Shown piece after piece: positions 1-64,000 of a stretch of 64,000 nucleotides of DNA. The notes under the pieces are model-generated. The model searched no databases. It was not told the DNA's origin and worked only from the letters and a program-made list of their open reading frames with translations. The stretch is from Taiwanofungus camphoratus (taxonomy: Eukaryota > Basidiomycota > Agaricomycetes > Polyporales > Taiwanofungaceae). The position numbers and the translations under genes were made by a program. The stretch spans positions 1 through 64,000 of the forward strand of contig CP021228.1 of assembly GCA_003999685.1 (NCBI GenBank), read 5' to 3'. Each line of letters opens with the position of its first letter. The first letter of the stretch is position 1.

Positions 1-100
1 ACCTAACCTAACCTAACCTAACCTAACCTAACCTAACCTAACCTAACCTAACCTAACCTAACCTAACCTAACCTAACCTAACCTCCTAACCTAACCTAAC
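1..100. repeat. Terminal telomere array, 5-bp unit CCTAA/TTAGG
   Basis: The window opens with uninterrupted CCTAA repeats on the + strand (TTAGG on the - strand), with one CTCC interruption near position 84. The C-rich strand at the left edge is the orientation of a left chromosome end. The unit is 5 bp, not the 6-bp TTAGGG usual in fungi; a few 6-bp CCCTAA units occur only in interstitial tracts further in. Fungal origin is inferred from the genes to the right. Confidence 0.93.
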
Positions 101-793
101 CCCTCTGCTGTGTTAGTCCATGATCTGGTGATCTGTGGGTTGTAACATGCTAGAGCACGGTGCGGCAACTTGCTGGACGCGGTCCTATTGAGTATCCTTC
201 CCCCGCCCCGCATGGCTCGGACAGGGTGCTCACGGGGATTCCCAGGTTTGTGCCATGACATGATGCTTCCTCAGTGGTCCACGCTGCCCTTAGTAGACGC
301 CCGGAAAGCGGCCCGGTCACATGATCGGTGCGGCACCGGCTAAGCTGTTCCTATCTATGTCCGGCCCGGACTAACCTCCGGCCCGGGCTTCCTATCTGTT
401 ATCTCGGATCTTGAGCCTAGGCTTGCGGTCCGGATTCTAATCTTAATCAGATGACTCTGACATCTGATCAGTAATGGTGTCTAGGCGAACCTAGACAATG
501 TCTTTTGTTTGGCGCTGACTGATTAGGATAGGAGGGAGAGACGTGATTCGCTCCCACCTGCAACCCTCTGCCCTGGTTCGGTCAAACTGACTTAGTCACT
601 GGCCCCCGGGCCATGACTCAACCATAAGCGTGACTTTGGTTGAACTTGGTTATAAGCGACGCTAGTGCTCTGATGAGACTTAGTCGAAATTAGCCGTCCG
701 ATAGCGATATCGGGCTAATTAGTACTAGCTTCTCCTAAGCCTCTTTCTTTCTTAGCGCACCAACAGCACCTGCGGCGCTGTTGTCTCCTCCTC
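101..793 (+). repeat. Subtelomeric unit A1 (5'-truncated)
   Basis: The unit begins directly after the terminal telomere array, inside the sequence that lies about 165 bp into the full-length A units, so it lacks their 5' part. It keeps the conserved 3' half: the GTCTAGG/CCTAGAC hairpin, the hammerhead ribozyme at 661-729, a pyrimidine spacer, a GC hairpin (CAACAGC/GCTGTTG) and a telomeric tail at 791-814. There is no credible coding potential. Confidence 0.85.
661..729 (+). ncRNA. Hammerhead ribozyme, unit A1
   Basis: Type I hammerhead. Stem I pairs GCTAGTGCT (661-669) with AGTACTAGC (721-729), 9 bp with one G-U. The core CTGATGA is at 670-676. Stem II is GAC-TTA-GTC, followed by GAAA at 686-689. 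Stem III (689-719) has a 3-nt bulge and a GCGA tetraloop. The predicted cleavage site follows U720. All catalytic-core bases of the family are present; self-cleavage itself is inferred. Confidence 0.9.
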
Positions 794-814
794 CTAACCT
801 AACCTAACCTAACC

Positions 815-1663
815 GCCGGACTTTCCCAGTCCTGCGCTTAGGGTTGCTTAAAAATAGATAGGCGCCTTACGTGTCATATGATATGTTCGGCACTTAGTAC
901 GGACCGGCCCTTCACTGCGGCCCGGTGCGCGCCGTCCCCGCATGCTAGCGGAGCGCGCGTTAACTACTATGGTCCCTAGCGCCCCTCTGCTGTGTTAGTC
1001 CATGATCTGGTGATCTGTGGGTTGTAACATGCTAGAGCACGGTGCGGCAACTTGCTGGACGCGGTCCTATTGAGTATCCCTCCCCCGCCCCGCATGGCTC
1101 GGATGGGGTGCTCACGGGGATTCCCAGGTTTGTGCCATGACATGATGCTTCCTCAGTGGTCCACGCTACCCTTAGTAGACGCCCGGAAAGCGGCCCGGTC
1201 ACATGATCGGCGCGGCACCGGCTATGTTGTTCCTATCTATGCCCGGCCCGGATTAACCTCCGGCCCGGACTTCCTATCTCTTATCTCGGATCTTGAGCCT
1301 AGGCTTGAGGTCCGAATTCTAATCTTAATCAGATGACTCTGACATCTGATCAGTAATGGTGTCTAGGCGAATCTAGACAATGATGATTGCTCATCGCTGA
1401 TTGATTAGGATAGGAGGGAGAGACGTGATTCGCTCCCATTTGCAACCCTATGCCCTGGTACGGTCAAACTGACTTAGTCACCGGCCCCCGGGTCATGACT
1501 CAACCATAAGCGTGACTTATGTTGAACTTGGTTATAAGCGACGCTAGTGCTCTGATGAGACTTAGTCGAAATTAGCCGTCCGGTAGCGATACCGGGCTAA
1601 TTAGTACTAGCTTCCATTAAGTCTTCTCAACGCTCGCAACTCCTTCGTCGTTGCTCGCTCCAC
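815..1663 (+). repeat. Subtelomeric unit A2 (full length)
   Basis: Full-length A unit starting with the 5' hairpin GGACT-loop-AGTCC right after a CCTAACC tract. The body matches the other A units closely. Its 3' terminal segment differs: after the ribozyme it has a GCAAC/GTTGC hairpin and CGCTCCACCTCC, like the B units, not the CAACAGC hairpin. It is therefore a mosaic of A body and B-like tail. The telomeric tail is 1664-1682 and includes one CCCTAA unit. Confidence 0.85.
1543..1611 (+). ncRNA. Hammerhead ribozyme, unit A2 (with covariation)
   Basis: Same architecture as in A1, with CTGATGA at 1552-1558 and predicted cleavage after U1602. Stem III reads CGGTA-GCGA-TACCG where other A copies read CGATA-GCGA-TATCG. 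This is a paired A-U to G-C change that preserves the helix, and it is direct evidence for selection on the RNA fold. Confidence 0.92.
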
Positions 1664-1679
1664 CTCCTAACCTAACCCT

Positions 1680-2310
1680 AACTTGCTGGACGCGGTCCAC
1701 ATAGTATGTCTTACTGGTCTTTGGCCGCAGCCATATCAGGGACGTGCTTATTGGGATTCCCAGGTTTGTGCCATGACATGATGCTTCCTCAGTGGTCCAC
1801 ACTGCCCTTAGTAGACGCCCGGAATGCGGCCCGGTCACATGATCGGCGCGGCACCGGCTATGTTGTTCCTATCTATGTCCGGCCCGGATTAACCTCCGGC
1901 CCGGACTTCCTATCTTTTATCTCGGATCTTGAGCCTAGGCTTGCGGTCCGGATTCTAATCTTAATCAGATGACTCTGACATCTGATCAGTAATGGTGTCT
2001 AGGCGAATCTAGACAATGTCTTTTGACTTGGCGCTGACTGATTAGGATAGGAGGGAGAGACGTGATTCGCTCCCACTTGCAACCCTTTGCCCTGGTACGG
2101 TCAAACTGACTTAGTCACCGGCCCCCGGGCCATGACTCAACCATAAGCGTGACTTTGGTTGAACTTGGTTATAAGCGACGCTAGTGCTCTGATGAGACTT
2201 AGTCGAAATTAGCCGTCCGATAGCGATATCGGGCTAATTAGTACTAGCTTCTCCTAAGCCTCTTTCTTTCTTAGCGCACCAACAGCACCTGCGGCGCTGT
2301 TGTCTCCTCC
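1680..2310 (+). repeat. Subtelomeric unit A3 (5'-truncated)
   Basis: The unit starts abruptly at AACTTGCTGG after the tract 1664-1682, with an AAC microhomology at the junction. A short divergent stretch follows, then typical A sequence to the ribozyme and the CAACAGC/GCTGTTG hairpin. The telomeric tail is 2311-2333. A truncated 5' end beside an intact 3' end fits incomplete reverse transcription. Confidence 0.83.
2180..2248 (+). ncRNA. Hammerhead ribozyme, unit A3
   Basis: Identical core and stems to the A1 copy: 9-bp stem I, GAC/GTC stem II, GCGA-capped stem III. Predicted cleavage follows U2239. Confidence 0.9.
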
Positions 2311-2333
2311 TCCTAACCTAACCTAACCTAACC

Positions 2334-3193
2334 GCCGGACTTTCCCAGTCCTGCGCTTAGGGTTGCTTAAAAATAGATAGGCGCCTTACGTGTCATATGA
2401 TATGTTCGGCACTTAGTACGGACCGGCCCTTCACTGCGGCCCGGTGCGCGCCGTCCCCGCATGCTAGCGGAGCGCGCGTTAACTACTATGGTCCCTAGCG
2501 CCCCTCTGCTGTGTTAGTCCATGATCTGGTGATCTGTGGGTTGTAACATGCTAGAGCACGGTGCGGCAACTTGCTGGACGCGGTCCTATTGAGTATCCCT
2601 CCCCCGCCCCGCATGGCTCGGATGGGGTGCTCACGGGGATTCCCAGGTTTGTGCCATGACATGATGCTTCCTCAGTGGTCCACACTGCCCTTAGTAGACG
2701 CCCGGAATGCGGCCCGGTCACATGATCGGCGCGGCACCGGCTATGTTGTTCCTATCTATGTCCGGCCCGGATTAACCTCCGGCCCGGACTTCCTATCTTT
2801 TATCTCGGATCTTGAGCCTAGGCTTGCGGTCCGGATTCTAATCTTAATCAGATGACTCTGACATCTGATCAGTAATGGTGTCTAGGCGAATCTAGACAAT
2901 GTCTTTTGACTTGGCGCTGACTGATTAGGATAGGAGGGAGAGACGTGATTCGCTCCCACTTGCAACCCTTTGCCCTGGTACGGTCAAACTGACTTAGTCA
3001 CCGGCCCCCGGGCCATGACTCAACCATAAGCGTGACTTTGGTTGAACTTGGTTATAAGCGACGCTAGTGCTCTGATGAGACTTAGTCGAAATTAGCCGTC
3101 CGATAGCGATATCGGGCTAATTAGTACTAGCTTCTCCTAAGCCTCTTTCTTTCTTAGCGCACCAACAGCACCTGCGGCGCTGTTGTCTCCTCC
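2334..3193 (+). repeat. Subtelomeric unit A4 (full length)
   Basis: Full-length A unit of about 860 bp from the 5' hairpin (GGACT/AGTCC) to the CTCC end box, nearly identical to A3 where they overlap. Internal inverted repeats include ATCAGATG/CATCTGAT and GTCTAGG-CGAA-TCTAGAC. Confidence 0.86.
3063..3131 (+). ncRNA. Hammerhead ribozyme, unit A4
   Basis: Complete core (CTGATGA, GAAA) with the same three stems as A1. Predicted cleavage follows U3122. Confidence 0.9.
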
Positions 3194-3231
3194 TCCTAAC
3201 CTAACCTAACCCTAACCCTAACCTAACCTAC
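3194..3231. repeat. Interstitial telomeric tract with mixed 5- and 6-bp units
   Basis: Starts at the CTCC box that ends unit A4 and contains both CCTAA and CCCTAA units. It separates A4 from the short fragment C. Confidence 0.85.
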
Positions 3232-3286
3232 TAAGCCTCCCTTTCCTGCCCTGCACTCGCAGCCCTTGTAGTGTTGATACATAGAC
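3231..3286 (+). repeat. Short 3'-end fragment of a third unit family (C)
   Basis: About 55 bp of non-telomeric sequence between two telomeric tracts. It starts CTAAGCCTCCCTTTC, resembling the post-ribozyme spacer of A units, then diverges, and ends ACCTCCTAACC like the other unit ends. It is probably a severely 5'-truncated copy of another family; no ribozyme is retained. Confidence 0.55.
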
Positions 3287-3331
3287 CTCCTAACCTAACC
3301 TAACCTAACCTAACCTAACCTAACCTAACCT
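3287..3331. repeat. Interstitial telomeric tract, pure CCTAA
   Basis: About 45 bp of uninterrupted CCTAA repeats, the longest interstitial tract. It joins unit B1 through a CCT microhomology (CCTGGTTGGTC in the longer B copy). Confidence 0.87.
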
Positions 3332-3548
3332 GGTTGGTCAAATTGAATCAGTCATCGGCCTCCGGCCGATGACTCAGGGTCGATCAGCTGACGACCCTGA
3401 ACCATCGGTTAAAAGTACGACGAGAGTACTGATGAGCTCTTAGCGAAACAAGTGGGTATCTAGCGATAGATACCATTGTTTACTCTTGTCTTCTCTATCT
3501 TTCTCATCTCTTACTACGCTCGCCCGCCTATCGGCGGTCTCGCTCCAC
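3329..3548 (+). repeat. Subtelomeric unit B1 (5'-truncated)
   Basis: Only the last 220 bp of the B family. It holds a perfect 10-bp hairpin (GTCATCGGCC-TCC-GGCCGATGAC), a GGGTC/GACCC hairpin, a hammerhead ribozyme, a CCGCC-TATC-GGCGG hairpin and the CTCCACCTCC end box, followed by the tract 3549-3562. Confidence 0.83.
3419..3490 (+). ncRNA. Hammerhead ribozyme, unit B1 (second sequence family)
   Basis: Core CTGATGA at 3429-3435. Stem I pairs GACGAGAGTA (3419-3428) with TACTCTTGTC (3481-3490), 10 bp with one G-U. Stem II is GCT-CTT-AGC. GAAA precedes stem III (ACAA..TTGT plus GGTATCTA-GCGA-TAGATACC). Predicted cleavage follows U3480. Stem sequences differ almost completely from family A while the core and topology are kept. 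Confidence 0.92.
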
Positions 3549-3562
3549 CTCCTAACCTAACC

Positions 3563-4424
3563 GCCGGACTTACCCAGTCCTGCGCTTAGGGTTGCCTAAA
3601 AATAGATAGGCGCCTTACGTGTCATATGATATGTTCGGCACTTAGTACGGACCGGCCCTTCACTGCGGCCCGGTACGCGCCGTTCCCGCATGCTAGCGGA
3701 GCGCGCGATAACTACTATGGTCCCCAGCGCCCCTCTGCTGTGTTAGTCCATGATCTGGTGATCTGTGGGTTGTAACATGCTAGAGCACGGTGCGGCAACT
3801 TGCTGGACGCGGTCCTATTGAATATCCTTCCCCCGCCCCGCATGGCTCGGACAGGGTGTTCACGGGGATTCCCAGGTTTGTGCCATGACATGATGCTTCC
3901 TCAGTGGTCCACGCTGCCCTTAGTAGACGCCCGGAAAAGCGGCCCGGTCACATGATCGGTGCGGCACCGGCTATGTTGTTCCTATCTATGTCCGGCCCGG
4001 ACTAACCTCCGGCCCGAACTTCCTATCTGTTATCTCGGATCTTGAGCCTAGGCTTGAGGTCTGGATTCTAATCTTAATCAGATGACTCTGACATCTGATC
4101 AGTAATGGTGTCTAGGCGAACCTAGACAATGTCTTTTGCTTGGCGCTGACTGATTAGGATAGGAGGGAGAGACGTGATTCGCTCCCACTTGCAACCCTTT
4201 GCCCTGGTATGGTCAAACTGATTTAGTCATCGGCCCCCGGGTCCTGACTCAACCATAAGCGTGACTTTGGTTGAACTTGGTTATAAGCGACGCTAGTGCT
4301 CTGATGAGACTTAGTCGAAATTAGCCGTCCGATAGCAATATCGGGCTAATTAGTACTAGCTTCTCCTAAGCCTCTTCCTTTCTTAGCGCACCAACAGCAC
4401 CTGCGGCGCTGTTGTCTCCTCCTC
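3563..4424 (+). repeat. Subtelomeric unit A5 (full length)
   Basis: Full-length A unit. The 5' hairpin keeps its GGACT/AGTCC stem but its loop differs from A2 and A4. The tail tract is 4425-4442. Confidence 0.85.
4292..4360 (+). ncRNA. Hammerhead ribozyme, unit A5
   Basis: As in A1, but the stem III loop is GCAA instead of GCGA. Both are GNRA tetraloops, so the loop class is conserved. Predicted cleavage follows U4351. Confidence 0.91.
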
Positions 4425-4442
4425 CTCCTAACCTAACCTAAC

Positions 4443-5289
4443 TGAAGGCGCTACCGCGCCTTCTCCATCTGGTAGTTTCGGGAAATAAGACGCTCGTCAC
4501 GTGACTCGCCCGAGAGGGCCGGCCATATGATCAGCATCCAGGCACGGACCGGTTGAGCCGCAAGGCTGGACTGGCCTGGGCACTACCTAGTTATGGTCAC
4601 CAGCGCCCCTCTGCTGTGTTAGTCCATGATCCGGTGATCTGTGAGGTGTAACATGCTATGGCACGGTGCGGCAACTTGCCGGACGCGGTCCTAGTGAATA
4701 TCCCGCCCCCGCCCCGCATGGCTCGGTGAGGGTGTTCCTAGGGATCCTCAGGTTTGTGCCGTGACATGATGCTTCCTCAGTGGTCCACGCTGTCCTTATC
4801 TAGGCGCCCGGAAGTCGGACCGGTCACGTGACTCGGTTGGCACCGGCCCGGATTGTTCTATTCCCACCCTGTCATCCTAACCGATGATAAGGGATCTCTT
4901 ATCTATGAGTCATATCAAATGACTCCTTATCTTTACATCTGATTGTTATCTCTGATCAGGTGGCGGTATTGGTAAAGGCTAGGGCGTTCTAGCCTGCCCT
5001 TTGTCGGCCCGCTGATAAGAGATAAGAGAAATACCATTCATGTGATTGGATGGTCGCCCTACCTCATGGCCTGGTTGGTCAAATTGAATCAGTCATCGGC
5101 CTCCGGCCGATGACTCAGGGTCAATCAGCTGATGACCCTGAACCATCGGTTAAAAGTACGACGAGAGTACTGATGAGCTCTTAGCGAAACAAGTTGGTAT
5201 CTGGCGACAGATACTATTGTTTACTCTTGTCTTCTCTATTTCTCTCATCTCTTACTACGCTCGCCCGCCTATCGGCGGTCTCGCTCCAC
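4443..5289 (+). repeat. Subtelomeric unit B2 (full length)
   Basis: The only full-length B unit, about 847 bp. It opens with a perfect 8-bp hairpin (GAAGGCGC-TACC-GCGCCTTC) immediately after the telomeric tract. It shares a central block with family A (around CCCTCTGCTGTGTTAGTCC) but has different hairpins elsewhere: GAGTCAT/ATGACTC, AGGCTAG/CTAGCCT and the GGCC hairpin. Similar layout with different sequence points to a structured RNA. Confidence 0.85.
5160..5231 (+). ncRNA. Hammerhead ribozyme, unit B2 (with covariation)
   Basis: Same fold as B1, with CTGATGA at 5170-5176 and predicted cleavage after U5221. The tip of stem III is CTG-GCGA-CAG where B1 has CTA-GCGA-TAG, a compensatory A-U to G-C replacement. 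Confidence 0.92.
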
Positions 5290-5330
5290 CTCCTAACCTA
5301 ACGCTAATCCTAACCTAACCTAACCTAACC
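5290..5330. repeat. Interstitial telomeric tract with degenerate units
   Basis: CCTAA repeats with variant units (CGCTAA, TCCTAA) between units B2 and A6. The degeneracy suggests it is older than the pure tract at 3287-3331. Confidence 0.83.
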
Positions 5331-6189
5331 GCCGGACTATTCCAGTCCTGCGCTTAGGGTTGCCTAAAAATAGATAGGCGCCTTACGTGTCACATGATAT
5401 GTTCGGCACTTAGTACGGACCGGCCCTTCATTGCGGCCCGGTGCGCGCCGTTCCCGCATGCTAGCGGAGCGCGCGATAACTACTATGGTCCCCAGCGCCC
5501 CTCTGCTGTGTTAGTCCATGATCTGGTGATCTGTGGGTTGTAACATGCTAGAGCACGGTGCGGCAACTTGCTGGACGCGGTCCTATTGAATATCCTTCCC
5601 CCGCCCCGCATGGCTCGGACAGGGTGTTCACGGGGATTCCCAGGTTTGTGCCATGACATGATGCTTCCTCAGTGGTCCACGCTGCCCTTAGTAGACGCCC
5701 GGAAAAGCGGCCCGGTCACATGATCGGTGCGGCACCGGCTATGTTGTTCCTATCTATGTCCGGCCCGGACTAACCTTCGGCCCGGACTTCCTATCTCTTA
5801 TCTCGGACCTTGAGCCTAGGCTTGCGGTCCGGATTCTAATCTCAATCAGATGACTCTGACATCTGATCAGTAATGGTGTCTAGGCGAACCTAGACAATGT
5901 CTTTTGCTTGGCGCTGACTGATTAGGATAGGAGGGAGAGACGTGATTCGCTCCCACCTGCAACCCTTTGCCCTGGTTCGGTCAAACTGACTTAGTCACCG
6001 GCCCCCGGGCCATGACTCAACCATAAGCGTGACTTTGGTTGAACTTGGTTATAAGCGACGCTAGTGCTCTGATGAGACTTAGTCGAAATTAGCCGTCCGA
6101 TAGCGATATCGGGCTAATTAGTACTAGCTTCTCCTAAGCCTCTTCCTTTCTTAGCGCACCAACAGCACCTGCGGCGCTGTTGTCTCCTC
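5331..6189 (+). repeat. Subtelomeric unit A6 (full length, innermost)
   Basis: Full-length A unit closest to the centromere. Its 5' hairpin is GGACT-ATTCC-AGTCC, so the loop is changed and the stem conserved. Close to A5 in sequence, which suggests they derive from similar source RNAs. Confidence 0.85.
6060..6128 (+). ncRNA. Hammerhead ribozyme, unit A6
   Basis: Complete core and stems as in A1. Predicted cleavage follows U6119. Confidence 0.9.
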
Positions 6190-6208
6190 CTCCTAACCTA
6201 ACCTAACC
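6190..6208. repeat. Innermost telomeric tract abutting a gypsy relic
   Basis: CTCCTAACCTAACCTAACC runs directly into gypsy polyprotein-coding sequence on the - strand. This junction looks like a healed chromosome end. Confidence 0.8.
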
Positions 6209-8228
6209 CTTCTCGGAAATAGGTGAGGTTCTTGTGGTCGGTGATCACCGTGACCGGATGTCCACTTCCTTCAAGGTGGTGGCGCCATTCCTCGAGTGCT
6301 CGGACAATGGCCAGCAGCTCTCTGTCATATACTTGATAATTCCGCTCCGCTTCTTTCAGGCTCTTCGAGAGGAAAGCTATAGGGTGTAGCCGCCCTTCTT
6401 CATCAAGTTGTTGAAGCACTGCACCAGTGGCTACCAGAGAGGCGTCGGCCTCAATGGTGAATGGTTTGGACAGGTCGGGCATGCGAAGGATAGGCATGCT
6501 CTGGAAACACCGTTTGAGCTCGTCAAAGGCCTCCTGGCAGGCTTTGGTCCAGTTCCACTCCGCGCGTTTCTTCTTGATGACATTCAAGGGGTGAGCGATG
6601 TGGGAGAAGTTGTGGATGAAGCGTCGGTAGTAGTTGGCGAGACCCATGAATCGTTCCACATCCTTGACCCTAGTAGGAATGGGCCAATCTGCGATTCCTG
6701 CCAGTTTGTCCTTGTCCATGTGCACCTGTCCAGGTGAGATGGTCATTCCCAAGAAGTCAACTTCGACGACATCGAACGCGCATTTCTCTGGCTTGACAAA
6801 TAGATCCCATTCCTGCAGCCGTTGTAGGACGCGTCTGGTTCGTTCTCGGTGGGCTTCCATATTGTCGGAGAAAATGAGGATGTCGTCCATATAGATCGCG
6901 ATCCACCCCTCGGCCAGCATGTCCTGGAACGCGTCATTCATCATTCGCTGAAACGTGGCCGGCGAGTTGCACATCCCAAAGAACATGACGGTGGGTTCGA
7001 CGATCTTGTCCTGATTCCTATGTTTGACCATGAATGCTCCTTTCCATTGATCGCCCTCTCTTATCCGGACGTTGTTGTACCCATTTCGGAGATCTAATTT
7101 AGTGAACACAGTGGCCCTTTGGAGCCTGTCGATTAGCTCTCCTATGAGGGGCAAGGGGTAGGCATCTTTGATCGTGCCCTTGTTCAGGTATCGGTAGTCC
7201 TGGCACGGGCGCAAGGTACCATCCTTTTTTTTGACAAAAAAGGCTGGTGACGCCATTGGTGAGTTTGATTCTCGGAGATAGCCCTTGGCCAGGTTTTCTT
7301 CCAAAAATTTGTCCATTGCTGCCTGTTCATTTGGAGACAAAGGAATTACGGCGCATTTTCTGGGGACAAAGTCTGGCCTTAATTCGATGGCATGGTCCCA
7401 GGGCTTGGATTCTGGGAACCGGTTGGCAGCCTCCTTTTCGAACAACCGTTTATAGTCCCACAGGTATTCTGGGACAAGGTCTTCTACGGATGGGGGTGGG
7501 TCCTTGGGGATCACCAATTCCGTGAGCTCTGGGACATCCCATACCATATGTGGGGAGTCAGGGAGGCGTGTTAGTCGATTGAGCCCTAGTTGTGTGGGCT
7601 TTAGGGCCTGCAGTAGCCCGTCTTCACGTACGAGCGGCTGCCCTTTCTGTTGGAAGATCCCCAGAACCCCTTCTCCTTGTGTGTAAGCACACATTATGTC
7701 TGAAAGCTCCTCATCGTCTTCATGAATGGAAGCTCGACACAGGGGAATTCCGTCTGTCGTGGGTTGGCTCATGATCCAGGCATAGTATCCTTGCCATTCT
7801 GTGAGTCGAGCTTGGTCAATCTCGAGCGTTCCTTCTACCCAGTCGATGCGTGGGTTGACTTGTGCGAGCCAGGGGTTGCCGAGTACTACATCGAGCGTTC
7901 CAATGTTTGAGACATAAAAGTTGGTTGGGATGTCATTTCCTTCTAATCGTATGCTCCCTTCGACTCTGTGGGTAATCGGTCCCCCTTTGTTTGTAGAGCC
8001 GTCAATGGTGGTTGAGGTTACTGTCCTGGGAAGCGGTCGAGTGGGGAGTCCCCACTTCCTTACAAAGTCGGGGTGAATTAGGTTGGCGTCAGCCCCACTA
8101 TCCAATAGGGGGCATGCAGCGACGGCTTTCTCTCCTACGACGATGTAACCCGGTAGATAAAGTGTATTGCGCTTGCGCGTTCCGGTAATTACATTTCGTA
8201 CAGAGAGTTTAGGCGACTCGTGCGTCAC
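6208..8228 (-). pseudogene. pol remnant of gypsy relic 1 (protease, RT, part of RNase H)
   Basis: The reading frame shows in order a retropepsin-type motif (LDSGADANLIHP, about residues 42-53), a Ty3/gypsy reverse transcriptase with the YMDDILIFS active-site motif, and the start of an RNase H domain (TIEADAS, later TDHKNL). It matches the usual protease-RT-RNase H order of Ty3/gypsy pol. It is treated as a fossil because the element is incomplete. Confidence 0.88.
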
Positions 8229-8239
8229 GTCGGGTCGCC

Positions 8240-9835
8240 TTACAGAAAATCCACAAAGTCGTGGTGCTGAGAGAAGTGGGGGAATCTTACTCCTTTCGTT
8301 TCTTGCCCCTGCTCCTCCTGCTCAGAGGCTTCATCATCCGCCTCGTTTTCATCTTTCATGTTGGCCCTTCGGTTTGGGGGTCCTGTTCCCCGACCCGAGG
8401 TTCGCTCCGGGCAGTCTTTGGCCAGGTGCCCCTTATTGTGGCATTTGTAGCAGGAGCCCGTCCTTCGGTCTTGCAAGCGCTGATGGTCTGGCTTCCCACT
8501 GTCAAATGCCCTTGCTGCGACTCGTGGAGGGGTTTTCGAAGTTCTTTGAGCGGCATCGATGGCCTTGTTGTTTCGATAGGCCCGGTCCCGTTGGGCAGCA
8601 GCTTCCTTCCATCCTTCTAGGGTTGTGGGGGCTACATCTCGTTCTATGATTCGGACTCGCATGGTGCTGGGTAGTTTTTCTCGGTACCAGGCCATAAGGG
8701 CACTTTCTTCGGTGATTTCTGCCCTGCGGGCCAGTCGGTCGAACTCCTCGTTGAAATCGGCAATGGGTTTGTCGTAGGTGTAGACCAAGTTCCGTAGTTC
8801 GATGGCTGCAGAGACCTCCTCCTCTATTACCCCGAACCTTTTGATGAACTCGAGAGCGACATTCCTGAAAGTGCCGTACCCCCGGCTCACCCCTCGGATG
8901 AGGGGGTGGGGTTCGAGTGCCTTTTCGGTGAGAGTATCGGCCCAGGCACCAGCATGGCCTTCGAGGTGGCCAAGGAAATTGCCGACCTTTTCTCGTTCGG
9001 AAGCAGAGGCCCATCGCTCGGTGTCAAATCTTCGGGCAAATTGGATGAGGAAGTGTCGGGCATCCTCTCGCTTTCCAGAGAACTTAGTAATTTCTGGCTC
9101 TTTTCGGTCCGGTACCCGTGCAGCTCCCTGTGGGAGGGGCGTTCCTCCAGGCGGCTGCCCCCCTCCAGGGGGTCCTCCCCCAGGGGGTCCTCCTCCCCCA
9201 GGTGGTCCTCCTCTACCGGGTAGTCCTCCTCCACTGGGCACTCCTCCGCCAGGTGTTCCTCCTCCGCCAGGTGTTCCTCCTCCGCCAGGTGGTCCTCCTC
9301 CACCAGGTGGTCCTCCTGGGGGTCCTCCACTCTCGTCATAAGGTGGTCCTCCCTCGGGGGGGCCTTCCTCCCCCAGCCCATCGTCAGGCGGTGGCCCTGA
9401 TTCCCCTATTCCTGATCGGAAAGAGCTCAAGCCACGGGGTGTTTCCGGAGTGGAAGGGGATGTTTTTCCTGTCCCTTCAGTCTCCATTTGTCGTTCTGTC
9501 CGTTCAATGTCAGGATCGGTTAGTTCTGAGCTGGAGCCTTCGTCGGAGGGTGGGTCGGTTTCGTCAAAGGTTGTCCAGCGGGCCTGGATGAGGGCACGAT
9601 TGGTTGGAGTACAAGGTTCGAAATCGCTTCCCCTGTAGAGTGCAGAGTCGTAGTGGTGAGGGCACGGTTGCGTTGAGCAGACCCTCCAGTTAGAAGTCTT
9701 CGTGTAATGTCGGTGTACGTCCCGATTGTTCTCCGCTTGATAGCGATGAGCCTTCCCGGCGCACGTCAGGGTCGATCTCCGCCTCGTTTTGGAGGATGGA
9801 TCCAGCTTGCCACCGGTGATAGAAATCTCGGGCAC
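8240..9835 (-). pseudogene. gag remnant of gypsy relic 1
   Basis: The frame holds a long Gly/Pro-rich tract encoded by a 15-18 bp minisatellite (about 9130-9330), a retrotransposon gag domain (from about PEITKFSGKREDARHF), and a CCHC zinc knuckle (CYKCHNKGHLAKDC) near the C-terminus. These are standard nucleocapsid features of Ty3/gypsy gag. Long antisense frames over the same region come from the biased base composition and are not genes. Confidence 0.83.
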
Positions 9836-10299
9836 TCAGTAGCCTTTGGTATAGGTTCACAATTATGGGAACGGCCAATTGAAATGAGAAACGTGGGTTT
9901 GAGAGCACCTTCTGAGCAGTGAGGATACGGTGGTCAAGGACTTCGTCAAAATCTTCAGAGGGAGTGGGAGGTAGCGGTCGGCTTCCTTCCCTTGCCAGCC
10001 TGTCGTGATTTTCTAATACGGCTTGCCAAGCGTCGCTGGCTCTGGAGATGCGGGAGCGGGTGTAAAGGATCAGCTCCCTCTGTTCAGCTGGGAGGAAGCT
10101 GGTGGAACTATCGGCGTGGAGAATGGCTCTGAGGTTGCGCTCAGCTCGATCCAGGACTTCTTCTAGAGTCGGGAGAGTAGGGTCAAATGCTGCGTGATCC
10201 AGCTCTTCTTCTTGTTCGTAGTCGATATCAAAAGGTCGTTGATAATCCGTGGTGATCAGTACTAATCGTATGAGTACGCTGACCTCGCCTTCTTCGAGA

Positions 10300-11120
10300 C
10301 CGGTACGGGTCTTTTAGGCACTGTCTTCTTGTGACCTCTCGAACCAGGACGGGTTCGGGTTTATGGAGTCGTATTCTAGTGTTACCGGGGGGTTCACCCT
10401 GATAATGCTGCAGAAGCTTGGAGCGGTGTGCAGCGAAGGGTCGAAGAGGGACGACGGTGACGACGAGTCACAATCCTCGGTAGTCTTCAACTACAAGCCC
10501 TATGTAGTCGCGATAGTCTTTCACGGGCTTCTTGCGGTGCAAAGAGATGTGAGAAAGACTAGCGTGTATTGGTACTAATGCGTAGTACACTTTAGGAAGG
10601 ATGAACGAAGAGAATACGACTAAGGGAACCTCCAACAGTGGGACCCCCTTCTTATACTGCCACCGCCAACCCCCAGGTATACTAGCAGCCCCCCAGAGAC
10701 CGCATAAGGTGAGAGGAGTCAGCGGCCCGAGAGTACATAACTACCATGGCGTAAGCGGGGACGGTCGGCCCGTCAGTCAATCTGGGTAAGTAAGGTGTGG
10801 AAGGGATGCCGCGCGTCCATGGTGTGACAAACAGAGGGAAAGAAAAAAAAACGAACACGTCTCTAGTCCTACCCGACAGTAACAGGCCTGCAACTCTCTC
10901 GAGACCGTTGGGCTGATGGTTGAAGACTTAGGTGTATATGTGTCATCAGCCAGGCTGACTCCTCATATGCACCCCATGTCCGACTACTTAATGACTGACC
11001 GTCATCAGTAGTCACTTTCAGGTGTAGACACCTCCGTAACAGAATATATTTAACTAAAAGGCAGCAACAGGCAAATAATAGACAAGTGAATACGAGATCA
11101 GAAAAGCAATATAGATGATA
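10300..11120. other. Stretch without recognisable genes next to gypsy relic 1
   Basis: The first 500 bp may be the leader or LTR of gypsy relic 1, but no second copy exists to prove it. The rest turns into A- and CA-rich low-complexity sequence. No coding similarity is seen. Confidence 0.4.
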
Positions 11121-12010
11121 AGAATAACAAGTAACAGGCAACCCAATCTATCTAGCCATAGACATAACAGATGGAGAGGCAGACGATAAGAAACACAAAC
11201 AGACAGGCAAAACAATAGACACAACAACGAGCAACCTAATTTATCTGGTCAGGATGAGAAGCAGAAAAACAGCAAAGACAATACAATATGTTGAGAGATC
11301 GACAGCAGAAAAGATGAACAGAGTGACAGATGGATCAGCTGGCTGAACAAAAAAAAGGTTGATGATAGAGACAATGTCGACAGTGAGAATGTCAATGACA
11401 GCAACGGTAAAAAATGACATGTGATGACGATGACGACAGAGATCAGCGACAGTGACTGAGAAGGACAGCAACAGTGAGAACGGCAATGACAATGACAGTG
11501 GCAATACAACGACAACAATGACAATGAGTGACCGAACCTATTTAGCCAGAAATCTGACAGGTTGAGAGGAGCACAAAGAAGGTGAGAACAGAGAGAGAGG
11601 TGAAAATGGAGGAGAGAGAGAAGGCGTTGTGAGGTCAGAAGAGGATGAGTACAGTGAAAGTGAGGATGCGATGATGATGACGACGATGAGCAACCCAACT
11701 TATCTAGCCAGTAACCTGACAGGTTGAGAGAGCATGCAGGGGAGGAGAGGAAAACAGAGAAAGGGGATCAGTGATGAATGGAGAGAAGATGCGACGACAA
11801 CGAGCAACCCAATCTATCTAGCCAGCCACCTGACAGGTTGAGGAAGCGTGCAGAGGAGGAAAAGGGAAACAGAGAAAGGGGATCAGCGATGATGGAGAGA
11901 AGATGCGATGACGATGATGACGATGAGGAGCAACCCAACCTATCTAGCCAGCCACCTGACAGGTTAAGGGAGCATGTGGGGGGGGAAGGGGGAGGAGAAG
12001 AAGGAAACAG
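11120..12010. repeat. Degenerate minisatellite, period about 115-125 bp
   Basis: A segment of the form GAGCAACCCAA-TATCTAGCCAG followed by ACCTGACAGGTTGAG recurs at about 11690, 11804 and 11929. More degenerate occurrences lie near 11135, 11230 and 11520. Units are separated by purine-rich filler with GAT/GAC runs. The CCTGACAGG core is a short palindrome. Long open frames here come from the repeat composition. Confidence 0.75.
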
Positions 12011-12080
12011 AGAGGGGGGAAGGAGATGGGGAGAGAGGGGGGGGGTGGCGTCATGGGGCCAGAAGGGGGTGCCGGGGGAC
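11977..12080 (+). repeat. G-rich tract with G-quadruplex potential
   Basis: Several runs of four or more G (for example near 11978-11993, 12013-12019, 12037-12046 and 12065) lie within about 100 bp on the + strand, more than the minimum for a G-quadruplex. Function is unknown. Confidence 0.5.
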
Positions 12081-12114
12081 CTGGTTTTCCATAGACCCCC
12101 CCGTGGAAGGAAGC

Positions 12115-14173
12115 CTATAGGTAGATAAATGGCATATTTGGTCCAGACTGCCGTGTTGTTCGGAATAGTAATGAGGACAATGTAGAACGGGAGTTGCCAT
12201 AGCACATTAACCCTTAAAACAACAATCATGTCAGTCCAATGATATGCCAGGAAGATGCTATGCGCACGATGAAACAATGGCACGCTCATTGACCCGCTTT
12301 GACAGTCTCGCCAGACCAAGTTGAGTCTGAACAATAAGTGGTTAACGTGAAGGGAGATGTGTGGCAGGTTCAACAATAACTTACAAATATACCCACAAAG
12401 TTTACAGGTATAGTGAGCAAATTTGTATCAAAAGTACTGAAACCACTGCCGAAACGTAAGTTAGAAGAAGACACAAAGCAGGTTCAGATTCACTTACAGG
12501 CCCTTGAGCGTCACTGAGAGATAGAAAAGATAATGGGAAATCAGTATACCGAAGTTGTGTTGTCAAGGCTTAGAAGTATTTCAAAATCAGAGGCTTAATA
12601 CACTCACAGGTGAAGTAGTTCTTGACCGTGGATAGAGTTATAAAGACCATGAGACCGAGCTTGCAAACGATACAAATTGATATTTCACGCAAGTCATGCC
12701 AGAGGACATACAATATATAACGGCGTCATGTCATAGTCCGTAAGTGAGCGCCAGAACTTTGGCCAGGTGATGATTTGTCGATTGTGCATATCGCTCTTTG
12801 TAGGGTCATCTCGCTAAAGGAAGAATACTTATCAGAAGTTTACGTTCATTTTCGAGAACATACCGCACTTACCAGCACCCTCGTCACGAGAATAGTTTCT
12901 TCTCTGGCAGTAAACCAGCCATCTTTCCCTCTGAAGACACTCGCTGTCTGAGTAGGGGATGGAGGAAGATAGAACAGAGCGATAATGCCGATGGCAAGTG
13001 TGACAATACCTTCGATGAGGAAGAGATATCTGAAAACTGATTATGAGTTTCTTGATAACATTTGCACACGTACATAAACGCATGACATGCCGCTTACCGC
13101 CATCCTGCCCAGCCATGAGTTCCTCGCATATGGAGGATGCCTGCAGCGAGGAGGGCCCCGACTATAGTCGCAAAAGTAGTTGATCCCCAAAACCAGGAGA
13201 GTCGCACAGGTAGTTCATCTCCTGAAGCAAACAGATGAGCAAACAACGATATGACATAGACAATCGTGTTGCAACCGACCTTTGTAAAAGTAAGAAAGAT
13301 AGAGGACCTTCGAAAGTGACTCAGCCAACACAAGTTCTACTTGCTCAAAGAGACTGCACCATGTCTGGGATGAAACCGCCCTCAAAAAGTCCAAGTAGTG
13401 CACGAGTTGCCCAGAACGACTTTTTACCGGAGAGTTTGCACTGGAAGATGACAACGATACTCCATACTATCATTTGAAACGGCACCCAGCGTTCAACACC
13501 AATTCTCTTGCTGATGAGCTGTGACGGAATTTCCATACACAAAAAACTGACAACTGCACATGGTCATACTTTAGCAACATCTCACAATTTACATTCACTG
13601 CCATACAGAATATGGTATTTCCCGTATTATAGTCATTGGTTGTCATGTTCAAGCTGTTATTGCACCGCAAGCTTCAGTCAAATAAATTACGAACGGGAAG
13701 AGAGATAGACTTACTCCTTGAGCAAATTATCGGATAGGGCATTGCTCAACTATGAGACATCAGTACAACTTTTGCGAGGAAAAAAAGCCTGATCTACGTT
13801 TCCTCGATCAAGTTGTAGAGCAGAGAAGCAAATGCACACAAAGACCATGACACGGATGTCGATCTTCCGCAAAAGTCTTCGCTCTTCATCCACCGTCCAA
13901 GTCGCTTTGGCATCGAACCTATGTTTGCCCTCGTAGGAATCAGGTGGCATGAAATGCCTGTATCAACCTCAATATCAAGAAAGTGAAACAAGGCTCAGTG
14001 ATAACTCACTTCGCCAGAACCCCGTCATCAAAGACATTGGCCTTCGCAGTGGCGATTTCATTGGCCTTCTCGATAGTGTTTTGGCTAACGGACGATATCC
14101 TAAAATTGCCAATTTCACTGAAAGCATCAAGGTCTCGGGGAACAGGAGCGGGCGCAGTCTGGCCGTGCGACAT
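12115..14173 (-). CDS. MFS permease, Dal5/Tna1 (anion:cation symporter) family, 3'-truncated
   Basis: Multi-exon major facilitator gene. The start MSHGQTAPAP lies at 14173. The first exons are 14173-14010, 13957-13798, 13749-13715, 13653-13607, 13553-13360, 13307-13280, 13221-13098 and one from 13029; all have GT/AG borders and matching phases. Family landmarks: RKIDIRVMVFVCICF (TM1), DRGN then LSNALSDNLLKD, ALLGLFEGGFIP, ELPVRLSWFW, LIEGIVTLAIG, and DYDMTPLYI in the second half. Members import small acids or vitamins such as allantoate, nicotinate and pantothenate across the plasma membrane; the substrate here is unknown. Similarity ends near VWTKYA at about 12120, so roughly the last two or three membrane segments appear replaced by G-rich repeat DNA. 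It may be a pseudogene. It is divergent from the TauD gene at 14674. Confidence 0.82.
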
Positions 14174-14673
14174 CACAAAGAAAGCCGGAGGTTGGTGACG
14201 GCAAAAAATTAAACATGGTTATTTGAAGAACACAGAGGGACATGAAGCTTCCGCCAGGAACCATCCACGATCAAAGACGACACACGCAAGAGTTGTAGAA
14301 GGTGTGATTTCGCCAGATTGTGATGCATCATGGTGCATTCGGGCTTCGTCGAGAGTGAAGTGGTCACTGAGAACATCGCATTCCAATGGCAAGTTCGCAC
14401 ACTGGCACTTCTTCCGTAAGTGGCGTGCCTACCAATCCGGGCCGGAATGTCTGCTATTACAATGCGTGGATCGGCGCAAAGTTACGAGCGAGGCCCATCC
14501 CAATGCGCTGACGCTCAGGTCAAAGTACGACATACTGACGCCCTCTTATGCCATAGATAACGGAATTCTGACCCTCCTCCCAGTAACTTGCCATTTTGCT
14601 GCAATGGCATCTAGGTTTATAAACAGCGTTTCGTCGCTCGGAAAAGCAGTAGCAGCAACTACCGCCGTTCACC
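14174..14673. promoter_or_regulatory. Shared divergent promoter region (MFS permease / TauD dioxygenase)
   Basis: About 500 bp separate the two divergent start codons. A TATA-like TTTATAAA at 14616-14623 lies about 50 bp before the dioxygenase ATG. A GATA core (ATAGATAAC) occurs near 14554; GATA sites often mediate nitrogen control in fungi, but one site is weak evidence. Confidence 0.55.
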
Positions 14674-16195
14674 ATGTCGAGCACCCAGACTTCCACCCTG
14701 GTTAAAACCAATGCCTCGCTCTCCCTCTCTGTGCGTGCATCGACAGAACCGCTGAAGCCCACTGGGGCACTGGACAAATATGAGCATGTTGACCTCACGC
14801 CCGTGATCGGGCGAGAGTATCTGAACGTCCAGCTTACCGATCTCTTGAACGCGCCCAACTCGGATGAGCTTATCAGAGAGTTGGCCATCATCAGTATGTA
14901 GCTTCATGGGTCTGCATTGGTGTGCATGACTTACTTTTTGGCACCCCAGTCTCCCAACGTAATGTGGTGTTCTTCAGAAATCAAGATATAGACATTGAGC
15001 AACAGAAGCTGGTATGTCGACAACCTATGAAAACTCAAAATGCGTTTATCATGCTTCTTCACAGCTCGGAAATAAGCTTGGGATTCTTTCCGGACGTCCT
15101 CAGAACTCTGGGTTGCACATTCACCCGACAACAATTCCTTCGTCAGAACTAGGCCTCGAGGTATCAGTGATTACATCGAAGAAAGATAAGTACGTCCCTT
15201 CAATACCGAGCGAGGTGTTGGATAGTGCTCACCGAACTTTACAGGAAGAAGGAATATGAAAGCGATCTCGACATCTCTCAGCTTGCATCCAGAGAATGGC
15301 ATTCCGAGTAGGCTCATTCTGCTGACATGCGGCACCACACCTGATAAGTCTCGCACTCTGCTCAGCATAACTTTCGAACCCGTACCTTCCGATTTTGCCA
15401 TCTTGAAGGTCCATACTTTGCCGGATAACGGCGGAGACACCCTCTGGGCCAGCGGCTATGAGGCATATGACAGGCTGAGTCCCGCCCTTGCCAAGCACCT
15501 CGAGGGCCTCACTGCTCTTCACGACGCGAACAAGTTCAAGATTTTCGCGTACGCGTAAGTTCTCCCTGACAGTTATGACGGAGTGCACCTTTGATTCGCC
15601 GAGATTGTGGCCAGGACTGGAAATAAGCTCAACCAAGGTCCTCGTGGCAATCCAGAAAACGTTGGCGAGACACTTCAGGCAATCCATCCTGTCATTCGCA
15701 CCAACCCAGTGACCGGTTGGAAGAGTCTCTTCGTTAACAAAAAGTAAGTGTGCCTGAAACCTGACGGAGGGGTCACCCAATAAATTTCTATCTCGGGACA
15801 GCTTCACCAAGCGGATCCTTGAGCTAACGAAGGACGAATCCGATGTCACGATTGACTACCTCAACAGGCTCGTCAGCGATAATCATGACCTGCAGGTCCG
15901 CTTCAAGTGGCAGAAGTGCGTGATATATCCTGAAGCGTCCTGACAACGGCTACACGATCTCATGCAGGAACGACGTCGCCATCTGGGCGAACTCATCGAC
16001 CCTTCACAACGGTTTGTTGTGCCCCATTTCCTTCCAAATGTGCTTTGGCTAAACTCTCGGAATACAGTGACGCGTGACTATGGGGACCAGCATCGCGAAG
16101 GGAACCGTGTGGTGTCGCTAGGGGAGAGACCCTACTTCGACCCCACGTCCAAGTCGAGACGGGATGCGCTTGGTCTGAAGAAGAGATTCATTTGA
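14674..16195 (+). CDS. TauD/TfdA-family Fe(II)/2-oxoglutarate dioxygenase
   Basis: Non-haem iron dioxygenase of the TauD family, which hydroxylates sulfonates such as taurine, sulfate esters or related acids using 2-oxoglutarate and O2. Exon 1 (14674-14893) encodes MSSTQTSTL..; six or seven short introns with GT/AG borders follow. Landmarks: SQRNVVFFRNQD, then the iron-binding HxD motif as HSD, with the D codon split by an intron after 15291. Next come GGDTLWASGYEAYDRLSP, HPVIRTNPVTGWKSLFVN, and a distal IWANSSTLHN histidine with the R of EGNRVVSLGERP near the C-terminus. Length (about 370 aa) is normal for fungal members. The iron ligands appear present, so it may be active. The divergent MFS permease suggests a small uptake-and-catabolism pair; substrate unknown. 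Confidence 0.88.
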
Positions 16196-17230
16196 CAAAG
16201 TGGAATAGGAGCGAGAAACAAGGCTGCCCATCATCTTGGGTTTTGAGCATCAATGTTGATAGAGCTGTAGGTGACGAAAGATGACGAAGAGATAATATGT
16301 AGTTGGGAAATTTGTGTTGAGACACAACACCTTAGTCTTGTTGTGAAGCTTGACTAGGTCGAAGCTAATCATAACCTTGAGAAGGCATTAGAAATAACAG
16401 ATTGCTGACCCTTCTCAAGATTCGAAAGCCTGACCCTGAAGTGTATATTTGATATCTGTCAACGCCCGGATGAGGAATCAAGACAAAAAAAGGGGGGTCC
16501 ATGCGGTTGTTGAACTCGAACAGAGACTGATGATTATGTTGATGGGAGCAATGCTTCATGCTCGTCTGAACAATGACAAAAGAGCGGCTCTGCGGTAGCG
16601 GTGACGATATATGGGCTAAGCACGAGGATGTGCATCGCAGTCTTTCTGTATCATATGGCATAAAAGTAAGGGATTGGGATCAGTTAGGGTTCAGGAGAAA
16701 GGGGCCCCGTCGTGGTAATGAAGGAACGTATCACCTGCCAAAAGCCGGGGGTAGACCGCCCGATCGGCGGATGCAAGCAGGAACTTGGTGTCAGTGGAGG
16801 CGGAGCTCGCAACAGGACTAGGAACAGAGGACCGCCCACAACCCGACTCGGTGCACGGGATTCCAGATAGAATCGCTCTGAGTCGGAATAGTGCAGACTA
16901 AGTTAATCGAGTGTACACGCCCGGTAGAAGTAGCCCCATCGCCGCATGACTACATAGTTGAGCGAGACATACGGCACAGACACTGGGACTATGCATGCCG
17001 TGATGGCGATGCGAAGCAGTACATGGCAGGTGCGCTGGAATCTCACTCACGAAGTATCGGGATATCTGGGTGCAGTACTCGATGAGACTTTACTGTTGAA
17101 CTCCAACAATGGCATGATGCAGAAAGCTAAGAGGCCACATGGGCGCGAACTCGTGTACAATCAGTGATAGTGGGAGGAGAGCGAGTGAAACCCTAACCCA
17201 TGTGGTCGGAGCCGGGAGCGCCGATAGCCG
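16196..17230. other. Intergenic region, no gene recognised
   Basis: About 1 kb between the dioxygenase and the next gene. Only short unconvincing open frames are present. It presumably holds the dioxygenase terminator and the promoter of the downstream gene. Confidence 0.5.
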
Positions 17231-17446
17231 TTGTGGCTTGCTGTGCTGAACCACACTTGCCCGTGGCTGCGACCGCGACTTTCCAACTTGTTTCTCCACT
17301 CTTTCCAACTTACTCATCCACAAAACCGGGTAGAGCCACCTCCCATGGTTTCATCCTTGGATCTCATAAACCGTATGCCCGCTCCCATTTCTCCTCACCA
17401 CCACCTCGAGTTCACCTTCTTGGCTGCAGACTCGACATCAACCGCC

Positions 17447-18571
17447 ATGGCTACGCTCCCATCTTCAACGCCAGCCGCAGAGCTGCGCCATATCACCTCA
17501 AACACAAACCTTGCAAGTCCTGCTCGCGAACGCAGAATATCCAAGCGTAATTCACAGCTCCTTCGCACCCATCGCCTGGGCTCCCGTTCGCCCTCATCCA
17601 TTCCTTCATCGCCCACATCCGTGTAAGCACCTCTCATTCATCGTTCGTTCATTCATTCTCTGACCTCGTGGTAGCCACTCTTCTTCCTCCGCAATATTCG
17701 AACGGGACATCGAGCCCATCGCACCCTCGCTATCCCTACTGATCCCCATCGCATACCCCGTGGCAAGTTCACCGAGCAACTCGAACAGTCCGTCCCATCT
17801 GTGCTCGATAGTGCCGCAGCGGTTCTGGCGGCCTCATCTTCGCAGGATGATGATTTCGACACCATATCGATTGTCACTCCTGCCCCGCCCGATGCTGGTT
17901 ACCAGAGTGGTTTCACTAGCCCTATCTCGCGCATGAGCAGTCGCAGCCCCAGTCCTACTGGTGCCGGAAACAGGAGGAGTTTGTTATTTAGTGCAAGCCC
18001 CCTGCAAGGCTCTCCGCCTTCGCAGGGGTCTCCACCCTCGCGGCCAACTGTACACACAGCAGCCCCTCCGCCCCTGTCTACAATTGCCGCCCAGACGCCT
18101 ACCTCCACTACCGCACCCTCGTCGGATGCAGGATCCGAAACGTCTTCCCCCACCACAGCCACGCACCATGAGCACCCACTGCACAGTCTCCCACCCGCTG
18201 CGACCACCATCGTCATCCCGAACTCGCTCACTTCGCACCCGCCCTCGCCAAAGAACAACGTGTGCAAGCGGCTCTCCTTCCTGTCGTACATGGACCTCCT
18301 CTCCTCCACGCCCGCGTCCACGCTGCCTCTGTCGAGCCTTACCTCTCCCGCTGACGCTCCACCGCACATCCCCAGCGTGATCGGGTTTCCCCAGGCGCAG
18401 TATGCTGCGAGCTCCAGTGCGGGTAGTATCCACGCCGCGGCGTCCGCCCTCGAGCGGGATGCCGCAGTGGGGATCATGGACGACGTCGGTGGCGAGTGGG
18501 AGCGCGAGGGCTTGGGCCGCGGCCTGGAGGAGCGCTTGGAGGCGCTGAAGACCGTCCCTGGCCGCGCCTAG
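17447..18571 (+). CDS. Ser/Pro-rich protein of unknown function
   Basis: Two-exon model. Exon 1 starts at ATG 17447 in a good context (ACCGCCATGG) and ends at about 17620; exon 2 runs 17675-18571. Taking the donor at 17621 keeps phase with the long exon-2 frame, though GTAAGC at 17623 is also possible. The product is about 355 aa and mostly low complexity. A basic N-terminal stretch (ARERRISKRNSQLLRTHRLGSR) and a more ordered segment (LAIPTDPHRIPRGKFTEQLE) precede long Ser/Thr/Pro tracts. A short hydrophobic-rich block (KRLSFLSYMDLLSST) and an acidic C-terminal helix (GGEWEREGLGRGLEERLEAL) follow. No domain recognised. Likely disordered, possibly regulatory; function unknown. Confidence 0.62.
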
Positions 18572-18589
18572 CCATGCGCCATGGACCAT

Positions 18590-19960
18590 TATTCCACACT
18601 TGGTTCTGGATAGCCAGACTCTGCGTGAGGATCTGACGCGTATGCTCCCATTTTTGACCCCTCTTGTGCACTAATCAACGTTGATTCTTCGTCTCTTCGG
18701 TTGTGACTATGCGGGCTCGGACTGGATTGCCTTGATTTTGTGCCTCGTATAATTGGAACCATTACTTAGGCACGCTACACTATTCTTCTCCATAATGCTA
18801 CGACTCCCCTTGGCTCCTATGCGGTAATCCTTTTTTGCGGTGTCCAGGCTGCCGGTTGGTAATGATTATTTCGTGCTCATCTTAATTCCGTGCTCAGGTA
18901 CATACTTATTTATACCATACCACGTATCCTCCTATGCTTGTAATCCTCTCCCCGCGCACGGCGGACAAGCGTGCATGTATGCCTGTTATATACCTAACAC
19001 GATGTGTTTTGACCTGATGTCTTGTCCGATCACACATCGATGGCAAGTTGGCAACGAGTGGTCCCCATGCTCGTGCCTGCTTCTACTACGGGGAATCGTC
19101 GGCTCCGGCCTCACGGAGACGAAGTGCATTAGCGTTCCATTGTCGCACAAGGTACTATGTGCAGACAAACCAGCGTCGAGCGACTGTTGCGAGACCAGTA
19201 CGCAGAACGCGCGGCTTTAGGCTGGTTAGCTTGATGGTACCTGGGACAATCGAGTGTGGGGTGCTGCTGCGAGGGCTGGCCTCGCATGGGCTGAATGGCA
19301 AAATCTGGCCAAAATTGTCCGTTCGAGAGCGCACAAGTCACGCTATGCGGGTCGGAGAATTGGTTCCGAGCAGGGCTGGTCAAGACGTCTGTACCGCTAC
19401 CGATGGCGGGTACATAGAGGAGTTAGTGAGTCGGAAGCGGTAGAAAAAGAGGAGACGACCCCGCATAGAACTCCTGACGATACTGTGAGAGCGAACAGAT
19501 GACATGGGAGCCCGAGAGCAGGCTGTCCCTCGTAGATAGACGAGCCTGGGAAACCGTGTCCGACCCAGACTTGAAATGGAGACCTCGGGCGTATAAGCGG
19601 ATTCGGAAGATGCGTGGCTGGCGTGTCCGCAAGCAACCAGACCTTGATGCATTGTTTTTCAGCCTGTTTTCCATTGCATCAATCACAAGACTGCGAGGCA
19701 GCCAAGGCTGGAGAGACGGGCAAGAGCGACGATGAGAAGTGCGCAGGATCAAGTCATGGGTCTGCGTTGAGGATCTAATCTAATCTAATCTCGTTTCGAT
19801 CGAGTTGTTCTCCCACGGCGTACGCTGACCGCGCGAGGCGCGTGCCAAGATACCTCTGGCACGGTCCTGGCAGTCCGCCTCCCTCACTTTAGTCGCTCCT
19901 TTCTTTCTTCCCTCTCTTTCTCCACAACGTCGACGACGCTCACCTCGACTCGAGCTCGTC
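18590..19960. other. Intergenic region, no gene recognised
   Basis: About 1.4 kb upstream of the KRE6/SKN1-like gene. The open frames present are short, overlapping on both strands and resemble no family I know. CT-rich sequence at 19860-19965 is typical of a fungal promoter or 5' UTR. Confidence 0.45.
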
Positions 19961-19967
19961 GCCGCCC

Positions 19968-22764
19968 ATGACATCCCCATGGCCTTCACTCGACCGCAGC
20001 GGCGACCCTCGCTCAGGTGCTACCACTCCCGACGACGCCTCCGCCTTCGCCTCCACATCCGTCTCCCAACCGCGGACGCCCTATACTTCCACCTTCGAGG
20101 ACCCTCTACTCTCCAACGACTCCCGAGACGCGTCTCCAAAGGCACCCTCCCACTCCTTACAGCCACACTTTGTCTCCTCCCCCCTCAATCCCAATACCTC
20201 CCCCTCACACACCTTCCGTCCCCGCCCCTTCAAGGGCAGCACCTACATCAACCGCGTAGCCTCTGAAGAGGCGCAGGCCCTCGCGTCACAGCCCTTCTTC
20301 CCAGACGGCGCACATCGTGGCTCCATGGTCCTCTACCGACTTGCTTCCGACGACGCAAGCGACTTCCTCGCCCCTCCAAAGCCCCCCGATCACCGCAACT
20401 CGGTCATGTCGTCCTCAGGCGACTCCGTCTTCACCATCACCTCCGACTCCAAGTATCCCTCCGGCGCAGTCGTCACAGGACAGCGCGGCTTTGTCCCATA
20501 CGCCTATGACCCCGCACTAGACATGAAAGACGAGCCAGACGAAGATGACCACCTGCATCGGTCAGAATTGGCCGACCAAAAGCATTACTGGTCGTGGCGT
20601 GGCATCATCAACGTCGGCATGCTCGTCATCGTGCTATGCGCAATCTTGACTTTATTCATTGGCTATCCTGTAATACATTTCTATCATACAAATACCCGCG
20701 ATCTTCTAATAGAGAACAACATAAACGTCAACGCCACAGGCCAGGTGGAGATCCGGTGAGTCGCGCGTCCGCCCCGATTTAATATGTCTGACTGGCTGCA
20801 GCTTTGAAGAACCACAGATGATCGACCCCGATACCCCGGACTCGGTCAAGCAGCGTATTGGCTTCGACAACCAGACATACGAGCTCGTGTTCTCAGATGA
20901 GTTCAATACAGACGGACGGACGTTTTACCCCGGGGACGACCCCTTTTGGGAGGCCGTCGACCTCTGGTACGGCGCCACTGACGACCAAGAGTGGTACGAT
21001 CCCGCACAGGTATCGACACAAGACGGGCACCTGCGCATCATCATGGAGCAGGTGGCCGACCCCTCATCGAACCACAACCTCCCTTACAAAAGCGGCATGC
21101 TCCAGAGCTGGAACAAGTTCTGCTTCACGCGCGGGTATATCGAGGTTTCCATCACTCTGCCAGGACCGGACTCGAACACCCAGGGCTATGTGAGAGGTCA
21201 TGCATTATCTCGTCCGTGCCACTCATGGCCTTTTGTGTAGTGGCCCGGCGCGTGGACCATGGGCAACTTGGCACGCCCTGGCTATGCGGCGACGACTGAC
21301 GGGACGTGGCCGTACTCGTGAGTGGGACGCATAACAGCGCGGCACTTTTGCTGAAAGGGCCGGTCGCCAGTTATGACTCCTGCGACGTCGGCACTTTTCC
21401 CAACCAGACCTACGCGAATGGGACTGGCCCGCCGGCGGCTTTGTACTCAGACGCGTCCAAGGATAAATACAATGACGAGCTGTCCTGGCTTCGAGGCCAG
21501 AGGCTATCGTAAGGAGATCGCCTTTCGCCTCTAGATGTGGATTTTCAATACATCCATTTATTTCAGGTCGTGTACATGTCCGGGCGAGGACCATCCCGGA
21601 CCGACGAACTCAAAGGGCCGTGGCGCGCCCGAGATCGACATACTGGAGGCCCAGAAGAACAAGATGGGCGACGGCCAGGTCGTCTCGCAGTCTGCACAGT
21701 TTGCGCCCTTTGCGCACGACTACGAGCTCGTCAGCGATCCGCAGGACGCATGGCGGATCCGCAATACCAGCATCACGCAGACCAACCCTTATAGGTAAGC
21801 CGTAAACATGCAGCGTGGGCAGTTTTTCATCCACTGTTGTTGTAGCTGACGTGCGTGTGGCGTTGCAGAGGATCGGCAATGCAAGTGACACTCGATTCTT
21901 CATAACAACAGTCATTGATTGACCTTCAATATCACAGGCAACAGGCCGGGTCCGCTTTGACTAACCTCCCCGATAACATGTTCCAGGGATCTGGTCAGCA
22001 ATTCACCACACTAGGTGCATTTTCGCGGCCATTGCTTGGTCAGTTGCGAGAGTTCTGATATATTTGCGACTAGGGTTCGAGTATTGGTCCAACACTTCGA
22101 GTTCCGAAGAGGGCTTCATTACGTGGCAGGTCGGTGGCCAACCAACGGTCACAATGAGTGCGGCGGCTGTCGGACCCGACCAAGGCGATGGAGGATCCAT
22201 GGTTTCGCAGCGCCTAATATCAGAGGAGCCAATGGTAATGTTCACTGTCTGATATGGGATCCCGAAATGCTCAACAAAATGCAGTCCATTAGTTTTAACC
22301 TTGCTATATCCAGTGCGTCTATCCTCTTCGGTTCCCTCCGCTGCTGTACTGATAGTCCCCTGTGCATTTGCGCCGCCTTATTGTCGAACAGCTGCTTGGC
22401 AAGACATTGACTTATCGACGTTGACATTCCCTGCGGAGATGCGGGTAGATTATGTGCGAGTATACCAGCGATCAGGGCAGAAGAATGTGGGGTGCAATCC
22501 GCCGGATTACCCGACGGCGGATTATATCAATGCACATATGGAGCCATATACCAGTGCGCTACCTTTCGTTGCTCGTGTTTCCAACAATTCCTGATCCTTT
22601 GGCCGATCATGTGTTAGATCCGAACTTGACATCCTGGTCACAGCCGGGACCTTCAAGCGCGGGATACACATGGCCTAAGAACGGGCTGGTATGCTGCCGT
22701 CTTTCTTACGCTATCCAGACCTGACGATACCTTTCCTCGCACTCAGTACGCAGGCGGTTGCTAG
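19968..22764 (+). CDS. Kre6/Skn1-family beta-1,6-glucan synthesis protein (GH16-like)
   Basis: Type II membrane protein needed for beta-1,6-glucan in the cell wall, acting in the secretory pathway. Exon 1 (19968 to about 20757) encodes a Ser/Pro-rich cytoplasmic tail and one transmembrane segment (NVGMLVIVLCAILTLFIGY, about residues 213-231). Later exons encode the lumenal SKN1 domain: DNQTYELVFSDEFN, FYPGDDPFWEAVDLWYG, the GH16 catalytic signature EIDILEA, QSAQFAPF, FTTLGFEYWS, and MRVDYVRVYQ near the C-terminus. At least seven short GT/AG introns are visible. The last exon gives YAGGC and stop at 22762-22764. Length, about 640 aa, is in the family range. All hallmark motifs are present, so a functional gene is likely. 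Confidence 0.92.
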
Positions 22765-23528
22765 CATGCTTCGTTGATTCCGATATCGGGACCGATATTC
22801 TATCCTTCTCACTTATTCGTTTTATTCTAGTTCTGGACTTTTACCGTCACGTAGGTCACGATCATCATTACTGTAGCTGCATCTGTCCGTAGATACTCGG
22901 ACTCGGACTCTTGACTGCTTGGGCCATAATGGGGACATTTATGGGGTTCGGTTTGACGCTCAAGAGGTAGTCTTGGAGCTTTAAGCCTTGTATAATACTA
23001 ATATAGGACCGCAAAGGCTCATGTGATGCAATACATATTTAGAGTCCGCTTGGGTTTCGATATGATGCATCGTACCCTCCGAAGTAAAAGACCGTCGTGT
23101 CTCAAGTTTACAACTGATCATGGGGACAAATGTGTCGTCCCCGTAGAGCGACATCAATATCACATCATGATAGTCAGCTCATCTCTGCGTCTAGGTGATA
23201 TGCGCAGATTACACGATCGCAACCTAGCGTCTGAGTCGCCCGCAATGTGAGCGGAGAGTGGACCTTCGTTTACGGGATCAAACACTCAACGACGGTTCAG
23301 TATTTTCATCACAGCCAGTAGTCGAACCTCAGGATGAGGTTGTCAGCTGATAATCAGTACCACCAGGAAATGGGTAAATTTCAGTGCACAAATAATCGTT
23401 AACGAAGACTAGTCGATACAACGCACAACGGAGGTGCATGCAATCGGCACATGCATCTATGGCCTAGCAAATTAAAAAAGGGGATCACAGGCTCCGAAAC
23501 CGGAGGTGATGAGGCAGTGGATGTCGCC
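22765..23528. other. Convergent 3' intergenic region
   Basis: About 760 bp between the ends of the KRE6/SKN1-like (+) and OPT (-) genes. No coding signal; terminators of both are expected here but I could not place them. Confidence 0.5.
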
Positions 23529-26010
23529 TCAGCCACAATAAGCATCCATCGGGCACCCAACACTCGTCCCATATTTAGAGCCCGACACTCCCGCAATCTG
23601 TAGCACAGCATTGACAATTCCACCCAGACCCTCTCCGGCGATCATGCCAGCGGCTGTAGCATAGCCGTACATAAGGAATGACGCTATCCAGTATCGTTTC
23701 CAAACGAACGAGATAATGCTGCCAAACATCATCGCCATGGGGTAGGTGCATAGAGGGCCAAGGATGAAGGCGATGCCGACAGCATTCCAGTTCGGGAGCC
23801 AGTGGTGTTTTTCCGGCCGGATGAAGCGATACTTGACGAAGGTCATTACCACTGCGAACCCTCCGAGAACGAGGGCTGTGACACCCGACGACAGAGGTAT
23901 AGGAAGATTAGGCTCTGAAACGGCAATGGACACGGCTCTCCAAGCACCGACATCAGGCGCGGGGAAGGAGCAAGTAGTGGTGCTAAGCTCGTTGATGCAG
24001 GGGTATGCTTTCACGAAAACAATGTACATCCCCGCAGAAAGAAATATGGAAACGAGTGCACCACAGCATTGTGAATACAACTGCACCCGGGGAGAGGCCC
24101 CTAAGAGATGCGTGGTCTTGAGGTCGCCCAGCATATCGGAACATTGTTCTGCAGCTGCAAGTGCGATCATTCCCGTGAGGCCATTGTTGAGCTGGTTTTT
24201 AGCCGGAGACAATCCAGACCCCTTGGAAATGCCACCAAAAATCTAGAGCAACTGTTAGTAAAAGCGGACAAAACGTCTAGGCAAGGTCACGCACAAGCTG
24301 AGAGAAGTTCCCTAGTGTGGTCACAGGATTGACATCTACACGGCCTGTGCATTCCGCACCAATCAACGAGAACAAGAAGGCGAACAGGACCGCCAATAGA
24401 GTGACGCCGGCGTTCTGATCAAATTGGTACCGCATGATCAGCATGGTGAGTATTGTACTGATTGTCAAGCCACCGGTCCATAGCCACCATGGCGTTTGCT
24501 CCTCAATCGGTGTAGGATCATGGAACCCATCCTCTTCGTTGATGACAATTTGCTTTCCGGGACGAAGGCGCTGCAACAGCGGGGCTAACATCATATAAGC
24601 TGATGCAACAATGGGCTTATAGTTCGCCCCAATCTCCGCCACACTCGAGCAGAGCAGTAACATGCAGCCGGGCCAAATAAACCAGTATTTAGGGGAAGGA
24701 GAGTGAACTGGATCGGTCAACACCATGTTTGCGTAGTTGATATAGCCAGGGAAGTCAGGTGAATAAGGTGTGCCAACGGCTTTTCCTGTAGTGATCAGAG
24801 CAGGCCCAATAATCGCCCAAGCAAGTACGGCACCGCCAACAAAGGACGCAGAGGCGTTCATGGGTACCAGCAGGCCAACGCCAATGAAAGCGGGTGTCAA
24901 TTCAAATATCCAGCCCTGTTCAATAAGACTTCAGTATCTTGGAAAGAAATTCAGACTCATGGTCACTTACCCAACTTTCCGCGGCGATAATCCACTTCCA
25001 ACCGGCCTTGTAGAACCACCAACTCCAGTGCCAGTCCCACATGATGCCGGGTGCATACTCGCTGGTGACACGCCATATGATGGCACACATAAATGAGATG
25101 ACCAGAGCCCAGGTTTTCTTGCGCGCAGCTGCAGCCGCATGTCTGCCAACGTGCAGGGAGCGAGTGGTGTAGGCCACAGCGACAGAGCCGGGGAAGGTCA
25201 GCTTCAGCTTCAGGATATAAAGTCGGCGTAGAGGCATCGTAAAGAATACGCCGACGTATGCACAGCACAGAGTAAAAGTGATGATCCGACTTGGGCGAGT
25301 AGAATATCAGCACCTGAATGCTACTAGATAGGTTTGAACTGATACTTACCCAAAATCCGCGACCGGATTCGCGCCAAGCAACCCTAGTTGATACGCCGCG
25401 GGAAAACCGGAGGTGAAGAGCAGACCTAGTGAACCTGCAGCCTATACGCTACACTCAGCAAGAGATGCGAAGAACTGCGCCAAAGAAGCCTACCGTCGCA
25501 GCACTTTGGCAACAGACGTTCTCTTTGGGACCAAAGTATCCCCCGCCAAAGCGTTCCGGTAGGACTTTTGAAAGCGGCTTCAGAATAGCAAACCCGAAGA
25601 TTGATCCGAACATGGATGCGCCGAATGTCCATCCAGTCTTGAGACCAAGATAGACGCTGTAAGAGGTGGGGTTCAAATACGAACGCTCACTAGGCACAGT
25701 ATACGTACTTGCTCGCAGAAATGACTGCGCCAAGCCCGCAACCGACAATAACTGCGCGAAAGGTGAATTGCTGTTCCTCTGGAGTATCGGGGTCCATGGG
25801 GAAGGGGTCGTCCGTGCCGAAATCGGGATTCTCGTCTTCACCGTCGTCTACGAACTCGACAGAGGGAACAGCCGATACTTGGTCAACGTAGTCGGACTGC
25901 TTTTCATTGTGGTCATCCTTTTCGTTCTTAAAGGTAGGCGAATCAGGGTGGACTTTCTCCATGGCATCGGCGCCGTAGACAAGATCAGCGGCGACGTTGG
26001 GGGAGACCAT
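23529..26010 (-). CDS. OPT-family oligopeptide/siderophore-type transporter
   Basis: Polytopic plasma-membrane transporter of the OPT superfamily, which imports small peptides, glutathione or metal chelates with protons. Six exons are visible on the - strand. The start MVSPNVAADL is at 26010, with MEKVHPDSP at 25962 as an alternative. Order: acidic N-terminus, FTFRAVIVGCGLGAVISAS, VYLGLKTGWTFGASMFGSIFGF, ENVCCQSAAT then AAGSLGLLFTSGFPAAY, FTMPLRRLYILKLKLTFPGS, TPAFIGVGLLVPMNASAS, NQLNNGLTGM, and MIAGEGLGGIVNAVL before the terminus CPMDAYCG. About 740 aa, normal for the family. The ENVC and GEGLGG motifs place it with the fungal OPT branch nearest the YSL-like transporters; substrate not predictable. 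It converges on the KRE6/SKN1-like gene. Confidence 0.9.
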
Positions 26011-28383
26011 TCTGTGAGGAACGCCGACCTGAGGGACAGAGAACCACCTGTAGCGGTATATCGGTGCAAATTTTTATAGCACAACAACTGCGATAAGGCT
26101 CTCTCCACTTCTGCCTAGGTGAGACTGTCAAGGTACACAAGGGACGAGATCACTTATCGCACCTCTACGGGTCAGACACGATTGCAACGAGATCTATATA
26201 CGCTTTGGTAGGTTTGAACCATGCAAACCTTCGGCGTATGAGGACATGACATGGTATATCGCGTCTGCTCGTTTGATACGCTGCTTACTTGTGGATTTCT
26301 CCCTGATTCGCCTTCCCGTCAATTTGCTACGACTCCGAGCAACCGACTCTGAGATTATGTATCGCTGATTCCGGCTTCGATGTGACTGGGCGAATCTGCG
26401 TCTCCGTTATCATGCATGTGCTCGGAGAAGAAGAGGCTTCTTTTCCGGACCGCCAGTCTCCGTAGCAGACTCGGCCTGCCGCAGATATCGCAAAACATAT
26501 TCTCAGAATGAACAAGCATTCGATGAAGAAGGGTCTGTCAGGCACCTCAGGCTTCGCTCCAACACAGCATGCATTGGTTGAGATCAAGTGTAATTATTGG
26601 CCACTGAGACAGCCTTGTCGAAGCCGCAGAGCTGAATGAACTTGCATTGTGTGACTCTGATGAAGAGAAGCGTTATACTAGTTGGCGTGATAGGACATCT
26701 CGAGGTTGATATCGATGTCTCATTGACGGCAAAGATCAGGCCATTGAAGGGATAGTGAAGATATTGAAGTCTAAGAGGAACCTTGATGATTTCCTCTTGC
26801 GACGCACACCGACACTGCTATCGACTTTTCTCACGCTTAATAACGGCTAAGCAACCCCTTGAGTAGCTGATACCGTAGTGTGTCTTATCGAGTGCCCACA
26901 TCGAAAGTGACTAGGAAGCTTTGTGATCGCCCGTATACAATGATCGGTATCATTTACAACAAGACTTGCTAGATCGGCACTCAAAGTTTGACCCATCTGA
27001 TGTCGACTTACCGGCCAGGCAGAGTGGAAAACATGTTCACTTTCTCTTCCGAGTCCGGGCTTCCCTATCGAGAGTTGACCGGTCTGTGCTCCTAAGGAAT
27101 ACGGAAGACTCCAAATTTTCGCGCCCATCTGACAATATCAGGACCTGCAATCATTGAGGAGACTGGCGTATACCCTTCTATAAAAAATGCCCATGTTTAT
27201 CTATACGCCGCTGCAAAGTTTCAGGAACAGTACGGGATCAGGAATGGAACAGCTACAGCTAGGTTTTTCTTGTCGGGAACGGAGCCTTTACCAGGAAGAC
27301 CGCATTCCACATCCTTATCAGAGGGAAACAGATAGCGACTGACTGTTTAGAGGAGTACGTTGGCGCAAATGCACTGGCCGTGCCTGAAGAAGTTGTCACG
27401 ACATCACTTGATCAGTGACACTCTGTAAAAAGCGTAGTCAATGTTGGTGCACTAGTCGCACAAGGGGACTACAAAGAGCAAGAAAATTGACTGGTTAGTC
27501 CAGTGATGCCATTTTGGTACCAGAAAAATGACTAAGGCCGACTTTCATTTTTTACAGAGTAACAACGAACCCTGTATCAGTGAGCGCTTAATATCTGCGA
27601 AGTAGTGCGCAGTCCGCACGATAGCAACAACTAAAGAGTCGTGTTCGATAATACATCAGGCCTATCCATCAGGGGTTGTTCGAATAAATCTCACATCAGA
27701 AATGAAGGGGCAAGCAATGAACTTAAGTATCGTGGAAGTGCCTGAGGCAGGGAGTCCGTGAGAATGTCAATTTCTTGCAACAGAACCTAGACAACGAGAA
27801 CGAGCCAGTGCTGGCAGTCTCATGAGTACGGTCATGTTGAGCAGCGTTCTTTATATGAACATAGGCATGTTGTCGGTCGATACGTTCACGATCAGATCGA
27901 ATACATGGTGAGTAAAGCAAGTTATCTGACTAACTCCGAGGGCAAGTCCTGCGAGTGCACCCTAGATATGTAGCAATTGCCTTGACGGTGGTGTCTTCTC
28001 GGTATATAAGGATCCCTAGCCACATATTGCACGAACAAACGAGAATGAGGTTTCGTCGACTGGATTCTCCATGATATTCAGTGTTAAACGCGTCGAATCT
28101 ATGGTGGGGCTGATATAAATGGCGCCTTGTACACCATTGGTAACATTTGAAGAGAGAATCGCAATTCCTAGTTACATTTCTGAGATCATGCCAGCTTCCA
28201 CAAACAACACACATCGTTCAATACCGACTATTACCCTCAGTAGGGCACAACAGGACTAAGACCAGTAACACAGCAACTAACCCCAACATGATGGCCTTTG
28301 GGTGGTAACTTCCAATTACTGCCTGTCTTTCATGAGCCCAAGGGATGAGGAAGGCATAAACACTTTTTCTTACCGCTCTATCC
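26011..28383. other. Long intergenic region, no gene recognised
   Basis: About 2.4 kb with only short open frames on both strands. A 141-bp TIR element lies at 27420-27560. A possible TATA box for the OPT gene (TATATA near 26195) is the only regulatory hint. Confidence 0.45.
27420..27560. mobile_element. Small TIR (MITE-like) element, about 141 bp
   Basis: Begins ACTCTGTAAAAA and ends TTTTTTACAGAGT, giving 12-bp terminal inverted repeats, with partial inverted similarity just inside (GTAGTC against GACTTTC). It has no coding capacity. No clear target duplication was found, so identification as a non-autonomous DNA transposon rests on the TIRs alone. Confidence 0.5.
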
Positions 28384-28975
28384 TCACTTCCCGGGAACTG
28401 GAAGCACATAACAAGAAACTCCTTCATCAACGTAGCCGAGGTTATTCACAGCATTGTCACGCTCAGACGCAGATGTCGTGTAGAAATGGTCCGTAGCGCT
28501 GTTGCTATACATGCGATAGAAAGGGATGCTTGCACAAATATTGGTCGAATAGACAAAGCAGGCAGTGCCCTCGGATTTATAACCAAGTTTGTTGATGGCG
28601 TTGTCTCGTTCGGAGGCCGAAGTAGTATAGAAGTGGTCGCTAGCGCTGACGCTCCAGAGGCGGTACAACGGTATCGTTGAGCCCTCCTGAGTTTGGAAGA
28701 CATAGCAAGCATCGCCCTCCGATTTGTAGGCGAGGTTCGCAACGGCATTTTCCATTTCGCTAGCGGACGTGGTGTAGAAATGATCGGTTCCTTGAGAGCT
28801 GTATCCTCTCAACAGGGCGACAGCGTCAAGGGGATTACCGCATATCCCAGGTATCAACTCAAAGGCAGATGCATGTCAATTTAAGAGAGCCGGAACATAT
28901 GAATGCGCGCACCTTGACAGCCTCGCCGGCCGGGTTGGCTGTGTTGGACGGCTCGTTGTGTGTCAAAGATGCCAT
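28384..28975 (-). CDS. DUF5648 triple-repeat protein
   Basis: Two exons on the - strand. Exon 1 encodes MASLTHNEPSNTANPAGEAVK from ATG 28975; a GT/AG intron of about 55 nt follows, then one exon to the stop at 28384. The roughly 179-aa product has three tandem repeats of about 45 aa, each with the motif DHFYTTSASE followed by L-YKSEG and an aromatic-rich strand (YRLWS, YRMYS). This pattern is DUF5648, a small beta-rich repeat often found in bacterial surface proteins and in basidiomycete families; its biochemical role is unknown. There is no signal peptide. A TATA-like TTTATACC (29028-29035, read on the - strand as GGTATAAA) sits about 55 bp upstream. The repeats are highly similar, suggesting recent internal duplication. 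Confidence 0.85.
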
Positions 28976-28979
28976 GATA

Positions 28980-31900
28980 AAAATTGAATTGGGCTGATAG
29001 GACTCAGCGGGACCTCCACCCTAGGCTTTATACCAAACGTGAGCGCTAGGAAAAGTATTACTACCCTGGCTCAGAAATTGAAGATGCCAGACTGCCGGCG
29101 ATACAATATCTGCGACTTTAATCGATCTCTGATCAATACATGTTCTTAGCCACTAACCTGTGCATCACATAAATGGTTCAATGGAAGAATGGATGCCGCT
29201 GCGTGGTTTTAAGAAAGCTCCCAGTCAATGGACATACTTATTCCTAATAGGCATGGCCGAACTCAATCTGTATGAATATTGAGTGTTTGAAATCAAACAC
29301 CCGCGATAAAACGGAACCTTAACATGCTTCCAGGAAACTAAAGCTTCAATGCCAAAGTCAGCATGCCCCGGAGTTTCATCCTACGCAAACATAAACAGGG
29401 TTATCTACCTGTGGCAGTTATTGGCGAGCGCTTGGATACAGTGTCAGTATTGACTTACCCGTGCCATCGCTATATGGCCAACTGCTAGGAGCACCTGTTT
29501 GTGGTTGATATCAATGTCACCAAGCAATATAATGCAGCATCCTCCAAGTTGTTTATGTTTCCACATGACTTGCGCTCGCTTTGCTTTAGCGCCGACTGTG
29601 GCGCTCGTTTTCAACTTCTCAATCTCTCCGGAATAAGCTCTTGAGAATCAATGTGAGTTTCTGATGGTCCATCGACCGGTCGGATTACTGACATAGGAGC
29701 AGCAATGATCATTTCGGCAGACGGTAGGCGATTCGTGACAGCGGTGAATAGAGGGCCTCCGAAACAATGTATAGCCAGGATACAAGATCAATCAACGCTT
29801 CCATGTCGAATACGACAGACCACAGCCGGTCAAGTGTCCATTTGCCAGTCGCCGAAAGCCAACGAACATCACCATCTTCAAGCTTCACTGTGTCTTGCAA
29901 CCAGACCTCGCTGCGGTCAGAATTCCTAAATATTGAATGCGACGTTTCAAATCCCATGGTCGTGCAGCATCAAACGCAACTCCTAAGGAACGCTTGAGAG
30001 GAAGCTTGCCAATAATTCCAACAGCAAGACAGATATTAGCATCAATGGAATGGGCAGGAATGGAAGCCAAGGAATAGACATCTAACTACATGTGAGAGTT
30101 GCAGCCGCTCCAGCCTTATTCGAAGCACTCACAACCAGCAGCATTAACCCACAGGCAACGCTCATGGTTCCATTCCTCAATAATACAAGATCACACCGAG
30201 GTCGACTAGAAGAATGGTTCACCGGCGATATTGGAAGGTTCACGAAGAGTAGCGTGTTTGACATGTAAACGTCTCGACCGGCGAGACGGACTTGCGACAA
30301 ACCCTCTGAGATCCTCACGCCAGTATCCTAGCGCCCTGATGCTTCTCTAGTCGTGGTTATGTACGTTGAATGCTGTGGAAGGCTACTAAACATCAGCATT
30401 TCGTCCCACATGATCAGGTTTGCCACACAGCATGTCGAAAATGGATACAAGGATGGAAGATGGACGTACGCGACTTCTGCATGCCTGTCATAGCGCACAA
30501 ATATTCGTTTCACACCGAGTTTCCTCCCAGCAGCGGACGGTCAAGACAGCGAACTGCCAAAACCCGCGGCGAAACTAGAAAAGTGCCGTATGAACTGAAT
30601 ATCTGTACACTTGGAATGGCATATGTACCAAATGTTCTGAATAAGTCTTACACGCCCTCTTTGAACCCAGTATGCGACGTTGTTATTTCGGTACTAGCCG
30701 AAGCTCACAGCATCATAAAGGTCGTAGCATTAGAGTGTATCTGCGGTGCGACCCAGGTCTCACATCGAAAGAAGAGTTTGAGGACTTCACTTCGAAAGTG
30801 GATCAAAGCTTTGAAGTTCGGAATTGGCCGACCATCAAGGCCTTTCATACTCACGGCCACCTGATCATCACGATATTCCGAGCTCATTAGCTTGCCATAT
30901 AGGGTAGGTATGGCAAGCTAACTAGCTTGCTTTGCTCGAATCTCTTACACTGCCAGAAACACGGCAGTTACTGCCCGCTGCTTTCCCTACGAGGTAGTTC
31001 CTCACTGTTAGCAGCATTATGGCACGTGCAACATAGATAGCAGCGTTCTAAGATCTATTGCCTCCCCGGTGACTCAAGCTGTCGGCTATCTCCCGCGTCG
31101 TCGCCAACAGCGGCAACGACCACACAGCGTTTCTCGCTCAAAACTCAACATTTTACCTCCGTTTCTCTTTTAATTGCAGCTTACTTAGGCTTATAGTAGT
31201 GTCAATGGCATCAAATCTGTGTGAATAGCGATGATTTTAGATAGCTTTCCTCAGAGAGGTATTCAGAGACGACAAAACGTCTAGGGAATTTCAACTATGA
31301 ATCGCAATGAGCGAAACGGTATATGGTGATTGCAAGCCACTGTAATTTGGCATTTGGCTCTGGGAATGGTAGTCGACTTGGGGTTTACAATAGCTTCGCC
31401 CTGTCCGCCGCTCACGCCGCCTACGCCGCCTTATGTACGGTATTGCGTGCTTGCGGTCAAGACTGCCAGAAGTTTCAAGTATCGACGATCGGCACTTGAG
31501 GCCAGAAATTCACTGCCTTAAAACAATCTATGCTGGACCTGGCAAGTTCCCTTGGCTCAAGGGTGCGTGGTGCAGATCCTATTAATGAACACACCATCTC
31601 TCCAGCATTTGCTGTCAAAATATCAGATGAGATTGTGAATGAGCCGGAGAGCATACATAGGAAGCCCTTTCCCATACCTAAGTGGTGTGACTGCATGCGC
31701 GTTCACACTTGCCTCAACTTTCCATCCGCCACTTGATTTGGAACGGAAGTGCAACAGCTTTGCAAGGTCTGTCCGAGAGTTTCGGCAAAGAGGCCGGGTA
31801 GCAGATTTGATTTTGGACTCTGATTTTGGACTCACGCTATTTGTATTGCGAGCCCAGAAGGTACAATCAGCGTTCTGAACCCATCGCGACTAACCTTAGT

Positions 31901-32515
31901 AGGAGGTGCATGATATTTGCGCTCCCACATACTCGTACTGATGGCAAGGTCACCGCACCGGGTCATAGGTGCGATCCTCACCGCGTCTTAGTACTAGCTT
32001 ACTTGTTGCGGTATATAAATGCTGATTTCATCATCATCATAGGTGCGATCCTAGTCCTAGAGTACAGCGTCTGGAACGGGAGAACGAGGGCCTCAATATA
32101 CGCGAAGCTCACACATCCTACATTTGCCGAACGAACTGACGGTCACGGACGGGATTGGTTTTGGGTACTGCACTTGATGACTGATCTTCGAGGACTTTGT
32201 ATCGGATTGTATCGATAGACTCGTCGAGATTACCCGGCGACCAAGGGGCGATACATATGCTACATTTGAAAGTAAGACGACCTTTCTTGATCCTGACGTT
32301 CGACTCGATAGGCCCGGGACCTGCATTGAAGGTTCTAACTTGGGAGCAGGATTAGGCGCTCTCAGAGATCAAACTTTGCCTGACACATTGGAAGAATTTG
32401 ACCACTGGACCTGCGCCACAGATGTCGACCACAGGAAGCTTTGTCAACAGGTCTACAGCGATGATGCATGATGTGTAAGCGAGCGCTTGCATGGCCATCC
32501 CTCAGGCTTTCGCTT
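28980..32515. other. Long region without recognisable genes
   Basis: About 3.5 kb, AT-richer than the flanks, with many short overlapping frames. Weak hydrophobic frames on the - strand at 30082-30318 and 29885-30070 could be exons of an unknown gene, but no domain or consistent splice model emerged. The phrase ATAGGTGCGATCCT is repeated near 31964 and 32039. Confidence 0.4.
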
Positions 32516-32518
32516 CCC

Positions 32519-32528
32519 CGATATATAT
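32519..32528 (+). promoter_or_regulatory. TATA box of the medium-chain reductase gene
   Basis: A TATATATA stretch lies about 45 bp upstream of ATG 32570, a normal position for a fungal core promoter. Confidence 0.55.
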
Positions 32529-32569
32529 AGGTCCCTCATGTTCCATCAATCGCAAATTCCAGTCTGACC

Positions 32570-34143
32570 ATGGCGGCCTCTCACTATACACGCATCATAC
32601 TGGCAGAAAGACCGACTGGCCAAGTTAGTCCCGCCAACTTCCGCCGCGAAGTGGTCCCTTTTGATCTCAAGCCCAGCAATGATCAAGTTCTCGTTCGTGT
32701 CCAATACTTGTCAGTAGATCCCGCCATGCGTCTGTGGTTGAGTGAGTCGTCCCCAGCGCACATGCCGCCAGTACAGATCGGCGCTGTCATGAAAGCGTAT
32801 GGCGTGGGCGTCGTGGTTGAAGCCGGTCAAGGCAGCGCATTTGCGAAGGGCGATCTCGTCAGCGGCATGTTCGGTGATTGAACATAGCTTTTTAAACGTC
32901 TTGTGTACCTGATGGTCTTACGACACAAACTGGTGTAGGTTGGGCGGAGTACGTCGTACGGGGTGGCACAGAAGTCACAAAGGTTGAGTAAGTCGAGTAA
33001 TTGTACCCGGGAAAACGTTTCGAATATCCTTTGCATCTTCGCAGCGTTCCTGAAGGCGCGGAACTGCTTGATTTTCTTGGCCCGTTGAGCTTGACAGGTG
33101 ACCACAAAAGATATTGACTATCAGTCAACTACGTTCTGACGAATATGACAGGACTCACAGCTTATGTGGTGTGTGTGTGGAGTTTTCAAGTGTAGAACGA
33201 AGAGCCTGAAGATACCTATATCTATGACAGGGTCTCGAGGTTGTGGCCAAAGTACAAGCGGGTGAGAAACTCGTCGTGTCAGGCGCCGCAGGTGCAGTCG
33301 GTTCTTTGGTATGTCAAATCGGGAAGGAAAAGGGCGCCAAAGTGTACGCCATCGCTGGCTCCGCGGAGAAGTGTGCGTGGCTCGAGCAGGACGTGGGAGT
33401 CGACAAGGCGCTCAACTACAAGAGCCCGACGTTCCATGACGACTTTGCAAACGCTGTGGGCAGTTTCGACCTGTTCTTCGACAATGTCGGTGGAGAACTC
33501 CTGGACTACTTGTTGACCAGGATGAATTTGCACGCACGGGTCATCATATGTGGTATGATCTTGATTCGCTCTCGCGATGCGCGATGTAATCTCAGTCATC
33601 GCCTTCATTGCAGGTCACATCTCAGACTACAGTCAGCCAGGAAACACCTGCTTCTCTCTCTGCGCTGACACGTCTTTGCACACTCTGTAGATGTGGCCAA
33701 ACCCAAAGGTCTGACCGAATATGCGAACATTCTCTCGAGTCAAGCAACTGTGCAAGGATTCACTGTGTGGGTCATGTCATGTTTATTCAAGGGTGTCTGA
33801 CTTACACAGTCCGCATGGCTGAATGTCCGTTGCTCTTTTCTGGCTATGCATCCAATCGGTCCACAGGATGAGTTATCTCGAGAGCTTTCCTGCCGGCCGG
33901 AAGTACTTCGCTGAGCGTCTCAAATCCGGCACTTTAAAACGAAAATTCCATGTCATCGAGGGCCTGGAAGAAGCACCCAAGGCACTGGCCATGCTGTTCA
34001 GCGGGCAGAACAATGGAAAATTGTAAGTCAGTTGCGCTAACATCCTTTTCCGCTTTGTTTCTGTGTATAGCTCGATTGGCAGATACCCGGCCTTAGCTTA
34101 TTGTGTTGTTTTTCTTGACAGGGTGCTCAAGGTGACGGGATGA
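32570..34143 (+). CDS. NAD(P)H-dependent medium-chain reductase (leukotriene B4 dehydrogenase/PTGR-like)
   Basis: Soluble zinc-independent oxidoreductase of the MDR superfamily that reduces activated double bonds of enones or alkenals. Exon 1 (32570-32873) starts MAASHYTRIILAERPTG and includes VQYLSVDPAMRLWLSE, typical of the PTGR/double-bond reductase branch. Later short exons give GWAEYVVRGG, VPEGAELLDFLGPLSLTG, LTAYV and GLEVVAKVQAGEKLVVSGAAGAVGS, the last being the AxxGxxG nucleotide-binding loop. FDLFFDNVGGELLDYLL and RVIICGHISDYSQ follow. The C-terminal part has LESFPAGRKYFAERLKSG, GLEEAPKALAMLFSGQNNGK, and VLKVTG with stop at 34141-34143. Seven or more introns of about 50-90 nt. Expected length about 340 aa. 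All key motifs are intact. Confidence 0.88.
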
Positions 34144-35128
34144 TCAAGGGCATTCGGAAAGATACCAAGTAAGGTCTGTTGCTTATAAGGTGTATTAGAG
34201 ATTCCGCGATCAACTACATTGCGAGTTCGAATAGCTGTAAGGGAATGATATGTATGAATGTTGTGTACACATAGTATTACAAATGGGTTGGTTACTAAGG
34301 GAGCAGTGCAGTGTTGTAGGCTGAGGGTAAAAAGTTTCCCTGTCTTGACAAAGCTGTCTTTGCTATAGCGATTGAAGGTATCACAGCTCTTAGACCATTT
34401 TCCGACTTGCCCAGTGACAATGTTTGGCTTACATCACGGTCCAGGAGTCCATTGGAGGTATGGTCTTAAACAATAATGTCATTGGTGCTGTCTCTAACTG
34501 GGAGAACAAATTGCAAGCTCCACGCATTCCAACTTGGATGTTGATGGGAAAAGACCGCTTGAATTTAGTATCGCCACCGGACATACCTGGTCTGCGCCGC
34601 TAATCTCCATTATGAGGATCGCGGGCTACTACTACGCGGCAAGATACGCGCTGCCAAAGTTCCTCTGACGGTCAAGACTCGTCAGTACGTCCCGGAACGC
34701 ACCCGCTGAGACCCTCAAGCTTCGCGCTCGACGAGATTGTCCTCTGCGAATGCTCAAGCACTCAAGCTTAAAGCTCGGCGGAGCAGACATTAGCGGACAG
34801 TTATAGAGCACTCATTACACTGTACATACATGATCCAAGCAATCGCGCGACAGCAGATGTGACTGGACCAAAGATGCGCGAACACGACATTTACAGCAAG
34901 AAGCATAGTGATAGATCAAGCTAAGCGACATGTAACGGTATCGGCAACGAACCAAGGACATGGAACACCGAGAGCAACAGCGACAGCGATGAAAGCGACA
35001 ATGTGGTATGTGGGCAAGACGGGACGAACGACAGCCCTACCGAGTAATGCGATATGACGATTCCGAATGCACACGTTCTACGCCTTGTAGAGTGCCCGCG
35101 GCGTGTTCAAAGTTGCCTGCTCGGTTCC
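34144..35128. other. Intergenic region, no gene recognised
   Basis: About 1 kb. No convincing frame; downstream exons of the coiled-coil gene could extend into its right part. Confidence 0.4.
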
Positions 35129-36082
35129 TCAGACTGAACACAAGTGAGCATGAGACAGGCAAGAGGGACGACCATACGAGGCACTCACCGCAGTAGTCTC
35201 CAAGTGCATCTGCCTCCTAAGTTCAAGCTCAAGTGCGTTGTTTTGCCTCTCCATTTCGGTCAACCTCTCTGCCTCGTCCCTGCGTCTCTGCGCCTCATCC
35301 CAGTGTCTCTCTGCCTCATCCCTGCGTCTCTCTGCCTCCTCCCTCGCGGTGTCTATGGAGAGCATTCGCTTTCTCTCAGCGACACCATCTTCAACCCTTT
35401 GTAACTTGGCCTCGAACTTTGGTCTGAAGCTTTGCGCTTGCTTCGTCATGTCCGGCGCTCTCATCACACGGATGAACCTGCCAAACTCTCCGGCCCTCCG
35501 TGTGTCCCTAGCTTCCATCTGCTGCATCACATTGTCTCCGGCAATCAGACGGAACGCCAGTCCTGCAAACCAGTAGCATTGTCTTGTGGACAATTGGTAC
35601 ACTGGATATTCCTGTTTTAGAACCAAGCAGGCCGCAATGACCGAAGTAATAGTCACAGTCTCCGTCAAGATGTGGGGTGCAATCTTCTGGGAGTCTCTCG
35701 TCGCTGTGCTGATGTCCTCCGAAGTGTAGATCGTGATGGGATCATGTGCAAGAAGACCAGGGGAAGATGAGCTGCTGGTCAGGGACACACTTGACGAGTT
35801 CGCCGAAGGACCATCAGTGGGCATGATGGTGCATTCGATCCGCAGAACACCAATGATCCTCCCCTGGTAGCTGACTTGTGCGACAACGAATTCATGATTC
35901 GGCAGAGACCTGAGCTTCCAAAGTGTGATCTCAGAGATCACACAGTCATAAAGCCTGGGGTCCCCGCTGACATACAGCTGCTCGAGTGTAACGATAGAGT
36001 ATGGCTTATTGCCACGACGAGGATTTTCGTCACGCGGTTCGAAGAGACGTTTGAGATGTACGGTGTCGTCAAAGGCAGACAT
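35129..36082 (-). CDS. Coiled-coil protein of unknown function
   Basis: A long frame on the - strand. I prefer the start at 36082 (MSAFDDTVHLKRLFEP) over an in-frame ATG 25 codons upstream. The first 230 residues look globular: LYDCVISEITLWKL, FVVAQVSYQGRIIGVLRIECT, a Ser-rich linker (ANSSSVSLTSSSSSPG), then QYPVYQL-like and CYWFAGLAF stretches. The C-terminal 90 residues form a charged coiled coil with repeated RRDEAER units. A strong splice donor (GTGAGT) lies in the codons just after LETTA, so the real gene probably splices to a further 3' exon and the stop used here may not be real. The family is unknown to me; it resembles basidiomycete-specific expanded hypothetical proteins. Confidence 0.6.
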   Translation of the reverse strand: MSAFDDTVHLKRLFEPRDENPRRGNKPYSIVTLEQLYVSGDPRLYDCVISEITLWKLRSLPNHEFVVAQVSYQGRIIGVLRIECTIMPTDGPSANSSSVSLTSSSSSPGLLAHDPITIYTSEDISTATRDSQKIAPHILTETVTITSVIAACLVLKQEYPVYQLSTRQCYWFAGLAFRLIAGDNVMQQMEARDTRRAGEFGRFIRVMRAPDMTKQAQSFRPKFEAKLQRVEDGVAERKRMLSIDTAREEAERRRDEAERHWDEAQRRRDEAERLTEMERQNNALELELRRQMHLETTAVSASYGRPSCLSHAHLCSV

Positions 36083-36536
36083 GAACGGTAGTCGTAGTCG
36101 TATATGGAGGCCAGAGAAGGGTGAACAGCCAAAAAGGTGTTTGAAGCGCATTTTCAATGGGCGGTATGAGGGTAGATATGCACCAGCTTAAACGCACAAG
36201 GGTCGTGTCATCTCGAGCATAGCTGCACAGACAATTGAACGAGGAAGGGTGGCCACATGCAATTCTCGTGTTTTCGGAGATCTCCGAGAAGCAGATATCA
36301 CGACTAGTGTTGTTGGCAAAACATCGGCTTCGAGTAAACATTGTCACGTGATGGACATAATGAGGGGGCAGCACATCCCACAGGATGTAGATGACCTGTA
36401 GTGACTGCTTCACTCTTTGCTGTCTTCGACACTGGGAGAATATCTGCAATGCCTGCTCAACGGTTTGAAAAAAAAGCATAAGCTATCTCAATCTGTGTGA
36501 GTTTTGGGACCTGTTGTCTCTATCTCATCTTCCTGC

Positions 36537-36978
36537 ATGAACAAGGTGAACTGCAAAGTTGTATATGGTGTGAAGGCAATTGCATTTGAGAAGCAGAGGG
36601 CAGAGGAGAGAAATGCATTGAGGGTCTCAGGTAAGTTTGTCTTTGCAACTTCTACTCTACTTTAATGATTACCTACATATAAGACTTAGTGATGAATTCC
36701 TTTGTGTTCTCTTAGACATCCAGGGTGAGAAGCCTTTCAGTGAGCCTTAAATGGCCAATGTAGAAATTAGAGAGGATGATGGGGTGAATGACATGGAATG
36801 GAAGTCACTCTTGGATAATTTACAAGAAGACACAGCATTTATGCATGCTATACAAGATATTGTGGGCTCAAAGTAAGTGCTTTGTGCTTCTGAGATTTGC
36901 TTAGTTACTAAACTGATTATTTTACAAGGTGGAAACCACATTGGTATAAGGACAATTGGACTTGGCATCAGCAGCATC
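36537..36978 (+). pseudogene. KDZ transposase-associated (CxC1-like) gene, 5' part, interrupted
   Basis: Exon-like segments MNKVNCKVVYGVKAIAFEKQ (from 36537), an intervening intron-like stretch, a segment from about 36720, then MEWKSLLDNLQEDTAFMHAI, and after a GTAAGT..CAAG intron WKPHWYKDNWTWHQQH. An in-frame stop lies just before the ATG at 36751, so the gene is probably degenerate. A gypsy element is inserted at 36979 and the same reading frame resumes after it at 45017. Assignment to the cysteine-cluster family linked to Kyakuja-Dileera-Zisupton transposons rests on general resemblance, mainly in the part at 46955. Confidence 0.5.
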
Positions 36979-37469
36979 TGAAACAATTTCTATTTCTTAT
37001 CATTACCACGGTCATTGCTTATTCATAGACTATTACTGTACGGGCTCCGGATCGGCCCCGCTTACGCATAGGACTCTGACTCATATCCGGGCCGCTTACC
37101 ACATTCCTCATCACACATACGTATTGCTAATACGCCCGGATCGTACCACTTTCTATTCATCTATAGTCGTACCACATTTCGGACCTCCTGCCCTAGAGTA
37201 GTTCTTGGTCCGTGCTCACAATACGTACTTGTATATATAGCATGTACTTAGCTTAGGTCGGGCCTTAAGTCTGATCTTGTTACTATTAGTCTTGTTACTA
37301 TTATATTCGTGTCTTGTATCCTCTCGCTCATATCTGAGTGATACTCGCTCGAGTCTATCGACTTCACGACACTCGGTCTATATCGACCATAAGACCTCAC
37401 CACCTTCTATCGTGGTCAGGCCCTCACGTGTGAGGCAACATATAGGATCCAAGATACCAATTTGTATCA
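36979..37469 (+). repeat. 5' LTR of gypsy element 2
   Basis: Starts TGAAACAATTTC, ends TTTGTATCA. TATATATAG at 37231-37240 is the likely TATA box; the predicted RNA start is about 30-35 bp downstream, near 37266. Confidence 0.93.
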
Positions 37470-37470
37470 A

Positions 37471-37483
37471 AAGATCAGACTTA
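37471..37483 (+). promoter_or_regulatory. Primer-binding site, Tf1-like self-priming
   Basis: The 13 nt two bases after the LTR (AAGATCAGACTTA) are the exact reverse complement of 37266-37278 in the LTR, where the element's own RNA is predicted to start. No tRNA 3' end is evident. This matches the self-priming known for the Tf1/sushi group, in which the RNA 5' end folds back on the PBS. Confidence 0.7.
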
Positions 37484-37616
37484 CGCTAAGCCGCCCCTAG
37501 TACCATCTAGCGGGCATACATCCATTACCACGTCTTACCTCAGGACCGTCGATCCTGACTATTGGGGGTTACCTACACGAGGAGAGGAACCACTTCTCTA
37601 CGACATCGAACAACGA

Positions 37617-38945
37617 GTGTTCGTAGACGCGAACCGGAATCCAATCTATCCGAGTTCACCGCTTACCTGGGTTAGAACAACATCCAGACGACCTATCCAA
37701 CAAGCACAGGCCAACCTCGCTACTTACTTCCGGCGAAACCCTGTCGACGAAGGAAAAGATATCGCCATCTTATTCACGGGAGGATCGCAGGAAGCCACAC
37801 CTATCGAAACCATCCCTGAAGACTCGTTCACCACCTCCACTTCACGAACCCCTACTCCCACTCCATCCTCTTCTACATCCGCTCCTATAATATCCGCACC
37901 CACACCTCGACGAGTCACAATGGCCACAATTGGGAACATGACCCAGCAGCAGCTGGAGGCACTCATCGCTCGCCTCCAGACCCAACAGCAAGGGGCTCGA
38001 GCCCTCAAGCTCAACATTCCTGCACCGGATCCATTCACCGGGCAAGGAGAAGATCTGGATCGATTTATCCAGCGGGTGGAACACTATTTCACCGCCACAA
38101 ATAACACCAACCTCAGCGATGACGCAAAGATCGCATTCGCGGTCGCCCTCATGAAGGGAGGGCAGGACGCCCGCATATGGCGTGACACGTTCTACGAACG
38201 AGCAGCGGGGGGTCAAGCACCTTACAGGACATGGGACCTGTTCAAGGGATCTCTCAAGTTGGCATTCCCTGAACATGAGGGAGTGCAGCGAGCACACCAG
38301 GTGCTCATGGAGTTGCCAGCCAAGCAGCTCAACAAGAAAACGAGGGCCACTACCAAGATGTATGTGGAGAGATTCCGACTTCTGGCCGAAAAGGCGAAGT
38401 TGAAGGACGCCATCATCGATGCGAACGGACACCGCACCAAAAATGATTACCCAACCCTCAGGGCGATATTCATTAAAGGGCTGGATCGCCAGATCTATGC
38501 CACCTTAGCCGGAAGGGCCACATCCGAGAGGCCGGACACCATGGAAAAATGGTACAGGGACGTCCTATCCTTGGACGCAATCTACAGGGGGATCGACCAG
38601 ATCTCCAACGTCACCACTTCGGTCGATTATGGGGAACCCATGGACGTGGACGCAGCTGTCACGTGCCCCGCACGCACCTCTTCATCCACCTCTAACAAGA
38701 GGCAATGGACGGATGGTTGCTCCTTGAACGAAAGCGAAAGGAAATATCACCGCAACAACAACCTATGCTTCTATTGCCATAATAGGGGACATTCGGCACG
38801 AGACTGTCGCAAGAAGGCGGCAGGGACGAAGAACACGTCCAAGGTGCAAGACACGCGCCCCACGGATTATCGCTCTTACATCAAGAGCCTATTGGCTGAC
38901 GAGAAAAGAGAGGTCATGGAAGAATTGGCCACGGGGGATTTTTAA
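37617..38945 (+). CDS. gag of gypsy element 2
   Basis: 442 aa. A Thr/Ser/Pro-rich N-terminal stretch is followed by MATIGNMTQQQLEALIARLQ, then a retrotransposon gag domain (LNIPAPDPFTGQGEDLDRFI to about residue 320) and one CCHC knuckle (CFYCHNRGHSARDC). It is nearly identical to the gag of element 3, which suggests a very recent common source or gene conversion. Confidence 0.93.
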   Translation: MFVDANRNPIYPSSPLTWVRTTSRRPIQQAQANLATYFRRNPVDEGKDIAILFTGGSQEATPIETIPEDSFTTSTSRTPTPTPSSSTSAPIISAPTPRRVTMATIGNMTQQQLEALIARLQTQQQGARALKLNIPAPDPFTGQGEDLDRFIQRVEHYFTATNNTNLSDDAKIAFAVALMKGGQDARIWRDTFYERAAGGQAPYRTWDLFKGSLKLAFPEHEGVQRAHQVLMELPAKQLNKKTRATTKMYVERFRLLAEKAKLKDAIIDANGHRTKNDYPTLRAIFIKGLDRQIYATLAGRATSERPDTMEKWYRDVLSLDAIYRGIDQISNVTTSVDYGEPMDVDAAVTCPARTSSSTSNKRQWTDGCSLNESERKYHRNNNLCFYCHNRGHSARDCRKKAAGTKNTSKVQDTRPTDYRSYIKSLLADEKREVMEELATGDF

Positions 38946-39046
38946 AGGGGCAGGGTGAGTCGACGCAACCACTGCCCATCTCAGTTTCACTGTCCCGTGT
39001 TGTACTAGTAGTTCGGAATGAAAGGGCCTTACACATTCCGATTACT

Positions 39047-42000
39047 GTGGGACGAAAAGACGTCGAAGCGCGCGCCTTCATCGATAGCGGCGCCTCTGGG
39101 ATATTCATACATCCCAAATTTGTTAAGGAACACAATATCCGCACTGAGGCCTTACCTCGCCCAATGCCTGTGTTCAATGTGGACGGAACGGCTAACAAGC
39201 AAGCTGTCATCACAAAGAGGGCCCTTCTTTCGTACAAAATAGGAGGAGAACCCCGATTCGTTAAAGCCTATGTGGCCAGCATAGGAAAGGAAGATGTTAT
39301 CTTCGGGCATACCTGGCTCAAACTGGAAAACCCGGATATCGATTGGAAGACGGGACGGGTGGAGCTTAAACACCGCATGACATTGGAAGAATCTAGGGAA
39401 TGGAAGAAAAACCTATTGGAGACCAGAGCCAAACGACTGGAAATCAAGAGGTTAACGGCAGAATCCCTTTCTAGAGACATCATTAAAGCCCGCCAACCCT
39501 CCATCGAAGAAATCGAGGACGAAGGGGACGGAGAAGTCATGGACACCATGTCCCCAATCCTACCAACGGTAGAAACCCCTCCTCAAACGACATACCGAGA
39601 CTCGCTAGTCTCAACCCCGGAAGAAAACTCGATAAACGGCATCACGCTCGAACAGGCCATGGAAACAATTGACGACGATGAGCTGGTTATAGCGTTCATC
39701 GAAGGAGACGACTGGATCACAACATACGGACGAAATTCACACCCTGCGTATCGAGACACCCCGCTCACGGAAAAGATATACCCTCTCGACGGAACGTATC
39801 GACGCCTCGAAAACGGTCTTATCTGGCAGGTCAAGCACGACATCGGTCGACTCACTACGGCTACGGAACTCGCTATCAAGGAACACGCTAAGAAAGAGGA
39901 GAAGCCGGTTACGGAACTCGTTCCAGAGTACCTCCATGACCTTCTCCCGGTGTTCGACAAACAAGCGGCAGCCCGACTCCCTAAGCATACAGAACACGAC
40001 CACGAGATCAACTTGAAGGAAGATTTCAAGGAATTCAAGCAGTCCACTTATTCGCTCAACAGAGAGGAGCGAGAGGAGCTGGACAAGTTCTTGGAAGAAA
40101 ACCTCCAAAAAGGGTACATTCGTCCGTCGAAATCACCATTGGCCAGTCCGTTCTTCTTTGTAGAAAAGAAAGATGGGGGATATCGACCTTGCCAGGATTA
40201 TCGGGAACTCAACGAGGGAACTATCAAGGACCATTATCCACTCCCTCTTATATCTGAACTCCTGGAACGGCTGAACAAGGCGACCATCTTCATCAAGATG
40301 GATCTCAGGCAAGGGTACAACAATATACGGATCCGAGAAGGAGACGAGTGGAAGGCGGCTTTCGGCGTTCCGGCAGCTGGGGAAGGACCTCCTTCGTTCT
40401 ACGAACCCCTGGTAATGTTCTTCGGGATGGGCAACTCACCGGCGACATTCCAATGGATGATGAACACGGTCTTCGCAGACATGCTCAAGGAAGGATGGTT
40501 GGCAATCTACATAGACGACATCCTTATCTACTCGACGGACCCCGAGGAGCATAAGAAGCGAACATGGCGAGTTATTGAGCGACTTCGAGATAACGACCTA
40601 TACCTCAAACCGGAGAAGTGCAAATTCGACGTACAGGAAGTCGAATTCCTGGGCATGATCATTAGACCCGGACAACTCACCATGGACCCGGTCAAGGTAG
40701 CAGGCATCAAAGATTGGCCGATACCCAAAAACCTCAGGGAGGTTAGGTCGTTCGTCGGATTCGGAAACTTCTACCGTCGGTTCATACATCGGTTCTCACA
40801 CCTGGCCCAACCACTGGTTTCGCTCACGAGAAAGGACGTCAAATGGCACTGGGACGATGAACAACAGGAAGCTTTTGAGGCACTGAAAAAGGCCTTCCTG
40901 GAACAACCGGTTCTATTAATGCCTGACCCAGAAAAGCCGTTCGCGTTAGAAACCGATGCATCGAAGTTTGCCACGGGCGCTGTCCTAAGACAAAAGGACG
41001 ACAATGGAGATTGGCATCCATGCAGTTATATCTCCCAGAGCATGACACCGGCGGAACGAAACTACGATGTTTACGATCGGGAACTTATGGCGGTCATGAG
41101 GGGGCTCAACGAATGGAGTCACCTCCTCATTGGTAGCCCATATCCAGTCATGATTTACAGCGATCACAAAAATCTGACATACTGGAAAACGGCACGGAAC
41201 CTGAATCGAAGACAAGCACGATGGGCTCTGCGCCTATCAGAATTCGATTACAGGCTGGTTCATGTACCAGGTACACAAATGGTACAAAGTGACGCGCTCT
41301 CTCGACGCCCCGATCACGATGATGGATCATCAGATAACCAAGATGTAACCGTCCTGCCAGACAACGTATGGGCAGCGGCAATCGACACGAGCCTAAGGAC
41401 CTCCATCGCAAAAGCAGGTGTTCACGACCCGGTATACATGGAAGGATTGCATAACGCACAAAACGGTTCAAATGATCACTGGATAGTCCAAGATGGGGAA
41501 CTCCTTTATGATAACCGAGTATACATTCCCCTGGATGAGAACCTCCGACGGCAAACGGTCTCAAATTATCATGACCTTCCGCATGCCGGTCACCCTGGAA
41601 TTCAAAAGACCCTCTCGTCTATTCGACGAGACTACTGGTGGCCCGGAATGGCTGACTTCGTCACCCGATATATCCATGGTTGTGGGACCTGTCAACAAAT
41701 GAAGGTTAACACCCACCCGGACTGTCCCGCCCTCATCCCTATCCGAGCCGCCGCTCACGCTACATCGTTCAGCACTTTCTGTTGCGATTTCATCACGGAT
41801 CTACCCCTTTCCAACGGCTACGATGCTATATTGGTCGTAGTGGACCACGACCTTAGTAAGGGGGTAATTTTCATTCCATGCAACAAAACCATCGACGCAC
41901 AAGGAACGGCGGAGCTTCTTCACAATGAGGTCTACAAATGGTTTGGACTCCCAGACAAAGTGATCAGCGATCGCGGACCGCAGTTCACGTCAAAGGTATT

Positions 42001-42826
42001 CCAGGAGCTGTGCCGCATGACTGGAGTGCAATCCGTCATGAGCACGGCCTTCCACCCTCAGACGGACGGAGAAACGGAACGGGTCAATCAAGAGCTCGAA
42101 GTGTACCTTCGTTGTTTCACAAGTAACAACCCGGACAGGTGGTCTTTCTTACTCAGCACGGCACAATTCGCTCACAACTCCAGGGAACATTCGACGATCA
42201 AGGCGTCACCGTTTAAAGTCATGATGGGCTTCGAACCGCGAGGGATCCCTGTTGTACACAAGGGATCGGACACACCCGGCGCAGCCTATCGCCTAAAGAA
42301 CCTCCAGAAGATAAGAGAACAAGCACACGCGGCAATGGAGCTAGCCCAGGCAGTACTAGCCAAACGAATTAAACCGCGAGGAAAAGGTTTTCGTAAAGGA
42401 CAGCAGGTTTGGCTCGACTCCCGGAACCTAAAGCTGCCATACCCGTCCAGGAAGTTGGCACCCAAGAGAGAGGGACCCTTCGAAATCGTTGAGGTCCTAG
42501 GCCCGGTATCATACAAGCTGAAACTCCCGAAGACATGGCGAGTACATCCCATTTTCCACGCCACCCTTCTATCGCCTTATACGGAGACGGAGATCCATGG
42601 CCAGAACTACACGAGGCCACCACCGGAACTTATCGAAGGCGAAGATAACTACGAAGTCGAAGCCATCATCGGACATCGGGAGAACTTACGGACAAGACGC
42701 CGTGAGTATAGGGTCAGGTGGAAAGGGTATTCCTCGGCAGATGACTCATGGGAACCGGAAGCAAACTTAGCCGGTACTGCGGAGGAGCTCCTGGGAGCAT
42801 ATAAGGAGAAGAAGAACTTGGGCTAA
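39047..42826 (+). CDS. pol polyprotein of gypsy element 2 (protease, RT, RNase H, integrase, chromodomain)
   Basis: 1259 aa. Order: retropepsin (FIDSGASGIFIHP near residue 10); reverse transcriptase with YIDDILIYS (about 485-493); RNase H ([15 protein letters not shown] onward); integrase with an HHCC zinc-binding N-terminus (around HAGHPGIQKT to CGTCQQMK) and a DDE core (DFITDLPLSNGYDAILVVVD, SDRGPQFTS); and a C-terminal chromodomain (YEVEAIIGHRENLR to WKGYSSADDSWEP). Chromodomains in this class are thought to steer integration to heterochromatin. It looks intact in length and motifs. Confidence 0.95.
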   Translation: MGRKDVEARAFIDSGASGIFIHPKFVKEHNIRTEALPRPMPVFNVDGTANKQAVITKRALLSYKIGGEPRFVKAYVASIGKEDVIFGHTWLKLENPDIDWKTGRVELKHRMTLEESREWKKNLLETRAKRLEIKRLTAESLSRDIIKARQPSIEEIEDEGDGEVMDTMSPILPTVETPPQTTYRDSLVSTPEENSINGITLEQAMETIDDDELVIAFIEGDDWITTYGRNSHPAYRDTPLTEKIYPLDGTYRRLENGLIWQVKHDIGRLTTATELAIKEHAKKEEKPVTELVPEYLHDLLPVFDKQAAARLPKHTEHDHEINLKEDFKEFKQSTYSLNREEREELDKFLEENLQKGYIRPSKSPLASPFFFVEKKDGGYRPCQDYRELNEGTIKDHYPLPLISELLERLNKATIFIKMDLRQGYNNIRIREGDEWKAAFGVPAAGEGPPSFYEPLVMFFGMGNSPATFQWMMNTVFADMLKEGWLAIYIDDILIYSTDPEEHKKRTWRVIERLRDNDLYLKPEKCKFDVQEVEFLGMIIRPGQLTMDPVKVAGIKDWPIPKNLREVRSFVGFGNFYRRFIHRFSHLAQPLVSLTRKDVKWHWDDEQQEAFEALKKAFLEQPVLLMPDPEKPFALETDASKFATGAVLRQKDDNGDWHPCSYISQSMTPAERNYDVYDRELMAVMRGLNEWSHLLIGSPYPVMIYSDHKNLTYWKTARNLNRRQARWALRLSEFDYRLVHVPGTQMVQSDALSRRPDHDDGSSDNQDVTVLPDNVWAAAIDTSLRTSIAKAGVHDPVYMEGLHNAQNGSNDHWIVQDGELLYDNRVYIPLDENLRRQTVSNYHDLPHAGHPGIQKTLSSIRRDYWWPGMADFVTRYIHGCGTCQQMKVNTHPDCPALIPIRAAAHATSFSTFCCDFITDLPLSNGYDAILVVVDHDLSKGVIFIPCNKTIDAQGTAELLHNEVYKWFGLPDKVISDRGPQFTSKVFQELCRMTGVQSVMSTAFHPQTDGETERVNQELEVYLRCFTSNNPDRWSFLLSTAQFAHNSREHSTIKASPFKVMMGFEPRGIPVVHKGSDTPGAAYRLKNLQKIREQAHAAMELAQAVLAKRIKPRGKGFRKGQQVWLDSRNLKLPYPSRKLAPKREGPFEIVEVLGPVSYKLKLPKTWRVHPIFHATLLSPYTETEIHGQNYTRPPPELIEGEDNYEVEAIIGHRENLRTRRREYRVRWKGYSSADDSWEPEANLAGTAEELLGAYKEKKNLG

Positions 42827-42870
42827 GACCAGTTCACTCCCTTCAGACGAACTACCACCCGCTCGCAAAC

Positions 42871-44256
42871 ATGCCTCGCCAATCCAACACCTCCGCCCAA
42901 GCCGCCGCTCGTGGCCGAGCTCGCGCTTTCCTTGCCACTCGACGTGCTACCCGCACACCCCAGATGACCACCTCTCCTACGGCAATACCATCCTCGTCAT
43001 CGGCATCATCGGCATCTTCTGGTTACGGCCTACTCTTTGGCTTTCAAACCGCCGCACAATTCCGCAACCCCGTACCAGGAGAGGGCGCCTTACCCCGGCA
43101 AGCCGACATTATCTACTACCTGCGTTGCATCTACGATGTGGACCCCGTCCTCCTCGACATCCTGACTCGACACTCAAGGGACATCACACGATTACTCGGG
43201 TCTCTACCGAACACGCGAAACAACCAGGATGAACAAGAGGCATTCAGAGAGTACATCGACGCTAGGCTACAGTATCTAGGAGCGGTAGACGACGCAACAG
43301 AGCAACTGGCCATATGGAAGGACAAAGTCCGGCAGCTAGACTTCAAGGTGGTCCGCACTATGAGAAGAATGGACGACATGTCCATAGCTCGCCACTTCCA
43401 GGACATGATCGCCCCACACCGACGAACCGACCACCACCGGTTTGTACGACGCTCTCAACCTGACATTGTCACACGCGGACCCACCCCACCGCCCGAACCC
43501 GAAGATCCCCTCCAAACCTTCATCGACACCCTGGCCGGACAAGAGTCCATTGGAGCCATTCCCAGTAGGATCGACTCCCTCCCAAATTACATGCGCCCCG
43601 GACCCAACTGGAGACCTCGAGGGCGCTGCCACGCCTGCGGCAGCATGATGCACTGGGTACGTGACTGCCCCGACTACACTTGTGTTAGATGCCATCGTAC
43701 AGCCCCGGGACATCTATCCCGAGAATGCACGGTAGCTCGTCACGCCTCAGCGCCACCCATCCTACCCGCTCCAGGAGAGGGTCGTCGCCGTGAACTAGTC
43801 GACTCGATCCACCGCCCCACACAGGCCCCCATCCCAGTCATGACGGCCACCAACCCTCCACGTGTCCTTATGTCCAGAAGAGAGCAACCCCTCCCACCTA
43901 CCCCATCTCGCCCCAGGGCAAATATGACAGCCGGTCCATCGCGGACCGATACGCCTTACCCCCACCCGCACGCACCTGGGCCATCACTCAACCATTTGTC
44001 CGGACCAGGAATACCGCCCCACCAACATCCAGCAGAGCCTGGGGCAAGTACTGGCCCTTTCACTCGTGGCCCTGACGGCCGATTTACTCCGCCCCCAGTT
44101 ATCCCACCTCCCCCGTCCAGTTATCACGTCCCCCCTGTTGTTTCTCCACCACCTGCTTACCGCCGCGGGACTTACGACCCGCCCACGAACTCCTACATGA
44201 ATGACAACGAGTGGGACGATTACGGGTTCGAGGACTACGGTGATGGTGAACAGTAG
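42871..44256 (+). CDS. Extra zinc-knuckle ORF (ORF3) of the gypsy family
   Basis: 461 aa between pol and the 3' LTR, sense orientation. The N-terminus is basic and Ala/Arg-rich (RGRARAFLATRRATRT). The middle is helical (HSRDITRLLGSLPNTRNNQDEQEAFREY region). Two zinc knuckles follow: CHACGSMMHWVRDC (CX2CX4HX4C) and CVRCHRTAPGHLSREC (CX2CX6HX4C). A long Pro-rich tail ends in an acidic peptide (WDDYGFEDYGDGEQ). The layout resembles a second nucleocapsid-like protein. Ty3/gypsy elements normally lack an ORF here; envelope-like ORFs have signal peptides and membrane spans, which this lacks. The same ORF occurs in element 3 and as a relic in element 4. Function unknown. Confidence 0.85.
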   Translation: MPRQSNTSAQAAARGRARAFLATRRATRTPQMTTSPTAIPSSSSASSASSGYGLLFGFQTAAQFRNPVPGEGALPRQADIIYYLRCIYDVDPVLLDILTRHSRDITRLLGSLPNTRNNQDEQEAFREYIDARLQYLGAVDDATEQLAIWKDKVRQLDFKVVRTMRRMDDMSIARHFQDMIAPHRRTDHHRFVRRSQPDIVTRGPTPPPEPEDPLQTFIDTLAGQESIGAIPSRIDSLPNYMRPGPNWRPRGRCHACGSMMHWVRDCPDYTCVRCHRTAPGHLSRECTVARHASAPPILPAPGEGRRRELVDSIHRPTQAPIPVMTATNPPRVLMSRREQPLPPTPSRPRANMTAGPSRTDTPYPHPHAPGPSLNHLSGPGIPPHQHPAEPGASTGPFTRGPDGRFTPPPVIPPPPSSYHVPPVVSPPPAYRRGTYDPPTNSYMNDNEWDDYGFEDYGDGEQ

Positions 44257-44370
44257 GGGTGCTGTTTGCTTGAGGCGGTAGGTTGCAAGCGGTGCTGGGT
44301 CCTTACCCGGCCGTCCACATGCCTACATTGCATGAGGCTTACACGATGTCGTGGGTCCTTACCCAGTCGA

Positions 44371-44456
44371 TGAAAGTCTCACAAGGTACGAGATGAAACA
44401 CTCTCAAGGTTCGAGGTGAAACACCCTCACGGTACGCAGTGAAACACCCACACGGC
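44371..44456 (+). repeat. Short tandem repeats in the gypsy 3' UTR
   Basis: About four copies of a 20-23 bp unit built on GAAACAC preceded by a GGTACGAG-like phrase, before the polypurine tract. Related copies occur in element 3 (about 48665-48765) and, degraded, in element 4 (about 61235-61310). Confidence 0.65.
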
Positions 44457-44511
44457 TGAAGAACATTTTATTTAACGGAAAATCAAGTAGGGTCGTTCGG
44501 AGATCGACCTT

Positions 44512-44525
44512 AAGTAAGGGGGTAA
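44512..44525 (+). promoter_or_regulatory. Polypurine tract of gypsy element 2
   Basis: AAGTAAGGGGGTAA lies directly before the 3' LTR at 44526, the position at which plus-strand priming starts in LTR elements. Confidence 0.7.
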
Positions 44526-45016
44526 TGAAACAATTTCTATTTCTTATCATTACCACGGTCATTGCTTATTCATAGACTATTACTGTACGGGCCCCGGATC
44601 GGCCCCGCTTACGCATAGGACTCTGACTCATATCCGGGCCGCTTACCACATTCCTCATCACACATACGTATTGCTAATACGCCCGGATTGTACCACTTTC
44701 TATTCATCTATAGTTGTACCACATTTCGGACCTCCTGCCCTAGAGTAGTTCTTGGTCCATGCTCACGATACGTACTTGTATATATAGCATGTACTTAGCT
44801 TAGGTCGGGCCTTAAGTCTGATCTTGTTACTATTAGTCTTGTTACTATTATATTCGTGTCTTGTATCCTCTCACTCATATCTGAGTGATACTCGCTCGAG
44901 TCTATCGACTTCACGACACTCGGTCTATATCGACCATAAGACCTCGCCACCTTCTATCATGGTCAGGCCCTCACGTGTGAGGCAACATATAGGATCCAAG
45001 ATACCAATTTGTATCA
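44526..45016 (+). repeat. 3' LTR of gypsy element 2
   Basis: 491 bp, about 98% identical to the 5' LTR, ending TTTGTATCA and followed by the target duplication GCATC (45017-45021). Confidence 0.93.
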
Positions 45017-45194
45017 GCATCATAACATGAATGAAAATTGGCAACCTCTCATACCTGCACTGGTGGATGCATATCTTGCCTGGTGTTATTCTACAGAAGT
45101 CTCCTCGATAACTGACAACATTCAGACATCCATTACACCGTTGTCTCCCTTTGATTTCAGTATTGATGTGCTTGATATCTACACCCTTGACTGA
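45017..45194 (+). pseudogene. KDZ-associated (CxC1-like) gene, middle part
   Basis: Continues the host frame interrupted at 36979: NMNENWQPLIPALVDAYLAW, then DFSIDVLDIYTLD. The pre-insertion frame is continuous across the GCATC duplication. A TIR element interrupts it again at 45195. Confidence 0.55.
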
Positions 45195-46954
45195 TGATGA
45201 GTCCTGTAGCCTCCTGGGCCCCGAATCGCGATTTTAGGAGCTTTCTAATCCCCTAACTGATCATCCTATGACTCTTCTACAGCCTACAACAGGTTGGATA
45301 GGTTTCTATAATGTTCCTAACACCTCCTTTCCTTTCTAAGCCCTTCTAACACCCTATGAAGTTCTGCGAAGTCACACAAGGTGCTACAAGGTTTTGAACG
45401 CTAGCCATGAAGTCCCTAACTCCTGCTAAGTCCACTATCGGACACTGCCGGCCCTCCCATACTGTTCTATTGGATCTAGGTCCTAGCTACTACGTCACTC
45501 ATCCTGGGCTTAGCTAATAAGTCTTAGCTAAGTCTCTCCTAGCTCTTGTGATTGCAGCTACCTCCAATAGGCTCCGAAACAGTTTGAAGTTCTGGAGGCT
45601 GGACTTAGAAAGCCTTGTGCATCCATGGGTCTCGATCCTATGTCATAAGGTCCTCCTAGGGCACATCCATATGATCCTTCACCCATTTAGGACACCTCCT
45701 ACCTCGATTAGACCAAGTCTCGCTGCTAGAAACTTCGTATGCTCTTAGCCCACTAAGATAGTTGATCACAGCGCATGGCTGCTCTCAGATAGTCATCCCG
45801 CCCTCATGAATGAACTTGGTCACCTTTCTACTATACGTAGTTCTCCTGTTTCAGTTCCTATTTAGTTCCTATCCTCCTCATGTTCACTTCGGAGCCCATG
45901 CGCTGTAGTACACATTTTGGACTCGTAAGGATCACTTTGCGCAAGAATAGTTTACCTCACGCTCCCCTATTTAGTCAGAGGTAGTTTACTATGTACGACA
46001 GAGACCCCTCAGTGCACACTTCTCCCTTTGAAATACAAGTTCCTCTGTAGCTTCAATCTCAGAAAGTGCTGTGAGTACAACCTTAGGAACGGTCCTAGGC
46101 CCCTAAGTCTCCACCTCAGCTCTGTTACAGTATCTTTGAACTACATCTATGCTTGCGATATATCTACGAACCACGCCTATGCTTCCTGAACTACGCACTA
46201 CAATCCACGAAGTCGCCGTGACTTCACATCCTTCAGCACCTCTTATAGCACCTACCCGGTGGGCCTCTACTTTAGTTATACCCTTAGGCTCACGTTGCAT
46301 CATTCCTACGTCCTACGAATAACCCTACGACTCTTCTATAGCCTTCATTTCAGATCATAGTACATCTCCCTATGCCCTCATACTCTCCGACCTACACCTC
46401 GAAGTCAGCAAACACTTCAGAGCATCCAGCAACCGCATTCCCCTGTCCCTATTCCAAGTATTAGCTCTCCAAACCATCTGACCTCTTCTACTGGTCTCCT
46501 ACACTAGTCAAATCTCGCCCGCCTCACTCTAACAAGCCTCGAAGCCTTATGCCCTTTAGCTAACTCTAGTTAAAGACTTTGCAGCAGTCTCGTACCATTG
46601 GCCAATTAATTGAAGCTATATTCCATTGACCTATTGTCTCCTAACTCCATACAGCCTACAAAGTCAGCTCATGCGCTTTAGCTAGAAATTCAAAGGACTT
46701 CGCAGAACTTCAGAGGACTTTGCGCACTTCAGAGGGCCTCGCAAGGCCTTAGAGATCGTATAGCACTTAGGAACAAGATCCTGTTGCGCAGGACCTTTGA
46801 CCCCTTACTCCCTTACTTACAAAAACAAGACATACAGGTCTCCTGGTATCATACAGGTTGTAGCTCCTCCCCTCACTTCTCCACAGTACACACACTATCT
46901 TCTAGCCACGTTGCGGAGCACTCTCTAGGTACCAGGGTTCTCTAGGTTGTATCA
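45195..46954 (+). mobile_element. TIR-bounded element E1 (about 1.76 kb), probably non-autonomous
   Basis: Inserted in the KDZ-associated gene, whose reading resumes at about 46955. Right end GGTTGTATCA; left end TGATGAGTCCTG. The left end looks like the TGATACAACCTAGGG TIR of element E3 with ten bases missing. A 4-5 bp near-duplication (ACTGA / ACCGA) flanks it. An inverted copy lies at 57295-58996. No long coding frame; the many TCCTA/TAGG phrases make it distinctive. The class (DNA transposon or solo LTR-like) is not certain. Confidence 0.6.
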
Positions 46955-47210
46955 CCGATTGGTGCAGATCTCATGCACAGTTGAGACCACATCATCAGCA
47001 GTAGCTCTCATCAAGCAAGGTTATCTTGGTGTCACTCTATTATCTTCTTCTCTTGCAATTTCACTTCAAACGCTGAAACTGTTCCACTGTCTTTGTCTTT
47101 TCAAGCTATCATTCAGCAATGAAGCATTTGACAAACTTCTGTGTCACTACTACATTGTGAGTATACAAGCTTTTGAAATGGTCTACTCAGTTGATAAGTA
47201 AATACATAGA
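46955..47210 (+). pseudogene. KDZ-associated (CxC1-like) gene, 3' part
   Basis: Reads AVALIKQGYLGVTL, then LAISLQTLKLFHCLCL, then FSNEAFDKLLCHYY. This spacing of GYLG, AISL-TLELF and a final C-YY resembles the cysteine-cluster domain next to KDZ transposases. The transposase core itself is not in the window, so the gene is a fragment. Confidence 0.6.
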
Positions 47211-47520
47211 TCCCCTTTTATTGTTATTATCGCATCATCCTGGCTGATACGTTTGAGGTGTATCTCACAATCACACTGATAGGAGCCAGGCCTTTCTAGG
47301 CCTCGTGGAATGCCCTCACTCGACTCTAGGACCTTAGTCATGGCTTTGACACCACTCAACACGTCCGATACTGCCTGAAAAGCCACCACGGGACTCTTCA
47401 ATAGCTTCAAATCACGCCACAGCCACTTCACCAATTCTGGTCTGACGTTTTGGTGCACAGTTCTCTTTATGCACAATGCGCCACATGCAGTCACCACTCA
47501 AGGTCCTCGCACATGACCAG
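47211..47520. other. Unassigned stretch between the KDZ fragment and element E3
   Basis: About 310 bp. A 104-aa frame on the - strand (47183-47497) covers it but resembles nothing I know and is probably chance. Confidence 0.35.
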
Positions 47521-48110
47521 TGATACAACCTAGGGGATCCTGGTACCTAGGGAGTGCTCTGTTGATAGGTCTGGTACGACTCCATGCCCTGAATTTGCGT
47601 ATTTTCGGTCTCCTGCCTCTTTCTTGGAATGTACTGTCGAGTTTTGGAAGTCTGAATGTTGTGACAAGGACAGAGAGCTCTATTCAATCACTAGGGAGTG
47701 CTCTAACTCGGCAGACAGTCGTGCTGTATGTGTCTACTCACGCCTTGGCAATCCGGCCTTCCTATCCGAGAAGAATAATGGGATTTCTGATGATAAAAGG
47801 TCTGTCTGACACTTTGGAAGCCCTATTGAAGAGAAGTAGTCCCTTACGCTCTAGAATGCACACCTGCTGCCTCACCTAGCATCCTCCTGACCTCTGACGA
47901 CTCTGGGCCTTTGGTTGAGATCAACCGAGAAAAGCCACTTTGGTTTTCAGTCTTCAGTCCTTGGTTCTGGTCCTCGGTTTCTCGGTCCAGAATCCCGGCC
48001 TTTTGTTCAAGACATCCATATGATCCCTTGGTATGACCTAGACCACCTATGCATCAGCTTGATGGTTCAACACTCTTAGATCCCTGTTCCCCCCCCCAAG
48101 GCCTGGTTAG

Positions 48111-48595
48111 TGATACAAATTGGTATCTCGGATCCTAAACGTTGTCTCACACGTGAGGGCCTGACCACGATAGAAGGTGGCGAGGTCTTATGGTCAATAT
48201 AGACCGAGTGTCGTGAAGTCCGTAGACTCGAGCGAGTATCACTCAGATGTGAGCGAGAGGATACAAGACACGAATATAATGGTAACAATAGTAACAAGAT
48301 CAGACTTAAGGTCTGAACTAAGCTAAATACATGCTATATATACAAGTACGTATCGTGAGCACGGACCAAGAACTACTCTAGGGCAGGAGGTCTGAAATGT
48401 GGTACGACTATAGATAAACAGAAAGTGGTACGATCCGGGCGTATTAGCAATACATGTGAGTAGTGAGGAATGTGGTAAGCGGCCCGGATATGAGTCAGAG
48501 TCCTATGCGTAAGCGGGGCCGATCCGGGGCCCGTACAGTAATAGTTCATGAATAAGCACTGACCGTGGTAATGATAAGAAATAGAAATTGTTTCA
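48111..48595 (-). repeat. 3' LTR of gypsy element 3
   Basis: 485 bp, TGATACAAATTGG to GAAATTGTTTCA on the + strand, followed inward by the complementary polypurine tract (TTACCCCCTTAC at 48596-48607). Confidence 0.92.
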
Positions 48596-48998
48596 TTACC
48601 CCCTTACTAAGGTCGATCTCCGAACGACCCTACTTGATTTTCCGTTAAATAAAAATGTTCGTCAGCCATGCGGGTGTTTCACCGCGTACCATGAGGATGT
48701 TTCACCTCAAACCCTGAGAGTGTTTCATCTCGTTTCCCAATGAGAGTGTTTCATCTCGTTCCGTGTGAGACAGACAGCGACCGGGTAAGGACCCACGACA
48801 TCGTGTAAGCCTCGTGCAATGTAGGCATGTGGGTGGCCGGGTAAGGACCCAGCACCGCTTGCAACCTACCGCCTCAAGCAAACAGCACCCCTACTATTCA
48901 CCATCACCGTACAGTGTAATTCCACTGTACCCTGCTAGCATGTGGCTCAGTGTTTTCTCGCTGAGTTGCAACTAGCCGCCTCCGGCAAGCAATCTCTT

Positions 48999-50384
48999 TC
49001 ATTGCTCGCCATCACCGTAATCCTCGAATCCGTAGTCGTCCCACTCGTTGTCGTTCATATAGGAGTTTGAGGGCGGGTCGTAAGTCCCACGGCGATAAAC
49101 AGGTGGTGGAGAAGCGACAGGGGGGATGTGATAACTGGGCGGGGGAGGTGGGATGACTGAGGGAGGAGTGAATCGGCCATCGGGGCCACGAGGAAAGGGG
49201 CCAGTACTTGCCCCGGGTTCGGTAAGGTGCTGATTGGGCGGTACACCCGGTCCGGACAAATGGTTGAGTGATGGCCCGGGTGCGCGTGGATGTGGATGAG
49301 GCATATCGGTCCGCGATGGACCGGCGGTCGTATTTGCCCTGGGGCGAGATGGGGTAGGGGGGAGGGGTTGCTCTCTTCTGGACATCAGAACGCGTGGAGG
49401 GTTGGTGGCGGACATGACGGGGATGGGTGCTTGTGTGGGGCGGTGAATCGAGTCGACCATTTCGCGGCGGCGTCCCTCTCCCGGGGCAGGTAGGATGGGC
49501 GGGGCAGAGGCGTGGCGTGCTACCGTGCACTCTCGGGATAGATGTCCCGGGGCAGTGCGATGACATCTGGCACAAGTGTAGTCTGGGCAGTCACGCACCC
49601 AGTGCATCATGCTGCCGCAGGCGTGACAGCGCCCTCGAGGTCTCCAGTTGGGTCCGGGGTGCATGTAGTTTGGGAGGGAGTCGATTCGGCTTGGTACGGC
49701 TCCGATAGACTCTTGTCCGGCTGGGGTGTCTATGAAGGTTTGTAAGGGGTCCTCAGGTTCTGGCGGCAGGGTGGGTCCACGTGTGACAATGTCGGGCTGG
49801 GATTGTTGTACAAACCTCAAATGGCCGGTTCGTCGATGGGGAGCAATCAGGTCCTGGAGATGGCGGGCCATAGACATGTCATCCATTCTTCGTAGGGTGC
49901 GGACCACCTTGAAATCTAACTGCCGGATTTTATCCTTCCATATGGCCAACTGTTCGGTCGCGTCATCCACCGCTCCTAAATATTGTAGCCTAGCGTCGAT
50001 GTATTCTCCGTACGCTTTTTGTTCGTCCTGGTTGCTTCGTGTATTTGGTAGGGAAACGAGCAGCCGTGCGATGTCCCTCGAATGTCGGGCCAGGATGTCG
50101 AGAAGGATTGGGTCCACGTCGTAGATCCAACGTGGGTAGTAAAGGATGTCGGCTTGTCGGGGTAGGGCGCCTTCTCCCGGTATAGGGTTGCGGAATTGGG
50201 CGGCGGTTTGAAGACCAAAGAGTGGGCCGTAACCAGAAGATGCCGAAGATGCCGATGACGAGGATGGTATTGCCGTAGGAGACGTTGCTGTCTGCGGTGT
50301 ACGGGTAGCACGTCGAGTAGCAAGGAAAGCACGGGCTCGGCCATGGGCGGCAGCTTGAGCGGTGGTGTTAGACTGGCGAGGCAT
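48999..50384 (-). CDS. ORF3 (zinc-knuckle protein) of gypsy element 3
   Basis: 461 aa, the same length as ORF3 of element 2 and closely similar along its length, including both zinc knuckles (CHACGSMMHWVRDC and CARCHRTAPGHLSREC), the Pro-rich tail and the acidic C-terminus. The intact frame beside a broken pol suggests the ORF is a constrained part of the family. Confidence 0.83.
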   Translation of the reverse strand: MPRQSNTTAQAAAHGRARAFLATRRATRTPQTATSPTAIPSSSSASSASSGYGPLFGLQTAAQFRNPIPGEGALPRQADILYYPRWIYDVDPILLDILARHSRDIARLLVSLPNTRSNQDEQKAYGEYIDARLQYLGAVDDATEQLAIWKDKIRQLDFKVVRTLRRMDDMSMARHLQDLIAPHRRTGHLRFVQQSQPDIVTRGPTLPPEPEDPLQTFIDTPAGQESIGAVPSRIDSLPNYMHPGPNWRPRGRCHACGSMMHWVRDCPDYTCARCHRTAPGHLSRECTVARHASAPPILPAPGEGRRREMVDSIHRPTQAPIPVMSATNPPRVLMSRREQPLPPTPSRPRANTTAGPSRTDMPHPHPRAPGPSLNHLSGPGVPPNQHLTEPGASTGPFPRGPDGRFTPPSVIPPPPPSYHIPPVASPPPVYRRGTYDPPSNSYMNDNEWDDYGFEDYGDGEQ

Positions 50385-50427
50385 GTTGCAGGAGAGTGGT
50401 AGTTCGTCTGAAGGGAGTGAACTGGTC

Positions 50428-53400
50428 TTAGCCCAAGTTCTTTCTCAGCTTATATGCTCCCAGGAGCTCTTCCGCAGTACCGGCTAGATTTGCTTCTGGT
50501 TCCCATGAGTCATCGGCCGATGAATATCCTTTCCACCTGACCCTATACTCGCGGCGTTTTGTTCGTAAGTTCTCCCGATGTCCGATGATGGCTTCGACTT
50601 CGTAGTTATCTTCGCCTTCGATAAGTTCCGGGGGTGGCCTCGTGTAGTTCTGGCCATGGATCTCCGTTTCTGTATAAGGCGATAGAAGGGCGGCGTGGAA
50701 GACTGGATGTACCCGCCATGTTTCCGGAAGCTTTAGCTTATACGAGACCGGGCCTAGGACTTCAACGATTTCGAAGGGTCCCTCTCTCTTGGGTGCCAAC
50801 TTCCTGGAGGGGTATGGCAGCTTTAGATTCCGAGAGTCGAGCCAAACCTGCTGTCCTTTACGAAAACCTTTCCCTCGTGGTTTGATCCGCTTTGCCAATA
50901 CCGCCTGGGCTAGCTCCATTGCTGCGTGTGCTTGTTCTCTTATCTTCTGAAGGTTCTTCAGGCGATAAGCTGCGCCGGGTGTGTCCGATCCCTTGTGTAC
51001 GACGGGGATTTCTCGTGGTTCGAAACCCATCATGACTTTAAACGGCGACGCCTTGATCGTCGAGTGTTCCCTAGAGTTGTGAGTGAATTGTGCTGCGCTG
51101 AGTAAGGAAGACCACCTATCCGGATTGTTGCTTGTGAAACACCGAAGGTATACTTCGAGCTCCTGATTTACCCGTTCCGTTTCTCCGTCCGTTTGAGGGT
51201 GGAAAGCCGTGCTCATGGCGGATTGCACTCCTGTCATGCGGCATAGCTCTTGAAACACCTTTGATGCGAATTGCGGTCCGCGATCACTGATCACCTTGTC
51301 TGGGAGCCCGAACCATTTGTAGACCTCGTTGTAAAGAAGCTCCGCCGTTCCTTGCGCGTCAATGGTTTTGTTGCATGGAATGAAAATTACCCCCTTACTG
51401 AGGTCGTGGTCCACTACGACCAAAATTGAATCGTAGCCGTTGGAAAGGGGTAAATCGGTGATGAAGTCGCAACAGAAGGTGCTGAACGGCGTGGCGTGAG
51501 CGGCGGCTCGGATAGGGACGAGGGCGGGACGGTCCGGGTGAGTGTTAACCTTCATTTGCTGACATGTGCCACAGCCATGGACATACCGGGCGACGAAGTC
51601 GGCCATTCCAGGCCACCAATAGTCTCTCCGCAGGGAGGCCAGGGTTTTGACAATTCCAGGGTGACCGGCATGTGGAAGGTCATGGTATTTTGAGACCGTT
51701 TGCCGTCGTAGGTTCTCATCCAGGGGAATATATACCCGGTTATCATAAAGGAGTTCGTCATCTTGAACTGTCCAGTGATCGTTTGAGCCGTTTTGCGCAT
51801 TATGCAGCCCTTCCATATACACTGGATCGTTTACCCCTGTCTTCGCGATTGAAGTCCTTAGGCCTGTATCGATTGCCGCTGCCCATACCTTGTCCGGTAG
51901 GACGGTTATACCCTGATTGTCTGATGAGCCATCGTCGTGGTCGGGGCGTCGAGATAGCGCGTCGCTTTGTACCATTTGTGTGCCCGGGACGTGAACTAGC
52001 CTGTAATCGAATTCGGATAGACGAAGAGCCCATCGTGCTTGCCTCCGATTTAGATTCCGTGCCGTCTTCCAGTATGTTAGATTCTTATGATCGCTGTAGA
52101 TCGTGACCGGGTATGGGCTTCCGATGAGAAGATGACTCCATTCGTTGAGTCCCCTCATGACAGCCATGAGTTCCCGATCATAGACATCATAGTTTCATTC
52201 CGCTGGCGTCATACTTTGGGAGATATAACCGCACGGATGCCAATCTCCATTGTCGTCCTTCTGTCTTAGGACAGCGCCCGTGGCAAACTTCGATGCATCC
52301 GTTTCCAGCGCGAATGGCTTTTCGGGGTCAGGCATCAGTAGAACTGGTTGTTCCAGGAAGGCCTTCTTCAATGCCTTGAAAGCTTCCTGTTGTTCGTCGT
52401 CCCAGTGCCATTTGACGTCTTTTCGCGTGAGCGAAACTAGCGGTTGGGCCAGGTGCGAGAACCGATGTATGAATCGACGGTAGAAGTTCCCAAATCCGAC
52501 GAACGACCTAACCTCTTTGAGGTTCTTGGGTATCGGCCAATCCTTGATGCCTGCTACCTTGACCGGGTCCATGGCAAGTTGTCTGGGTCTGATGATCATG
52601 CCCAGGAATTCGACTTCTTGCACGTCGAATTTGCACTTCTCGGGCTTGAGATATAGGTCGTTGTCTCGAAGTCGCTCGATAACTCGCCGTGTTCGCTTCT
52701 TATGCTCCTCAGGGTCCGTTGAGTAGATTAGGATGTCGTCCATGTAGATTGCCAACCATCCTTCCTTGAGCATGTCCGCGAAGACCGTATTCATCATCCG
52801 TTGGAACGTCGCTGGTGAATTGCACATTCCAAAGAACATTACCAGGGGTTCGTAGAATGAGGGAGGTCCTTCACCAGCTGCTGGAACGCCGAAAGCTGCC
52901 TTCCATTCATCACCTTCTCGGATCCGTACATTGTTGTATCCCTGTCTGAGATCCATTTTGGTGAAGATGGTCGCCCTGTTTAACCGTTCCAAAAGTTCCG
53001 ATATAAGTGGGAGTGGATAGCGATCCTTGACAGTTCCCTCGTTAAGCTCCCGATAATTCTGACAAGGTCGATATCCCCCATCCTTCTTTTCTACAAAAAA
53101 GAATGGGCTGGCCAATGGTGACTTCGATGGTCGAATGTATCCTTTCTGAAGGTTTTCTTCCAGGAACTTATCCAACTCCTCTCGTTCCTCTCTGTTGAGC
53201 GAATAAGTGGACTGTTTGAATTCCTTGAAATCTTCCTTCAGGTTGATCTCGTGGTCGTGTTCCGTATGTTTAGGGAGTCGGGCTGCCGCTTGCTTGTCGA
53301 ATACCGGAAGGAGATCGTGGAGGTACTCGGGAATGAGTTCCGTGATCGGTTTCTCCTCTTTCTTGGCGTGTTCCTTAATAGCGAGTTCCGTAGACGTGGT

Positions 53401-54207
53401 GAGTCAACCGATATCGTGCTTGACCTGCCAGATAAGACCATTTTCGAGGCGACAATACGTCCCATCGAGAGGGTATGCCTTTTCCATGAGCGGGGCGTCC
53501 CGATACGCTGGATGCGAATCCCGTCCGTACGTTGTGATTCGGTCATCTCCTTCAATGAACGCTATGACCAGCTCATCGTCGTCGATCGTTTCCATGGCCT
53601 GTTCGAGTGTAATACCGTTTACCGAGCTTTCTTCCGGGATTGAGACTGGCGAGTCTCGGCGTGTCGTTTGATAAAGGGTTTCCGTCGTCGGTAGAATTGG
53701 GGACATCGTGTCCACGACTTCCCCATCCCCTTCATCCTCAATTTCTTCGACCGAGGGTTGGCGGGCTTTGATGATTTCTTTGGAGAGAGACTCTGCGGTT
53801 AGTCTCTTGATCTCCAGTTGTTTGGCTCTGGTTTCTAGCAGGTTCTTCTTCCATTCCCTAGATTCCTCCAGAGTCATGCGGTGCTTAAGCTCCACCCGTC
53901 CCATTTTCCAGTCGATGTCTGGGTTTTCCAGTTTGAGCCAGGTATGCCCGAAGATAACATCTTCCTTTCCTATGCTGGCCACATAGGCTTTAACGAATCG
54001 GGGTTCTCCTCCTATTTTGTACGAAAGAAGGGCCCTCTTTGTGATGACAGCTTGCTTGTTAGCCGTCCCGTCCACATTGAACACAGGCATTGGGCGAGGT
54101 AAGGCCTCAGTGCGGATATTGTGTTCCTTAACAAATTTGGGATGTATGAATATCCCAGAGGCGCCGCTATCGATGAAGGCGCGCGCTTCGACGTCTTTTC
54201 GTCCCAC
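50428..54207 (-). pseudogene. pol region of gypsy element 3 (broken)
   Basis: Contains recognisable protease, RT (YMDDILIYS), RNase H, integrase and chromodomain segments in the order seen in element 2, but not as one frame. The protease end is nearly identical to element 2; similarity falls from about 110 residues into pol onward. Confidence 0.9.
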
Positions 54208-54308
54208 AGTAATCGGAATGTGTAAGGCCCTTTCATTCCGAACTACTAGTACAACACGGGACAGTGAAACTGAGATGGGCAGTGGTTGCGTCGACTCACC
54301 CTGCCCCT

Positions 54309-55637
54309 TTAAAAATCCCCCGTGGCCAATTCTTCCATGACCTCTCTTTTCTCGTCAGCCAATAGGCTCTTGATGTAAGAGCGATAATCCGTGGGGCGCG
54401 TGTCTTGCACCTTGGACGTGTTCTTCGTCCCTGCCGCCTTCTTGCGACAGTCTCGTGCCGAATGTCCCCTATTATGGCAATAGAAGCATAGGTTGTTGTT
54501 GCGGTGATATTTCCTTTCGCTTTCGTTCAAGGAGCAACCATCCGTCCATTGCCTCTTGTTAGAGGTGGATGAAGAGGTGCGTGCGGGGCACGTGACAGCT
54601 GCGTCCACGTCCATGGGTTCCCCATAATCGACCGAAGTGGTGACGTTGGAGATCTGGTCGATCCCCCTGTAGATTGCGTCCAAGGATAGGACGTCCCTGT
54701 ACCATTTTTCCATGGTGTCCGGCCTCTCGGATGTGGCCCTTCCGGCTAAGGTGGCATAGATCTGGCGATCCAGCCCTTTAATGAATATCGCCCTGAGGGT
54801 TGGGTAATCATTTTTGGTGCGGTGTCCGTTCGCATCGATGATGGCGTCCTTCAACTTCGCCTTTTCGGCCAGAAGTCGGAATCTCTCCACATACATCTTG
54901 GTAGTGGCCCTCGTTTTCTTGTTGAGCTGCTTGGCTGGCAACTCCATGAGCACCTGGTGTGCTCGCTGCACTCCCTCATGTTCAGGGAATGCCAACTTGA
55001 GAGATCCCTTGAACAGGTCCCATGTCCTGTAAGGTGCTTGACCCCCCGCTGCTCGTTCGTAGAACGTGTCACGCCATATGCGGGCGTCCTGCCCTCCCTT
55101 CATGAGGGCGACCGCGAATGCGATCTTTGCGTCATCGCTGAGGTTGGTGTTATTTGTGGCGGTGAAATAGTGTTCCACCCGCTGGATAAATCGATCCAGA
55201 TCTTCTCCTTGCCCGGTGAATGGATCCGGTGCAGGAATGTTGAGCTTGAGGGCTCGAGCCCCTTGCTGTTGGGTCTGGAGGCGAGCGATGAGTGCCTCCA
55301 GCTGCTGCTGGGTCATGTTCCCAATTGTGGCCATTGTGACTCGTCGAGGTGTGGGTGCGGATATTATAGGAGCGGATGTAGAAGAGGATGGAGTGGGAGT
55401 AGGGGTTCGTGAAGTGGAGGTGGTGAACGAGTCTTCAGGGATGGTTTCGATAGGTGTGGCTTCCTGCGATCCTCCCGTGAATAAAATGGCGATATCTTTT
55501 CCTTCGTCGACAGGGTTTCGCCAGAAGTAAGTAGCGAGGTTGGCCTGTGCTTGTTGGATTGGTCGTCTGGATGTTGTTCTAACCCAGGTAAGCAGTGAAC
55601 TCAGATAGATCGGGTTCCGGTTCGCGTCTACGAACAC
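54309..55637 (-). CDS. gag of gypsy element 3
   Basis: 442 aa, with only about three residue differences from the element 2 gag, all within the first 40 residues. Retrotransposon gag domain and one CCHC knuckle (CFYCHNRGHSARDC). Confidence 0.92.
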   Translation of the reverse strand: MFVDANRNPIYLSSLLTWVRTTSRRPIQQAQANLATYFWRNPVDEGKDIAILFTGGSQEATPIETIPEDSFTTSTSRTPTPTPSSSTSAPIISAPTPRRVTMATIGNMTQQQLEALIARLQTQQQGARALKLNIPAPDPFTGQGEDLDRFIQRVEHYFTATNNTNLSDDAKIAFAVALMKGGQDARIWRDTFYERAAGGQAPYRTWDLFKGSLKLAFPEHEGVQRAHQVLMELPAKQLNKKTRATTKMYVERFRLLAEKAKLKDAIIDANGHRTKNDYPTLRAIFIKGLDRQIYATLAGRATSERPDTMEKWYRDVLSLDAIYRGIDQISNVTTSVDYGEPMDVDAAVTCPARTSSSTSNKRQWTDGCSLNESERKYHRNNNLCFYCHNRGHSARDCRKKAAGTKNTSKVQDTRPTDYRSYIKSLLADEKREVMEELATGDF

Positions 55638-55784
55638 TCGTTGTTCGATGTCGTAGAGAAGTGGTTCCTCTCCCCGTGAAGGTAACCCCCAATAGTCAGG
55701 ATCGACAGTCCTGAGGTAAGACGTAGTAATGGATGTATGCCCGCTAGATGGGACTAGGGGCGGCTTAGCGTAAGTCTGATCTTT

Positions 55785-56269
55785 TGATACAAATTGGTAT
55801 CTCGGATCCTAAACGTTGCCTCACACGTGAGGGCCTGACCACGATAGAAGGTGGCGAGGTCTTATGGTCGATATAGACCGAGTGTCGTGAAGTCCGTAGA
55901 CTCGAGCGAGTATCACTCAGATGTGAGCGAGAGGATACAAGACACGAATATAATGGTAACAATAGTAACAAGATCAGACTTAAGGTCTGAACTAAGCTAA
56001 ATACATGCTATATATACAAGTACGTATCGTGAGCACGGACCAAGAACTACTCTAGGGCAGAAGGTCCGAAATGTGGTACGACTATAGATAAACAGAAAGT
56101 GGTACGATCCGGGCGTATTAGCAATACGTGTGAGTAGTGAGGAATGTGGTAAGCGGCCCGGATATGAGTCAGAGTCCTATGCGTAAGCGGGGCCGATCCG
56201 GGGCCCGTACAGTAATAGTTCATGAATAAGCACTGACCGTGGTAATGATAAGAAATAGAAATTGTTTCA
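55785..56269 (-). repeat. 5' LTR of gypsy element 3
   Basis: 485 bp. The self-priming PBS lies just inside (55772-55783) and is complementary to LTR bases 55970-55981, as in element 2. Confidence 0.92.
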
Positions 56270-57294
56270 GTTAGATAGCCCACCTTCCATATGACGATCT
56301 CTAGATAAGCATCCCTCACCTTGTGCCATTCTCCCATAACCTTTCTACTGCATTCAGTGGCTGTGTTTCATGTCCTACTTCAGTTTAGCTCCTCATATGG
56401 TACGTGGATCGGATCTGAGATTTTACAATTTTCGGTTTGTTTTCGGTTTCTCCGGTTTTATTTTGTGTAAGATACTTTGACACCACGGACCCCTTATGTA
56501 GTCTCCTGTACCTACCAGATGACAGAGAAGATACGCGCTCCCATCTTGTCTCGCAGAATCTACAGACTTGTCCCCCAGAGTTCAGATTTGGGTCTCCCCT
56601 GCTCTAAGGCTTTCCTACAGTCTGACAAGATTCCTCTCCCTCATATCTACGCCTATCGCCAGTCAGCAGTCCTATTATATCGTATATCGCAGCAGTTCTA
56701 CGTTGCCTACGTCCTACGTTCTCGAAGTTGGAGTAACTTCGGTCTGAGTAACCAGTCCTCCTCCTCCTCCTTATTCAGCGTGCCTTTGCCCTCGTTATAC
56801 CCCATAGGCACGTGTTGTGCACAGTCTAGTCTATCAGTCATCACCTACGCCAGCCCTATGCACAATTCCTACGACATCAGCCCTCAGCAGTATCCCCTAT
56901 CCTGATTACATTGGTTTTCGGTTTATCTTTCAGTTCTCAGTTCACTACCAGTACGCCCTCAGTTCCTTTGACTCCTTTGCACCTGGCTGGCATTCGACCA
57001 GCCCGCTGCCATTGGATTAGAAGACCACGCTCCTACCTTCCTGGGACTGCCCGCACCTTGGCATAAGATCCTGTTGTGCAGGATTCATTGGCCCCTTACT
57101 CCTCTGCACACACTAGACTTTTAGGCCCCTGACAGTGGTCTAGGTAGTTTCTCTGTCATGTCCCTTCACTTACCTTTCCCTCTGATACCCTTCACAGGTA
57201 CCCCACTGCTTTAGCTCACTCCCTACTCATTGGGACACGTCGGACCTACTCCCTAGGTTCATCTCCTCAGTTCAGGACTCCCTAGGTTGTATCA

Positions 57295-58996
57295 CCGTAA
57301 TGTGGCTAAGAGGTAATGTGTGAACTGTGAGAATGTGAGGGGAGGAGCTACAACCTGTATGATACCAGAAAACCTGTATGTCTTGTTTTATATAAGCAAG
57401 GGAGTAAGGGGCCAAGGGTCCTGTGTGACAGGATCTTGTTCTTAAGTGCTAGACGATCCCTAAGGCCTTGCTAGGCCCTCTGAAGTGTGCAAAGTCCTTT
57501 GAAGTTTTAGCTAAAGCGCACGAGCTGACTTCATAGGCTGTGTAGAGTTAGGGAGTAATAAGCCAATAGAATATAGCTTTAACTAGGCGACAAATGGTAT
57601 GAGACTGCTGTGAAATCTTTAACTAGAGTTAGCTAAAGGGTGTAGTGTTTCGAAGCTTGTTAGCGTGAGGTGTGCAAGATTTGGCTAGCGTAGGAGACCT
57701 ATAGAAGAGGTCAGATGGTTCGGGGAGCTAAGACTTGGAATAGGGACGGGGGAATGAGGTTGCTGGAAGTTCTGAAGTGTTTGTTGACTTTGAGGCGTAG
57801 GTTAGAGAGTACGAGGACGCAGAGAGATGTACTATGACCTAAAATGAAGGCTATAGGAGAGTCATAGGGCTATTCGTAGGATGTAGGGATGATGCAACGT
57901 GAGCCTAAGGGTATAACTAAGGTGGAGGCCCACTGGATAGGTGCTATAAGATGTGCTGAAGAGTGCAAAGTCACGGCAGCTTCATGGATCGTAGTGCGTA
58001 GTTTGAGGAGTGTAGACATAGTTCGTAGATATATTGTGAGCGTAAACATAGTTCAAAGATACTGAAATGGAGCTGGGGTGGAGACTTAGGGGCTTAGGAC
58101 CATTTCTAAGGTGGTACTTGTGGCACTTTTCTGAGATTGGAGCTACAGGGGAACTTGTATTCCAAAGGGAGAAGCGTGCACTGAGGGGTCTCTCTTGTAC
58201 ATAGTAAACTATCTCTGACTAAATAGGGGAGCGTGAGGTGAACTATTCTTGCGCGAAGTCCTTATAAGTTCAAAATGTGAACTAAAGTGCATGGGCTCCA
58301 AAGTGAACACGAGGGGGATAGAAACTAAATAGGAACTGAAACAGGGGAACTACGTATGGTAGAAAGGTGACCAAGTCCATCCATGAGGGCAGAATGACTA
58401 TCTGAGAGCAGTCATGCGTCATGATCAACTATTTTAGTGGGCTAAGAGCATACGAAGTTTCTAGCAGCGGGACTCGGCCTAATCGGGGTAAGAGGTGTCC
58501 TAAATTGGTGGAGGATCATATGGATGTGCCATAGGAGGACCTTATGGCATAGGATCAAGACCCAGAGGGTGCGCAAGGCTTCCTAAGTCCAGCCTTCAGA
58601 ACTTCGGACCATTTTGGAGCCTATCGGAGATGAGTGCAATCACAAGAGCTAGAAGAGACTTAGCTAAGACTTCTTAGCTAAACTCGGAATGAGTGACGTA
58701 GTAGCTGGGGCCTAGATCCAATAGAACAGTATGGAAGGGCCAGCAGTGTCCGATAGTGGACTTAGCAAGAGTTAGGGACTTCGTGGCTAGCATTCAAAAC
58801 CTCGTAGCACCTCATGCAACTTCGCAGGACTTCATAGGGTGTTAGAAGGGTTTAGGAAGCAAAGAAGGTGTTAGGAACATTATAGAAACCTATCCCACCT
58901 GTTATAGGCTGTAGAAAAGTCATAGGATGGTCTATTAGAGGATTAGAAAGCTCCTAAAATCGTGATTCAGGGCCCAGAAGGCTACAGGACTCATCA
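57295..58996 (-). mobile_element. TIR-bounded element E2, inverted copy of E1
   Basis: Collinear with E1 in reverse orientation over about 1.7 kb; shared segments include the GTATGATACCAG and TTGTAGCTCC region and the terminus CAGGACTCATCA. It lacks about the last 40 bp, at the point where E3 ends. Divergence from E1 is substantial, so both insertions are old. Short frames are spurious. Confidence 0.6.
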
Positions 58997-59405
58997 CCGC
59001 GTTCTACTGCATCTTTCTGTCTTCACCTACATTCGAAGAGTTGCGTCTACAATCCGCCTTCTACAGTCTCTTGAAGGGTTGTGTCTCGTCCATCTTTGAC
59101 CATCATTGAAGGGTTGCGCTTAGTCTTACATCTGCCTTCGAGTCACATCAAAGGGTTGCATTCACAAAAACATCTCTACTCAACCTCCCCTTAGTACAAT
59201 ACAGCATAGTAGCACATTGAAGCTACATCAAGCAGTTGCGACACACATTGTAGGTCATCAAAGACCTTTGTAGACATCTCTCAACTCATTTGAGATTGAG
59301 AACCCTTTGCTGCTGACTCTCCCCTGCGCACTAACTAGTACTATAGCTTTCCAGCTTCTTTAAGTCATACCCAGTAAGGGGTTGGAGTGTTATAGTGCGT
59401 ATCAA
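58997..59405. repeat. Degenerate short repeats built on GAAGGGTTGCG
   Basis: Phrases such as GAAGAGTTGCG, GAAGGGTTGTG, GAAGGGTTGCG, AAAGGGTTGCA and AAGCAGTTGCG recur every 40-60 bp between 59030 and 59250. No gene recognised. Confidence 0.5.
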
Positions 59406-61773
59406 CGGGGTTCCACAAAGGTCAGCAGGTTTGGCTAGACTCACGAAACCTAAAGCTGCTGTACCCATCCAGGAAGCTGGCCCCTAGGTAAGAAGGTCCT
59501 TTCCGAGTCACAGAAGTACTAGGTCCAGTCTCTTACAGACTAAAACTCCCTGACTCATAGTGAATACACCCAGTCTTTCATGCCACTCTTCTCTCACCCT
59601 ACTCAGAAACGGAGATCCATGGGCCTAACTACATGAGGCCACCCCTGGAGCTTATCGAAGGAGAAGATAACTACAAAGTAGAAGCCATCATTGGACATTG
59701 GGAGAACTTACAGAGAAACCGCTGTGAGTATAGGGTTAGGTGGAAAGGCTACTTATCAGCTGACAATTCATGGAAACCAGAAACCAACCTAACTGGAACT
59801 GCAGATGAGACCCTGGAAGCATATAAGCAGAAAAAGAACCTGAGTTAAGTCAGTTCGCAACCTCATCCTCTCGAACTACTACTCGCAATGCCCCATCAGT
59901 TCAACCAAGCTGCTCATGCCCGAGCTCAAGCAAACACCCAAGCCTTCAGAGATAGCCGAAGGGCAACCCGTGCCTCCACCTTGGGATCCTCTTCCACCAC
60001 ACCATCCTCTCCACCTACCCCAAATGTGTGATGCATCATCTCGGCGGCCCACTTCTGCAACCCCCCACCTGAGAAAGGAGCTCTCCCAAACCCCACTGAC
60101 ATCCTCTATCAACCCCAAAATATCTATGACTGTGACCCCATGCTGATGGACCTGCTCCAAACCCAAGCTTCAAACATCACCCACCTCATCCTCACCCAAC
60201 CCTGCACCCGTAACAATCTTGAGAAATACGAGGCCTTCGGCGACTACCTCAACACCTGTCTGGAATACTTGGGGACTGTTGATGATGCAACCCACCAACT
60301 AGCTCTGTGGAAGGATTGGATTTGACTCCTGGACTTCAAGGTGGTCTGAACCCTTCGAACCCTGGACAACATGAATGTCGCCCGTCATATGCGCCACATG
60401 ATCCCTCCCCATCGCTGCTCCAAACACCTGAAATTTGTCCACTGAGACCAACCAGAGGTCGTTCTCACCTCTCCCACCCCTCTGCCCCTACCCAAGAATC
60501 TGCTCCAAACCTTCATTGACTCTCCAGCTGGACAACAGTCCACTGGAGCCCAAACCAGCCAAGTGGATTCCCTCTCAGCCCACATGCATCTGGAACCAAG
60601 ATGGCGCCCATGCAGCCAGTGCCATACCTGCAGGAGCATGCAACACTGGATGTGTGACTGCCCCCAGTACAGATGCACTCGGTGCCACCATCTGACACCA
60701 GGTCATTTATCACGAGAATGCACCAGTGCTCATCACACATCTGCACCCCCTTCTGTCACCTCACCCGGGGAAGACCTCTTACAAAACATAGTCAATAACC
60801 TGATCACCCCAATCCTGGCCCCAGTCCCTGTCACCGCTCCCACCAATCCACCTCGAACCCTACCATCCTGACATCCCAGAGCCCAAGGACGATCGGAACT
60901 CTGCACCAACCCCATTGACAGCACCTGTATTGACACCCCATATCCCTCTCACACATCAGAACCTGGGTCGACCACTGGACCATTCCACTGGGGACCGACA
61001 GAGCACTTCACCCCTCCCCCTGTCATACCCCCTCCCCCTGCTACCCAACCCCGCTCTCCACCTCCCTCCTACCACTGTGAATGGTTTGACCAACATACCA
61101 ATTCATGCCTTAATGATAATGACTAGGACAACGACATTCTGGAACTATACGGTGATGGTGAGCAATAAGGGACTTGCTTACCAGAGGCGGTGGCTGCAAC
61201 CTTGCTGGGTCCTTACCCAGAGGCCACATGCTTGCATGGTACGCAATGAAACACTCACATCTGGAAGTTTGAGGTGAAACACCCTCATGGTACACGGTGC
61301 AACATCTGTATTTCTTTCACATTTCGTATTTAATTCAGCAAATCAATTGAGATTGACCAGAGTTCAATCTTAGTAGGGGGGTATTGAAACAATTACCCGC
61401 ACTATGCTTACCTTATAGACTCTGACTCATATTGGGCCCCACTTACACATCCCACTTACGCATACTGATTGATAATATGGCCCAATGACTCATAACATCT
61501 TTGTACCATTAGTTTTACCACTTGATGGACCCCCTGCCCTAGTGTAGTACTTGGTCCATGCTTGTTGCTTGTATTAGTATATATAGGCATGTATTAGTTA
61601 GGTCAGACCTTAAGTTCGATTTGGGTACCATATCATATTCGTGTCTTGCTACTGCTTCGCTTGACACTCTCGAACTCAACACCACTCGAACTATATTGTC
61701 CATAAGTCCTCACCACCCTCTGCCATGGTCAGGCCTCACATTGGATAGCGGTCCAAGATACCAATTTGTATCA
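59406..61773 (+). mobile_element. Ty3/gypsy element 4, old 5'-truncated relic
   Basis: Begins within the 3' part of pol (integrase end and chromodomain, recognisable to 59848), continues through a degenerate ORF3 (about 59889-61168) and ends with a 389-bp LTR (61385-61773). Same family as elements 2 and 3 but strongly diverged, with many breaks: clearly the oldest copy. Confidence 0.85.
61385..61773 (+). repeat. 3' LTR of gypsy element 4
   Basis: Starts TGAAACAATTAC, ends CCAATTTGTATCA; shorter than and diverged from the 485-491 bp LTRs of the younger copies. Confidence 0.8.
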
Positions 61774-62441
61774 GCTTCATGTAAGATATGCCCATCTCAT
61801 TTTGACTACTATCATCACAGTGTGACCATCACATGTAACAGCCGAACAAGTGTTTGTTAAGGCATTAGTTACATGATAGGTACTGAATATAAACATAATT
61901 AATGCAGTTGCTCGAACACTACCTTCAAACTAAAATGATTGTATCATGTTGCTTATCTAAGCAAATGTGTTCAATTCCATACAAGATGGTCTTATAACTA
62001 TCTAAGAAGGCTTTTAATAAAAAATCGGCCACCATCAAACTGTAGAGAGGTCATTTCCGCACAGTTTGATGGTCACGGAATTTTGAGTTATGTGCTATGT
62101 CTTTAGCCTATAGATTTTTTCGTATTTCTCTCTGCCAAATTGCTGTAAGCGTGACAGACAATGGTCACGTGATGTAGTCGAGGATGAGATAGGCATATCT
62201 TATTGTACTCGAACTTTCTCCAGTGGAGCCCCGGAAAAATATATAAACCTAACGAGCGCTCTCACGCAACGCTCTCAAACGACAATATCTTTGAACAAAG
62301 TGGGGCTCAATTTGAAGGATCAAAAGCTCCACTTTGAGTTCAAATCAGAGACCTAGGTCGCTGCAAATATGTACAATCTATTCTGACGTACTAAGACTTA
62401 ACCAATTGATTCGTGTCCTCCTATGCACGAACAAGGACATA
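61774..62441. other. Intergenic stretch with two hairpins and a TATA-like box
   Basis: A perfect 13-bp inverted repeat (ACCATCAAACTGT 62031-62043, ACAGTTTGATGGT 62061-62073) and a second hairpin (CAAAGTGG../..CCACTTTG, 62296-62336). A TATATAAA-like box lies near 62239. No coding frame recognised. Confidence 0.5.
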
Positions 62442-63034
62442 CGTTTTGACTTGCTAAACCACCGCTACTGTTCCGGGTAAAAGTCATGGCGAGGTTATTG
62501 ACAGTTTAAAACATGTCAAGGCAATAACTCGGTCAGTGTTATTCACATGGTTTAAACAAGTTTTATACCAATCAAATAAAACCAAGAATATTCCTCTCTT
62601 TCTGCAAATCCGCTGGCTGTAGGACACTGACATTGCTCACTGTGCGACGGTCCGTGGATTTAAGTTCTGTATAGGTTGCGCTGAACAGCCTTGAGCTGGT
62701 CTGAGCCAGTAAAGGACCGGAAATCTGAGTAAATGGAAGTTGAAATGTTAACTATAGCCATGGCTATATGATTACTAGATGTGTGCAGATTTCATTATCA
62801 GACATATAGCAACAGGTATCGAGCCATTCTCCCTTATTCAACTGCAAAAATGCGCATCCAGTAGGTCTTGCACAGGCACCTCGAGTTTTAAACACCTCAT
62901 TTTCGGCCTTCAGTTTTTGACATGGTTTAAAACATGTTTTTAACTATGTCAGTAACTACCTTGTCAAAAACTAAGTAGTTTTACCCGGAACAGTAACCAC
63001 CGCCACGTTAATCTTAGTTTAGCATGTCAAAACG
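62442..63034. mobile_element. Foldback/MITE-like element, about 593 bp
   Basis: Left end CGTTTTGACTTGCTAAAC and right end TTTAGCATGTCAAAACG are inverted repeats. A second inverted block, CTACTGTTCCGGGTAAAA against TTTTACCCGGAACAGTAA, lies 20-45 bp inside. Nested palindromes around GTTTAAAACATGTC fill the arms. No coding capacity and no clear target duplication. It lies a few bases beyond the stop codon of the copper amine oxidase gene. Confidence 0.65.
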
Positions 63035-63038
63035 CTGT

Positions 63039-64000
63039 TCAGAGCTCTAACTTGATACGATGATAAAGTTCTGCCCCCTTCCGCATCTCTTCCGCGCTTT
63101 CAGGTGGCGCCATCTTACCATCCGGTCCAAAGGCCTGCACCCCAGAATACTCGAACGGCGGCACGGAACTAGGCACGCAGTTGGCAGCCTTGACACCGTA
63201 GTCGTTGTACGACCACGCATCGCCAGGTTTCTCAGGGGGTGAGAGTAGAATAGCGTTCATGGAGTCCATGGAGATGTCTTCGTCGAAGTAGTTAAGCGGA
63301 GTGAGGAGGAAGCTGTGCGCGCGATCAGATCAGTTCATAATGAGTCGAGGTGTCACATACCTCGAGGTGGCCACGTTCGTGCGTGTGTTCGGAGCGTCTT
63401 CTGCTTGCGGCTATGGAGACGGGGAATGTTACGATCTGTAACACAGGTAGGACAGAACTACTTACCAGATGGTGCATGCCGACGTTCACCCAAGCCACAA
63501 GGTCCTCCTGTGTGATGTTCTCGCCATCGAAGAATTTGTGGAAATCGACCATCGGTTCGCCAGGCAGATTCTGGTTCCACATACTGCTCGATGTGGGTTC
63601 GGTCTCCTTGCGGCGTGAAACTGCAAGGTTGTATCGCGCCCAGTTTGCATTATTCAACAGGCGCTTCGAACCCACGACAGTCTGTGAGGAACGGGTAAAC
63701 GAGTAATCACAATAGTGCAATTGAGCAAAATGCGTACATTGTGTACCGGCGAGTACCCAGGGTGGATGGCGTACCCTCGCGGGATGTTCCAATGATTGCG
63801 CTCCGCGGTGTTCACGATCGAATATCCTCCTTGGAAGTTGGTCGGGAACTTGAGTAGGGCAGAGTTCTCGTTGTCGATGTACGTGCGCGTGATCTTCTGC
63901 TGAATCACAGTGCTGCCCCAGTCATCCTCGAACCACGGCTGCGTGATCTCCTCCTGTGCCGTGCTAGTGAAGAGCAGTGAGTTTTGCAGACCTGCAACAT
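63039..64000 (-). CDS. Copper amine oxidase, C-terminal part (runs off the window)
   Basis: Primary-amine oxidase with copper and topaquinone cofactor, oxidising amines to aldehydes with release of H2O2 and ammonia. Exons on the - strand, from the window edge: SLLFTSTAQEEITQPWFEDDWG; IQQKITRTYIDNENSALLKF; GGYSIVNTAERNHWNIPRGYAIHPGYSPVHN; TVVGSKRLLNNANWARYNLAVS; then HKFFDGENITQEDLVAWVNVGMHHL. The last matches the family block before the PxPxxDW region and holds the late copper-binding-type histidine position. An exon with MDSMNAILLSPPEKPGDAW ends at 63039. The topaquinone (NYD) motif would lie outside the window. Introns are about 50-60 nt. The MITE-like element ends only 4 bp past the stop, so the 3' UTR, and possibly the stop itself, may be altered by insertion. 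Confidence 0.83.

Follow-up and report, generated by a model that had tools for sequence, protein, structure and literature searches.

Hammerhead ribozymes reportedly occur in fungal Penelope-like elements, where Cervera and de la Pena are said to have located them in the pLTR in 2014, with the fungal variants stable as monomers. Coprina is one of the names under which such fungal elements are known. Endonuclease-deficient Penelope-like elements of fungi are telomere-associated and carry a reverse transcriptase (RT) without an endonuclease, and in this they resemble the element reported here (PMC3846280, PMC12477314). In the Terminons of bdelloid rotifers, which carry the Athena RT, the reverse-complement telomeric repeats of the 3′ end are directly preceded by the hammerhead (PMC6431247). 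Most hammerheads of animal Penelope-like elements are minimal and without helix III (PMC7761336, PMC6155905).

The window analyzed here is the 64-kb stretch of contig CP021228.1 from Taiwanofungus camphoratus, and all of the features located below lie on its + strand. It begins with the terminal telomere (2–99), read as the C-rich strand (CCTAA)n of a TTAGG repeat, followed by pLTR units that are all without an RT ORF. Unit 1 (100–792) is a 5′-truncated family A pLTR beginning at about pLTR position 169, with a hammerhead at 661–729 whose predicted cleavage lies between 720 and 721. Family A hammerheads are also found in the full-length unit 2 (813–1665; hammerhead at 1543–1611, predicted cleavage before 1603), the 5′-truncated unit 3 (1682–2311; 2180–2248, before 2240), and the full-length units 4 (2332–3194; 3063–3131, before 3123), 6 (3561–4426; 4292–4360, before 4352), and 8 (5329–6191; 6060–6128, before 6120). 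Family B is represented by the 5′-truncated unit 5 (3329–3550; hammerhead at 3419–3490, predicted cleavage before 3481) and the full-length unit 7 (4442–5291; 5160–5231, before 5222). A 62-nt fragment of the family A 3′ tail (3227–3288) has no ribozyme and begins about 13–14 nt downstream of the cleavage site. The innermost telomeric tract (6192–6206) abuts a broken Ty3/gypsy-type element.

The hammerheads were located with a descriptor that ran through CTGATGA, stem II, GAAA, stem III (beginning with the last A), an NUH site, and stem I, with minimum lengths of 3, 4, and 6 bp for stems II, III, and I, respectively. All 8 matches in the window were on the + strand, with none on the − strand, and a chance fold is ruled out by the 0 matches in 200 dinucleotide shuffles, in which both strands were scanned. 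The scan recovered the eight complete hammerheads at 661–6128 that the initial annotation had proposed, their division into six family A and two family B copies, and all 8 of the predicted 5′ ends (721, 1603, 2240, 3123, 3481, 4352, 5222, and 6120). The claim that each unit retaining its 3′ part contains a hammerhead has one exception in the window, the fragment at 3227–3288, which starts downstream of the ribozyme. Likewise, the GNRA cap described for stem III is present in subfamily A1 and in family B, but subfamilies A2 and A3, found elsewhere, have a CCCC-rich loop.

The folds are of type I, with the CUGAUGA...GAAA core joined by stem II, the type I stem order, and an NUH site; the predicted cleavage sites are AUU in family A and GUU in family B. 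Their long stem III sets them apart from most of the animal hammerheads mentioned above. Genome-wide, 134 A-type matches (one match in the reversed control) and 23 B-type matches were found. In 195 kb of chromosome ends, the full fold was kept in 96 of 97 exact cores, with 0 in antisense, and viral contigs scanned with the hammerhead pattern gave 0 matches. On inspection by eye for a tertiary contact between stem I and loop II, stem I is without an internal loop, and CUUAG is seen in stem-loop II of both families in a differing register. A pseudoknot between loop II and the upstream strand (CUUA with UAAG), also judged by eye, suits A1 and not A2, and was dropped.

The initial annotation had stated that the lack of a covariance-model hit above threshold would count against the ribozyme, and, formally, this is what was found: 0 Rfam models scored at or above gathering in the window. 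Of the hammerhead models, RAGATH-1-hammerhead (RF03152; E = 0.7) matched bases 1–6400 best. It shares with the present hammerheads the core and a stem II of GACUU type, and its model consensus is also similar, in that a hairpin lies upstream with an A-rich stretch after it; its score, however, was 25.1 bits, where the cut-off is 56.3. The absent Rfam match is outweighed by the other hammerhead evidence.

Across 73 family A copies, the diversity was 0 at stem II with its loop and at the 5′ strand of stem I, whereas the mean at flanking sites in the same comparison was 0.07–0.25. Because these copies had been picked by their core, which biases the core values, a test was run with copies selected by the upstream flank alone, and CTGATGA...GAAA was intact in 95 of the 96 copies found in this way. 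Changed cores belong to two old, innermost copies, and the cleavage triplet was retained in 96 of 97 copies. The comparison of mutation rates in core and flank, raised in the initial annotation, thus favors the ribozyme.

With families A and B combined, 97.6% of the cells were paired, as compared with at most 48.4% in slid pairings. Both sides changed in 10 of 17 pairs, a count matched by 176 of 500 shuffles; within family A, both sides changed in 2 of 20 pairs, a count matched by 65 of 500 shuffles. A covariance model trained on family A alone recovered all 23 of the 23 B copies, with E values from 2.1e-5 to 5.8e-4. The compensatory change of CGATA/TATCG to CGGTA/TACCG was confirmed in the hammerhead of unit 2, the stem III variant CTG/CAG is present in that of unit 7, and the GCAA loop variant is present in that of unit 6. 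RNAalifold, applied to about 180 nt of A and B jointly, gave a poor consensus (energy −18.5) because the hairpins upstream could not be aligned from their sequence. The conserved, covarying hammerhead RNA proposed in the initial annotation is supported by the fold counts, the flank-only test, the pairing, and the A-only model. These results suggest that selection maintains a self-cleaving fold, of which the fold is observed and the cutting is predicted.

The initial annotation described the units as subtelomeric repeats and overlooked the RT-encoding element that carries them. Intact elements elsewhere in the genome are about 4.7 kb long, with an RT of about 1180 aa, and are ordered as a pLTR with hammerhead, two telomeric repeats, the RT ORF, a CCTAA tract, a second pLTR with hammerhead, and CCTAACC. 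The internal CCTAA tract is fixed in length, at 98 bp in family A and mostly 79 bp in family B. In many copies, the RT ORF lies between two of these same pLTRs, each at a fixed distance from it, which rules out a host satellite. A retrozyme, which would be non-autonomous, dispersed, and without RT, was also rejected, since the RT-bearing copies share the pLTRs and the listed places are terminal. Among the 100 of the 134 A-type places that were listed, the hammerhead-bearing copies are at chromosome ends and in one orientation. CCTAACC, which complements the TTAGG overhang, lies about 70 nt downstream of the hammerhead, and CCTAAC occurs within 200 nt after 94 of the 97 hammerheads at chromosome ends.

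The two RT ORFs (1181 and 1177 aa) are 81% identical, with a dN of 0.14 and a dS of 0.82. Both matched RVT_1 below the curated cut-off (E = 1.3e-6 for B and 3.8e-5 for A). Homologues, among which the RT core is conserved, are present in basidiomycetes. A profile search of the PDB with the RT gave weak RT matches (best E = 0.0026), and a PDB sequence search with one RT sequence gave no match at E up to 0.01. No Pfam match to the GIY-YIG endonuclease was found in either ORF at E up to 1, within the HMMER filters. Judged from sequence, the carrier appears to be an endonuclease-deficient telomeric Penelope-like element. The window repeats are very probably solo pLTRs of two related families of such a telomere-targeted, Penelope-type (Coprina/Athena/Terminon) retroelement, working in the manner proposed below.

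The arrangement is already known in kind, Terminons being published and hammerheads of fungal Penelope-like elements reportedly described, and the present element is a further case. Both it and the Terminons lack an endonuclease, are attached to telomeres, are 5′-truncated by telomeric repeats, form head-to-tail chains, and have reverse-complement telomeric repeats adjoining the hammerhead at the 3′ end (PMC6431247). In contrast to Terminons, the present element is about 4.7 kb long, with one long ORF, TTAGG repeats, and a hammerhead with a long stem III, and no accessory genes were noticed in the copies examined. A hammerhead placed in the pLTR is also reported for other Penelope-like elements, by Cervera and de la Pena in 2014 and by Lunse in 2017.

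In the proposed working, the element RNA would correspond to the telomere-to-centromere strand. CCTAACC, just 3′ of the hammerhead, would anneal to the TTAGG 3′ overhang, which would prime reverse transcription by the element's own enzyme. Synthesis would continue across the hammerhead to the pLTR, in some cases as far as the ORF, and the 5′-truncated end would then be capped with new TTAGG repeats. Such capping is seen in the sequence; the capping enzyme is probably host telomerase, and a gene with a TERT RNA-binding domain is present in the genome. The hammerhead most likely processes tandem element transcripts beside the telomere-annealing end. Cleavage in vivo has its only support in two insertions that start right at the predicted site, as though the short 3′ cleavage product had been copied onto a telomere. 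The benefit of cleavage to the element is not obvious, because a cut upstream of the annealing site shortens the template.

The truncation junctions bear on whether the RNA is cut. Of 56 tracts classed as truncations, 4 were dropped for repeating the first 20 nt of an earlier one, and 16 others enter other DNA, leaving 36 distinct 5′ truncations that are capped by telomeric repeat and span pLTR and ORF alike. These comprise 32 mapped truncations and four tail junctions (C9R 7949, C9R 23113, C4L 7047, and C8R 1554), and include the doubtful C9R 24074, inside an internal telomeric tract. Among the dropped tracts, C4L 8201 and C8R 1274 seem to be independent insertions at positions already used, and the other two are duplications. 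Two insertions, at C9:1733596 and C13:1458912, start precisely at the predicted point of cleavage and differ in their 3′ tails and flanks; the region of one was sampled because of its junction, and the other alone gives P ~0.03. No junction at the cleavage site was found in family B, and a search for 3′ junctions where the 5′ cleavage product would end gave 0 matches.

These two insertions are possible traces of self-cleavage in vivo, for which they offer modest support. The fuller reading, that cleavage occurs in vivo and that a short 3′ product of about 70–80 nt (half of stem I, the tail, and CCTAACC) is copied onto chromosome ends, is put forward tentatively and is unlikely at present. There is an appreciable chance, short of even, that the junctions arose from coincidence, a truncation hot spot, or CTAA microhomology between telomere and stem III with loss of TTA, and not from cleavage. 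That a position recurs does not by itself prove cutting, because two other positions (pLTR A ~627 and ~678), neither of them a cleavage site, were each used twice by copies with different neighbors. Several truncations also share bases with the telomeric repeat, and the copy C1R 13155 reads GGGCTAAGTACTAGC, without TTA at the site. However, the TTA-less allele is 1 of 97, the different 3′ tails require two such events, and the site had been singled out beforehand, from sequence, among all pLTR positions.

It is also conceivable, though rather doubtful, that the fold is kept for its structure, presenting CCTAACC or binding the reverse transcriptase, and cuts little or never in the cell. Cutting would take away nearly all of the template, and in a published view of Terminons, the ribozyme fold exposes telomere-complementary repeats and cleavage is auxiliary (PMC6431247). 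For the lizard element PAc, mutants with an inactive hammerhead were able to insert in vitro all the same, and RNA-seq showed no ends where the cut would fall (PMC11167929). A purely structural role, however, accounts poorly for core residues, beyond the stems, that are invariant in 95 of 96 flank-selected copies, for the cleavage triplet kept in 96 of 97, and for the two insertions that begin at the cut site.

Less probable still is that the RNA is circularized via two hammerheads, in a retrozyme-like manner, with rolling copying producing the tandem arrays of 4.77-kb spacing. Retrozyme circles are known (PMC6155905, PMC7761336), and the arrays are head-to-tail repeats of one hammerhead-to-hammerhead unit; they are equally explained, however, by long tandem transcripts or recombination, and the near-identical duplication of a 16-kb segment at the left end of C10 looks DNA-level. 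A separate origin of the units, as a non-autonomous subtelomeric repeat of retrozyme-like or satellite kind that spreads through recombination and has the RT element as a mere neighbor, fits the RT-less window units but is very improbable, being largely refuted by the fixed pLTR-ORF-pLTR structure, with its fixed telomeric tract, in many copies and by telomere-capped 5′ truncations in pLTR and ORF alike.

Overall, the genome offers a resource of more than 150 copies, with ragged truncations and with two junctions that coincide with the predicted cut site. The two families live side by side in it, their ribozymes having diverged in a compensated way and their enzymes having remained 81% identical. 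The copy number, truncations, families, and junctions make the question of cleavage testable, provided that the fungus can be cultured. If the RNA is indeed cut in vivo and the short 3′ product copied, ribozyme cut sites would be recorded as telomere junctions, and cleavage would set the length of the DNA added, intact RNA giving a long insertion and cut RNA a short patch.

The window starts inside the telomere, a (CCTAA)n tract corresponding to 5-bp TTAGG repeats (window 1-99), and the array reaches window 6206, with eight repeat units bearing a hammerhead ribozyme (HHR), one short fragment lacking it, and telomeric tracts of 10-40 bp between units. The array is composed only of solo pLTRs, the terminal repeats of the putative Penelope-type carrier element, without its reverse transcriptase (RT) open reading frame. 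A mechanical descriptor scan of the window recovered exactly the eight type I HHRs of the initial annotation, all on the plus strand, and agreed to the base with all eight predicted cleavage positions (721, 1603, 2240, 3123, 3481, 4352, 5222, and 6120); the minus strand gave no site, nor did any of 200 dinucleotide-shuffled versions of the window. The anticipated match to an Rfam covariance model was absent from the window at gathering thresholds. When bases 1-6400 were searched with E up to 10 (17 matches), the best hammerhead was RAGATH-1-hammerhead (25.1 bits, E 0.7, cut-off 56.3), which accounts for six of the 17 sub-threshold matches, each on a family-A site.

The innermost unit abuts a broken Ty3/gypsy-type element (window 6192-9835, minus strand; gag and protease-RT-RNase H), which is interrupted within RNase H and passes straight into the innermost tract of telomeric repeats, as though the chromosome had broken at that point and then healed.

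Across the assembly (33.2 Mb in 15 contigs, with the window at C9:1-64000), the family-A core was matched 134 times with two mismatches or fewer, 71 times forward and 63 times in reverse, against a single match for the reversed pattern used as control. The family-B core, by a pattern that misses copies with the longer loop CTCCTTAGC, gave 23 matches (13 forward, 10 reverse; control, 0). The 100 listed of the 134 A places and all 23 B places lie on the plus strand at low and on the minus strand at high contig coordinates. Among the 97 exact cores in 195,128 bases from 13 chromosome ends, to which the window contributes 8.4 kb, 96 form the complete three-stem fold and none is antisense. A3 copies on two of these stretches (L034 and L035) represent an additional subfamily with the same hammerhead and a double compensation in stem III; the copy on L035 has a different upstream sequence with a perfect hairpin of its own. 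Near-identical long tandem duplications of ~16 kb on C10 (C10:1-36000, L046-L049) and ~7.4 kb at the C9 right end (L042-L044) suggest recombination among arrays.

In 73 A copies, no variation was seen in stem II, its loop, or the 5' strand of stem I; the flanks had a mean diversity of 0.07-0.18 (upstream) and 0.25 (3' tail), and stem III varied at 0.11. Since this set had been selected by the core and the 3' strand of stem I, the test was repeated with copies picked by flank alone; CTGATGA...GAAA was intact in 95 of 96, bearing out the expectation that the core is kept while the flanks vary.

For 20 distinct variants, pairing was found in 97.6% of cells (slid controls, at most 48.4%), and 10 of 17 pairs had changed on both sides. 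The covariation score and the cells changed on both sides were above all 500 shuffles, whereas the number of pairs so changed was equalled in 176 of 500, and thus not beyond the shuffled range, and the number of pair types was likewise not beyond all 500. Much of the covariation signal is supplied by the A/B split; within A, both-sided change occurred at two of 20 pairs, both in stem III, a count that 65 of 500 shuffles also attained. The compensatory change from CGATA/TATCG to CGGTA/TACCG noted initially is directly visible in the window, and was left out of these counts, as this apical part of the stem cannot be aligned across subfamilies.

Run over 250,727 bases, a covariance model built from ten A variants recovered 23 of 23 B copies, at scores of 27.0-32.7 bits and E values from 2.1e-5 to 5.8e-4. 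The model likewise matched a more divergent, B-like HHR at L055:1980-2052 (C13 right end, minus strand) at 25.4 bits, in which stem II is GTC/GAC versus GCT/AGC, a both-sided change, and the core has AAAA for GAAA. The only other non-A match up to E 1 was 24 nt long and lay at the edge of a locus. The same core change occurs at C9R 27937 (C9 right end, telomere-first numbering), and both copies sit close to the inner edge of their own array. The L055 copy is followed by CCTCCAAACCCTAAC.

A 4.77-kb spacing recurring among the HHRs pointed to full elements. An open frame of 1181 aa (A) or 1177 aa (B) is flanked by HHR-bearing units in C1, C3, and C10, among others, in the order pLTR with HHR, two telomeric repeats, ~0.2-kb leader, RT frame, GTTCAAACCAGA, CCTAA tract, pLTR with HHR, and CCTAACC. 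The internal CCTAA tract, a piece of telomere carried along by the element, has a constant length of 98 bp in A and 79 bp in most B copies; it recurs in many copies at the C1, C2, C3, C9, and C10 ends (L033-L049). The A and B proteins are 81% identical (dN 0.136, dS 0.823), and the chromosome ends examined hold 20 open frames of 900 codons or more. Pfam searches of the frames gave an RVT_1 match under the curated cut-off and no endonuclease domain at E up to 1. Among the best 7999 candidates scored, 364 were homologues at E <= 0.001; the four named among the 120 listed are all from basidiomycetes (Bondarzewia, Fibroporia, Armillaria, and Lentinula), which makes a basidiomycete host probable.

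CCTAAC follows the HHR within 200 nt in 94 of 97 copies, and 63-80 nt separate the predicted cut from the CCTAACC stretch downstream of it. The 5' ends are ragged: 36 distinct truncation points were counted, each immediately preceded by telomeric repeat, and 27 fall within the final 871 nt. This is the pattern expected if a TTAGG overhang primes on CCTAACC of the element RNA and the truncated product is re-capped. The element protein would carry out reverse transcription, telomerase would cap the 5'-truncated end with telomeric repeats, and the HHR would cleave upstream of the annealing stretch. Telomerase is probably present, because the TERT RNA-binding domain is matched twice in the genome (E 6e-14 and 6e-7). 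By eye, and with one copy folded, hairpins (CAACCA..TGGTTG; CAGGGTC..GACCCTG) that share no clear similarity in sequence between A and B recur upstream of the HHR in both families, as does, by eye, an A-rich motif, GGTTAWAA; two or three consecutive hairpins and this motif precede the ribozyme (window 575-660; B copies), a hint of a more extensive structured 3' domain.

Telomeric repeat fused to GTACTAGCTT was sought across the whole genome and occurred three times, once as unrelated internal sequence on C7. The two at chromosome ends, C9:1733596 and C13:1458912, read CCTAA followed directly by GTACTAGC; both start at the predicted cut, with A721 common to the telomeric A, and they are separate insertions, because their 3' tails and neighbours differ. 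Apart from the C13 junction, exact patterns covering portions of three tail types turned up a single one (window 3226), and four more tail junctions are known only from stretches read (C3L 26363, C9R 23113, C4L 7047, and C8R 1554). Assuming uniformity over 871 nt, two of 27 truncations at one given site have P 4.5e-4, rising to 3.9e-3 if the target is widened to 3 nt; when the count is restricted to the cut-site junction found without targeting, P is 0.03-0.09 under the uniform assumption, and for the tail alone (two of seven) 0.003-0.012. Truncations are, however, non-uniform: pLTR A positions ~627 (C3 and C8, left/right ends) and ~678 (C4 left, twice) were each hit by two copies with different neighbours. 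In addition, many truncation junctions have bases in common with the telomeric repeat, and the HHR copy at C1R 13155 (C1 right end, L035) lacks TTA exactly at the cleavage site, GGGCTAAGTACTAGC. This TTA-less copy offers a microhomology route to the cut-site junctions instead of ribozyme cleavage. The genome search found no cut-site junction for family B, and a pattern search found no complementary 3' junction at the end of the 5' cleavage product. As traces of the predicted cleavage, the pair of junctions is suggestive only.

HHRs were reportedly found in fungal Penelope-like elements by Cervera and de la Pena in 2014. The rotifer Terminon is described as ending in an HHR followed by reverse-complement telomeric repeats, the fold being thought to expose these repeats and cleavage to be auxiliary (PMC6431247); as described there, this 3'-end layout is identical to that of the present element. 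For the lizard element PAc, the pLTR-ORF junction is reported to be an internal start site of reverse transcription, and insertion in vitro to persist in HHR mutants (PMC11167929); the two telomeric repeats between pLTR and ORF in the fungal tandem copies would be compatible with internal initiation there. Endonuclease-deficient Penelope-like elements at fungal telomeres are also on record (PMC3846280, PMC12477314, PMC7473861). In a mostly cursory survey of the literature on Coprina, and on Penelope with hammerheads and telomeres or fungi, no account of the present element was recognised. Fungal telomeric Penelope-like elements, HHRs in fungal Penelope-like elements, and the rotifer HHR-telomere 3' end are thus already known, and the cut-site junctions are the part of the finding worth following.
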